Shown here one piece after another: positions 1 through 46,491 of a stretch of 46,491 nucleotides of DNA. This DNA is from a candidate division WOR-3 bacterium (GTDB lineage: Bacteria > SDB-A): assembly GCA_016934535.1 (NCBI GenBank), contig JAFGSQ010000034.1:1-46491 (forward strand), given 5' to 3'. The notes below the pieces were generated by a model. That model searched no databases and was not told where the DNA came from. It saw only the letters and a program-made list of their open reading frames with translations. Both the position numbers and the translations under genes were made by a program. The number at the start of each line of letters is the position of its first letter. Position 1 is the first letter of the stretch.

Positions 1-257
1 ATCCAATTTTTGAATCGATGATTCAAAATATCGTCACACGAATTGACGCGAAAGTATGAAAGAAAAAGATAATCACCACGATTTGGATATCTGCAGGGGC
101 AGGAGAAGAAGTTGAAAATGGAATTACAGAAGATGAGTACAAAAGAAAATACTCTCTTTTTCATGAAAAATCATTTTTTATAGAAAAATAATAAAATTCT
201 TATTTAAAAAATATTAATTATATTATAAAATTCGATATCAAACATGGGAGGTGTGGT
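1..257. other. AT-rich leader region without a convincing gene
   Basis: No supported gene. One forward frame enters from the left edge and stops at 57-59. The same frame is then open to about 188 without an ATG and translates to a charged, protein-like stretch (ISAGAGEEVENG, then EDEYKRKYSLFHEKS). It could be the decayed tail of an upstream gene. From 180 to 240 the sequence is almost pure A/T and probably carries the promoter of the secreted protein that starts at 258. A good ribosome site, GGGAGGTG, lies at 245-252. Confidence 0.4.
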
Positions 258-1706
258 ATGTGGGGTTCTTTCAAAAAAGTCGCTTTTGTTGCCGTTTTGG
301 TGTTTGCCACGAATTGTCTTTTTTCTCAATTCATGCCGCGGATTTTTGACTATTCAATTACTGCTCCCTCAAGTCTTTTCGTTTACGACTTCAACAGGGA
401 CGGATTAAACGATGTCATCGGAACCTCATGGTCTCCGGGGCAAATTTTTTTGTGGACGAACGAAGGTGGAAATCCTCCAACATGGAGCAGAGAGGAAGTC
501 GCTTCAAATATTTCGGGAGCTTCTTTTGCCATGGCAGGTTTTATTGACGGGGATTCCTTGCCAGATATAGTTTCTTCGGGTTGGTACGCTAATGAAATCG
601 CATTTTTCAAGAATGACACTCTTTCGGGTTGGACAAAGCAAATTCTCAGTGACAGTTTTATTCAGGCTCACGAAGTATGGACTTATGATATAGATGCCGA
701 CGGAGACATGGACGTAATAGGCGCCAGCGCAGGTTCATCTGGGATAAGATGGTGGAGAAACGACGGAGGGAATCCGATATTATGGACAGAGCTGGCTTTC
801 GGCGGGAATATAGCGGGTGGAAGATCTGTTAATTGCGTCGATTTGGACGGGGATTCGGACTTGGACGTTATAGCATGCGGTGCGACGAGCAATACCATAT
901 TATGGTGGGAAAACAACGGACAAATCCCGGTTGGATGGACAGAGCATTCAGTCGAGAATAACTTCAGAGGCGCTCACATGGTAAGAACGGCAGACATGGA
1001 TCAGGACGGAAAACCTGATATTCTCGGAGCAGCTTTCACCGACAATCAAATAGCAGTTTGGTATAACACTATGGGAGATTCGATAGAGTGGGAAAAAGAG
1101 ATCATTCAGGGCGGGTTCTCAGCGGCTCTCGGTGTTAAACCTGAAAAACTCGACACAGACAGTTATCCTGACATTATAGGCACGGCATATTCATCGAGTG
1201 ATCTTGTGGTCTGGATTAAAACAATAATTCTTCCTGATACTTACTGGGAGGCTTATTACCTGGATTACAATCTGTCGGGTGCTTGGGCGTTGGCTACGGG
1301 TGATTTAAATCAAGACGGAATGCCTGATATAATTGCCGGAGCCAATACCGGGAATATGATTAAGTGGTATGAAAACGGATTCGGTACGGCAGTTGAAGAG
1401 CCGGTGGATGAAATTAAAACGGGAATTTATGGCTCAAATCCGATCCGAGCGAGTTGGATGCCTGAAACGATGAATGTCGTAATTGAATTATACTGCGAAA
1501 ATAATCTGTCATATCATGTTGAGATATACGACGTTTCAGGTGCATTGATTAAAGAGTTTCCGGATATGATGTTTCAGCGCGGCATTCATTCAATTTGCTG
1601 GGATTGTAAAAGTCCGGATTTTACCACTGTTTCGTCCGGAATTTATTTTGTGTCTTTGAAAACAAACCAGGGAATTTTTAACACCAGCGTAACTGTTATA
1701 AAATAA
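258..1706 (+). CDS. Secreted FG-GAP/VCBS repeat protein with C-terminal sorting-type domain
   Basis: Likely an exported or surface-attached protein. Residues 1-24 form a signal peptide (basic start, hydrophobic AFVAVLVFA, then the small polar stretch LFSQ). The body contains repeated Asp-rich, calcium-binding-like motifs such as DFNRDGLNDVIG, DIDADGDMDVIG, DLDGDSDLDVIA, DMDQDGKPDILG and DLNQDGMPDIIAG. These are typical of FG-GAP/VCBS blades, which fold as a beta-propeller. The last 85 or so residues (IYDVSGALIKEF, then SSGIYFVSLKT) match the C-terminal secretion/sorting domain common in FCB-group bacteria. That suggests export by a type IX-like route or surface anchoring. No type IX genes are in the window, and the ligand or substrate is unknown. 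The start is supported by GGGAGGTG just upstream. Confidence 0.85.
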   Translation: MWGSFKKVAFVAVLVFATNCLFSQFMPRIFDYSITAPSSLFVYDFNRDGLNDVIGTSWSPGQIFLWTNEGGNPPTWSREEVASNISGASFAMAGFIDGDSLPDIVSSGWYANEIAFFKNDTLSGWTKQILSDSFIQAHEVWTYDIDADGDMDVIGASAGSSGIRWWRNDGGNPILWTELAFGGNIAGGRSVNCVDLDGDSDLDVIACGATSNTILWWENNGQIPVGWTEHSVENNFRGAHMVRTADMDQDGKPDILGAAFTDNQIAVWYNTMGDSIEWEKEIIQGGFSAALGVKPEKLDTDSYPDIIGTAYSSSDLVVWIKTIILPDTYWEAYYLDYNLSGAWALATGDLNQDGMPDIIAGANTGNMIKWYENGFGTAVEEPVDEIKTGIYGSNPIRASWMPETMNVVIELYCENNLSYHVEIYDVSGALIKEFPDMMFQRGIHSICWDCKSPDFTTVSSGIYFVSLKTNQGIFNTSVTVIK

Positions 1707-1750
1707 TTGAAATAAAGTCTTTTTAAAAAAAGTAAATCCCAAAATAACAA

Positions 1751-1783
1751 ATTATTGATATAATTTAACCGATTATCAATAAT
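1751..1783. promoter_or_regulatory. Inverted repeat around a -10-like box, candidate operator
   Basis: ATTATTGATA (1751-1760) and TATCAATAAT (1774-1783) are perfect 10-base inverted arms with a 13-base spacer. The sequence TATAAT at 1759-1764 lies across the inner edge of the left arm. The element sits 26 bases before the PAS gene start, so a dimeric repressor or activator could act here. The AT-rich background makes chance dyads more likely, so this is only a candidate. Confidence 0.35.
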
Positions 1784-1809
1784 CTATATATAAGGTGTTT
1801 TGTAAAAAA

Positions 1810-2493
1810 ATGAATAAATTCAATGATGAAAATGCTGAAGTGGAAGAAATAATCGGAACTTTTAGCAAACAGCAAAATCCGCGAACACTTTTGAGAAAAA
1901 CTCACGAGCATTATACGGCGGTTTTTGAGAATTTTCCTTTCGTCGCTTTCACGCTGGACAGAAAAGGAAGGTTTATTGAAAGCAATGAGTACACTGAAAA
2001 ATTGTTCGGAATAGATCCTGAGAAAGCGAGAGGAAAGGGTTTTTACGAACTCGGACTTCTAAATAAAAAAGAGATATTAAAAGGTCTTCGCGAATTTAAA
2101 AAAAACCTGGCCGGCAAGGTGACTTCAAAAACAGTTTATGAAATCAAAATCAAAGAAAAAAAACATTTCATAGAACTTGTCGGTATCCCCCTTTTGGAAA
2201 ACGGCATAGTGACTGAAGTACTCGATGTCGGTACTGATGTCACGCAACATACGAACATATTGAAAGAAAAAGAAAAACTTATAAAAGAACTTAAAAAAAC
2301 AGTCGAGAACATAGAAATTTTAAAAGGGCTTTTGCCTATATGCGCAGGTTGCAAGAAAATCAGAGACGACGACGGATATTGGCATCAGGTCGAGGATTTT
2401 TTGAAAGAACATTCCGATATTGAATTCAGTCATTCTCTCTGTCCTGATTGTCTGAAAAAACTTTATCCCGATTATCAGAAGGGCAAGAAATAA
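1810..2493 (+). CDS. PAS-domain protein with four-cysteine C-terminal module
   Basis: Soluble one-PAS protein of about 227 residues. An N-terminal charged segment is followed by a PAS fold (FENFPFVAFTLDRKGRF, LFGIDPEKARGKGF, a PAC-like end at VLDVGTDVT). A short coiled coil (KEKEKLIKELKKTVENIE) leads to a C-terminal module LPICAGCKKIRDDDGYWHQV, then FSHSLCPDCLKKLYP. This CxxC/CxxC tail recurs at the end of PAS and receiver proteins. It has no assigned function that I know of, but the spacing would suit metal binding or redox. There is no kinase or DNA-binding domain, so the output is unknown. The ATG at 1810 is preferred over a GTG at 1795 because AAGGTG at 1792-1797 is usable only for the ATG. 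It converges with the hybrid kinase and may feed the same signal path. Confidence 0.75.
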   Translation: MNKFNDENAEVEEIIGTFSKQQNPRTLLRKTHEHYTAVFENFPFVAFTLDRKGRFIESNEYTEKLFGIDPEKARGKGFYELGLLNKKEILKGLREFKKNLAGKVTSKTVYEIKIKEKKHFIELVGIPLLENGIVTEVLDVGTDVTQHTNILKEKEKLIKELKKTVENIEILKGLLPICAGCKKIRDDDGYWHQVEDFLKEHSDIEFSHSLCPDCLKKLYPDYQKGKK

Positions 2494-2494
2494 G

Positions 2495-5400
2495 TCATTC
2501 CGAGAGAATTTCCCTGATCTTTTCCGAAAGATTGCCTTTGTTGAAGGGTTTTTGCAGGAAATGGATCCCCTCTTTGATTATTCCGTGGTCATCTATGATG
2601 TCCGCCGTGTAACCTGAAATAAAGAGGCATTTTGTTTCAGGGCGTATGGCGGATATTCTTTCCCAGAGTTCCTGGCCGCTCATATCTGGCATTACTACGT
2701 CGGAGATAAGCAGGTCAATTATCCCATCGTAAGTTTGGGCTATCTCGAGGGCCTGGAGGGGATTTATGGCTGAAAGTGATTTATATCCGCAAAGATTCAG
2801 GATTCTCAGGTTCAGATTCAGAAGTGATTCTTCATCTTCAACCAGCAGAATGGTTTTACCGGTCTGGTCGTACTTTCCCAAAGGCTCAGGTTTCGGTTTT
2901 ACTGTTTTCTGTGAATCATGTCTGGGCAGGTATATTTTTACATTTGTCCCTTTGCCGGGTTCGCTGTATATGTTTATAAAGCCGCTGTTTTGTTTCACTA
3001 TTCCGTAGATCATTGAAAGGCCAAGGCCGGTACCTTTACCCTTGGGTTTTGTTGTGAAAAACGGTTCGAAAAGATGTTCCTGGATTTCTTTGTCCATTCC
3101 GCAACCGTCATCGCTTATTGAAAGCATGACCTGTTTTCCCGGGTGAAAATCTTTGAACTCGTCTTCGTAACCGTCTTCGAACTCGCAATTGGCTGTCATG
3201 ATAGTAATGGTGCCTTTGCCGGTTATGGAGTCGCTTGAATTTATTACGAGATTCGCGACTATCTGGTCAATTTGGGCGGGATCTACTTTCAATCTCCAAA
3301 GATTTTCCGCGGGTTTCCAGACAAGATTTATGTTTTCGCCAATCAATCTTTTGAGCATGCTGAGCATATTGTAAATTATCTCATTTAAGTCCACTTCTTC
3401 CGGTTCCACTGTTTGTTTTCTCGCGAACGCGAGAAGCTGTCTGACCAGGTTGGTGGAATGTTCACTCGCTTTGAGAATCTCGCGAAGACTGTCCGTTGCA
3501 ATTTCGTTTTTGTCTGATTTAGCCAGCATCAGTTCCGCGTTGCCGGATATGACGGCGAGCATGTTGTTAAAATCATGAGCTATGCCGCCGGCCAACCTTC
3601 CTACAGCTTCCATTTTTTGTGCTTGAATGTATTTGGCTTCCGTTTCTTTTGTTTTTTCTATCGCTTCCTTCAGTTCTGTAATGTCTGAGGCTATCTCGTA
3701 TCTGACCATACTTCCGTCGTACCATTTGATAGCTTTATCCGTGCAATTATACCATCTCCCGTTTATATTGTTTTGGAATTGCCAAATGTATGACTTTCCG
3801 AGGTGTTCTCCGAAAATCATTTCATTCGTACAAAAAGGGCAGGGAGATTTATGGTTTTGAAAATATTCGTAGCACTTTTTCCCCTCGCAATCTCCGAAGA
3901 TTGTTTTCGCTGCTTTGTTTACAAAGAGAATCTCGTAAGTTCTCGGGTCACTGACGTAAATTGGCTGGTCAATACCGTCAAAAATTGATATCAACTGAGC
4001 CCTGGCGCTTTTTATCTCATTTTCAGCCTTTTTTCTTTCCGTAATATCGAGAAATGTAGCGATCGAGCCTATGACTTTGCCGTCAAAGTCCTTTAAAGGG
4101 GCGGCGTTAGTAATGAAAAATATCTTTTCGCCGTTTTTCTTTACAAGTTCTATGTCATATTGATCCGAAATTCCCGCGAGCCTTTTTTGAGTGTGTTGTC
4201 TGACTAATTCCTCGGTTTGTTCGCTGAGGAGAATTTCGAGTCCGTATTTTCCTATTAACTCCTCTTTTTCGTAACCGAGTTTCTTGCACAAAACCGGATT
4301 TATAAACTGAATGACATCGTCGTTGTCGGCAAAAAGCAAACCTTCCTGCATGCTTTCAACAAGCATTCTGTATTTCGATTCGCCTTCCTTGAGGCTCTTT
4401 GCCATCTTTTTCTGTTCGGATATGTCCAGACAAGTCGAAAGGGATCCAATTACTTCACCCCCCGGACCTCTCAGCGGAGCTGCATTCATCATAAAAGTGA
4501 TCTGTTCTCCGGACTTCTTTATCATGTTCAGTTCGTATCGCCCGGTCTTGCCCGACTGCCTTTCTTCGTTGTATTTTAAAACGCGTTCAATGTCTTGTTT
4601 GTTGAGAAGAAATTTGTTCCCGGTTTTGCCTGTCAGTTCGTCTTTTGAATATCCTGTCATTTCGCAGAATTTCGGATTTACGAAAAGGATCACGTCTTTG
4701 TTATCGACAGTTATTAGTCCTTCCTGCATCCCCTCAAGAATTGTTTTGAAATCTTCTTCCCGTTTGAGAAGTATTTTTTGAGCGTCGACGACCCTTTTCA
4801 AAAGGCCGGCTTGTTTGCTCTTGTAAATGAAGAATGAAACAACGCCGGCTAAAAATATGCACGTCAATGTAAAAAGCGCCCACACGAACGTCGTTTTATT
4901 GAGTTCGCTGAAAACTTCGCCCGTGTCGATTTTTGTCACGATGAACCATGGCGAGCCGTCTATTGGTCGGATATCTGCGAGCACTTCATTTCCTGAATAG
5001 TCACGCCCTATGAAGACAGCTTTTCTTCCGAGAATGGCTTGAACGGAAGGTATCCCGGACGAATCCAGAGGTAATTTCAAATTCAGCGGGTGTGTGTTAT
5101 CACGGCGCAGATGGTTTAGAAAAACCATTTCGTCGTTTTCTTTTCTGACGAGAAGCACTTCGCCTGTTCGGCTGGGGGTCGGCCACGCCTGAATGGAGGG
5201 ATACAGGTATTCTTCAGCGTTGTTACGAATTATTAATAAGCCAACCGGTGTGCCGTCAGATCCGAGGAAGGCGGCGACAGCGTCAAGATGCGTGCTGTCG
5301 TTTGCGCAAACGTATATATCAGACAGCACCGGCGTTTTTAACTCCAACGCGGTTTTGATCGTTTTTTTTGTTTCGTCGTTCAGTTCATGTAAGTCATCTG

Positions 5401-5815
5401 CAAAGTAAAACAGAATGACACCTGTTGTATCTACTATTAATACGTCTGTGTAGTCGAACACTTCTTTGACGATATTTAGCTGGTCAACAAGGTCATCGTT
5501 GTTTGGGGAATATTCTCCGGAATTCACAAAATCGCTGACGGCCTTCAAGAGAAAAGGACTTCTGACAAGTATTTCGACAATATAAATCTGCTGCTGCCGC
5601 CATTGCTTTATCTGAGAAGCCTTAAGCTCTCCAATGGCCGAAATCTCCCTGTGTTTTTCCCGGATCGTCTGGTCGCGTTCTTTTGTGTAGATAAAGAAAG
5701 AAAGTACTGCAATTGCCAGAGAAAATACCAGGAATATAATTAAACAGGAAAACTTGGAACCGCATATATTGAAATCACGAACCGATTCTGCGCGAGGATT
5801 GTCGTCTATATCCAA
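2495..5815 (-). CDS. Membrane hybrid sensor histidine kinase (sensor, 3 PAS, HisKA, HATPase, receiver)
   Basis: Signal-transducing kinase of 1106 residues. Order: first membrane helix near residues 25-43, an extracytoplasmic Cache-like sensor region of about 260 residues, second helix ([20 protein letters not shown]), then three PAS domains, the third with a CPFC pair. The kinase core shows the H box [15 protein letters not shown] box [11 protein letters not shown]1 DDGCGMD and G2 [13 protein letters not shown]. The C-terminal receiver shows LLVEDEE, the phospho-acceptor region [13 protein letters not shown] and a late conserved Lys in FLQKPF. It should autophosphorylate and pass phosphate to its own receiver. 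No DNA-binding partner is adjacent. The start is TTG at 5815, preceded by GTGAGGA; no ATG fits the membrane-helix N terminus. Confidence 0.92.
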
Positions 5816-5843
5816 AAAAGGTCCTCACAAAACAAATCAAAAC

Positions 5844-5873
5844 GGACATAAGATTTTAAAGACAATTATGTCC
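5844..5873. promoter_or_regulatory. Inverted repeat upstream of the hybrid kinase
   Basis: GGACATAA (5844-5851) and TTATGTCC (5866-5873) are perfect arms with a 14-base spacer, 29 bases before the kinase start on the minus strand. The sequence after it in that direction is only moderately T-rich, so an operator fits as well as a weak terminator of the upstream peptidase gene. The function is undecided. Confidence 0.35.
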
Positions 5874-5940
5874 TCCCCGGAATAATGTGATCTAAATTAT
5901 TACATCGCCTCGCTGGATTTTTTGTCAAGTTCATATAAGG

Positions 5941-7194
5941 TTATTTCCTGTATTCCGGAGCCCAAATCAATTTAGGCTCTTCAAAAGTGGACTGCCACAG
6001 GTATTTTTCAATTTTTTCTTTAAGAGATTTGTCTATGGATTTTTTTACAGGATACAAAGGTGAATTGAGCGTTCTTTCGAGAAGGTTGAGTGAAGCGTCT
6101 AATGTTACCTGAAGACCCCTGCCGGAGACGTGTTTTACACTGTCTTTCGGCGTGTGTATGTGAAAAGAGGAAATTCCGCCTGATCTTGCCAGATTGACGG
6201 AAGGAATTTCGTATATCGAAAAAGGCATGCAGTCACTGCTGTATATTTCGAGGTTGCATTTAAAAAGGAGTCCCGCTTCTCTTGTAACCCCGTCGGCGTA
6301 ACCGAGCAGTTCCTTGGTGCCTATAACAAAATAGTAATTATCGCCTATGTCGTCTCCCGTTACGTCTATGTTGACAACGAGAGCCGCTTTTTCTTTCATC
6401 TCTTCTTCATGAGATTTGACGTAGCTGTAACTGCCGAGAAGGCCGAGTTCTTCGCCCGAGAACCATATTATTTTCAGGTCTCTGCCCGGTTGAGATTTTG
6501 AAAAGTGTTCCGCGATTTTCAACAGGGTCACAGTTCCCCCTCCGTTGTCAGTCGCTCCGGGAGAGCGCGAGACTGTGTCGTAATGACCCACGGCGTAAGT
6601 CAGATTGTCGTCCAGACCTTTTCCCTTTATGTGAGCAACTATGTTTTTCGCTTTTTTTGCTGAAACCTGTTGTTCTATTGTTATGTTTACGTGTTCACCT
6701 GAAAGCTTCGACAATTTTGTTCCCGTTTCAAAATCAACCATGAGTCCGGGTACGTATCCTTCCCTGTAATTTTTTTGTCTGTGGCTAAGGCTTCCGGCTT
6801 CTCTCAGGCAGGCGCCTATCAGTATGAAAGCTTTTACACCGCCTTTTTTAAATTCTTCGGAGAGAGATCTTGAGTAAGTGTTGGAGATGATGATTTTTCC
6901 TCTGAAGGCATTTTTTTTGACTCTTACTGTTTCAGCATTTTCAACAAAAACCAGTTCGCCTTCCAGAGAGCAGGATTCGTTGAGGCCGAAAGGATGGGCG
7001 TTGAAGGCAACGTTTCCCGTTTTAATTTCAGCTTTTCCTGTTTCAAATGAAGTCAGATCGAATTCCTCCAGTTCATAGGGAACGTCAAGAGATTCGAGAT
7101 ACCCGCAGATTGTTTTCCGTGCTTTTTCTTCGCCTGTGGTTCCGGCGATTCTTTCGAAATCGAGTTCTTTCAAAATCCTAAGTGCGTTAAGCAT
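5941..7194 (-). CDS. M28-family zinc aminopeptidase with PA-like insert
   Basis: Predicted di-zinc exopeptidase of about 417 residues. The M28 ligand pattern is complete: GHYDTVSRSPGATDNGGG supplies the His and bridging Asp, WFSGEELGLLGS the catalytic and ligand Glu, NIDVTGDD the next Asp, and FHIHTPKD the last His. Residues of roughly 60-180, before the catalytic part, look like a PA (protease-associated) domain. I see no signal peptide from the chosen start, so it may be cytoplasmic. A longer reading from 7275 has no ribosome site, whereas AAAGGAA lies 6 bases before the ATG at 7194. It sits between a membrane protein gene and the hybrid kinase on the same strand; the substrate is not shown. 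Confidence 0.88.
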   Translation of the reverse strand: MLNALRILKELDFERIAGTTGEEKARKTICGYLESLDVPYELEEFDLTSFETGKAEIKTGNVAFNAHPFGLNESCSLEGELVFVENAETVRVKKNAFRGKIIISNTYSRSLSEEFKKGGVKAFILIGACLREAGSLSHRQKNYREGYVPGLMVDFETGTKLSKLSGEHVNITIEQQVSAKKAKNIVAHIKGKGLDDNLTYAVGHYDTVSRSPGATDNGGGTVTLLKIAEHFSKSQPGRDLKIIWFSGEELGLLGSYSYVKSHEEEMKEKAALVVNIDVTGDDIGDNYYFVIGTKELLGYADGVTREAGLLFKCNLEIYSSDCMPFSIYEIPSVNLARSGGISSFHIHTPKDSVKHVSGRGLQVTLDASLNLLERTLNSPLYPVKKSIDKSLKEKIEKYLWQSTFEEPKLIWAPEYRK

Positions 7195-7200
7195 AAAACT

Positions 7201-7207
7201 TTCCTTT
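7201..7207 (-). promoter_or_regulatory. Ribosome binding site deciding the peptidase start
   Basis: AAAGGAA on the minus strand lies 6 bases before the ATG at 7194. The in-frame upstream ATG at 7275 lacks such a site, so the shorter protein is preferred. Confidence 0.6.
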
Positions 7208-7398
7208 GAAACCAGGTTATGAGATAAAATTCCATGTAAGATATATTTTACAGCATATTCTTTGAAATTGAACATTTTTCGGTTTGTTTACAAAACTTTC
7301 TGAGGGAGGTTCGAATCTGTTAACTCACCTTCGGTCATCTGGCGTTTACGCGAAGAAGAAAGGGGTAACGACCCACACGAAGTAAAATTCGAGTGTTT

Positions 7399-8334
7399 TT
7401 AAACTCGATTTTCGCTTGAGCCGCGGAAGAATCCGGCTGAGATCTTATAAAAAAATCTCGTGATGGCAGGGGAAAGCAGAATCCAGAATGCCAGGAATTC
7501 AAAAGCAATTTTGGAAAGAAAAAAAGACACAAGTATGAACGCGGAACTCTGAAAAAAAGTCATGACGCCCAAATTTCTTATGTCGAACTGGTCGTCGCTG
7601 AAAATTTTTTCACTGTATGAAAGCAGTGCATCTCTCGCGTCTTTGGAAAAAAGGGAATAAATAAAACTGTAATACAGTAATCCGAAACTCATGAGCACCT
7701 GTACGGCTATCATTCCCAAGACCGCCATTTTGTAAACAGGCACTTCGCTTTTTCCGACAGCAGTGGGCAGTGATTGAAAATCAAGACCGAGATAATTAAA
7801 ATAGCTGACTGCAAAAAATCCGTTGACCAGGATGTACCAGCCGTAAAAAATAAGTTTATATACATTGCGCAGTTTTTTTTTACTTAATAAAAGATACAAA
7901 GAAAGAAAACCGAACAGAAGACCCAGAATGACCGCGAAGACAAAACCGTAGCCGGTCAAAGAATGCCGCGTTTCAAAAAGCAGAAACAGGTAGCTTAGAG
8001 TTACGGAAATTATTACGGATTCGTTGATGATTTTTACGATCTCTTTCAAAAAAATTACCATGAATAAAAAAGCCAGAACAAAGCCGTAAGACATACCCTG
8101 TGTTATCAAAATGGATTTAATGTTGTTGAAAAGGACTTCACTGTTGATGCTGAGGATAGAATACAACATCATGAAGATCATGTAGGCTAACAATCCGAAA
8201 AAAGTTATAACCGACCATTTCGGAGGTTTTTTTCTAAGAAGGCTAAGGCACTGAAGCGACACTCCAGCAAGATATGCCAGAAGAGGGTTGAAGTCCCCTC
8301 TTCGAATCACTGTCAAAAATCCTTCGGGTATCAT
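7399..8334 (-). CDS. Polytopic membrane protein of unknown function
   Basis: I do not recognise the family. The 311-residue protein is strongly hydrophobic, with about seven or eight likely membrane helices, for example VITFFGLLAYMIFMMLYSI, YGFVLAFLFMVIFL, FVFAVILGLLFGFLSLYLLL, MAVLGMIAVQVLMSFGLLYY and FFQSSAFILVSFFLSKIAF. Short basic loops (KKPPKW, KKKLRNVYK) suggest a defined topology. No transporter or enzyme motif is visible. It follows the DUF3298-like lipoprotein gene by 37 bases on the same strand, so the two are probably co-transcribed and may both serve the envelope. The start lacks a strong ribosome site. Confidence 0.7.
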   Translation of the reverse strand: MIPEGFLTVIRRGDFNPLLAYLAGVSLQCLSLLRKKPPKWSVITFFGLLAYMIFMMLYSILSINSEVLFNNIKSILITQGMSYGFVLAFLFMVIFLKEIVKIINESVIISVTLSYLFLLFETRHSLTGYGFVFAVILGLLFGFLSLYLLLSKKKLRNVYKLIFYGWYILVNGFFAVSYFNYLGLDFQSLPTAVGKSEVPVYKMAVLGMIAVQVLMSFGLLYYSFIYSLFSKDARDALLSYSEKIFSDDQFDIRNLGVMTFFQSSAFILVSFFLSKIAFEFLAFWILLSPAITRFFYKISAGFFRGSSENRV

Positions 8335-8371
8335 TTCAAAATTGCTGAATTAGGAAAAAGGAATGTTTGTT

Positions 8372-9160
8372 TTACAGTATCAGCCTTCTTAAGGGATTAT
8401 CGTCTCCTATCAGGTCTTCTATTTCATTGTAAGGTATCTCTACTTCAGAAGGTCCCGCGACGTAAGGAGCGATTTCATATGAATTGAAAAGGAATAGAAG
8501 AGAGTTTTTCTGAACGGCGAAATTGGTGTTTAAACTGAATTTATCGTTGTCAAACCAGTAACCGGCTTCGTCGAGTGACCCCTCCGGATCGAGACCGTAT
8601 GTGTCCCTGAAAATAATCTCTGCTCTTTTATTGATTTCGACGATTTCATCCCTCGTGAAAATTTCTTCGAACCTGATGGGTTTGCCGGTTGAAAGATCGA
8701 AGTTCAAGAAATATGTCCATGAGTTGGGGTGAGCGCCTCCGGTATATTCATAATAATTGTAAGCCATGCTGAATATTCCGGATTTGTTCAATATCACTGA
8801 AACTTTCATTTGAGACTCCCAGGCGAACATGTCGGGGTATTCTGCTAAAGAGTTTGAGTATTGAGCCATAAATGTGTCTATCATGATTTGGTAGCCGAGT
8901 CCCTCGGGGTAGGTCATAGATTTTGTATAGTGGTTGATCGAATCCGCGGAGTTGTTAGGCGCTTTGGAAGCGTAAAAGCTGTCTATTTCAATGTATGCTC
9001 CGGAACCGCCGTCTATGCTTCTGACAATCGTGTGGATCGAATATTCGACGCTGTCGGCGCTGAGTTCGCTTCTTGAAACGTCAAATTTCAAACACGACGA
9101 GATCGCGGTTCCAAATATTGCAGTGAATAGTATAAGCGCAAGCGTGTTTTTAATTCTCAC
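8372..9160 (-). CDS. DUF3298/RsiV-like lipoprotein
   Basis: Lipoprotein of 262 residues. The N terminus has a lipoprotein signal (LALILFTAIFGTAISSC), with Cys-22 or so as the lipidated residue. The C-terminal half carries the pattern of the DUF3298 domain found in RsiV and related secreted proteins: YEYTGGAHPNSWTYFLNFDL, then the Phe/Asp-rich FSLNTNFAVQKNSLLFLFN and IAPYVAGPSEVEIPY. RsiV-type domains can bind lysozyme, but no sigma factor gene is beside this one, so that role is not supported here. The start overlaps the stop of the upstream oxidoreductase (ATGA), indicating translational coupling. Confidence 0.8.
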   Translation of the reverse strand: MRIKNTLALILFTAIFGTAISSCLKFDVSRSELSADSVEYSIHTIVRSIDGGSGAYIEIDSFYASKAPNNSADSINHYTKSMTYPEGLGYQIMIDTFMAQYSNSLAEYPDMFAWESQMKVSVILNKSGIFSMAYNYYEYTGGAHPNSWTYFLNFDLSTGKPIRFEEIFTRDEIVEINKRAEIIFRDTYGLDPEGSLDEAGYWFDNDKFSLNTNFAVQKNSLLFLFNSYEIAPYVAGPSEVEIPYNEIEDLIGDDNPLRRLIL

Positions 9161-10158
9161 CGTTCCCCCTTTTTTAGATTATTATCAAGCATGATTTCGG
9201 CTTCTTCGCAGACCCTGACTATATCAAGCGCGAATTCACCTGAACTTTTGGGCCGTTTTCTTTCGCGAACAGAATCGCAGAAATCATTCATTTCGAGGAG
9301 TAGAGGCTCCTCGCTGGATATGTAGGGAGAATATATGTCTCCGGTTCTGTAGCTCATCTGGTATTCTCCGTAGCTTTCCGGGTCTTTGAAGCTGACACCG
9401 TGGTCGTATATCTTGACTTTTTCGACATTGACAAGGTCGTTGTAGACCAGCATTTTTTTCGAACCTACCACGATAGTGTTTCTCAGCTTTGAAGGCGCTA
9501 ACCAGCCTATCTCAAGATTGACGCAGATTTTTTCAGGGTATCTCAGATGAATGAACGCGACGTCTGATATGCCTTTCAGAATATATGAGTTCCCGAATGA
9601 TCCAAGAACTTTTGGCGGGGTGTTGAGCCAGAATGAAAAAATCGAGATATCGTGCGGAGCGAGGTCCCATATGACACTCGTGTCTTTTTGGTGTTTGCCG
9701 AGGTTTACTCTCCGGGATGAGATGAAGTATATCTCTCCGAGTTCTCCTGATTCTATCAATTTTTTTATCATAAGAACCGGAGGACTGTATAGAAATGTGT
9801 GTCCGACCATCAGGACTCTCGATTTTTTTTCGGCAAGAGACACGAGTTCTTTCGCCTGGACATAGGAAGAAGTCAACGGTTTTTCTACGAAAACGTCTTT
9901 TCCGGCCGTAAGGGCTTCTTTAACATTTTCGTAGTGAGAAGAGACTGACGTCGCCACTATCACTGTGTCTATTTCGCTGTCGTCGAATATATCTCCCGGA
10001 TCTTTTAGAATTTTGACTCCGGGGTATTTCGTCGAGGCCTCAGAAAGTCTTTTATCGTCTTTGTCGCAGATATATTTCAGGTTTACTCCTTTTACGGAGC
10101 AGACGCTCCTGGCGAGATTGGGCCCCCAGTAACCGTAACCTATAAGAGCAGTGTTCAT
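9157..10158 (-). CDS. Gfo/Idh/MocA-family sugar oxidoreductase
   Basis: NAD(P)-dependent oxidoreductase, about 333 residues, probably acting on a (nucleotide) sugar. The Rossmann start is ALIGYGYWGPNLAR, followed by VIVATSVSSHYENVKEAL and the family signature EKPLTSSYVQA, where Lys of EKP is the usual catalytic-site residue. HTFLYSPPV and DLAPHDISIF are typical of the C-terminal alpha/beta domain, with His in PHDIS. Paralogues of this type are frequent in surface-polysaccharide loci. It is divergently transcribed from wlbA. The start is the ATG at 10158, with GAGGAG four bases upstream; a longer reading from 10194 is poorer. Confidence 0.87.
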   Translation of the reverse strand: MNTALIGYGYWGPNLARSVCSVKGVNLKYICDKDDKRLSEASTKYPGVKILKDPGDIFDDSEIDTVIVATSVSSHYENVKEALTAGKDVFVEKPLTSSYVQAKELVSLAEKKSRVLMVGHTFLYSPPVLMIKKLIESGELGEIYFISSRRVNLGKHQKDTSVIWDLAPHDISIFSFWLNTPPKVLGSFGNSYILKGISDVAFIHLRYPEKICVNLEIGWLAPSKLRNTIVVGSKKMLVYNDLVNVEKVKIYDHGVSFKDPESYGEYQMSYRTGDIYSPYISSEEPLLLEMNDFCDSVRERKRPKSSGEFALDIVRVCEEAEIMLDNNLKKGER

Positions 10159-10162
10159 TGAT

Positions 10163-10168
10163 CTCCTC
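10163..10168 (-). promoter_or_regulatory. Ribosome binding site deciding the oxidoreductase start
   Basis: GAGGAG on the minus strand directly precedes the ATG at 10158, which begins exactly at the Rossmann strand. This rules against the 12-residue longer form. Confidence 0.65.
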
Positions 10169-10207
10169 ACAGAGTGAAATAATTTAATACTCAAAAGTCT
10201 CCGCAGT

Positions 10208-10237
10208 TTGACTCGGCGAAGGATTAGATAATATAAT
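10208..10237 (+). promoter_or_regulatory. Sigma-70-type promoter for wlbA-glnA
   Basis: TTGACT at 10208-10213 and TATAAT at 10232-10237 are separated by 18 bases, close to consensus. Transcription would begin near 10244 and leave a leader of about 54 bases before wlbA. It lies in the divergent gap between the two oxidoreductase genes. Confidence 0.6.
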
Positions 10238-10297
10238 ATTTGTCCGGTGTTTTGGCAACAATCAACTGTAAATTAACGTGCTTACGAAAGGTCGCCA

Positions 10298-11260
10298 ATG
10301 AAGAATTTTGCTATGACGGGAGTCGCGGGATATATTGCCCCGAGACATTTGGAAGCCATTAAAAATACAGGCAACAATTTGATAGCCGCGGTTGATCCGC
10401 ACGACTCAGTGGGGATTCTCGACAGGTATTTTCCCGATGCAAGTTTTTTCACTGAAATTGAAAGGTTCGACAGGCACCTTGAAAAGCTGAGAAGGAAATC
10501 TGAAGAAGAAAGGGCTCACTACCTTTCGATTTGCTCGCCGAATCATCTCCACGACGCTCACATTAGATTGGCTCTCAGGCTTGACACCAATGCTATATGC
10601 GAAAAACCTCTCGTCCTGAAACCATCCAATCTCGATGCTCTTGAGAAGCTCGAAGAGGAAACCGGAAAAAAAGTCAACTGCATTTTGCAGTTGAGGGTCC
10701 ACGAAGCGCTTTTAAAACTCAAAAAGAAGTTGGACGACGACATATCCGGCAAAAGAAAAAAAGTTATACTGACATACATCACGTCGAGAGGGCCCTGGTA
10801 TAATTATTCATGGAAAGGAGACCAGGAAAAATCAGGCGGAGTCGTCTGTAATATTGGAATTCATTTTTTCGATCTTCTTCTATGGTATTTCGGCAAATCC
10901 CTGGACAGCAGAATTTATCTTAACGAAAAGAACAAGATGTCCGGCCGCATTGAACTCGAAAGAGCCGACGTCAGATGGTTTCTTTCGATTGACAGAAGCG
11001 ATTTGCCCCAAGCATGTACTCTGGAAAACAGAACAACTTACAGATCAATCACCATAGACGGAGAAGAGGTAGAATTTACAAAAGGATTCACTGATCTTCA
11101 CACTAAAGTCTACGAAGAAATCCTCAAAGGGAAAGGTTTCGGAATAGATGTGGTGAGACCTTCAATCGAACTTGCATACTCCATGAGGACGGCAAAAATT
11201 GTAGGAAAACCCGAAAATCCCCACCCTTTTCTTGAAACTCTGATAGAACAACACAAATAA
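10298..11260 (+). CDS. wlbA: WlbA/WbpB-type UDP-GlcNAc-uronate 3-dehydrogenase
   Basis: Oxidises C3 of UDP-N-acetylglucosaminuronate, the step before amination in routes to diacetamido-uronic sugars. The sequence follows the WlbA family closely: MKNFAMTGVAGYIAPRHLEA at the Rossmann start, VDPHDSVGILDRYFPDASFF, FDRHLEKL, SICSPNHLHDAHIRLAL, CEKPLVLKPSNLDAL with the catalytic Lys, and CNIGIHFFDLLLWYFG in the substrate domain. The 320-residue length is normal. AAAGG precedes the ATG. glnA follows after 17 bases. The matching aminotransferase type lies near 19.9 kb, but no acetyltransferase (WlbB/WbpD) or UDP-GlcNAc 6-dehydrogenase is in the window. Confidence 0.88.
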   Translation: MKNFAMTGVAGYIAPRHLEAIKNTGNNLIAAVDPHDSVGILDRYFPDASFFTEIERFDRHLEKLRRKSEEERAHYLSICSPNHLHDAHIRLALRLDTNAICEKPLVLKPSNLDALEKLEEETGKKVNCILQLRVHEALLKLKKKLDDDISGKRKKVILTYITSRGPWYNYSWKGDQEKSGGVVCNIGIHFFDLLLWYFGKSLDSRIYLNEKNKMSGRIELERADVRWFLSIDRSDLPQACTLENRTTYRSITIDGEEVEFTKGFTDLHTKVYEEILKGKGFGIDVVRPSIELAYSMRTAKIVGKPENPHPFLETLIEQHK

Positions 11261-11277
11261 TATATAGAGGAGGCTCC

Positions 11278-12714
11278 ATGCAGGATCAGGGAGTGAAGAA
11301 AACGCCTGACGATATTTTAAAAAGGATTCAGGAAGAAAACATTAAATTCGTAGATCTCAAATTTATTGATCTGGTGGGAAAATGGCACCATTTGACTTTG
11401 CCGGTTTCCAACGTCAAGCATTCGCTTTTTGAAAAAGGAGTGGGATTCGACGGATCGAGCTGTTCGGGATTTACTTCTCTGGAAGCGGGAGACCTCAACG
11501 TAATCCCGGATCCTGAAACCGCTTTTATAGACGATTTTTACGAAATCCCCTCTCTCTCTTTCATTTGCGATATTGTCGAAGCAGACACTCTGAAACCTTT
11601 TAAAAGAGACCCGAGAGGAGTCGCCAAAAGAGCCGAAAAATACTTGAAAGAATCCGGAATAGCCGACGAGAGCCACTGGATGCCGGAACTCGAATTCTAT
11701 GTTTTCGACTCGGTCCGCTATTCTTCCGAACCCTACGATTTCGGCTTCGGAGTCGATTCTCTTGAAGCCCACTGGAACTCACCGGAAGAAAGGACAGAAC
11801 CGTGGATAAAGCATAAAGGCGGATATCACGCCATATACCCTTCTGATTCACTTCACAATTTGAGAGCTGAGATATGTGTCGCTTTGGAAAAAGCCGGTGT
11901 GGCAGTCAGATATCACCATCACGAAGTCGGAGGGGCAGGCCAGGCCGAGATCGAGCTGGCTCTTTCGCCGGGTCTCGTTAAATGTGCAGACAAGGTGATA
12001 ATATCAAAATATGTAATAAGAAACGTTTGTTTTAAAAGAGGAAAATCCGTAACTTTCATGCCTAAACCGATTTTCGATGAACCGGGAAGCGGGCTTCACT
12101 TTCATCAGAAACTGCACAAGAACGGCAAAAATATTTTTTACTGTTCCGGCGGATATTTTGACCTGAGCGACGAAGCGACGCATTACATAGCAGGTCTGGG
12201 CACTCACGGTCCTTCAGTCATGGCGTTTACCAATCCTTCGACAAATTCCTACAGAAGGCTTGTGGAAGGATACGAAGCTCCGACGCGCTTTTTCTTCTCA
12301 GTGGCAAACAGAAGTTCAGCCATTAGGATTCCCAAATCAGCCGTGTCCGAAGATCAAAAAAGGATCGAATTCCGCATGCCGGACGCCACGTGTAATCCTT
12401 ATCTTGCTGTTTCGGCGATGCTGATGGCTGGACTCGACGGAATAAAAAGGAAGATTTCTCCGGCGAAGTTCGGACCTCTCGACAAAAACCTGTTTGAACT
12501 TCCTCCGAGAGAACAGAGAAGATTCCTGCCGATTCCTTCCTCGTTTGAAAACTCGCTGGACTCTCTCGAGAGCGACAACGAATATCTTAAACAAGAAAGC
12601 GTATTCGACGAAGAACTGATAGATGTTTGGAAGGAAATTAAAATCAAGAACGAAATAATTCCTCTTAAAATAAGAACACACCCCTATGAAATCGAGTTGT
12701 ATTACGACCTCTGA
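11278..12714 (+). CDS. glnA: Glutamine synthetase type I
   Basis: Makes glutamine from glutamate, ammonia and ATP in the cytoplasm, as a dodecamer in this family. Visible elements are the N-terminal beta-grasp domain, FDGSSCSGF, the metal and glutamate site MPELEFYVFD, HHHEVGGAGQAEIELAL, GSGLHFHQKL, the FTNPSTNSYRRLVEGYEAP loop, and IEFRMPDATCNPYLAVSAM. Length (478) is normal. The segment matching the adenylylation site of enteric enzymes reads KNLFELPPRE, so the tyrosine that receives AMP is Phe (about residue 406). Control by adenylylation is therefore unlikely. A clear GAGGAGG ribosome site precedes the ATG. Co-transcription with wlbA is unusual; it may tie glutamine supply to amino-sugar synthesis. 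Confidence 0.95.
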   Translation: MQDQGVKKTPDDILKRIQEENIKFVDLKFIDLVGKWHHLTLPVSNVKHSLFEKGVGFDGSSCSGFTSLEAGDLNVIPDPETAFIDDFYEIPSLSFICDIVEADTLKPFKRDPRGVAKRAEKYLKESGIADESHWMPELEFYVFDSVRYSSEPYDFGFGVDSLEAHWNSPEERTEPWIKHKGGYHAIYPSDSLHNLRAEICVALEKAGVAVRYHHHEVGGAGQAEIELALSPGLVKCADKVIISKYVIRNVCFKRGKSVTFMPKPIFDEPGSGLHFHQKLHKNGKNIFYCSGGYFDLSDEATHYIAGLGTHGPSVMAFTNPSTNSYRRLVEGYEAPTRFFFSVANRSSAIRIPKSAVSEDQKRIEFRMPDATCNPYLAVSAMLMAGLDGIKRKISPAKFGPLDKNLFELPPREQRRFLPIPSSFENSLDSLESDNEYLKQESVFDEELIDVWKEIKIKNEIIPLKIRTHPYEIELYYDL

Positions 12715-13645
12715 GCGTTTAAAAAAGACGAAAATCGGACTGTTCATATATGATTCGGTCTGGATAGTTCTGGGATCTTTTCTCGCGGGAGCCGGTATTT
12801 CTCTTTATCTTGTGCCTCACAGAATAGCCCCCGGAGGTATAAGCGGACTGGCTCAAGTACTCTACATCCTTTTCGGCTTTCAAACTGGCGTCGTAATGTT
12901 TGCTTTCAATATTCCTCTTTTCATTCTGGGTGTCATTTTCATTGGAAAAACATTCGGTGCAAAGACAGTCTGGGGCATAATTACTCTCTCGTTTTTCGTC
13001 GATCTTTTTCAGCCGGGAAACGCTTTCACGACAAAAATAATGCCGTCATTTCTTGTCAGTATACCTCAGTATGAAGGCTATTTTTCACTCACTGACCAGA
13101 CAGTGCTTGCTTGTTTTGCAGGTAATGTTCTGCTCGGCGTAGGACTTGGAGTGATATTCAGACACAGAGGATCCACTGCCGGAACCGACATCCCGGTGGC
13201 GCTGATAAAAAAATACACAGGCCTGCCTATGGGAATGGGGTTTATGATAGTGGACACGGTCATAATCCTTCTGGCTTGCCTGGCGTTCAAGGATTTGAAT
13301 CTTCTGATCTGGGCTCTTCTCGGACTTTTTATTTCGGCTAAAACGTGTGATCTTGTTATGCAGGGCATCTCAATCGCAAAAACCGCCTACATAATTTCGG
13401 ACAAATACATAGACATAAACGAGCAGTTGAATTCAACCCTCGGTAGAGGAACGACGATGATAAAGTCCGAAGGCGGTTTCACAGGAATTGACAGACCGAT
13501 GATCTTCTGCGTAATATCGAGAAATCAGGTATTTCAGTTGATTGAAATAGTCAAGGAAATAGACAAAAATGCTTTTATTGTCCTCTACGACGCTTTTGAT
13601 GTACTCGGTTCGGGATTCAAGAGAATAGACAGAACGACGTTGTAA
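12686..13645 (+). CDS. YitT/DUF2179-family membrane protein
   Basis: Membrane protein of 319 residues with the YitT layout. About six helices occupy the first two thirds, including VWIVLGSFLAGAGISLYLVP, GVVMFAFNIPLFILGVIFIG and FAGNVLLGVGLGVIFRHRGS, with the family motif GGISGLAQVLY and RGSTAGTDIP. A soluble C-terminal DUF2179 domain follows (GRGTTMIKSEGGFTG, IFCVISRNQVFQLIEIVKEID, FIVLYDAFDVLGSGF). The biochemical role of the family is not settled, though transport has been suggested. It overlaps the end of glnA by 29 bases and ends just before a strong terminator. Confidence 0.85.
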   Translation: MKSSCITTSERLKKTKIGLFIYDSVWIVLGSFLAGAGISLYLVPHRIAPGGISGLAQVLYILFGFQTGVVMFAFNIPLFILGVIFIGKTFGAKTVWGIITLSFFVDLFQPGNAFTTKIMPSFLVSIPQYEGYFSLTDQTVLACFAGNVLLGVGLGVIFRHRGSTAGTDIPVALIKKYTGLPMGMGFMIVDTVIILLACLAFKDLNLLIWALLGLFISAKTCDLVMQGISIAKTAYIISDKYIDINEQLNSTLGRGTTMIKSEGGFTGIDRPMIFCVISRNQVFQLIEIVKEIDKNAFIVLYDAFDVLGSGFKRIDRTTL

Positions 13646-13670
13646 AAAGGGGGGCTCAGCCCCCCTTTTT
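13644..13670. terminator. Bidirectional intrinsic terminator
   Basis: AAAAAGGGGGG (13644-13654), loop CTCAG, then CCCCCCTTTTT (13660-13670). The stem has six G-C pairs and is flanked by an A run and a T run, so it can end both the wlbA-glnA-yitT transcript and the convergent serA transcript. Confidence 0.92.
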
Positions 13671-14584
13671 TACTTTTTAGAGTATTCGATTATAATGTCC
13701 GCGACTTCGCCGCCAACCCTTTTCTGAGCTTCTGCCGTAAGAGCTCCTATGTGAGGAGTCAGAGATACGTTGTCGAGTGCGAGAAGAGGATTGCCGGGTT
13801 TGACAGGTTCGTCGGCATAGACGTCGAGACCGGCTCCGAAAAGATGACCGCTCTTGAGAGCTTCGGCCAGCGCCGCCTCGTCAATTATGCCGCCGCGAGC
13901 GCAGTTTATAAGGATACTGCCCTTTTTCATTTTCGATATCATTTCTTTACCGAAAAGGTTCTTCGTTTTTTCCGTCATCGGCATGTGAAGGCTGATGATG
14001 TCTGCTGTTGAAATTGCCTCATCAATATCTTTGAGTACTATGACTTCAGCAAACGGAGGTTTTATCTCGACAACATCATATGCTTGAACTTTCATACCGA
14101 GAGCGTGTGCTCTTTTGGCGAGTTCAGAGCCGATTCTTCCGAAACCGATAATGGAAATTGTTTTTCCGGAGAGTTCTTTTCCCTTAAGTTCTTTTTTCTC
14201 CCATTTCCCGTTTTTGATTCCGCATGTAGCTCTTGGAATGTACCTGTAAAGGGCAAAAATGTGAGCCAAGGCAAGTTCGGCGACAGAAGCGGAACTGGCT
14301 CCGGGTGTGTTCTTGACTTCCATTCCCGCCGCTTTTGCCGCCTCTACGTCTATGTTGTCGACACCGACCCCGCCTCTGATTATCAGTTTCAGGGAAGATT
14401 TCGCAGCTTGTACGACTTCTTTTGTGATTTTAGTCGCTGATCGGACTACGCAGACGTCGTATCCGGGGATGGTTTTTATCAGTTCGTCCGGCTTCATTTC
14501 AGTTTTGACTTCGACGGTTATCCCTGCCGATTTGATTTTTTCGACGGCTTTGTCGTCAACGGGATCGCATATCAGGACTTTCAT
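13670..14584 (-). CDS. serA: D-3-phosphoglycerate dehydrogenase, short form
   Basis: First step of serine synthesis, oxidising 3-phosphoglycerate with NAD. The 304-residue protein has the D-2-hydroxyacid dehydrogenase layout: VVRSATKITKEV, IRGGVGVDNIDVEAA with the substrate Arg, the NAD site ISIIGFGRIGSELAKRA, MTEKTKNLF, NCARGGIIDEAAL with the catalytic Arg, DEPVKPGNPLL, and the catalytic His in TPHIGA. There is no C-terminal ACT domain, so serine feedback by that route is absent. It follows the serC-like gene by 9 bases with a good AGGAGGAG site, an evident serC-serA pair. Confidence 0.93.
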   Translation of the reverse strand: MKVLICDPVDDKAVEKIKSAGITVEVKTEMKPDELIKTIPGYDVCVVRSATKITKEVVQAAKSSLKLIIRGGVGVDNIDVEAAKAAGMEVKNTPGASSASVAELALAHIFALYRYIPRATCGIKNGKWEKKELKGKELSGKTISIIGFGRIGSELAKRAHALGMKVQAYDVVEIKPPFAEVIVLKDIDEAISTADIISLHMPMTEKTKNLFGKEMISKMKKGSILINCARGGIIDEAALAEALKSGHLFGAGLDVYADEPVKPGNPLLALDNVSLTPHIGALTAEAQKRVGGEVADIIIEYSKK

Positions 14585-14593
14585 GTCTCCTCC

Positions 14594-15661
14594 TTAGAGT
14601 TCGAGAATTTCGTTTATAGCGGTTATAAGTTCTTTGACGTCTTTCATTGTCAAATCGCCCATGTGAGCTATTCTGAAAGTTTTTTCCTTGAGGTCCCCGT
14701 AGCCGTTCGAGAGAGTCATTTCTTTTTCACCGAGTTTTTTGTTCAGGTCGGCTATGCTTATGCCTTTCGTATTAGTTATACAGGTCAGAGTTACGGATTC
14801 GTAGCCGGGTTGAGGGAATAGAGCGAAGTTCTTTTTCGCCCATTCTCTGACGTAAGTTGCCATTTCGAGATGTCTGGCGAACCGCTTGTCGAGGCCTTCG
14901 GCGAAAAATTTGTCTAATTGCATGTTTATGGCGAAAATGTGAGAAATTGTCGGTGTAGAAGGAGTCTGGTTTTTCTCCTGGTACTTTTGGAATTCCACGA
15001 AGTCGAAATAATAACCTTTGTTGGTCGCTTTGGCGGATTTTTCGAGAGCTTTTTTGCTGACCGCGGCGACAGCGAGTCCGGGGGGTAGAGCGAAGGCTTT
15101 TTGCACACCTGCCAGACATACATCTATTCCGAGTTTGTCGACCTCTATCTTGACGCCGGTCATTGAGGACACAGCGTCCACGCAGAAAGAGATGTCCGGG
15201 TACTTTTTCATGACTTCTGCGACTTCGGGCAGTTTATTCATAACTCCCGTCGAAGTCTCGTTGTGCACTATCAAAAGGCAGTCGTATTTCCCGGTAGACA
15301 GCATTTTGTCAATTTCCTTCGGGTCGTGTCCGTGTCCCCATTCGACCTCGTATTTGTCCGCATCGACTTTATTGGGGGCAGCCATCTGAAACCACCTTTT
15401 TGAAAAAGCGCCGTTGACGCATGCCAGGACGCGTTTGTGAGCGCAGTTTCTTATAGCTCCTTCCATCCATCCGGTCGAGGAACAAGTGCCGAGATATACT
15501 TCATTTTCGGTATAAAGAAGTTTTTTTAGTTTCGGTACGACTTCGGCCTGAAGATCTGAATAATCCTTGCTTCTGTGACCGATCATGAAATGCCCCATTT
15601 CCTTTAATATGTCATCGGACACCTCGACAGGACCCGGAATGAACAGTTTTTTGTGCTTCAC
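14594..15661 (-). CDS. Class V aminotransferase, likely phosphoserine aminotransferase
   Basis: PLP enzyme of 355 residues in the alanine-glyoxylate/serine-pyruvate aminotransferase branch (KLFIPGPVEV, MIGHRSKDY, HNETSTGV, FCVDAVSSMTGV). The PLP lysine lies in AGVQKAFALPPGLAV. Sequence alone would allow alanine- or serine-glyoxylate activity. The immediate downstream serA gene, 9 bases away, makes phosphoserine transaminase the best reading, as in other bacteria that use this non-canonical SerC type. A good AAAGGAGG site precedes the ATG. The product would be phosphoserine; no serB is visible, though a HAD phosphatase lies at 32.7 kb. Confidence 0.82.
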   Translation of the reverse strand: MKHKKLFIPGPVEVSDDILKEMGHFMIGHRSKDYSDLQAEVVPKLKKLLYTENEVYLGTCSSTGWMEGAIRNCAHKRVLACVNGAFSKRWFQMAAPNKVDADKYEVEWGHGHDPKEIDKMLSTGKYDCLLIVHNETSTGVMNKLPEVAEVMKKYPDISFCVDAVSSMTGVKIEVDKLGIDVCLAGVQKAFALPPGLAVAAVSKKALEKSAKATNKGYYFDFVEFQKYQEKNQTPSTPTISHIFAINMQLDKFFAEGLDKRFARHLEMATYVREWAKKNFALFPQPGYESVTLTCITNTKGISIADLNKKLGEKEMTLSNGYGDLKEKTFRIAHMGDLTMKDVKELITAINEILEL

Positions 15662-15708
15662 AAAAACCTCCTTTGAGAATTAAAATGCTGAAACCTGAAA
15701 TAAACCAC

Positions 15709-16866
15709 TTAAAGCCTCGTGAAAGGTTCAAAAAGACGGGAGTATTCGTCCATCGCGAAACGGTCAGTCATACCCGCTATGTAGTCGCATATCACTCTTT
15801 TTTCTCCCTCGTTTACGATACGTGACTGATGAAAGGGGGGAAGCTGTTTGGGCTCTTTTAAATAGGATTCAAAGAGCCTTCCAATGAATCTTTTCGCTTT
15901 ATCCTGCATTTTTACGACTTTGTAGTGCTGGTATAGATTTTCGTAGAGAAAATTCTTTAATACAGTGTTGCCTTTTTTCATGCCGCCTGAAAAGGAGATC
16001 AAGGAGTGCGAATTTCTGACATCGTCTACAGATTTAACGCCGCTGGATTCAATATTATTCTCCGAGGTTTTTATGACGTCTTCAATCTGCCTTCCTATGA
16101 GCTCGCGGACGGCGGTAGTCCGAAGGAGTTTTTCGTCCAACGCCTTTCCGCCTGATACGGCATTTACAGTGTCTTTCCAAAGATCTATTTCACTGAGTTG
16201 AGAAAGATTTATTAATCCGGATTTCAAGCCGTCGTCAATATCGTGATTGTTGTATGCTATTTCATCGGCCGTGTTGACTATTTGCGCTTCCAGAAAAGGA
16301 TTTTTACCTGGCTGAAAAGCGGAGTCAAAATCGTTTTCGGGACTGTCGTATTCACTGCGGTGTTTTATTATGCCTTCGCGGGTTTCGACAGTCAGATTGA
16401 GACCTAAATATTTGTCCGTCCTGAATTCGAGTTTTTCTACGACTCTGAGTCCCTGCCGGTTGTGTTCGAAGCCGCCTTCTTTGGTCATCAGTTCCTTCAG
16501 AGCTTCCTCTCCCGCGTGTCCGAACGGAGTGTGGCCAATGTCGTGAGCGAGTGCTATCGCTTCGGTGAGGTCTTCGTTGAGCATTAAAGTCTTTGCGACG
16601 GATTTGGCTATCTGAGCGACCTCGAGGGTGTGAGTGAGTCTCGTCCTGTAATAATCACCGACGTGGTTTACGAACACCTGAGTCTTATATTCCATGTGCC
16701 TGAATGCCCGGGAATGAATAATCCTGTCTCTGTCGCGCTGAAAGGCTGTTCTGAATTCGCTCTCTTTTTCAGAGTGGTCTCTGCCCAATGAGTTTTTCGA
16801 AGTAAAGGCGTATGAAGCCAAAAAATTTTCTTCGAAATTTTCCAAGTCTTTTCTGTGTCTCAACAT
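15709..16866 (-). CDS. dGTPase-like HD-domain deoxynucleotide triphosphohydrolase
   Basis: Predicted to split dNTPs into deoxynucleoside and triphosphate. The 385-residue protein has the dGTPase family start FRTAFQRDRDRIIHSRAFRH, then MEYKTQVFVNH, TRLTHTLEVAQIA (first metal His), and the HD motif ALAHDIGHTPFGHAGEEAL. TVETREGIIKH and NTADEIAYNNHDIDDGLKSG complete the type-2 dGTPase pattern. Substrate choice cannot be told from sequence. The start is only 3 bases after the purH stop, so they share a transcript. A second HD protein of the same broad family is at 37.6 kb. Confidence 0.9.
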   Translation of the reverse strand: MLRHRKDLENFEENFLASYAFTSKNSLGRDHSEKESEFRTAFQRDRDRIIHSRAFRHMEYKTQVFVNHVGDYYRTRLTHTLEVAQIAKSVAKTLMLNEDLTEAIALAHDIGHTPFGHAGEEALKELMTKEGGFEHNRQGLRVVEKLEFRTDKYLGLNLTVETREGIIKHRSEYDSPENDFDSAFQPGKNPFLEAQIVNTADEIAYNNHDIDDGLKSGLINLSQLSEIDLWKDTVNAVSGGKALDEKLLRTTAVRELIGRQIEDVIKTSENNIESSGVKSVDDVRNSHSLISFSGGMKKGNTVLKNFLYENLYQHYKVVKMQDKAKRFIGRLFESYLKEPKQLPPFHQSRIVNEGEKRVICDYIAGMTDRFAMDEYSRLFEPFTRL

Positions 16867-16869
16867 ATT

Positions 16870-18381
16870 TTAATGGTAGAAGTGCCTTCTCTTGCTGAAA
16901 ATCATAATCATACCACACTTTTCGGCGCTTTCAAGCACTTTCGAATCCATTTTGGAACCTCCGGGCTGAACAACGGCGTAAACGCCTTTTTCCCTGGCAT
17001 ATTCTATGCTGTCCGGGAAGGGGAAGTAAGCGTCCGAAGCCATGACCGAACCCCGGGCTTTTTCACCCGCTTTTTCGCAGGCCTGAACCACCGAATCTAT
17101 TCTGCTGACGTTTCCTCCCCCTATACCGACAAGGCGTGAAGATTGGGCGAGTACGACCGCGTTTGATTTGACCGACATAACGGCTTTTTGGGCGAAAACG
17201 AGGGATTTGAAAGTCTTTTCGTCGGGTTTCTCGGAGGAAACGGTTTCCCATTGAGAGGTGTCTTCGAAACTGTCCCGGGTCTGATAAAGAAATCCCCCGG
17301 AGACGGATTTCACCGAATATCCTTTATCCTGCGTAAAAAGGCTTCCGTTCAATATGATTATTCTTTTTTTCTTTTTAGCAAGAATTTCTTTGGCATCGTC
17401 GTCGGCCTCGGGAGCTATTATCATCGTCAGAAAAGGCGTTTTATTTATTACTTCGGCTAAAGAAAGGTCTATTTTCCTGTTCATGGCAAAAATGCCGCCG
17501 TAAGCCGAATCCGGATCGGTTTCGTAAGCGTTTTTAAAAGTTTCGGTCAAGTCTTTTCCTTCGGCAAGTCCGCAGAGGCTTTGATGTTTGACGATCGACA
17601 CTGCGGGCTCTTCAAACTGCCTGACTGCTTTTACGGCGGCTTCGGCGTCGAGTATGTTGTTGTAGGACAATCCTTTGGAAAGCTCGGAAAATGAAATACC
17701 CCAGAGAGGATTTTTAAGGAAATAGCCTTCCTGATGCGGATTTTCTCCGTAATTCAGGCGGCCGAACATAGTGAACGGGAAAGAAGATTCTCCTTCAAGA
17801 TATTCTCCGCCCAGAGTACCCGCTATCAGGGCGTCGTAGTGCGACGTAAGCCTGAAAGCCTTTGCCGCGCATTTCTTTCTGAATATTTCTTCGGTGCCGC
17901 CGCTGCTTTTTTCGAACTGATCCAGAAACTCATCATATTGCGCCGGTGATGACAAGACTGTCACCCAGCGGTGATTTTTCGCGGCCGATCTGATAAGGGA
18001 AGGGCCTCCGATGTCGATGAATTCGACAGTTTCTTTTTCACTCGCTGCGTTCATGCCTTTTTCAGCAAATGGGTAGAAATTTACTACGACGAGATCTATA
18101 GTCTCGAGACCCGCGGCTTCAATTTGTTTCAGGTCTTCGGGATTGTCTCTTCTCGCTAAAATCCCGGCGAACAATACGGGATGGAGAGTCTTGACCCTGC
18201 CGCCCAGGATTTCCCCGTAACCGGTCAGGGACCCGGCGTCGGTGACTTCGTAACCTCTTTCTCTGATGAATTTTGCCGTTCCCGACGTCGCTATTATTTT
18301 CACTTTTTTAGCCGCCAGAGAGCTCAGTATTTTATCGGCGTCTTTTTTATCCCAAAGAGACATGAGCGCTGTTTTTATCAT
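16870..18381 (-). CDS. purH: Bifunctional AICAR transformylase / IMP cyclohydrolase
   Basis: Last two steps of purine synthesis to IMP. Residues about 1-190 form the IMP cyclohydrolase part (ALMSLWDKKDADKIL, TSGTAKFIRERGYEVTDAG, GGRVKTLHPVLFAGILARRD, LVVVNFYPF, IDIGGPSLIRSAAKNHRWV). The rest is the transformylase, including LNYGENPHQEGYF, YNNILDAEAAVK, VKHQSLCGLAEG with the active-site Lys-His, and SDAYFPFPDSIEYA. It ends in RRHFYH, matching the conserved family tail. In the KH segment, Ser-Leu replaces the usual bacterial Asn-Pro; the catalytic pair is intact. It follows the sugar-transferase gene by 10 bases. Confidence 0.96.
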   Translation of the reverse strand: MIKTALMSLWDKKDADKILSSLAAKKVKIIATSGTAKFIRERGYEVTDAGSLTGYGEILGGRVKTLHPVLFAGILARRDNPEDLKQIEAAGLETIDLVVVNFYPFAEKGMNAASEKETVEFIDIGGPSLIRSAAKNHRWVTVLSSPAQYDEFLDQFEKSSGGTEEIFRKKCAAKAFRLTSHYDALIAGTLGGEYLEGESSFPFTMFGRLNYGENPHQEGYFLKNPLWGISFSELSKGLSYNNILDAEAAVKAVRQFEEPAVSIVKHQSLCGLAEGKDLTETFKNAYETDPDSAYGGIFAMNRKIDLSLAEVINKTPFLTMIIAPEADDDAKEILAKKKKRIIILNGSLFTQDKGYSVKSVSGGFLYQTRDSFEDTSQWETVSSEKPDEKTFKSLVFAQKAVMSVKSNAVVLAQSSRLVGIGGGNVSRIDSVVQACEKAGEKARGSVMASDAYFPFPDSIEYAREKGVYAVVQPGGSKMDSKVLESAEKCGMIMIFSKRRHFYH

Positions 18382-18391
18382 TTTTCGCCTT

Positions 18392-19837
18392 TCATTTATC
18401 TGCGGAACCTGAAATCATTATGAAGACAGTGTTTAAAACCAGTTGAAGATCCAACCAGGGGCTGACGCTGTTCGAGTATATGAGGTCTAGTAAGATGGTG
18501 TCAGAGAAACTCAAGCCTCTTGATTTCAGAACTTGCCATATCCCAGTACACCCCGGTTTTATTGAATACCTTTTCTTGTGCCAGTCATTGTACGCTTCGT
18601 ATTCGGCAACCAGGCAGGGTCTCGGACCGACGAGGCTCATGTCGTTTTTCAGGACGTTGAAAAACTGCGGTGTCTCGTCGAGGGCCGTGGCTCTGAGGAT
18701 TTTTCCTATCCAGGTCACCCTTTTCTTGTCGACTATTTTTTTCACGACGGTGTTTTCGTTCGCGATGGATTCTATGTACGCGTTGTCCCTTTTTTTTATT
18801 TCGCCGTCTTCAGCCATCCTCATAGTTCTGAATTTGTAGAAATTGAAAATTTTTCCGTCTTTTCCTACCCGCGGCTGGGTTATAATTCCCGGCCCTTTCG
18901 ATGAAAGCTTTATAAGAGAGATGACGATCAAAAGCAGAGGAAGCGTCGACAGGATGAACATGAGAGATAATATGAAGTCGGCGGTCCTTTTGAAAAATTT
19001 ATACCAGAAAAAATAAGGCGATTCACCAAGCGAAAAAACAGGGTTGCTGCCGTATCTGTCTGTGTTTATAAGGTCGGCAAGGCGATCGTATTGATATGAA
19101 GTGAATTCAACATTTTTGATACAGGGATAAAGGTTCGATATAACTGAAATTGCGGTTTTTGTCGAAGTATTCCTCACGGCGACAAACAGGTCGGTCGGAG
19201 AGAATTTGTCTATTATGTCGGCTGCTTTTTCGAGCGTGTAGCCCTCAATCGTATCGTCTGGTCCCTGTCTGCCGTCAAGTGAAAGAGCAGCCACTACTTC
19301 GCATCCGTATTCTTTGTTTTTTTTAAGTTCATTCATGCATTCCACGGCGATTTCAGTGTCGCCTACTATGAGGAGCCTTCTCATGTTGAACGGCGCTTTG
19401 GACATAAATCTATGAAAAAAAGGATACAAAACAACTCTGACAAGCAGGAATAACGCGAGCGATATCAGAGGCCAGAATATCAGCACCAGTCTGCTGTCAG
19501 TGAAATGGTAGTTTAATTTGGTTATGTAATTCAGGAAAGAATAAAATATAGAAGAAACGAGCAGGGCTTTTATGAGATTGACTATGTGCTCAAAACGGCT
19601 GGTCAAAACTTGTATTTTGTAAAGACCGAAAAGATGAAATACGAAAATGGCAAGCGTCGAAAAACAGGCGAAGACCGCAATGCTGACTGAAATACGGACA
19701 TTTCCCAAAAAATAGGAATGAGGCTGGTAAAATTTGGAAAATCTTATCATTTGAGCCGTCACGAAAGACAGATTGAGAACGAGAAGGTCAAGTATCAAAA
19801 GATTGTATTTGTACCAAACGGCTCTTTGTCTAAGCAT
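18392..19837 (-). CDS. Polyprenyl-phosphate glycosyl-1-phosphate transferase
   Basis: Starts a surface glycan by moving a sugar-1-phosphate onto undecaprenyl phosphate at the inner membrane. The 481-residue protein has four to five N-terminal helices, a central Rossmann-like CoA-binding-type domain (RRLLIVGDTEIAVECM), then a re-entrant/helical segment and the catalytic PglC/WbaP-type domain. That domain shows TQPRVGKDGKIFNFYKFRTM, LRATALDETPQFFNVLKNDM, SLVGPRP, and IKPGCTGIWQV. The sugar is unknown. It lies divergent to a DegT sugar aminotransferase and 7 kb from wlbA, so a diacetamido-uronic sugar or bacillosamine-like sugar is possible. Confidence 0.92.
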   Translation of the reverse strand: MLRQRAVWYKYNLLILDLLVLNLSFVTAQMIRFSKFYQPHSYFLGNVRISVSIAVFACFSTLAIFVFHLFGLYKIQVLTSRFEHIVNLIKALLVSSIFYSFLNYITKLNYHFTDSRLVLIFWPLISLALFLLVRVVLYPFFHRFMSKAPFNMRRLLIVGDTEIAVECMNELKKNKEYGCEVVAALSLDGRQGPDDTIEGYTLEKAADIIDKFSPTDLFVAVRNTSTKTAISVISNLYPCIKNVEFTSYQYDRLADLINTDRYGSNPVFSLGESPYFFWYKFFKRTADFILSLMFILSTLPLLLIVISLIKLSSKGPGIITQPRVGKDGKIFNFYKFRTMRMAEDGEIKKRDNAYIESIANENTVVKKIVDKKRVTWIGKILRATALDETPQFFNVLKNDMSLVGPRPCLVAEYEAYNDWHKKRYSIKPGCTGIWQVLKSRGLSFSDTILLDLIYSNSVSPWLDLQLVLNTVFIMISGSADK

Positions 19838-19889
19838 GTTGTTTAAATTTCCCGCAAGTGTTAAATTATTATTCGTTTATTATATCACC

Positions 19890-19894
19890 GGAGG
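19890..19894 (+). promoter_or_regulatory. Ribosome binding site deciding the aminotransferase start
   Basis: GGAGG four bases before the ATG at 19899. It rules out a 42-residue longer reading that would overlap the divergent sugar-transferase gene. Confidence 0.75.
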
Positions 19895-19898
19895 AAAA

Positions 19899-21020
19899 AT
19901 GAAAAAAATACCTTTTCTCGATTTGAAAACTCAATACGACAGTATAAAAGAAGAAATTGACGACGCGGTTTATTCCGTCATAAAAGATACGGCATTTGTC
20001 GGCGGTAAATATGTGGAAGATTTCGAAAATAATTTTGCTGTTTACACGAATAGAAAATACGCGACAGGAACTGCTAACGGAACGGCGGCTCTTTTTATGG
20101 CTCTGAAAAGCGCGGGTATCGGTAAAGGCGACAAAGTCGTCGTTCCCGCAATGACTTTCGTTGCGACTTCCGAATCCGTGACGTGGTCTGGGGCGGATGT
20201 AATTTTCACTGATGTCAGAAAAGACGATCTGCTCATCGATGTAGAAAAGATAGATACGAAGAAAAAATTAAAGGGCGTAATACCTGTTGATCTGTACGGA
20301 AAAATGGTCGCGCCTGACGAGTTGACCGGATTCGCTTCGGACAACGGCCTGAAGTTAATTTGGGATTGTTGTCAAAGTCACGGCGCTAAAATTGTCGCCG
20401 GCGGTAAAGAATACAAGTCGGGTCAATCAGGGGAATCGGCATGTTTCAGTTTTTATCCCGGAAAGAACCTTGGCGCTTACGGAGACGCCGGAGCTGTGGT
20501 CACGAACTCTGATTCCGCCGAATCATTCATAAGAAGCCTGTGCAACCACGGCAGGGAAGGCAAATACAATCATTCGATCGAGGGATTCAACGAAAGACTC
20601 GACGGGATGCAGGCGGCTATACTGAACGTTAAGCTCGGATATCTCGATAAATGGAACGAACAAAGAAGACGTGCGGCTCAAACCTATAAAAAGAGACTTG
20701 ACCCTATCGGAGTGTGGACTCAATCGATGAGGGATGGAGATTTACCGGTTTACCACCTTTTCGTCATACAACACTCAAAGAGGGACGAACTCGCCGGAGA
20801 ACTTGCAGAAAAAGGAATATCCACGGGAATTCATTATCCGTCGGCCTTGCACCTGTTGAAAGCATACAAACATCTTGGGTACAATGAAGGCGATTTTCCC
20901 GTAGCTGAAAATGCGGCGAAAAAAATTCTTTCCCTGCCGATTTATCCTGAACTGAGTGACAACGACATACACCGTGTTTGCGACGAAATTGAAAAGTTCT
21001 GTTCCAAAAACGGATTGTGA
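19899..21020 (+). CDS. DegT/DnrJ/EryC1-family nucleotide-sugar aminotransferase
   Basis: PLP-dependent transfer of an amino group to a keto nucleotide sugar, about 373 residues. The family start is IPFLDLKTQYDSIKEEID. Next come AFVGGKYVEDFE, the cofactor-binding GTANGTAALFMAL, VPAMTFVATSESV, IPVDLYGKM, WDCCQSHGA, and the PLP lysine in FYPGKNLGAYGDAG. LDGMQAAILNVKL and STGIHYPSALHL are also typical. It could serve the WlbC/WbpE step after WlbA, since both gene types are in the window, but the pair is 8.6 kb apart. It begins a plus-strand run ahead of two GWxTD genes. Confidence 0.9.
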   Translation: MKKIPFLDLKTQYDSIKEEIDDAVYSVIKDTAFVGGKYVEDFENNFAVYTNRKYATGTANGTAALFMALKSAGIGKGDKVVVPAMTFVATSESVTWSGADVIFTDVRKDDLLIDVEKIDTKKKLKGVIPVDLYGKMVAPDELTGFASDNGLKLIWDCCQSHGAKIVAGGKEYKSGQSGESACFSFYPGKNLGAYGDAGAVVTNSDSAESFIRSLCNHGREGKYNHSIEGFNERLDGMQAAILNVKLGYLDKWNEQRRRAAQTYKKRLDPIGVWTQSMRDGDLPVYHLFVIQHSKRDELAGELAEKGISTGIHYPSALHLLKAYKHLGYNEGDFPVAENAAKKILSLPIYPELSDNDIHRVCDEIEKFCSKNGL

Positions 21021-21076
21021 AATTCTGTGCTAATATTTTTGTTATAAACTTTTTGATTTTGAGGTAAAATACATTT

Positions 21077-22231
21077 GTGAGATATTTAGCAATTTACTTT
21101 TTGTTCTTTACATTGATTTCTCTTGATCTAAACTCTTCAGGTTTCCAGATTTACAGAGAACCCACGCGGGATAAACTTTCATTCATCACTTTTTTCCGGG
21201 TAAGCGCAAACGATTTGATTTTTACAAGAGAAGATTCCATTTACAGATCGACATACAGACTTGTCGTCGAAGTATTCGACGAAAAAGGAGAAGTGATCCA
21301 TGGAGAAATCACCAGGAGAGGATGGACTCTGCAGGATTACTTGAAAACACTTATGCGTTCAGTGACAGATGAATACGTTTTCTCATTCTATGTAAATGAT
21401 TTCACCAAAGGGAAAATCGGAATAACTTTGTCCGACATCAATTCTTCCGCGAGAATGCAGTATTTTGTGAATCTCGACAAACCCGTCCGCAGTGTAGGCG
21501 AGTTGATTCTCATGAAAAACGACACAGTGATTTTCGGAGATTTGCTCGGAATCGGAGAAGAAGTGACGGTTTACGGCTCTTCGACATTTTTACCGTGTTC
21601 TTTCTCGTTGAAAAAAAACGGATTCACCGTCGAAACATACGAGGCAGAACAGGTTGAATTTCAAGGTATAGATGTTTTTAAATGCAGTATGAGAATCCCT
21701 GCCGACACCGGATTTTATGTAATTTCACTTTATAACGACGAGGACACCTCCTCGAGAACTTTGAGGGTGATAGACAGGATACATACTGACTCCGTGAGAA
21801 CGGAAAAATTGGTTGAAGAAATGGTCTTTGCCCTGCCGCCTGATGAATTTAGAAGAATTAGATCCAGAAACATAGAGGCGAAAATGAGTTTTCTGATAGA
21901 TTTCTGGAACGGGCATGATCCGACACCGTCCACCGAAAGAAACGAAGTCATGGAGACTTATTACAGGAGAATCGAATACGCCGACGAAAGATTTGTCGAA
22001 GGCGGAAAAGGATGGAAAACGGACAGAGGGAAAATTTACGTCCTGCTCGGATTGCCTGACGAGATTGAAGATTATTCATTTGCCCTTGAAAGCCGGCCCT
22101 TTCAGATATGGTATTATTATTCGAGAGGAATGAAATTTACTTTCGTAGACGAGCATTTAATTGGAAATTATAAACTAACAGAACCCAGGGGGTGGCTCGA
22201 TGTTTGGCGCAGTTATTTTGACTATAATTAG
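21077..22231 (+). CDS. GWxTD-domain secreted protein, copy 1
   Basis: Exported protein of 384 residues. The hydrophobic N terminus (MRYLAIYFLFFTLISLDLNS) acts as a signal peptide or anchor. The middle is beta-rich and without known motif. The C-terminal GWxTD domain includes FWNGHDPTPSTERNEVM, an arginine/aromatic-rich helix (YYRRIEYADERF), the name motif GKGWKTDRGKIYVLLGLPD, and the closing FQIWYYYSRGMKFTFVD. GWxTD proteins are frequent in Acidobacteria, WOR-3 and related lineages, and their function is unknown. The start is GTG with only a distant GAGG. It overlaps the next gene by 32 bases, so the two are a translated pair. Confidence 0.82.
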   Translation: MRYLAIYFLFFTLISLDLNSSGFQIYREPTRDKLSFITFFRVSANDLIFTREDSIYRSTYRLVVEVFDEKGEVIHGEITRRGWTLQDYLKTLMRSVTDEYVFSFYVNDFTKGKIGITLSDINSSARMQYFVNLDKPVRSVGELILMKNDTVIFGDLLGIGEEVTVYGSSTFLPCSFSLKKNGFTVETYEAEQVEFQGIDVFKCSMRIPADTGFYVISLYNDEDTSSRTLRVIDRIHTDSVRTEKLVEEMVFALPPDEFRRIRSRNIEAKMSFLIDFWNGHDPTPSTERNEVMETYYRRIEYADERFVEGGKGWKTDRGKIYVLLGLPDEIEDYSFALESRPFQIWYYYSRGMKFTFVDEHLIGNYKLTEPRGWLDVWRSYFDYN

Positions 22232-23453
22232 CAGTTTACTTGTATCCGAGGGCGACATAAGATTTTATCTTTCTACATCAAGATATCTCGACAACAAAGG
22301 TGCGACTTGGCTTGAAATGTACATAAACGTTCCGTCAAATCCTGCGTTCAACTCAGTAAATCTCGATTTCGAAGTGATTGACAGCAAAGACAGCGTAAGA
22401 CTTTCAACATCATGGCCTATGGACATTCCCACGACTGAATCAAAATATTCCGCAATTGACAATTTTTCCTTCGACTTGTCGGAAACTTACACAGTGAAAA
22501 TCACTTTGACAGAACCTTTTGGCAGTAAAGAAGGACGGATTTCTTTCCGCGCGTCACCTTTGGAAGAAAACGCCGTACTGTCGGATATTCTGTTTTCAAA
22601 CAGCGTCTCAGCTTCATCCGATACCGGCGCACTGATAAAAAACGGTCTTTTGATATATCCTCTGTTCGACAGAGAGATGACTTTAATCAATCCCAAACTC
22701 ATCGTTTATTATGAAGTTTATCCCGATGAATCCAGCGATTCTGTCAGCGTTGTTTCGTCAGTATCCGACTCAGACGGGAATCAAATATGGAAATACACTT
22801 CATTTATAAACGCAGTCGAATCAGACGCTTATGTCGGAAAGGTGATAAATGTTCCCGTGGGAGATTTTAAGGACGGAGAGTACACTTTTAAAATCAATTC
22901 CGGCGGATTTGAAAGGACGGAAAGATTTACTGTCATTTGGGAACCTATTGAGACAACACTTGAAATCGGTGAAATGGAAATGTCTGATGTGGCCAAGGAA
23001 TACTACTTTCAGATTGAAGCTTTGCTCAATGTCAGACAGCTTCAAGTGTTTGAATCGCTCGATGCGGAAGGTAAAAAGAATTTTGCGCAAGTGTTCTGGA
23101 TTTCAAGAGATCCAAACCCCATGACGCCGATTAATGAAGACCTCGAGTTGTTTGCAGAGAGAATGGACTATGTAGACAATCATTTTTCGAGCGGTTTTGA
23201 AGCCGGCTACGAATCGGACAGAGGCAGAATTTACATAAAAAACGGAGGACCGGAAGAAAGGATAATCGTACCGGCGGACGACCATTACGTGCCGAATGAA
23301 ATCTGGGTTTATTGGAGGTACGGATGGAAATACATTTTTGCAGACATTTCAGGCCACGGGCTTTATGAGCTGATCTATTCCAATGATCCCAACGAAACCA
23401 ACCATCCTAACTGGGAAAGGTATACGAGTGAGAATCTCGGAGATGTTTGGTGA
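22200..23453 (+). CDS. GWxTD-domain secreted protein, copy 2 with diverged motif
   Basis: Second member of the pair, 417 residues, starting with a signal-like MFGAVILTIISSLLVSEG. Like copy 1 it has a beta-rich N-terminal part and a C-terminal GWxTD-type domain: VFWISRDPNPMTPINEDL, MDYVDNHFSSG, then GYESDRGRIYIKNGGPEE and IWVYWRYGWKYIFADISG. The core motif reads G-Y-E-S-D, so Trp and Thr of GWxTD are replaced while the following D-R-G is kept. The two proteins may form a heteromer, one partner having lost a conserved site. The stop overlaps the GTG start of nadB. Confidence 0.82.
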   Translation: MFGAVILTIISSLLVSEGDIRFYLSTSRYLDNKGATWLEMYINVPSNPAFNSVNLDFEVIDSKDSVRLSTSWPMDIPTTESKYSAIDNFSFDLSETYTVKITLTEPFGSKEGRISFRASPLEENAVLSDILFSNSVSASSDTGALIKNGLLIYPLFDREMTLINPKLIVYYEVYPDESSDSVSVVSSVSDSDGNQIWKYTSFINAVESDAYVGKVINVPVGDFKDGEYTFKINSGGFERTERFTVIWEPIETTLEIGEMEMSDVAKEYYFQIEALLNVRQLQVFESLDAEGKKNFAQVFWISRDPNPMTPINEDLELFAERMDYVDNHFSSGFEAGYESDRGRIYIKNGGPEERIIVPADDHYVPNEIWVYWRYGWKYIFADISGHGLYELIYSNDPNETNHPNWERYTSENLGDVW

Positions 23454-25024
23454 GAGAAAAAATAATAGTTGTCGGCTCTGGACTCGCCGGACTCTATTTT
23501 GCGCTCGAAATCAGCAGAAAATATGACGTCCTCATTCTGACAAAAAAAGAGGGCATTGACGCAAATACAAATTACGCCCAAGGCGGTATTGCTGCTGTCC
23601 ACGGCAAAGACGACGCTTTTGACATCCATTTCGAAGACACGGTGAGAGTCGGGGAAGGCTTGTGCCGTGAAGATGCGCTCAAAATCATGGTCGAAGAAGG
23701 ACCTGGCCTTGTCAGAAAACTGTTTTCACTTGGCGTGGAATTTTCCCAGACCGACGGATCTCCGGACCTCTGGCTGGAAGGAGGGCATTCGAGAAGAAGG
23801 ATCTGGCACGCGAAAGACAGTACCGGGAACGCAATAGAAAAAACGCTGATCTCGCTTGTAAAAAGCGACGAACACATCGAACTCAGGGAAAAAACGATGG
23901 TTTTCGACCTTATTATCGAAGAGGGAATATGCAGAGGGGTAAAGGTCCTCGATAATGAGGGAAAAAGACTGAAGGATGAAAGAGCGTGCGCCGTCATGAT
24001 GGCTTCGGGCGGCATCGGACAGGTGTTTGAGTTCACTACTAATCCGAAAATAGCGACAGGAGACGGCATCGCCATGGCTTTCAGGGCGGGAGCAACGATA
24101 TGCAACATGGAATTCATTCAGTTTCACCCCACAAGCCTTTACGAAGAAAACAGACCGGACGACATGAAATCTTTTCTTATATCCGAGGCCGTGAGAGGTG
24201 AAGGAGCAGTTATCAAGTCCATATCCGGCGATGAGATAATGAAAAATGTTCACAAACTCGGATCCCTGGCTCCAAGAGATGTTGTCGCCAGAGCAATTCA
24301 AGCGCACATGTTTGAAACCGGAGATAAACACGTCTTGCTCGACTTTTCGAATATCCCCGGAGAACGTTTTAAATCCAAATTTCCTCTCATTAACTATGAA
24401 TGCATTAAAAGGAATGTGGACCTGTCAAAAAAAGTTATACCCGTCGTACCGGCGGCTCATTATGTCTGTGGAGGAATAAAAATTGACCTGGACGGCAGAA
24501 CGGATATTCCGGCCCTGTTCGCGTCAGGTGAGGCGGCTTATTCAGGCGTTCACGGTGCGAACCGACTGGCATCGAATTCACTTCTCGAAGCGCTCGTTTT
24601 TTCAAACAGGGCGGCCAAACAGCTGCTTAATGGAAACAACAGCGTTAAGGAACCCGAATCCGGTCCGGTAATGAATTTAACCTGTTCATTGGGCGATAAG
24701 GAGGCTGAAGCAGTAAAAACCAAACTTCAGAAAATAATGTGGGAAAACTGCGGCATTGTCCGTCGACAGGAAAAACTTGACGAAGCTCTCGCAGAACTGA
24801 ACGCGATAAAATCAACTCTTAAACCTGAAGATTCGGTTTTTACAGTGGGTGGGGCCGAACTTACAAATATGTTTATCGTTTCTGAGCTGATAGCATACTC
24901 AGCTTCTTTGAGAAAGGAATCAAGAGGCTTGCATTACAGAAAAGATTGGCCGAATGCGAGAGAAATTTTTTCTCGCGACACAGAGTTGTCAATCAGAAAG
25001 GAGGAAAAATGGATGTCTCCGTAA
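23450..25024 (+). CDS. nadB: L-aspartate oxidase
   Basis: FAD enzyme that oxidises aspartate to iminoaspartate, the first step of NAD synthesis from aspartate. The N-terminal FAD motif is VVGSGLAGLYFALEIS. Next come NYAQGGIAAVHG, the active-site-region GGHSRRRIWHAKD, MEFIQFHPTSL, FLISEAVRGEGA, APRDVVARAI, HYVCGGIKIDLDGRTD, and ASGEAAYSGVHGANRLASNSLLEALVF. The C-terminal helical part has the family end SRGLHYRKDWP. Length (524) is normal. The GTG at 23450 overlaps the preceding TGA. No nadA or nadC is in the window, and the protein itself carries no cluster-binding motif. Fumarate could replace oxygen as acceptor. Confidence 0.94.
   Translation: MREKIIVVGSGLAGLYFALEISRKYDVLILTKKEGIDANTNYAQGGIAAVHGKDDAFDIHFEDTVRVGEGLCREDALKIMVEEGPGLVRKLFSLGVEFSQTDGSPDLWLEGGHSRRRIWHAKDSTGNAIEKTLISLVKSDEHIELREKTMVFDLIIEEGICRGVKVLDNEGKRLKDERACAVMMASGGIGQVFEFTTNPKIATGDGIAMAFRAGATICNMEFIQFHPTSLYEENRPDDMKSFLISEAVRGEGAVIKSISGDEIMKNVHKLGSLAPRDVVARAIQAHMFETGDKHVLLDFSNIPGERFKSKFPLINYECIKRNVDLSKKVIPVVPAAHYVCGGIKIDLDGRTDIPALFASGEAAYSGVHGANRLASNSLLEALVFSNRAAKQLLNGNNSVKEPESGPVMNLTCSLGDKEAEAVKTKLQKIMWENCGIVRRQEKLDEALAELNAIKSTLKPEDSVFTVGGAELTNMFIVSELIAYSASLRKESRGLHYRKDWPNAREIFSRDTELSIRKEEKWMSP
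24997..25004 (+). promoter_or_regulatory. Ribosome binding site deciding the hpf start
   Basis: AAAGGAGG four bases before the ATG at 25009, inside the end of nadB. It fixes the short 105-residue form and rejects a start 21 codons upstream. Confidence 0.75.
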
Positions 25025-25326
25025 CGATTAGGAACGAAGAACTCAAAACCGAATACGCTAAGATAAAAGACAAAATGGATTTGAAGATCGACAAACTAAG
25101 CCAGTTCGCGGAGGAAATTCATAATGTTAAATTAGTCGTAGATAAAAGCGGCGTAGACACAGTCGCGGAATTGTCACTGCATTCGAGAGGAAAAGATTTT
25201 TATTCAAAAGCAAAAACAAAATCTTTGAAAGAAAGTTTTAATTCTGCAGTAAGCAAGATGCAGGTTCAGATGAAAAAGGAATACGGCAAATACACTTCGA
25301 GAAGGCATAAGGAAAAAGAAGTCTAA
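25009..25326 (+). CDS. Short ribosome hibernation factor, HPF/RaiA family
   Basis: Small basic protein, 105 residues, that should bind the 30S decoding region and hold ribosomes inactive under starvation. The sequence follows the short HPF/YfiA fold: MDVSVTIRNEEL (strand 1), YAKIKDKMDLKIDKLSQFA (helix), VKLVVDK (strand), VAELSLHSRGKDFYSKAKT (strand pair), LKESFNSAVSKMQVQMKKEY (second helix), and a basic tail SRRHKEKE. There is no C-terminal dimerisation domain as in long HPF. It overlaps the 3' end of nadB and closes this plus-strand operon. Confidence 0.88.
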   Translation: MDVSVTIRNEELKTEYAKIKDKMDLKIDKLSQFAEEIHNVKLVVDKSGVDTVAELSLHSRGKDFYSKAKTKSLKESFNSAVSKMQVQMKKEYGKYTSRRHKEKEV

Positions 25327-25361
25327 AATATTTTAAATGCTCCGAAGCTCCGGCTCCGGAA

Positions 25362-26615
25362 TTAAAATTCGTAGATCACGTCGGCGTAAAAAATCGCGTC
25401 TCTGTAATTTTTTATGTGCGGGTTTCCGGCTACGTATAATTTTAGTGAAGCATCTCCGGTTCCGGCGGAAAATCCTGCTCCGAAGCTGTTTTCGTTTTTT
25501 ATCTTTTCCTGAATGTTTTCGAAGATAAGACAGTCGAAAAAAGCGAATAAATGACCGTTCTTGCCTGTGATGAAACGGGGTTCGAGTATTAGAAGTGATC
25601 CTTTACCTGCTGAAATACTCTCTTTTAAAAAGCCCCTCGGCCCTTTTTCGCCTCCGTACAGTATTCTCAAATCAAGGATGTCGGCGTCGGTCAAAACCGC
25701 TTGAGTTTCAGAAAATACACGGAAAGTAAAAGGCTTTCGGGGAAGGAAAAGTTCTGCTGAAAAAAGACAGGTAAAATCGTAATAATTTCTGTTTTGTGAA
25801 TGTAATCTGCCGTTTTTTATTTCTAAAAGCGCCGCGAATCCGTATACAGGGTTCCTGGGGTAATCTATGCGGTCAAAAAAAGCTCCGGATACGTTCCTGT
25901 ATGTTTCATAACGGTAGGCGGTCGAAGAAAATTCAACATATTCTGCGCCCGTGAAGAGGCCGAAACTGCCGAGGTTGTAAGTGAACTTCGCCTGGCCCGA
26001 GAGCCTGTCTGAAAACTCCTCTCTTCTGACAGACATATATATATCGGCATCTATTGGTTTTGAAAAAAGCCAGTACGTTTTAAGGGTGAATGACCATAGT
26101 GTTTTTTTCTCGTCAGGTTTTTCCCAGTTTACTGAAAGGCTGTGTCCCCTGCCTGCAATATTTTTTATGAGAGCGTAGATCTTTCCTCCGGTTGTTTCAG
26201 TTTCCGCGAGATAAAAAAATGATCCCGAAACGGAGTTCGATCGCCTCATTTTTAGGGGGATGACCAGAGAAGCATACTCAATCCTTCCTCGTGATTCAAG
26301 ATAGGGTATTCCGTCTGTTACGACATACCCCAGCCCATCCAATTTTTCGACGGCTTCAAGAATTTTTTCTGAATCGAAGAGGAATTCTGTTTTTGGAAGA
26401 CCGGTTTCGAGCAGAAGAAAGTTTTCGGAAGTCGAATGACTGCCTGCAAAGACAACTTCCCTCACTGTGACGTAAGGCCCTTCGTCGACTGAAAAAATAA
26501 CTGAAACGCCTCCTTCTTCGAAGGCGATTTCATCCACTTTCACCGAGGCGTATGGCTTGCCGGACAAAAGATAAAACGAGAGTATTTTTCCGGCGGCTGT
26601 CTCTACGTCCTCCAT
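25362..26615 (-). CDS. Outer-membrane barrel protein with POTRA domains (Omp85/TamA-like), 5' end disturbed
   Basis: Likely an Omp85-superfamily protein in the outer membrane. The N-terminal part shows POTRA character (YLLSGKPYASVKVDEIAFEE, VSVIFSVDEGPYVTVREVVF, then a second repeat, FLFDSEKILEAVEKLDGLGY). The C-terminal half is made of amphipathic beta strands ending in Phe (DAIFYADVIYEF), as barrels do. It contains FLKESISAGKGSLLILEPRF, like the late barrel strands of the family. The coordinates give the first ATG in frame, but the coding frame clearly continues upstream to 26705 (VNIEIEGAFSFPDS, a POTRA strand) with no ATG, GTG or TTG. An ATG at 26725 with a signal-like leader would join if one base were added in the T9 tract at 26693-26701. 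Confidence 0.78.
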   Translation of the reverse strand: MEDVETAAGKILSFYLLSGKPYASVKVDEIAFEEGGVSVIFSVDEGPYVTVREVVFAGSHSTSENFLLLETGLPKTEFLFDSEKILEAVEKLDGLGYVVTDGIPYLESRGRIEYASLVIPLKMRRSNSVSGSFFYLAETETTGGKIYALIKNIAGRGHSLSVNWEKPDEKKTLWSFTLKTYWLFSKPIDADIYMSVRREEFSDRLSGQAKFTYNLGSFGLFTGAEYVEFSSTAYRYETYRNVSGAFFDRIDYPRNPVYGFAALLEIKNGRLHSQNRNYYDFTCLFSAELFLPRKPFTFRVFSETQAVLTDADILDLRILYGGEKGPRGFLKESISAGKGSLLILEPRFITGKNGHLFAFFDCLIFENIQEKIKNENSFGAGFSAGTGDASLKLYVAGNPHIKNYRDAIFYADVIYEF

Positions 26616-26725
26616 TGCCGATATTTGCGAGATGAGGCTGTCTGGAAAAGAAAAAGCGCCTTCGATCTCAATATTTACGAAGGCGCAACAAGAAAAAAAA
26701 ACAAGTTAGTTACGTAAAGGAGCAT
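26616..26725 (-). other. Out-of-frame signal-peptide leader and T9 tract before the barrel gene
   Basis: On the minus strand an ATG at 26725 reads MLLYVTNLFFF and reaches a run of nine T (26701-26693), after which its frame soon stops. Adding one T would continue it as FSCCAFVNIEIEG straight into the POTRA frame. That would give a hydrophobic leader for an exported barrel. The ATG lies inside the end of the 138-residue gene (stop at 26706). The tract is either a sequencing or assembly length error, or a slippage-prone phase switch. Confidence 0.6.
26646..26686 (-). terminator. Terminator-like hairpin at the start of the barrel coding frame
   Basis: On the minus strand GCGCCTTCG (26686-26678), a 13-base loop, and CGAAGGCGC (26664-26656) form a perfect nine-pair stem. 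It is followed at once by TTTTTCTTTT (26655-26646). This has the form of an intrinsic terminator for the run of genes ending at 26706, yet it lies inside the open POTRA frame. It may act as an attenuator. Confidence 0.65.
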
Positions 26726-27122
26726 CTTGTCTTACATTTTTTAATTCTATCTCGTGGTTGAATACGAAATACTTGTTGAAAGGAATATCAAGCGCGTCTC
26801 CCAAGAGCCTGCAACTGTCTTTGTAGCTGAATCTGATGGCTACGCTGTCGCCAATCTCGCCGCTTCCTCTGCGTCTTATGATTATGCTGTCGGGAGATAC
26901 GGTTATACCTTTCTCTTTCATGAACTGAACCAATTTTGTTTTGATGACATCATTGTCGTCGTATTTGATCTTTTCGTCGGCTTTCTTTCTGATCTCATAT
27001 TGACGGATGGGAATTCCGATGAATTGAAAACCAATGTAACCGAGTATTATTAATATTAAAAATGTGAGCAGAATCCATTTTTTTGAATATCCGCTTTTGA
27101 AATTCTTTGACGTGTTTTTCAT
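26706..27122 (-). CDS. Single-helix envelope protein of unknown function
   Basis: I do not recognise the family. The 138-residue protein has a basic N terminus (KNFKSGYSKKW), one strong membrane helix (ILLTFLILIILGYIGFQF), and an extracytoplasmic domain rich in charge and beta propensity (VIKTKLVQFMKEKGITVSPD, SIIIRRRGSGEIGDSVAIRF). The topology suggests a type II membrane protein facing the periplasm. It starts 5 bases after the TPR gene stop and ends next to the barrel gene, so it probably belongs to one envelope operon. Confidence 0.75.
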   Translation of the reverse strand: MKNTSKNFKSGYSKKWILLTFLILIILGYIGFQFIGIPIRQYEIRKKADEKIKYDDNDVIKTKLVQFMKEKGITVSPDSIIIRRRGSGEIGDSVAIRFSYKDSCRLLGDALDIPFNKYFVFNHEIELKNVRQDAPLRN

Positions 27123-27127
27123 AATAA

Positions 27128-28282
27128 TCAGTAAATCTTTTTAAGTCTCGCAGCTTCCCGCAACTGCTGAACGTTGGCGAGTTTCTGCTGAGCTTGTGTT
27201 ACGTAAGAACCTGAAGTGGCGTTTGTGAAATATCCGATGGCTACGTCGCAATTGGCTATGCAGTCGTCCCAATCCTGATTGTTCCAAGCCTCTACGGCGG
27301 CGGCTTGATACTTTGTGCCGACCAAAACGTTGAGATAGCTGTCAGTAGAATACGAGGACAAAGCTTCCTGTGCGAACTGCATCGCGAGAGAGGTCTGACC
27401 GGAATTGTTGAGTAGGCCTATTACTTGTTTGTAGGCTGAAAGACCTCCTCCTTTGCTTATGGCTTCCCTGAAGCGGGAGATGGCTTCGCTGGTTCTTCCG
27501 GCGACGGCGAGGAGAGAACCGAATTCCATCAGCCTTTGAAGAGAAGAATCGGACTGTATAAGAATCTCCATGTGTTCGATCGCTTTGCCGTATTCATGCA
27601 TTCCTTTATAGGCGTCGGCTAACCATGCGTGTATTTCGATTCTGTCGGGATAGGCGATGAGTATCTCTTCGAGAAGGCTTGCCGCGTTTTCGGGACAGCC
27701 GGTTCCGACGTAACATTTAGCCATTCTCTGTTTGAGGGCTATTACAATAGCCGGGTCGTCGGTGAAACCGAGAGCGGTTTCGAGGTACGGCAGTGCTTCG
27801 GAAAATTTGTCTTGTTTGGTCAAAATATCAGCCAATCCGAGAATGGCTGTCGAATTTGTCGAGTCTATCGTGTAAGCTCTTTTGTACATGTTCTCCGATT
27901 CCTCGAAGTTCTCATTTTTGGAAAGATATGATGCGTATTCAATGTAAGTTTCAATTTTATCGGGGAACTCGCTCATCATCGTCTGCCAAATCGAATTTGC
28001 CGCGTCCATTGAATCGAGTTCTTCATAGAGGTTGCCGAGACCGACGTAAGCTTCTGTGTAGTCAGTTGAGCATGAAATCGCTTTTTCGTAAAATTCTATG
28101 GCTTCGGTCCACAATCTGCTGCGCTGGTAATTTATTGCGAGATTGTAGAATTTTTTACATCCGTATTCATCGTCTGATAAAGAGCCTTCAGAACCATTGA
28201 GAACCTGTCCTGTTGTCTGGCACGTTATCACGAAAAACAAAAACAGCGGCAGAAAGCCAGATTTTTTGAATATTTTCACCAT
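27128..28282 (-). CDS. TPR-repeat protein with export signal, probable lipoprotein
   Basis: About 384 residues. A signal segment (FLPLFLFFVITC) with a lipobox-like VITC suggests lipidation at Cys. The body is made of at least seven 34-residue TPR units, for example YNLAINYQRSRLWTEAIEFY, AYVGLGNLYEELDSMDAANS, ILGLADILTKQDKFSEALPY and IHAWLADAYKGMHEYGKAIE. TPR proteins of this kind act as scaffolds in the periplasm or at the outer membrane. The partner is unknown; the neighbouring lipoprotein, one-helix protein and barrel are candidates. The ATG at 28282 is chosen because GGAGGAA precedes it. Confidence 0.85.
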   Translation of the reverse strand: MVKIFKKSGFLPLFLFFVITCQTTGQVLNGSEGSLSDDEYGCKKFYNLAINYQRSRLWTEAIEFYEKAISCSTDYTEAYVGLGNLYEELDSMDAANSIWQTMMSEFPDKIETYIEYASYLSKNENFEESENMYKRAYTIDSTNSTAILGLADILTKQDKFSEALPYLETALGFTDDPAIVIALKQRMAKCYVGTGCPENAASLLEEILIAYPDRIEIHAWLADAYKGMHEYGKAIEHMEILIQSDSSLQRLMEFGSLLAVAGRTSEAISRFREAISKGGGLSAYKQVIGLLNNSGQTSLAMQFAQEALSSYSTDSYLNVLVGTKYQAAAVEAWNNQDWDDCIANCDVAIGYFTNATSGSYVTQAQQKLANVQQLREAARLKKIY

Positions 28283-28284
28283 TA

Positions 28285-28291
28285 TTCCTCC
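28285..28291 (-). promoter_or_regulatory. Ribosome binding site deciding the TPR gene start
   Basis: GGAGGAA on the minus strand lies two bases before the ATG at 28282, which begins the signal peptide. An upstream in-frame ATG at 28327 would add 15 polar residues before it. Confidence 0.65.
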
Positions 28292-28327
28292 GAATCTCCT
28301 TGGCTTGGAATGATTTGTTGATTTCAT

Positions 28328-29212
28328 TTATATTCCGCGAAATATTGAAGGGTCTGTCGCCTGAATATTTTCGGGGGAATAATCATAGGAAGACTTGGCA
28401 ATTTTTCTTGTCGTTACCGGAGTCCTGTTGCGGTCAGGAGAGTGCGCTGATATGAAATATTTTCTGTAAGGATCTGAAGTTATATAACTGAAGCCTTCGA
28501 GAGAAATCGCGTCTTTTATTTCATTTAAAACGGCAGTGTCTTCTATCACGGCTAAAGTGTCAAAAAGCCAAAGGCTGTTATCTCCTTCTTTTTCTTCGTA
28601 AGAGTATGAAGTGAAAGTCAGGTCGTAATCACCCGGAACAAAAGCTATGATTCCGCTGTCTTTGACTGCGAGAAGGTTATCCGGGGTAATATCGTATATG
28701 TGAAAGGGGCGGTCTGTTCCTCCGTCACGAAGTGCTATCAGGAAACTTGTGTCCTTGACGCGGAGAATTGCCGAAAGGTCTTCTGTTTCAACGAAAGAAA
28801 GGGAGGCGTCCAGAGTGTCAATAATGAGATGCCTGTCGGATGTCCTCAGGTAATATACCCATCTTCTCAGCAGGAATTCTTTGTTTTTAAACAGGATGCT
28901 GTCGCTTGATTCGTTGAAAACAAGAGTGTCCTTGATGTAGGACAAATATACGCTTCTGTTTTCGCAGATGACGTAAATTCCGCTGTCATTAACTGTCAGG
29001 CGGGCGTCGTATGTCGCAGACGTGAGATTTTCCGACAGGAAAGGGTAATGACCTCTTACCTGATAGAATTTGTCCATTGTCTGTCTGAGGTTTTTCAAAG
29101 CGAGTTCAGCTCTTTTGATCTTTCCTGAGGCGTCGGCTTCGGATTCAGTTACGCAAGAAAAGGAACTCAAAAGGAGTACAACCGAAAAACAGCATATAAG
29201 ACATTTCTTCAT
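28328..29212 (-). CDS. Lipoprotein with a pseudopilin GspG-like segment
   Basis: Lipoprotein of 294 residues: signal CLICCFSVVLLLSSFSC with the lipid Cys at the end. Directly after it, KIKRAELALKNLRQTMDKFY, then QVRGHYPFLSENLTS, resembles the region after the transmembrane helix in type II secretion major pseudopilins, where a helix leads to an RxxxGxYP turn. The rest, about 200 residues, is beta-rich and unknown. It lacks a prepilin peptidase site, so it is not an ordinary pilin. GGAGGTAG precedes the ATG. It heads the run TPR protein, one-helix protein, barrel, and lies just downstream of tRNA-Ala. Confidence 0.7.
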   Translation of the reverse strand: MKKCLICCFSVVLLLSSFSCVTESEADASGKIKRAELALKNLRQTMDKFYQVRGHYPFLSENLTSATYDARLTVNDSGIYVICENRSVYLSYIKDTLVFNESSDSILFKNKEFLLRRWVYYLRTSDRHLIIDTLDASLSFVETEDLSAILRVKDTSFLIALRDGGTDRPFHIYDITPDNLLAVKDSGIIAFVPGDYDLTFTSYSYEEKEGDNSLWLFDTLAVIEDTAVLNEIKDAISLEGFSYITSDPYRKYFISAHSPDRNRTPVTTRKIAKSSYDYSPENIQATDPSIFRGI

Positions 29213-29241
29213 GCTACCTCCATATTAATATCAAATATTTT

Positions 29242-29318
29242 TGGTGGAGCTGACGGGATTCGAACCCGTGGCCTATTGACTGCCAGTCAATCGCGCTAGC
29301 CAACTGCGCCACAGCCCC
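29242..29318 (-). tRNA. tRNA-Ala (anticodon GGC)
   Basis: Full cloverleaf of 77 bases including encoded CCA. Acceptor GGGGCTG pairs with CAGCTCC and gives the G3-U70 pair that identifies alanine tRNAs. The D stem is GCGC/GCGC. The anticodon stem is ATTGA/TCAAT with loop CTGGCAG (anticodon GGC). The T arm is ACGGG-TTCGAAT-CCCGT. The discriminator base is A. It lies inside a protein-coding run on the same strand, between the Gx transporter and a lipoprotein gene. Confidence 0.97.
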
Positions 29319-29320
29319 AC

Positions 29321-29839
29321 TTAAAAAGTTATTTTATATGCATCCGGCTTTGTGTCAAGGTTTTTTAAAGTTTTTGACAGAATGTGCGATACTGTTCCGG
29401 TTATCAATCCGGTTAAAACACTGAATGCAAACACGAAAGGGAACAGGGAAGACATGATCCCCCCGACTATTATGTCGGCAAAAAACAAAACAATCACGTT
29501 GTGAAGACAGCTTGCCGCCACACTCGCGCCAACGGGACCTGACCCCGGTATTTTTACAAAAAAACACATAACGGCGAAACTCGACAGCGAAGCCACACAG
29601 ACGGCCAAAAAAACCGGAGTCAGCATTGAACCGGAAATAATCCCGGAAGCGGCGATTTTCAGCAAGACAGTAAAAAAAGCCGATGAGAGATTTCCTTTCA
29701 GGATAAGGTATAGAATGACGGCATTTCCGAAGCCGATCCTGAAAAAAGTCGGGTTCAAAAAACTCTCCATAACGTGAAGAGCGATTGCTATTGTCGAAAA
29801 AACCGATAGTTCAATTATTTTGTCGAGTTTTATTTTCAC
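29321..29839 (-). CDS. Gx transporter family membrane protein
   Basis: Small membrane protein, 172 residues, five or six helices, of the family once labelled heptaprenyl diphosphate synthase component I and now Gx transporter, related to ECF substrate-binding components. The typical opening is ELSVFSTIAIALHVMESFLN, followed by FRIGFGNAVILYLIL and HNVIVLFFADIIVGG. The substrate is unknown. It starts with GTG two bases after the stop of the NusG-II gene, a pairing widely conserved in anaerobes, and lies downstream of apbE. Confidence 0.85.
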   Translation of the reverse strand: MKIKLDKIIELSVFSTIAIALHVMESFLNPTFFRIGFGNAVILYLILKGNLSSAFFTVLLKIAASGIISGSMLTPVFLAVCVASLSSFAVMCFFVKIPGSGPVGASVAASCLHNVIVLFFADIIVGGIMSSLFPFVFAFSVLTGLITGTVSHILSKTLKNLDTKPDAYKITF

Positions 29840-29841
29840 GG

Positions 29842-30225
29842 TCAGTATGTAGTTGCGTCAATGTCCGGTTTTTGTCCGGATATGGAGAGCCAGACTCCGT
29901 TAGGCAGGCACGCCGAGGATTCCCACGTTCTTTTTATCCATCCGCGTTTTTCGCATATTTTGTTACGGCATGGTGAGGAAAGTATTCTCGCTTTGCCTGA
30001 TTTGATTTCGATTACTGTCATGCCGATATCACCTTTCACGCTCAAAACAGTGTCAGTTGACATACTGAGTACGTGCCTTTCGCCGGAGGCTGTTTCAACA
30101 ACAGCGTAAAAAGCGGGCTCCGAAGGTTTGAATTTCAAAACAAGGAAAAGTACCGACAATGCTAAAAAAAAGGTAAAAATTATGTAATCGGCGGGATACG
30201 GGTACAATTTGAAGATTTTTTTCAT
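29842..30225 (-). CDS. NusG domain II-containing small membrane protein
   Basis: About 127 residues. One N-terminal helix (YIIFTFFLALSVLFLVLKF) is followed by a small beta domain with the NusG-II family pattern SSPCRNKICEKRGWIKR, then ACLPNGVWLSISG. The conserved cysteines sit in CxxxxC and ACLPN. The domain should lie outside the cytoplasmic membrane. No function is established, and it is not a transcription factor despite the name. The paired Gx transporter gene follows immediately. Confidence 0.87.
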   Translation of the reverse strand: MKKIFKLYPYPADYIIFTFFLALSVLFLVLKFKPSEPAFYAVVETASGERHVLSMSTDTVLSVKGDIGMTVIEIKSGKARILSSPCRNKICEKRGWIKRTWESSACLPNGVWLSISGQKPDIDATTY

Positions 30226-30241
30226 GTCGTCGGGATGTGTG

Positions 30242-31258
30242 TCAGATGAGAAATCCCGTTTTTCTACCGCATTTTGAGCACTTGCCGTCTGTTATACCTT
30301 TTATCGAAGAGTCGAAAAGATATCTTTCAATCCAGAGGTTGCCGCAGTCCGGACAGTAAGAATTCATTTTTTTTCCTACGTTTCCGAAGAAAACGAATTT
30401 CAGGCGTTTTTTTGCTTCTTCGTAAAATCTCATCATGTCCTCTTCATCGGTCGGAGGAGTTGTATACTTGTAATTAGGAAAATATTTGGATATGTGATAG
30501 GGGATCTCGTCGTCCAGCGAAGCCAGAAATTCCGCCGCTTTTGCTATTTCGTCTGTCGTGTCATTAAAACCTGTTACGACAAGGGTCGTCACTTCTACGT
30601 GAACTGAATTTTCTTTGAGAAAGGCTATAGTGTGTAGAACCGAATCGAGGTCGCCTCCGAGTATTTTTCTGTATTTGTCGCTGGAAAATGTCTTGAGATC
30701 TATGTTGGCACCGTCAATCAAAGGAGTCAATTCTTTCAAAGGTTCCGGATTTATTACACCGTTCGAGACTATAACATTGTAGCCGCCGTTGTCTCTCACT
30801 TCTTTGCCGGCGTCGAGAAGATATTCAAACCACACCAGAGGTTCCGTGTAAGTGTAAGCTATTCCTATGGATCCGTTCTGCTTTGACATTCTGCCGGCCT
30901 CCATTGGAGAAAGGTAAACCGTCCGGGCCAGGGTCTGGGATATGGTGTGATTCTGACAGAAAGGGCAGTCGAGATTGCATCCGTTAGGGGCTATAGAGAG
31001 AATGTTCGATCCCGGTTTGAAATGATACAGGGGTTTCTTTTCTACCGGGTCAAGAGAAACAGAGACGGTTTTTCCGTAACCAAGGTTGTAAAGAGTTCCT
31101 TCAATATTACCTCTTATTTTGCATAGTCCGGTTTTACCCTGTTCTATGACGCAGTTGTGAAAACAAAGCAGGCACTTCACTGCGCCGCTGTCCAGTTTTT
31201 CGAAAAATTCCGCTTTTTTTTTCGTTTTCAATCCAATGTCCCGTGTTCGGTTTTCCAC
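30242..31258 (-). CDS. amrS: AmmeMemoRadiSam system radical SAM enzyme
   Basis: Radical SAM protein of 338 residues. An N-terminal cysteine segment (CLLCFHNCVIEQGKTGLCKI) is followed by the cluster motif APNGCNLDCPFCQNH, CxxxCxxC form, GIAYTYTEPLVWFEYLLDAG, and VEVTTLVVTGFNDT. The C-terminal zinc-ribbon has CPDCGNLW, then CSKCGRK. The family is named for its usual association with AMMECR1 and MEMO domains, but neither is encoded in this window. The reaction is not known to me. The GTG at 31258 overlaps apbE by 31 bases; a TTG near 31231 overlapping the apbE stop is also possible. Confidence 0.88.
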   Translation of the reverse strand: MENRTRDIGLKTKKKAEFFEKLDSGAVKCLLCFHNCVIEQGKTGLCKIRGNIEGTLYNLGYGKTVSVSLDPVEKKPLYHFKPGSNILSIAPNGCNLDCPFCQNHTISQTLARTVYLSPMEAGRMSKQNGSIGIAYTYTEPLVWFEYLLDAGKEVRDNGGYNVIVSNGVINPEPLKELTPLIDGANIDLKTFSSDKYRKILGGDLDSVLHTIAFLKENSVHVEVTTLVVTGFNDTTDEIAKAAEFLASLDDEIPYHISKYFPNYKYTTPPTDEEDMMRFYEEAKKRLKFVFFGNVGKKMNSYCPDCGNLWIERYLFDSSIKGITDGKCSKCGRKTGFLI

Positions 31259-32223
31259 TCTATAACGTATTCTTCAAAGCCCGAAGACGACAGGAATTCA
31301 AGACCTTCATCCGTTTCTATTGCAAGAAGGAAATCTGCGCCGGTTGCATCGGCGATTATTCTGCTGGTTTGAGGAGGCAGTATCATGAAGGCCGTCGATA
31401 GCGCGTCCGCTTCTTCAGCCTTTTCGCATATTACGGTTGCGCTTACAATACCCCGGGAAGGCATAAGATTTGACGGGTCGAGAATGTGATGATACCTGAC
31501 GCCGTTTTTGATTATGAATCTCTGATAATCCCCGGAAGTGCATACTGATTTTCCGTTGAGGTTTATTACTGCAATTAGTTCACCGGGGCTCCGGGGATGC
31601 TGAATCCCGATTTTCCATATTTTTCCGTCTTCGCGGTATCCTCTGACGGCTATGTCTCCTCCGGCTTCAATCAGTACGCCGAAAACGCCCAGGGATTCGC
31701 AAATGTCGGCGGTCGTTTGAACAGCCAATCCTTTTGCAATTCCGCCTAGATCCGGAGTTCTCCACGGAGTACAACCCAGTCTGCCGTTCTCAATAACCGG
31801 AAATGCCGTATTTCTGATTCCGATTATGGATTCGAGCAAAGATGAATCTGGCAGTGTTAAAGTTTCCTCTGAAAAATCGCCCCACAGACGCATGACGTCT
31901 CCTAAAGTGGGATCGAACGCGCCTTCTGTTATGTCCATCAGGGTGCATGATTTTTCCCACAGGTAAAAAGAATAAGGATTGAGAGGGGAATCCGTCAGAA
32001 AAATGTTTTCCGGTCCAAAAAGCGAGTCGAAATATGAAAGATTTTCAGAGGAGATTTTCAGGCATTTTTCCAGAGTGTCTCTGTCCGGTCCTGTGACAAT
32101 TATTTTCACTTTAGTGTCCATGCAAAAAAAAGACGTCTCTTCCCTGAAGATTGTAACTTCTTTTTTGGAGCATGAAAGCGACGGAATCATAATTGCTAAT
32201 GAAAACAAAATTTTTACTCTCAC
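31228..32223 (-). CDS. apbE: FAD:protein FMN transferase, lipoprotein form
   Basis: Attaches FMN covalently to Thr/Ser of membrane flavoproteins outside the cytoplasmic membrane, as in Rnf and NQR complexes. The 331-residue protein begins with a lipoprotein signal (LFSLAIMIPSLSC). Family motifs are FFCMDTKVKI, PDLGGIAKGLAVQTTADI, VLIEAGGDIAVRG, KSVCTSGDYQRF, YHHILDPSNLMPS, and the metal-site region EADALSTAFMIL. GTG at 32223 overlaps the TGA of the YkgJ-like gene. No Rnf/NQR subunits are in the window, so the target flavoprotein is elsewhere. Confidence 0.93.
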   Translation of the reverse strand: MRVKILFSLAIMIPSLSCSKKEVTIFREETSFFCMDTKVKIIVTGPDRDTLEKCLKISSENLSYFDSLFGPENIFLTDSPLNPYSFYLWEKSCTLMDITEGAFDPTLGDVMRLWGDFSEETLTLPDSSLLESIIGIRNTAFPVIENGRLGCTPWRTPDLGGIAKGLAVQTTADICESLGVFGVLIEAGGDIAVRGYREDGKIWKIGIQHPRSPGELIAVINLNGKSVCTSGDYQRFIIKNGVRYHHILDPSNLMPSRGIVSATVICEKAEEADALSTAFMILPPQTSRIIADATGADFLLAIETDEGLEFLSSSGFEEYVIEWKTEHGTLD

Positions 32224-32651
32224 GCCAACCCGCTTATCTTGGCTATAAAATTTCTGTGTGCCATAAAAAGCTCTTCAATTATATGGGCGGGCACTGTTTC
32301 GCCTTTTCCGATTCCCGGACATGTGAGATTTTGAAAAGCGGATTCGTCCCTCAGAAGGGTGGACCAAAAAGGGAAAGTCCTGCACTGTATGGGTCTAACC
32401 GGATATATGATGCATTTGTTTCCTTTTAAAAATCTGCATTTTGACGGATGTTCGTCATTTATAATCATGTGTCCTTCATTGTCTTTTGTGAGACATTCTT
32501 TCCTGAAATTTTCTTCAAGCATACCCATAAAAAAAGAAACGGCAGTGATCTCCTCGTCAGTCAGATATACCGCTCCGCCCTCGACGTCACAACAAGCCCC
32601 GCATTTCTGACATTCAAACCTGATGCCGTCTTCAAAAAAACTCTTTGACAT
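32220..32651 (-). CDS. YkgJ-family cysteine-cluster protein
   Basis: Small protein, 143 residues, predicted to bind a metal or Fe-S centre. The cysteines lie in FECQKCGACCD and CRFLKGNKCIIYPVRPIQCR, the YkgJ/CxxCxxCC pattern. The family role is not established. It is the first gene of the minus-strand run leading into apbE (GTGA overlap) and a radical SAM enzyme, consistent with redox or cofactor work. AAAGGAAA lies before the ATG. Confidence 0.87.
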   Translation of the reverse strand: MSKSFFEDGIRFECQKCGACCDVEGGAVYLTDEEITAVSFFMGMLEENFRKECLTKDNEGHMIINDEHPSKCRFLKGNKCIIYPVRPIQCRTFPFWSTLLRDESAFQNLTCPGIGKGETVPAHIIEELFMAHRNFIAKISGLA

Positions 32652-32717
32652 TAAGTGGTTTTCCTTTTACTTATTAATGCTTTTCGGCAAAAACAATACA
32701 GCAGATTATGAGATTAT

Positions 32718-33377
32718 ATGACAAAAAAACAAATCAGCGCCATATTTTTTGATTTCGACGGAACTCTGGCCGACACAATATGGATTTGGGAATCAATAGA
32801 CGAGAAGTTTTTGGGAGCACACGGGATTGAAGTGCCCGCAGATCTTAAGTCGAGGATTGAGGGCATGTCGTTTGAAAACACGGCTCTGTATTTTAAAAAG
32901 AACTTCGGTATAAAACTCACTCCTGAGGAAATAGTCGCAGAATGGTTCGATATAGCCAAAAAGCCCTACGAAGAAGATGTTAATCTTATAAAAGGAGCAA
33001 AGGAAACTTTGCTCGAGCTGAAAGAAAATGGAATGAGGCTCTTTCTGCAGACGTCAAACAAAGAGGAACTCGTTATGCCGGTTCTTGAAAAATACGGAAT
33101 TAATGATTTCTTCGACGGGATGTTTTTTTGTCAGCACAAAGATTCTCCCCTCACTTATTCCATTATTCTGGAAAAAACAGCCGGCGGTAAAAGAGCGATG
33201 ATGATTGACGATGCCTGTACTGCACTCGAAGCGGCTAAAAAATCGGGTATGATTACCGTAGATGTTCTGATACATAAGTCGGATAAAGAGAAAGAAGACG
33301 AGAGAAGTCACGCTTTCATAGATTATTTTGTTGAAGAAACGCTCGAAGAAATACCTGATATCCTGAGAATTTATTGA
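32718..33377 (+). CDS. HAD-superfamily phosphatase
   Basis: Cytoplasmic HAD hydrolase of 219 residues with a cap of the phosphoglycolate phosphatase / beta-phosphoglucomutase type. Motif I is FFDFDGTLADT (nucleophile Asp and acid Asp), motif II LQTSNKEE, the Lys lies in CQHKDSP, and motif IV is MMIDDACTALEAAKKSGM. The substrate cannot be read from sequence; phosphosugars, phosphoglycolate or phosphoserine are all possible. It is a lone gene between divergent and convergent neighbours, ended by a shared terminator. Confidence 0.87.
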   Translation: MTKKQISAIFFDFDGTLADTIWIWESIDEKFLGAHGIEVPADLKSRIEGMSFENTALYFKKNFGIKLTPEEIVAEWFDIAKKPYEEDVNLIKGAKETLLELKENGMRLFLQTSNKEELVMPVLEKYGINDFFDGMFFCQHKDSPLTYSIILEKTAGGKRAMMIDDACTALEAAKKSGMITVDVLIHKSDKEKEDERSHAFIDYFVEETLEEIPDILRIY

Positions 33378-33381
33378 AAAA

Positions 33382-33408
33382 AAAAGAGCGGTTTTAAACC
33401 GCTCTTTT
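33382..33408. terminator. Bidirectional intrinsic terminator
   Basis: AAAAGAGCGGTTT (33382-33394), one central T, then AAACCGCTCTTTT (33396-33408). A GC core with A and T flanks lets it work for the HAD gene on the plus strand and gdhA on the minus strand. Confidence 0.9.
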
Positions 33409-33432
33409 CTCTGAGGTGTTTAAGCCTTTGTA

Positions 33433-34806
<1,374 letters not shown>

Positions 34807-34824
34807 TCATCAGAATAAAAAAGA

Positions 34825-34853
34825 AAAATATACTTAGCTTCAACAAGTGTCAA
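34825..34853 (-). promoter_or_regulatory. Promoter for gdhA
   Basis: On the minus strand, TTGACA (34853-34848) and TATTTT (34830-34825) are 17 bases apart. The start would be near 34818, leaving about 48 bases of leader before the gdhA ATG. Confidence 0.5.
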
Positions 34854-34961
34854 GAAAAATGTATTTATGCGAATATAAAAATGATGTTATTATTCCTCGT
34901 CGCCGGAACATTTCGTTTCTGCGGATGTTTTTTTGCGTTTAGTATAATCAGGAGGGATTAA

Positions 34962-36236
<1,275 letters not shown>

Positions 36237-36240
36237 AGTT

Positions 36241-36573
36241 TTGAAAAAACGTTTGTTTTTCACCGTTTTAACCGTTCTGGCAGTTGTTTTAACGGTTAAA
36301 ACCGTTTTCGTGGGACCCGAGAGTTTGGTTAACATTTCAAGAATGAAACACAGGAACGATTCGCTGAAAAACAGACTTGTCGAGCTCGAAATGAAAAAAG
36401 CCGTGCTCAGTTACAATCTTGTCAGACTCAAAAGGGACACGGCTTATTGGGAGAGAGTTTTCAGACTCTCCGGTATGGGCAAAAGAGGCGAGGCGTTTTT
36501 TATTGTGAGAAACGAAAGCCTCGTACTTGTCTATGATTTTCTTGAAAGCGGAGAAACCGGGATTTCGCAGTGA
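36241..36573 (+). CDS. DivIC/FtsB-like septum formation protein
   Basis: Small bitopic membrane protein, 110 residues. A single N-terminal helix (FFTVLTVLAVVLTVKTVFVG) is followed by a coiled coil (ISRMKHRNDSLKNRLVELEM, then LSYNLVRLKRDTAYWERVFR), the arrangement of DivIC/FtsB. These proteins act in the divisome with FtsL and FtsQ/DivIB. Position immediately after eno is also common for ftsB. The start is TTG, four bases after the eno stop. A strong inverted repeat lies within the helix codons. The closing FRLSGMGKRGEAFF is typical of the family. Confidence 0.83.
   Translation: MKKRLFFTVLTVLAVVLTVKTVFVGPESLVNISRMKHRNDSLKNRLVELEMKKAVLSYNLVRLKRDTAYWERVFRLSGMGKRGEAFFIVRNESLVLVYDFLESGETGISQ
36262..36305 (+). 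repeat. Long inverted repeat inside the divIC-like gene
   Basis: ACCGTTTTAACCGTT (36262-36276) and AACGGTTAAAACCGT (36291-36305) pair at 14 of 15 positions across a 14-base spacer. It encodes the membrane helix, whose repeated Thr-Val codons explain part of it. As RNA it would fold soon after the eno stop. No T run follows, so it is not a normal terminator. Confidence 0.6.
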
Positions 36574-37631
36574 AAAAAGCAAAAGTATATTTAGCCGGAA
36601 TTGGCCGTTTAAATCCCGAAAAAGCCCTCAAATTGATAACCGGAAAAATCCCGAATGTCTTTAGTAAAAAAGAAGCCGTCGCCGTGAAGGTTCATTTCGG
36701 AGAAAGAGGAAACACTACTTTTCTGCCGTCGGCTTTTCTCGCTATAGTTGTTGAGTCTGTGAAAAAAAGCGCGGGCGATGTTTTTGTCACAGACACCAAC
36801 GTCCTTTACAGAAGCGAAAGAAGCAAGACGGTTCAGCATCTTAACCTGGCTTACGAGCATGGATTCTCGCACGATAAACTCGGTGCGCCGGTGATAATAG
36901 CCGACGGCTTTGACGGGGGGGACGTAGTCAGAATTAAAACGAATGGCAGGCATTTCAGCAGTTTTCCTGTGGGCGGAGCAATTCACAAAGCCGGCGGTCT
37001 GGCTGTTTTTTCGCATTTCAAAGGGCATTTACTGGCCGGAGCCGGCGGTGCCGTAAAGAATCTCGCGATGGGAGGCGCTTCCAGGGCGGGTAAGCAGATG
37101 ATGCACGCAGACGTGGTTCCGGAAAAAAGAAAAGATAAAACTTGCCTGAAGTGTTTCAAATGCGTCAAAACATGTCCGGAATCAGCCGTTTCGATTGACG
37201 ATACAGGTCCGGTGTTCGATTTGAAAAAATGCGTGGGATGCGGAGAATGTATTGCGTCTTGCCCCGAGGGAGTAATAAAAATACTTTGGAACGTCAAACC
37301 AGAAAATTTCGCCGAAAAACTTGCCGAGGGCGCAAAAGCGGTTCTTTCCGGAAAAGAGAAATCGTCCGTTTTTATAAACGGACTGCTGTCCGTCACCCCT
37401 GAGTGTGACTGCATGGCGGACGCCGGCGATCCCATGGTCGAAGACATAGGCTGGCTTCTTTCGACAGATCCGGTTGCGATTGACGCGGCGAGTTACGATC
37501 TTGTCGCAAAGAAAACCGGCAGAGATGTATTTCATGACGCTCATCCCTCGACCTGTTTTCTCAAATGTCTCGAATATGCTGAAAAAATAGGCCTCGGAAC
37601 CAAATCCTACGTTATAGAAGAATTGAAATGA
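36570..37631 (+). CDS. DUF362 protein with two 4Fe-4S ferredoxin motifs
   Basis: Cytoplasmic iron-sulfur protein of 353 residues. The N-terminal DUF362 part shows VAVKVHFGERGNTTFLPS, VTDTNVLYRS, and FSHFKGHLLAGAGGAVKNLA. A bacterial ferredoxin-type insert follows, with CLKCFKCVKTCPESAV and CVGCGECIASCPEGVI, each CxxCxxCxxxCP. The end has the DUF362 continuation VEDIGWLLSTDPVAIDAASYDL. The function is unknown; electron transfer to an unidentified partner is likely. It starts with GTG overlapping the divIC stop (GTGA) and its stop overlaps the HD gene start. Confidence 0.9.
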   Translation: MKKAKVYLAGIGRLNPEKALKLITGKIPNVFSKKEAVAVKVHFGERGNTTFLPSAFLAIVVESVKKSAGDVFVTDTNVLYRSERSKTVQHLNLAYEHGFSHDKLGAPVIIADGFDGGDVVRIKTNGRHFSSFPVGGAIHKAGGLAVFSHFKGHLLAGAGGAVKNLAMGGASRAGKQMMHADVVPEKRKDKTCLKCFKCVKTCPESAVSIDDTGPVFDLKKCVGCGECIASCPEGVIKILWNVKPENFAEKLAEGAKAVLSGKEKSSVFINGLLSVTPECDCMADAGDPMVEDIGWLLSTDPVAIDAASYDLVAKKTGRDVFHDAHPSTCFLKCLEYAEKIGLGTKSYVIEELK

Positions 37632-38917
37632 AAATTGTCAGGGACGCCGTATGGGGCGACATCGAACTCACAAAGCTCGAAACTGAAATAATTGACACCA
37701 GGCAGTTTCAGCGCCTGAGAAAAATAAAACAGTTGGGATGCGCTCATCTGGTATACCCGACGGCTCTTCATACCAGATTCGACCACAGTCTCGGATGTCT
37801 TCATTGCGCGAGCCTTATAATCGCCGGCATAGAAAAAAAAGGATTTGTTTTCAGCGACGAAGATATTTTGACCGTAAGAACCGCCGCACTGCTCCATGAT
37901 ATTACTCACATCCCTTTCGGACACACGCTGGAAGACGAAAGAAGAATATTCCCGCGGCACGACATCAGCCGGGAAAGGTGGAGTAAAATAGCGGAAGACG
38001 GAGATATAGGAAAGACTTTGAGAAGAGAGGGAATTGACAAAATTGTAAGAGATTTGCTTTTTGACGACAGCAGACATTTCCGTTCGGAAATAGTAAAGGG
38101 AGCTGTTTCGGCCGACCTTCTCGATTATCTGGCCCGCGACTCGTTTTTTTGCGGGATAAAAGTGGGATACGATCTACGCGTTTTCAGGTATTTCGGCATT
38201 GACGGCGGGAATCTCGTGATGGAACTTTTCAAAGACGGCATGTTCAGACACGACGCTTTTTCTGAAACTGTAAACCTTCTCAGATCGCGGTATTTCATGA
38301 CTGAAAGAGTTTACTATCATCATTCGAAAATAGCCTCTTCAGTCATGATATCAAAAGCCGTAGAAGAAGCCGTGTCCGCAGGTTTTGACGGGGAAAAGTT
38401 CATGACTTCGGGAGACGATGAGATTCTGATCGAAATCAGGCAAACGGATAGAAAGAATTCTGACGCATCGAGAATTCTTGATTTATACGACAGCAGGAAG
38501 CTTTACAAGAGGAGTTTTTTACATCAGACGAGGGACATAACGGACGAAAAAGCCCGGGATCTTTATTACGACACTAAATCCCTGCGGAAAAAAACGGAAA
38601 ACAAAATTGCCAAAAAGCTCAAAGTGAGACCCTCTCAAATTGCTCTTTACTGCCCTCCGCCGGACATGTACTTGAAGGAAGCGGACGTAACCGTGCTTGT
38701 GAGCAAGAATAAGCACGCAAAACTCGGCGACATTGAAAATCCGGACATAATGGCTCTAAAACACAAACACAGACTTTTGTGGAAAATATACCTTTTCATT
38801 TCCCCCGATATTGAAAACCTCGGCGACAGAGCGGGAGAAGCGTGCTCGGAAGAATTGTCTCTCAAAAATGAATTGCCGAACGAGAAGAGAGGTCAGCTGT
38901 CTTTGTGGACGAATTGA
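37628..38917 (+). CDS. HD-domain phosphohydrolase (SAMHD1/dGTPase-like)
   Basis: Predicted nucleotide hydrolase of 429 residues. It begins KIVRDAVWGDIELTKLETEI and IDTRQFQRLRKIKQLG, the start common to the SAMHD1/YdhJ group. The metal site shows HTRFDHSLGCLHCA (first His) and AALLHDITHIPFGHTLEDE (His-Asp). SADLLDYLARDSFFCGI and SRYFMTERVYYHHSK are further family marks. It is a different subgroup from the dGTPase at 15.7 kb. The start overlaps the preceding stop (ATGA). Confidence 0.88.
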   Translation: MKIVRDAVWGDIELTKLETEIIDTRQFQRLRKIKQLGCAHLVYPTALHTRFDHSLGCLHCASLIIAGIEKKGFVFSDEDILTVRTAALLHDITHIPFGHTLEDERRIFPRHDISRERWSKIAEDGDIGKTLRREGIDKIVRDLLFDDSRHFRSEIVKGAVSADLLDYLARDSFFCGIKVGYDLRVFRYFGIDGGNLVMELFKDGMFRHDAFSETVNLLRSRYFMTERVYYHHSKIASSVMISKAVEEAVSAGFDGEKFMTSGDDEILIEIRQTDRKNSDASRILDLYDSRKLYKRSFLHQTRDITDEKARDLYYDTKSLRKKTENKIAKKLKVRPSQIALYCPPPDMYLKEADVTVLVSKNKHAKLGDIENPDIMALKHKHRLLWKIYLFISPDIENLGDRAGEACSEELSLKNELPNEKRGQLSLWTN

Positions 38918-39531
38918 AATTAGATATGTACAAATGTTCTTTTGCCGGGAACAGGGAACTTTTCGTGCAAAAGCGCTTTGTCACCATAGGAGAGTACTCT
39001 TTCTACAAATCTTTGACGAGGGACGATTCGGCTCTCGAAGACAAGGATATTTCCGGAGAAAACATTTTCGACGTCAGTTTTGTAGACGCCGCCTCTTTCT
39101 GCAATTATTTGAGCGAATTGGAGGGATTCGGGAACGCGTACGATGTATCGAACAATCCGGTAAACCCGGCGATTCTGGATTCTGAAGGATACAGGCTTTT
39201 TACAGCCGGTGAATGGCTGGAACTTGTAAAAATTGAAGAGGACCTGAAAATCTCGGGTGTAAGAGACCTGAAAGGTCTGCACTGGCAGTTGACTGAAACC
39301 GAAAGATCTTTGCCTTACCGTCCGGACGGATCGGGCGACGTGGAACATCCTGAATTCACCTGGTCTTACAGGGTAGTCGTAGGCGGTTCCTGCGACTCGT
39401 CTGAAAAACTGATGTCAGGCGATCCGGTCGCACTTTTGCTTGGGTACGATGGCAATTACAAGACGTGCTTCAGAGTGGTGAGAGGAAACGCTGAGCAGAA
39501 CGCGGCGATGAGGCGATTTACCGCGAACTGA
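38905..39531 (+). CDS. Formylglycine-generating-enzyme-like (SUMF1 fold) protein, degenerate
   Basis: Protein of 208 residues with the outline of the FGE-sulfatase/SUMF1 fold: VQKRFVTIGEYSFYK, VSFVDAASFCNYLSELEG, YRLFTAGEWLELVK, HWQLTETER, then VVVGGSCDSSEKLMSG and KTCFRVVRG. In the family these are the VTNxxY, DAxxYCxWL, RLPTEAEWE, GSW and GFR positions. The usual calcium and copper/catalytic residues are not clearly preserved, so a structural or binding role is more likely than sulfatase maturation. The GTG start overlaps the HD gene end by 13 bases; an ATG at 38926 is the alternative. Confidence 0.72.
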   Translation: MDELKLDMYKCSFAGNRELFVQKRFVTIGEYSFYKSLTRDDSALEDKDISGENIFDVSFVDAASFCNYLSELEGFGNAYDVSNNPVNPAILDSEGYRLFTAGEWLELVKIEEDLKISGVRDLKGLHWQLTETERSLPYRPDGSGDVEHPEFTWSYRVVVGGSCDSSEKLMSGDPVALLLGYDGNYKTCFRVVRGNAEQNAAMRRFTAN

Positions 39532-39543
39532 CAGAGTTCGGGA

Positions 39544-42500
39544 TCATTTTACCCTGCTTTTCATTTTGACGCCCGTTTGCTTTTCCCAAGCCGAAGGATC
39601 TTGAAAATACAGGCTGAACAGTTTTTCCTCGGAGGGGTTTTTCGGCATTCCGTCGCCTGACGCGTGGCAGTCTTTGTATTTTTTCCCGCTTCCGCATGGA
39701 CAGGTGTCGTTTCTTCCCGGACGTTTGAATTTCAGGACGACTGTTTGAGGTTTTGCCTGGGCTTGAGGGCGCCTTTGTGCGCCTCCGGTCGCCTGAGGTT
39801 CTGCCGAAAAGTCTTTTTTTACTGTTTGGATGGCTTGAGGGCTTTTTCTCTCTTTGGGCTGGATTCTCGGATTGTAAAGTCTTCTTACTATTTCTCTGTC
39901 AATTTCGAATATCATTTCGCTGAAAAGGGTCTGGGCTTCAATTGTGTATTCGATGAGAGGGTCTCTCTGAGCATATCCGCGAAGTCCTATGCCTTCTCTT
40001 AGCGCCTCCATCTCGTAGAGGTGGTTTCTCCAGTATTCATCAATAATCATCAGGCTTATAAAACGTTCTATCTCCCGCATCCTGTCTTCGGTGACAGTTT
40101 TTTCGAGATACTGGTATGTCTTTTCAGCGGAGTCTATGAGCTCTTCGAGAACATTTTCGGGATCGGATTCCCTGGTGAAATGTTTTATCTGAACCGGACC
40201 GAAGTGCCTCGCTGTTTCAACCCTGAATCCGTCGTAATCCCACGAAAGAGAATCTCCGATGAGAAAAGTTTCAGCCAGATAAGCTGCCACCTTGTTTCTT
40301 TTATCCCTGATAAAGCCTTTGAGATCCCACCCTTCGAGGACTATATTTCTCATCTCGTAAATAGTGTTTCTCTGTTCGTTGAGAACATCGTCGTATTTCA
40401 GAACTCTTTGTCTTATGTCGAAATGAAAAGTTTCTACTTTTTTCTGGGCGTTCTCGACCGTTCTGTTAACGAAAGGGTGTTCGATTACTTCGCCTTCTTT
40501 GGCGCCCCAGCGGTCCATTATTCTCGCGATTTTATCGGAGCCGAAAAGTCTCATGAGGTCGTCTTCGAGAGAAAGATAGAATCTCGAAGAACCTGGATCT
40601 CCCTGTCTTCCCGACCTGCCTCTGAGCTGTCTGTCTATACGCCTTGATTCGTGCCTCGATGTTCCGACTATGTGAAGGCCGCACGGCATGTCGTCAGTGC
40701 ATTTTTTCTGACCTTTTGATTTTTCGCATTTGTCGGAACCCCTGTGGTGAATCAGGCATCCTTTTTGACTCAGTAAAACGCCTTCGCCAAGTTTTATGTC
40801 GGTACCCCTTCCGGCCATATTCGTCGCTATGGTGACTTTTCCCTTTTGTCCGGCGTAAGCGACTATCTCAGCCTCCCTCTGGTGCTGTTTCGCGTTCAGG
40901 ACTTCGTGGTTTATTCCGACGCGCTTGAGCATTCTCGACAGGGTCTCCGAGGTCTCGACGGAAGTCGTACCGACCAATATGGGTCTGCCTGCTTCATGAA
41001 CCCTTTGGATTTCGCCTAAAACGGCGTTGAATTTTTCACTGCGGGTTTTGTAAATTTTATCGTTGTAATCAATTCTCCGTATCGGTTCGTTAGTCGGGAT
41101 GACCACGACGTCCAGACCGTATATCTTGTGGAATTCTCTCGATTCCGTTTCAGCCGTGCCGGTCATTCCCGAGAGTTTTGTGTACATTCTGAAATAATTC
41201 TGTATCGTGATGGTCGCTATCACCTGCGTTTCCGATTCAACCGGAACTTTCTCTTTTGCCTGTAAGGCCTGGTGCAGGCCGTCGGAATACCTTCTGCCCG
41301 GGAGTACCCTGCCCGTGAATTCATCCACTATCATGACTTTTTTATCTACGACCACGTATTCGTCGTCCTTGTTGAAGAGAGAGTAAGCTTTGAGGAGCTG
41401 ATTTACAGCGTGGATTTTTTCGCTTTTTTCGGCGTAATCTCTGTGAATTTCGTCTTCGCGTTTTACTTTTTCTTCAAGAGCGATGGATCCGTCAGACTGA
41501 ATGTTTTTCAGTTTGACGCTGATGTCGGGAAGAGTGAAAAAATCAGGATCGTTAGGGGAAATCGCTTTTCTTCCTTTTTCCGATATGTTTATTGTCTGTC
41601 CTTTTTCATCCAAAGTGTAATAGAGTTCCTCGAGAAGAGAGGGCATTTTTTTCGACTTGCTCATCCCGTCTTCGGCCATGATTTTTTTCTCGGTTTCGTC
41701 TATAAGCGATGTTATTCCGGTTTTCTGTTGAAGTTTTATGAGTCTTTTGAATTTTGGATTGCCGTTCTTGGCGATGAGAAGTTTAACGCCGGCTTGCTCC
41801 CTGTTTTCCTGTTCGAGAAAACTTTCTCCCTCCGATATGAGCTGATTGAGCAGATTGTTCTGAAGCCGGACTATCCTCTCAACGGAAGGGTTCAGGTCCT
41901 GATAAAGCGTTTCTTTTTTATCCGTTTCTACAAGACCGGATATGATGAGAGGAGTTCTCGCCTCGTCTATGAGGACCGAGTCTACTTCGTCAACTATGCA
42001 GTAATAATGGCCTCTTTGCACTCTGTTGTCGGGGTGAATTGCTATGTTGTCCCTGAGATAGTCGAAACCGAATTCATTGTTTGTTCCGTATGTTATGTCG
42101 GCGGAGTATTGTATTTTTCTTTCTTCGAAAGTCATGTTTCCCTGAATGCATCCGACAGTCATGCCGAGTTCAGTGTAAATGTTTCCCATCCATTCACTGT
42201 CCCTTTTGGCAAGGTAGTCGTTGACGGTGACAAGGTGAACTCCATGGCCAGGTATGGAGTTGAGATAGACCGGCATAGTGGCGACAAGGGTTTTACCTTC
42301 TCCTGTGGCCATCTCCGAAATTTTTCCCTGGTGGAGGACCGTCGCGCCTATAAGCTGAACGTTGTATGGAATCATTTCCCACTGAGTTTTGTGCCCCATG
42401 ACCGTTATTTCGCGCCCGTTTAGTCTCCTGCAGGCTTCTTTAACCATGGCAAAAGCCGTCGGCATGATCTCGTCGAGATATTTCATTTCTATCTCGAACC

Positions 42501-42780
42501 TTTGTTTTTCGAGCCGTTTGAGATCTTCTTTGAGTTCGGCGCGTTCCTGCGTGTCCTGAGAAGCCCTGATTTTCTGCTTTATATTGTCAACCGCCTGGGT
42601 CGAAGCCCCGGTTTGTCTTTGTATTTCAGCCCTGAATTCCCGGGTCATGGAAGGCAGGTCGCTTTTTTCGAGATTATCGTATATTTCGTTGATCTTTGCG
42701 ACGACGTGGGATATCTTCGCCACTTCTCTTTCGTTTTTTGTCTTTATAAGTTTTCTCAAGAATTTGAAAGGCAATTTCAT
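39544..42780 (-). CDS. secA: Preprotein translocase ATPase SecA, long form
   Basis: Motor that drives proteins through SecYEG. At 1078 residues it is longer than the enteric form. Seen in order: Walker A MATGEGKTLVAT, LVTVNDYLAKRDSEWMG, YGTNNEFGFDYLRDN, the DEAD-type DEVDSVLIDEARTPLIISG, a charged insertion of about 130 residues, VDEFTGRVLPGRRYSDGLHQ, GMTGTAETE, GTTSVETSE, NMAGRGTDIKLGEGV, a Cys/His insertion, and RQLRGRSGRQGDPGSSRFYL. The C terminus has the zinc motif TCPCGSGKKYKDCH followed by 40 more residues, an unusual tail. The start overlaps the E2-like gene stop. Confidence 0.97.
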   Translation of the reverse strand: MKLPFKFLRKLIKTKNEREVAKISHVVAKINEIYDNLEKSDLPSMTREFRAEIQRQTGASTQAVDNIKQKIRASQDTQERAELKEDLKRLEKQRFEIEMKYLDEIMPTAFAMVKEACRRLNGREITVMGHKTQWEMIPYNVQLIGATVLHQGKISEMATGEGKTLVATMPVYLNSIPGHGVHLVTVNDYLAKRDSEWMGNIYTELGMTVGCIQGNMTFEERKIQYSADITYGTNNEFGFDYLRDNIAIHPDNRVQRGHYYCIVDEVDSVLIDEARTPLIISGLVETDKKETLYQDLNPSVERIVRLQNNLLNQLISEGESFLEQENREQAGVKLLIAKNGNPKFKRLIKLQQKTGITSLIDETEKKIMAEDGMSKSKKMPSLLEELYYTLDEKGQTINISEKGRKAISPNDPDFFTLPDISVKLKNIQSDGSIALEEKVKREDEIHRDYAEKSEKIHAVNQLLKAYSLFNKDDEYVVVDKKVMIVDEFTGRVLPGRRYSDGLHQALQAKEKVPVESETQVIATITIQNYFRMYTKLSGMTGTAETESREFHKIYGLDVVVIPTNEPIRRIDYNDKIYKTRSEKFNAVLGEIQRVHEAGRPILVGTTSVETSETLSRMLKRVGINHEVLNAKQHQREAEIVAYAGQKGKVTIATNMAGRGTDIKLGEGVLLSQKGCLIHHRGSDKCEKSKGQKKCTDDMPCGLHIVGTSRHESRRIDRQLRGRSGRQGDPGSSRFYLSLEDDLMRLFGSDKIARIMDRWGAKEGEVIEHPFVNRTVENAQKKVETFHFDIRQRVLKYDDVLNEQRNTIYEMRNIVLEGWDLKGFIRDKRNKVAAYLAETFLIGDSLSWDYDGFRVETARHFGPVQIKHFTRESDPENVLEELIDSAEKTYQYLEKTVTEDRMREIERFISLMIIDEYWRNHLYEMEALREGIGLRGYAQRDPLIEYTIEAQTLFSEMIFEIDREIVRRLYNPRIQPKERKSPQAIQTVKKDFSAEPQATGGAQRRPQAQAKPQTVVLKFKRPGRNDTCPCGSGKKYKDCHASGDGMPKNPSEEKLFSLYFQDPSAWEKQTGVKMKSRVK

Positions 42781-43415
42781 TCGATCTCTCCGTTTATTTC
42801 CGGAAACTCCGCTTCCTGAATCCTGTTGCCAACGGTTTGGAGGAGTTTGCCGAGCTGTTTAAAGTCGAGGCAAGATGGTGCCGAAAGAGTAATCCAGCTC
42901 CACCAGCGTCGCGTCTCTTTTTCGCCGTCAAAATCAACCCAAAGAGGCGTCGCTGTACCGACACCGAAACAGAGAGAAGAATACCCTCCGACCGGAGCTA
43001 TGTCAACTCCGGCTCTGCCGGGGAATGATATCTGGACCGTGCCGAATTTGAGAGCGGCTTTTGAGGGATTGATTATCAAGCCTATCTTGTCCAGAAGAGA
43101 AGCCTTGTTTTCCGTTTTAGCGGTTTCTTCGTACCATTGGTAAAGAGAAAATATCCCGGTGTTTTCAAAATCCCTGATAACTCCTTTGTCCTCGACTGCG
43201 ATTACGGGAACAGGCACATTCCTGAATACGAGACAGTGAGTTCCCAGGAGCTCGGGAAAATTCTTGACAGATAGGGCGACGGACCTGATTATCAGGACCG
43301 ACAGAGGAACGACTATGTCTTTTTCCAGGGCAATTTCTTTTTTGAGAGAAATCAGTCCGGAAACGTCGACAAACTTCGCTAAAAAAATTTTCTTGCAAGG
43401 AAACATAATAATCAT
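42777..43415 (-). CDS. E2-acyltransferase-like core protein lacking the catalytic His
   Basis: Tentative. The 212-residue protein resembles the catalytic core of 2-oxoacid dehydrogenase E2: VDVSGLISLKKEIALEKDIV, LSVLIIRSVALSVKNFPELL, VPVPVIAVEDKGVIRD, FGTVQISFPGRAGVDIAPVG, then WWSWITLSAPSCLDFKQLGKLL. In true E2 the last segment carries DHRxxDG; here it reads APSCLDF, so the catalytic histidine is gone. There is no lipoyl or E3-binding domain and no E1/E3 gene nearby. The ATGA overlap with secA shows coupled translation. A structural or regulatory role is possible. An alternative start is the ATG at 43406. Confidence 0.5.
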   Translation of the reverse strand: MIIMFPCKKIFLAKFVDVSGLISLKKEIALEKDIVVPLSVLIIRSVALSVKNFPELLGTHCLVFRNVPVPVIAVEDKGVIRDFENTGIFSLYQWYEETAKTENKASLLDKIGLIINPSKAALKFGTVQISFPGRAGVDIAPVGGYSSLCFGVGTATPLWVDFDGEKETRRWWSWITLSAPSCLDFKQLGKLLQTVGNRIQEAEFPEINGEIE

Positions 43416-43531
43416 TATATTCTAATTTTTTTGAGCCGATATAAAAAGCGTTTTTTTTGAATAGTCACCGAAGAAAAACCTTGCGTTTGACTCGAAACAT
43501 TGAAAATCATTAAATACAAAAGGAGCTGAAA

Positions 43532-43750
43532 ATGGACGTTATTGAAAAAAACTCGCTGGAACAGATACAAATCGAGATGAAGGAATACAAAAAGAAGAAG
43601 TATCTCGACATAAGAACTTATTACCAGTCCGACGGTGAATGGAAACCTTCCAAGAAAGGCGTAACAATACATCCTGAAAATCTCGACAAGCTTCTTGAGA
43701 TAATCACGGGAATAAAAGAAGAGTACGACAAAGAAGCCATGGCTGAATAA
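43532..43750 (+). CDS. PC4-like single-stranded nucleic-acid binding protein
   Basis: Small 72-residue protein with the PC4/YdbC coactivator fold: IQIEMKEYKKKKYLDIRTYY, then GEWKPSKKGVTIHPENLDKL, which fit its beta-sheet plus helix. Bacterial members bind single-stranded DNA or RNA, and a role in transcription or replication is likely but not shown. It is a lone gene with AAAAGGAGCTG before the ATG, divergent from the E2-like/secA pair and convergent with the M48 gene. It ends in a 20-base palindrome. Confidence 0.82.
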   Translation: MDVIEKNSLEQIQIEMKEYKKKKYLDIRTYYQSDGEWKPSKKGVTIHPENLDKLLEIITGIKEEYDKEAMAE

Positions 43751-43761
43751 TATTATTCAGC
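43742..43761. repeat. Perfect 20-base palindrome at a convergent gene junction
   Basis: GCTGAATAAT followed by ATTATTCAGC. It contains the stop codons of both the PC4-like gene and the M48 gene. There is no loop and no T run, so it is not a standard terminator; part may be imposed by both genes ending there. Confidence 0.55.
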
Positions 43762-44998
43762 TGTCTTGAAGTGCTCTCAGCCTGCTTATCACTGGTGGAT
43801 GAGAGTAATTGATAAGGACATCGAAAGGGTGAGGATTGAGATCGCCGAAGCTCGTGACGTAGATCTTTTTGAGGGCTTCGGCGAAATCTTTTTTGTTTTC
43901 CGTTGTTGTGACTGCGTATCTGTCGGCCTCGAATTCGAACTTTCTTGACAGAAAATTTCCCGCAATATTGAAAATAAATGATACAGGCTGGTATAGCACG
44001 GCGAAAGACGCCATTCCCGCGTAAATCGAAAATGTTTCAATTTTGAAAGCTTTTGTCAGCGCGGAGTTTTTTACGAAAACAGACAGAAGGAACAGCATCA
44101 GTCCGCTTGCGAGAATTGTCACGGCAATTGTTTTGTAGACGTGCTTTTTTCTGAAATGCCCCGCCTCGTGCGCTAAAACTCCTACGGTTTCGTTTGGCGT
44201 GAGTTTTTCTATAAGAGTGTCGAACAACACTATCCTTATTGATTTGCCTATGCCCGTGAAATACGCGTTCGGTTTTGTAGTCCTCCTTGAGCCGTCCATT
44301 TGAAATATGCCTTTTATTTTAAAATTTTCATTTTTAGCGTAATCGGTTATCTTGTCCTTAAGCTCCCCGTCGTTTATAGGTCGGAATTTGTTGAAAAGAG
44401 GCATGATCAGCACCGGAGCCACTTCAGCCATAATCACCTGAAAGACAGACAGTGCAGACCAGGCCAACACCCAGGCGAAACTGCCGAAACTCAGAAAAAA
44501 CCATATCAGCATGGCGGAAACAGGTGCACCTATTAATACTGTGAGAGAAAGACCTTTTATAATGTCGAGAAAAAAGGTTTTGTGAGTGGTTCGGTTGAAG
44601 CCGAATTCGTTTTCTATCCTGAATTTTGAATAATACGAAAACGGCAGGTTTATGGCCGACGAAAGAAAAAACAGTGTGAAAAAGAATACGACGCCGGTGA
44701 AAATTTCGTTTAATCCGAAGCTTCTGGCGAAAATGTCAATGTAATTGAATCCTCCTGATATCAGGAATACGAGGAACACAATCGTGGAAACTGTATTTTC
44801 AAAAATTGAAAATACAGAGTTTTTCCTGTTGTATCGGATGTATTTTTGATGAGACTCTTCGTCGAAAAAACCCTGAAACAGATCCGGAACGGGCTCTTTT
44901 GACTTACGAATTCTCAGCAGGTCTACGATAAGCTCAATCAAGTAAGACAGCAGGATTATAAAAATAAAGGCTGAAAGAAACAACGAAACAGCGTTCAT
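43757..44998 (-). CDS. M48-family integral membrane metallopeptidase, Ste24-like
   Basis: Zinc endopeptidase of 413 residues resembling CAAX protease 1. The N-terminal helices include LFLSAFIFIILLSYLIELIV, and the central part has FSYYSKFRIENEFGFN with the family's FxxExxFGFN-type motif. The zinc site is VLAHEAGHFRKKH (HExxH), with the third ligand in FEFEADRYA. PNAYFTGIG and IVLFDTLIEKL are also typical. Bacteria do not prenylate proteins in the yeast manner, so a membrane quality-control role is more likely. It may share a transcript with a 23-codon frame upstream. Confidence 0.92.
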   Translation of the reverse strand: MNAVSLFLSAFIFIILLSYLIELIVDLLRIRKSKEPVPDLFQGFFDEESHQKYIRYNRKNSVFSIFENTVSTIVFLVFLISGGFNYIDIFARSFGLNEIFTGVVFFFTLFFLSSAINLPFSYYSKFRIENEFGFNRTTHKTFFLDIIKGLSLTVLIGAPVSAMLIWFFLSFGSFAWVLAWSALSVFQVIMAEVAPVLIMPLFNKFRPINDGELKDKITDYAKNENFKIKGIFQMDGSRRTTKPNAYFTGIGKSIRIVLFDTLIEKLTPNETVGVLAHEAGHFRKKHVYKTIAVTILASGLMLFLLSVFVKNSALTKAFKIETFSIYAGMASFAVLYQPVSFIFNIAGNFLSRKFEFEADRYAVTTTENKKDFAEALKKIYVTSFGDLNPHPFDVLINYSHPPVISRLRALQDS

Positions 44999-45067
44999 AA
45001 AACTATCCTGACTGCCCTTGACCCAGGCGAAACACCGTGTATTAATTCGTGGACTGTGACGAAAAAC

Positions 45068-45139
45068 CTATTTGAATATGCAATATAAAACATAAGTGAT
45101 TATTATAATTATCAAATCAAATAAATGCAAAAATTCCAT
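45068..45139 (-). CDS. Possible 23-residue single-helix membrane peptide
   Basis: The frame reads MEFLHLFDLIIIIITYVLYC and three more residues: an almost pure hydrophobic helix with a lysine at the end. GGGGAG stands four bases before the ATG. Size and shape recall small membrane subunits such as KdpF or CydX, but no partner gene of those kinds is nearby; the M48 protease follows 69 bases downstream on the same strand. It is short and AT-rich, so chance is a real alternative. Confidence 0.35.
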   Translation of the reverse strand: MEFLHLFDLIIIIITYVLYCIFK

Positions 45140-45402
45140 ACTGCTCCCCTTTTATGAAATTCGAAGAAAATGTATAAGTATTTGACTTGAGGCGGAAGAT
45201 AAATTTCTTTTTAAAATATCAGGAAAATAATCAGAAAAATAATCGAAAATTACAAGGAACAATTAATGCTGTAAAGATACAGTAGAAATACGATTAGATC
45301 CTATGTTTCAAAGAGTTGTGTTACCAGCCAAGTTGTCGTACAATGTTATTGGCCGTGCCGAATCGTAAGCGACCGATGCGCGGACATTAGGCTCATGGCC
45401 CC

Positions 45403-45408
45403 AGGAGG
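45403..45408 (+). promoter_or_regulatory. Ribosome binding site for the truncated PAS sensor
   Basis: AGGAGG seven bases before a GTG at 45416. A nearer ATG at 45409 is in a different frame that stops after 22 codons, so the GTG is the start. Confidence 0.65.
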
Positions 45409-45415
45409 ATGAGTG

Positions 45416-46491
45416 GTGAACACGACAAGCGATCCTGCCGCAGAAGAATGGAAACGAGTGATAGACGCTCTCCCTGACCTTGTCTGTATTATCGATTCAG
45501 AGCACAGGATTCGCTGGATGAACGCCGCGATGGCGGAAAAACTGGGTGTTATTCAGGCGGAGGTGACAGGTCTGACCTGTTACGAAGCAGTGCATGGAGC
45601 AACCTGCCCGTCGGATTTCTGCCCCCACTGCCAACTACTCCGGGATCAGCAGGAACATGCAGCCGAGATTCACGAGGAACGGCTCGGGGGCGATTTTATG
45701 GTGACCTGTACTCCCCTGCGGGACCAAGAAGGAAAGTTGATCGGGAGCGTCCATGTGGCACGAGACATCTCCGAACGCAAGCAGGCGGAGGATGAGATGC
45801 AAAGCGCGTATGGCCGTCTTGCTGCCACGCTCTCATTTATCACGACGGTCATTTCGTCCGTTCCTATTCCCCTTTTTTACAAAGACAGAGAGGGACGTTA
45901 CATTGGAGTGAACGAAGCATTTGCCGAACTCATGGGATATACACCTGATTATTACAAGGGTAAAACCGTGATGGAGCTTTGGCCTAGCGAATATGCTCAG
46001 GTGTACCATGACAGAGATCTTGAGTTGATGAACAACCCTAAACGACAAATCTATGAATTCAAGGTGCTGGACAAGAACGGGATAGACCATCGAGTGATTT
46101 GGTCCAAGGATGTGTTTCGAGATGAACACGGCCAAGTCGCGGGTATTGTAGGTGCCTTTCTGGACATCTCCGAGCGGGTGCGCGCGGAAGAGGCCCTGAA
46201 AGCCGCTGAGGAGGAAAAAGCGCTCATGTTGAACAGCACATCGGACCTCGTTGTTTACCACGACAAGGATATGCGGATTCGATGGGCGAACAAAATGGCA
46301 TCCATTTCGGTCAACAGACCATCTGAAGAGTTGATCGGACATTATTGCTGGGATATCTGGCATCAACGCCGGGAACCCTGCGTGGGCTGTCCCGTAATTC
46401 TGGCGCGCGATACCGGACAACCACAGGAAGCGGAAATCGGCTCTCCGGATGGCAGGCAATGGTTCATTCGTGGATATCCCATCAAGAACGC
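45416..46491 (+). CDS. Multi-PAS sensor protein, 3' end cut by the window
   Basis: Open from the GTG at 45416 to the window edge, 358 codons without stop. Three PAS domains in a row: VIDALPDLVCIIDSEHRIRW with CPSDFCPHC; TLSFITTVISSVPIPLFYKD with FAELMGYTPDYY and a PAC end GIVGAFLDISERVRAEEALK; and LMLNSTSDLVVYHDKDMRIR with EPCVGCPVI. No membrane helix is seen in this part. The missing C terminus is probably a histidine kinase or cyclase, but that is a guess. Arginine is mostly CGN (about 20 of 25 by hand count), unlike the AGA/AGG of the other genes, and GC content is visibly higher. This gene is foreign or belongs to another genome. Confidence 0.85.
   Translation, partial: MNTTSDPAAEEWKRVIDALPDLVCIIDSEHRIRWMNAAMAEKLGVIQAEVTGLTCYEAVHGATCPSDFCPHCQLLRDQQEHAAEIHEERLGGDFMVTCTPLRDQEGKLIGSVHVARDISERKQAEDEMQSAYGRLAATLSFITTVISSVPIPLFYKDREGRYIGVNEAFAELMGYTPDYYKGKTVMELWPSEYAQVYHDRDLELMNNPKRQIYEFKVLDKNGIDHRVIWSKDVFRDEHGQVAGIVGAFLDISERVRAEEALKAAEEEKALMLNSTSDLVVYHDKDMRIRWANKMASISVNRPSEELIGHYCWDIWHQRREPCVGCPVILARDTGQPQEAEIGSPDGRQWFIRGYPIKN

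Follow-up and report, generated by a model that had tools for sequence, protein, structure and literature searches.

A run of nine T residues, together with the hairpin that follows it, probably forms a programmed frame-change cassette – a reading to which we assign a probability of about 0.7 – at the head of a gene for a BamA/Omp85-like protein. The evidence comes from three genomes of one genus and is of sequence only; what these genomes share is real, conserved and confined to this one locus, and it is laid out like a programmed frame change. The window, that is, the whole stretch of 46,491 nucleotides analysed, is a contig of a 2.23-Mb draft genome. The features of the site are as follows:

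26706..27122, minus strand: upstream gene, 138 aa, with one N-terminal membrane segment; its TAA stop marks the upstream limit of the POTRA frame
26723..26725, minus strand: putative leader ATG; each of the three genus members has it 24 nt 5′ of the T run
26675..26725, minus strand: 0-frame leader ORF MLLYVTNLFFFLVAPS followed by a stop, terminating in the hairpin loop
26693-26701, minus strand: T9, the candidate slippery tract (A9 on the plus strand; T11 and T9 in the relatives)
26678..26686, minus strand: hairpin 5′ arm GCGCCTTCG, 6 nt 3′ of the T tract
26656..26664, minus strand: hairpin 3′ arm CGAAGGCGC, after a 13-nt loop (26665-26677) and followed by TTTTTCTTTT
25362..26705, minus strand: POTRA plus barrel reading frame, 447 codons, BamA/Omp85-like, with no canonical start before codon 31

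Read directly from the window, the minus strand around 26700 is ...CAAGATGCTCCTTTACGTAACTAACTTG-T9-CTTGTTGCGCCTTCGTAAATATTGAGATCGAAGGCGCTTTTTCTTTT.... The POTRA frame opens at 26705, immediately 3′ of the TAA at 26708-26706, and reads LVFFSCCAFVNIEIEGAFSFPDS...; its first ATG, GTG or TTG is the ATG at 26615, which bears out the initial annotation's description of a frame that is open up to 26705 and lacks a start. The same annotation held that the ATG at 26725 begins a hydrophobic leader that one added T, making the tract T10, would bring into the POTRA frame, and a reading of both frames confirms it. This ATG sits within the last codons of the upstream gene, for which a search for a family match returned none, and the heptamer U_UUU_UUU is present in the ATG frame at 26699-26693, inside the tract. 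No Shine-Dalgarno sequence precedes ATG 26725, a lack shared by several real genes here, and no SD-like stimulator lies 5′ of the T tract.

That the product is Omp85-like, as first proposed, is borne out by several profile comparisons. The POTRA model PF07244 scores above its cut-off in the window protein, POTRA is matched in all four family members, and a four-sequence profile compared with BamA structures matched the POTRA region and the start of the barrel (best 7.9e-13); TIGR03303 gave a weak match to the same profile. All four members, moreover, carry a PRGF/PRGY motif, which may correspond to the L6 (V)RGF/Y motif of the Omp85/BamA superfamily. The Pfam Omp85 barrel model matches just one of the four (E 0.006), and AlphaFold run on the four sequences gave a poor, low-confidence barrel with a mean pLDDT of 48.8. 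The protein departs from the family at large in its length of 447 codons, its short POTRA region and its accessory status, the last because four other Omp85 proteins are encoded elsewhere in the same genome.

The frame is open over 447 codons and shows third-position-biased variation in all species, and is therefore under selection as a protein. In the genus comparison the third codon positions are the most variable, and this holds before codon 31: the protein sequence ahead of the first canonical start is conserved, varying mostly at third positions. An internal start at 26615 was rejected on these grounds, since it would cost the protein its conserved N-terminus and any signal peptide and is lacking in G001.

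Four genomes of the phylum were compared: that of the window, two other species of the genus (G001 and G002) and an outgroup (G003). Among the matching records G002 is a candidate division WOR-3 MAG (a Zod_Metabat bin) and G003 the "Desulfuromonas sp. SDB" MAG. The record LKUE01000029.1 carries that Desulfuromonas label, and its genome groups in the family of the window genome with a WOR-3 MAG, so it is probably a misnamed MAG. An orthologue of the BamA-like gene is present in all four genomes in the order TPR lipoprotein, small membrane protein, BamA-like gene; identity to the window protein is 61% and 59% in the two other genus species and 28% in G003. Orthologues of the upstream gene are 74-76% identical in G001 and G002, and 53% in G003. 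As far back as an AmrS-like gene, the order was confirmed in G002 and G003: in the window, 27128-31258 extends the cluster through an AmrS-like protein, a short protein, a membrane protein, a lipoprotein and the TPR lipoprotein to the small membrane protein and the Omp85 gene.

The initial annotation had proposed comparing the same site in related genomes. The off-frame layout recurs in G001 and G002, but the outgroup has an in-frame TTG. Although the run measures T9, T11 and T9 in the window genome, G001 and G002 – at least nine T at the frame junction in each – the POTRA frame stands at -1 relative to the ATG frame in each species, and its first canonical start lies at codon 31, 54 and 30, respectively. 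The frame relation in G001 is unchanged because the two bases gained in the run are accompanied by a loss of five from the sequence 3′ of it. Each species thus carries an X_XXZ_ZZN motif in the 0 frame together with a downstream -1 ORF, the elements of a -1 frameshift signal, and in each the 0-frame stop falls within the hairpin loop. The joined leaders are alike (MLLYVTNLFFFSCCAFVN, MHLCVSSLFFFFSAFVN and MLLCVIDLFFFSVCAFVN). Between the upstream stop and the run, the three species have TTG, CTG or CTC, all of them Leu in the ATG frame but differing residues in the POTRA frame; this small sample of varying Leu codons favours translation in the ATG frame up to the run.

How commonly do such tracts occur in this genome, and what becomes of the genes that contain them? 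A survey of sampled stretches yielded 87 distinct tracts of at least nine T or A, 54 of them within intact ORFs 200 aa or more in length and 30 between genes, at the ends of genes or in small ORFs. Three were associated with apparent breaks: the T9 site, the trmD-rplS junction and, within the window, a pair of short ORFs. The second of these, a seeming frame break at an A9 tract, is an ordinary trmD-rplS junction, and the T9 site is the sole tract of the 87 that heads a start-less ORF. Among the genes of the window, runs of at least nine A number 2 against 5.5±1.7 expected, and runs of at least nine T number 0 against 0.3±0.5. Shorter coding-strand runs in these genes were also counted: T runs of at least six number 56 against 25±3.9 in synonymous shuffles, and those of at least seven 19 against 7.8±2.5, so that both exceed twice the shuffled frequency, whereas A runs of at least nine are rarer than expected.

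These counts bear on the plainest account of the locus, put forward at the outset as the alternative to a switch: that the true tract is T10 and has been misassembled, or that the gene has decayed. Homopolymers are error-prone and the assemblies are drafts. Against this, the off-frame layout is common to two other assemblies and the genome holds 54 sampled tracts of nine or more T or A within intact genes, and a homopolymer length error is therefore unlikely; nor is the long open, third-position-biased frame what decay would leave. We regard error or decay as the least probable of the explanations considered.

A second conserved element follows the tract. The hairpin has a perfect 9-bp stem, identical in the three genus species and placed 6, 1 and 6 nt past the run (window, G001, G002), with folding energies of -16.3 to -16.6 kcal/mol. 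When the coding sequence was recoded synonymously with the gene's own codons, structures as stable arose in 0.4%, 0.2% and 1.1% of trials in the three species. The stem codons that specify invariant residues (A8, F9, I14, E15 and G16) are identical across the species in five of five cases, as against 67 of 205 such codons (33%) over the whole gene; by our own arithmetic the product of the per-residue rates for these five is approximately 0.001-0.002. Loop codons next to the stem, in contrast, vary among species. There are no compensatory stem changes in the three species and hence no support from covariation; nonetheless, this comparison of sequences shows a hairpin conserved beyond protein constraint. 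Each of the three genus genomes contains it a single time, at the BamA-like locus only, which rules out membership of a genome-wide repeat or terminator family.

A conserved hairpin is not what one would predict from the ON/OFF switch initially suggested. On such a reading replication would alter the length of the tract and the gene would be ON only where the two frames meet, all three assemblies having been caught OFF. Homopolymers are a classic form of switch at surface-protein genes (PMC3711429), and the tract does vary in length between species. Yet all three share the same OFF frame, an outcome of about 1 in 27 were frames random; the change to T11 is compensated outside the tract so as to preserve the frame relation; and the many tracts of nine T or A in intact genes of this genome mean that T9 alone is no sign of a switch. 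The expression of an Omp85-like protein through slippage at the T tract remains well supported; a DNA-level ON/OFF form of such slippage we consider improbable. The shared off-frame state, the compensated length and the hairpin are together better suited by a fixed frame change in RNA or at the ribosome.

The hairpin could also be seen as half of an intrinsic terminator: a GC-rich 9-bp stem followed by TTTTTCTTTT, ATTTTCTTTT or TTTCTCTTTT, controlled by translation of a short Phe-rich leader whose 0-frame stop is positioned in the loop, so that a ribosome halted there would melt the stem. The T-rich tail, however, also codes for a conserved FSFP, a competing antiterminator is absent from the computed folds, and no Rfam family matches the site. 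Moreover, attenuation provides no start for the POTRA frame and could only supplement recoding, with which it may coexist; as the explanation in its own right it has a slim chance.

The outgroup raises a different possibility. The candidate frameshift site conserved in the three genus members is absent from G003, where both T run and hairpin are missing and an in-frame TTG lies 2 nt after the upstream stop. Reinitiation is plausible there, and since the upstream stop directly abuts the POTRA frame in the genus as well, ribosomes finishing the upstream gene might restart at a near-cognate codon of the POTRA frame with no change of frame. The only near-cognate shared ahead of the conserved N-terminus is ATC (codon 14 in the window), and a start there would leave no signal peptide; indeed, about ten in-frame residues at most are available before the conserved part. 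The T run and hairpin would in addition go unexplained, and we think it unlikely that the genus uses such a start. The G003 orthologue itself has a very short hydrophobic leader, MLLLFIICSF, so that its signal peptide is also odd. Readthrough of the upstream stop was discarded, because the three species end the gene with TAA, TAG and TGA and because the frames differ in G003.

An outer-membrane barrel requires a signal peptide, and we propose that the missing half is supplied by the leader in the ATG frame. Under the frame-change reading, translation would start at ATG 26725, within the end of the upstream gene, and produce MLLYVTNLFFF as the first half of the signal peptide. Some of the decoding events would gain one base relative to the template at the U tract, either because the ribosome steps back by one on U_UUU_UUU, assisted by the hairpin 6 nt downstream, or because RNA polymerase inserts an extra U. 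The shifted frame would then run on as ...SCCAFVNIEIEGAFSF... into signal peptide, POTRA and barrel, while translation that does not shift would yield 16-17 residues and stop in the hairpin loop. In this way the output of an accessory BamA-like protein would be held to a fixed proportion of upstream translation. That shifting occurs, at which level, how often and to what end we infer from what was read directly: the layout, its conservation and the constraint on the hairpin.

Several features count against the cassette, among them the missing Shine-Dalgarno sequence and SD-like stimulator and the lack of compensatory stem changes. The joined leader lacks both Lys and Arg and is rather short compared with other signal peptides; the leader ATG may be incidental to the Asp-Ala codons of the upstream gene; G003 uses an in-frame TTG; and in G001 the hairpin is 3 nt from the in-frame heptamer, as compared to 6 nt in the window and G002. 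A stronger form of the proposal – a genus-wide, obligatory frameshift in the signal peptide, such that every exported copy of the BamA-like protein would need a hairpin-tuned slip on the U tract – we hold at even odds.

The level at which the frame changes is a separate question. A -1 shift by the ribosome has somewhat less than an even chance: the hairpin at 6 nt favours it, U_UU.U_UU.Y is among the efficient -1 frameshift motifs in E. coli, and the rule that bacterial frameshift hairpins lie 4-10 nt after the motif (PMC4066793) fits the window and G002. Transcriptional slippage, favoured by the T9-T11 run, is possible, though more doubtful. One criterion for its programmed form is that the organism avoids 9A/9T in genes (PMC1088944). 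The frequency of intact nine-base runs in this genome argues mildly against very efficient slippage by the polymerase, whereas the mild A9 deficit among window genes argues the other way.

Known systems resemble the proposed cassette in part. In mxiE of Shigella flexneri slippage at a run of Us yields a longer product, and there too one extra base at a U run joins two overlapping frames (PMC1088944); mxiE encodes a transcription activator, whereas here the shift would fall within a signal peptide, that of an outer-membrane protein, and the run is followed by a conserved hairpin. The -1 frameshifts of dnaX and the IS1/IS3 families likewise combine a slippery heptamer, a short-spaced hairpin and a -1 second ORF (PMC4066793). 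Their motifs are prevalently A-rich as opposed to U_UUU_UUU, and the present site differs further in having no SD-like stimulator and no mobile element, and in that the shift would come about 11 codons past the start. Transcriptional frameshifting at A11 in tssM1 of Citrobacter rodentium resembles our proposal in that homopolymer slippage restores a cell-envelope protein (PMC4256274). A ratio of products is required in that system (PMC4256274). Its unshifted product is a long functional protein, in contrast to the peptide of 16-17 residues predicted here.

The event would be of a known kind and its gene context apparently new: the literature searched, mostly without subscription papers, contained no BamA, Omp85 or outer-membrane protein with programmed slippage. 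To our knowledge, most known bacterial programmed frameshifts belong to mobile elements or to a few cellular genes (dnaX, prfB, copA). If the proposal is true, the amount of an outer-membrane protein is set by recoding and not by an ordinary start, and a conserved frameshift on which a signal peptide depends would put recoding to a new use, in a phylum that has been little studied, and would account for the annotation of such genes as start-less or as fragments. The three-species set makes the proposal testable with a reporter.

Two further observations concern the neighbourhood. A tRNA gene (29245-29318, minus strand) lies inside the conserved gene cluster. On the other side of the BamA-like gene, the ORF at 24946-25326 encodes a protein resembling ribosome hibernation factors, with an HPF/YfiA profile match below cut-off, and overlaps the end of its upstream gene, 23447-25024.
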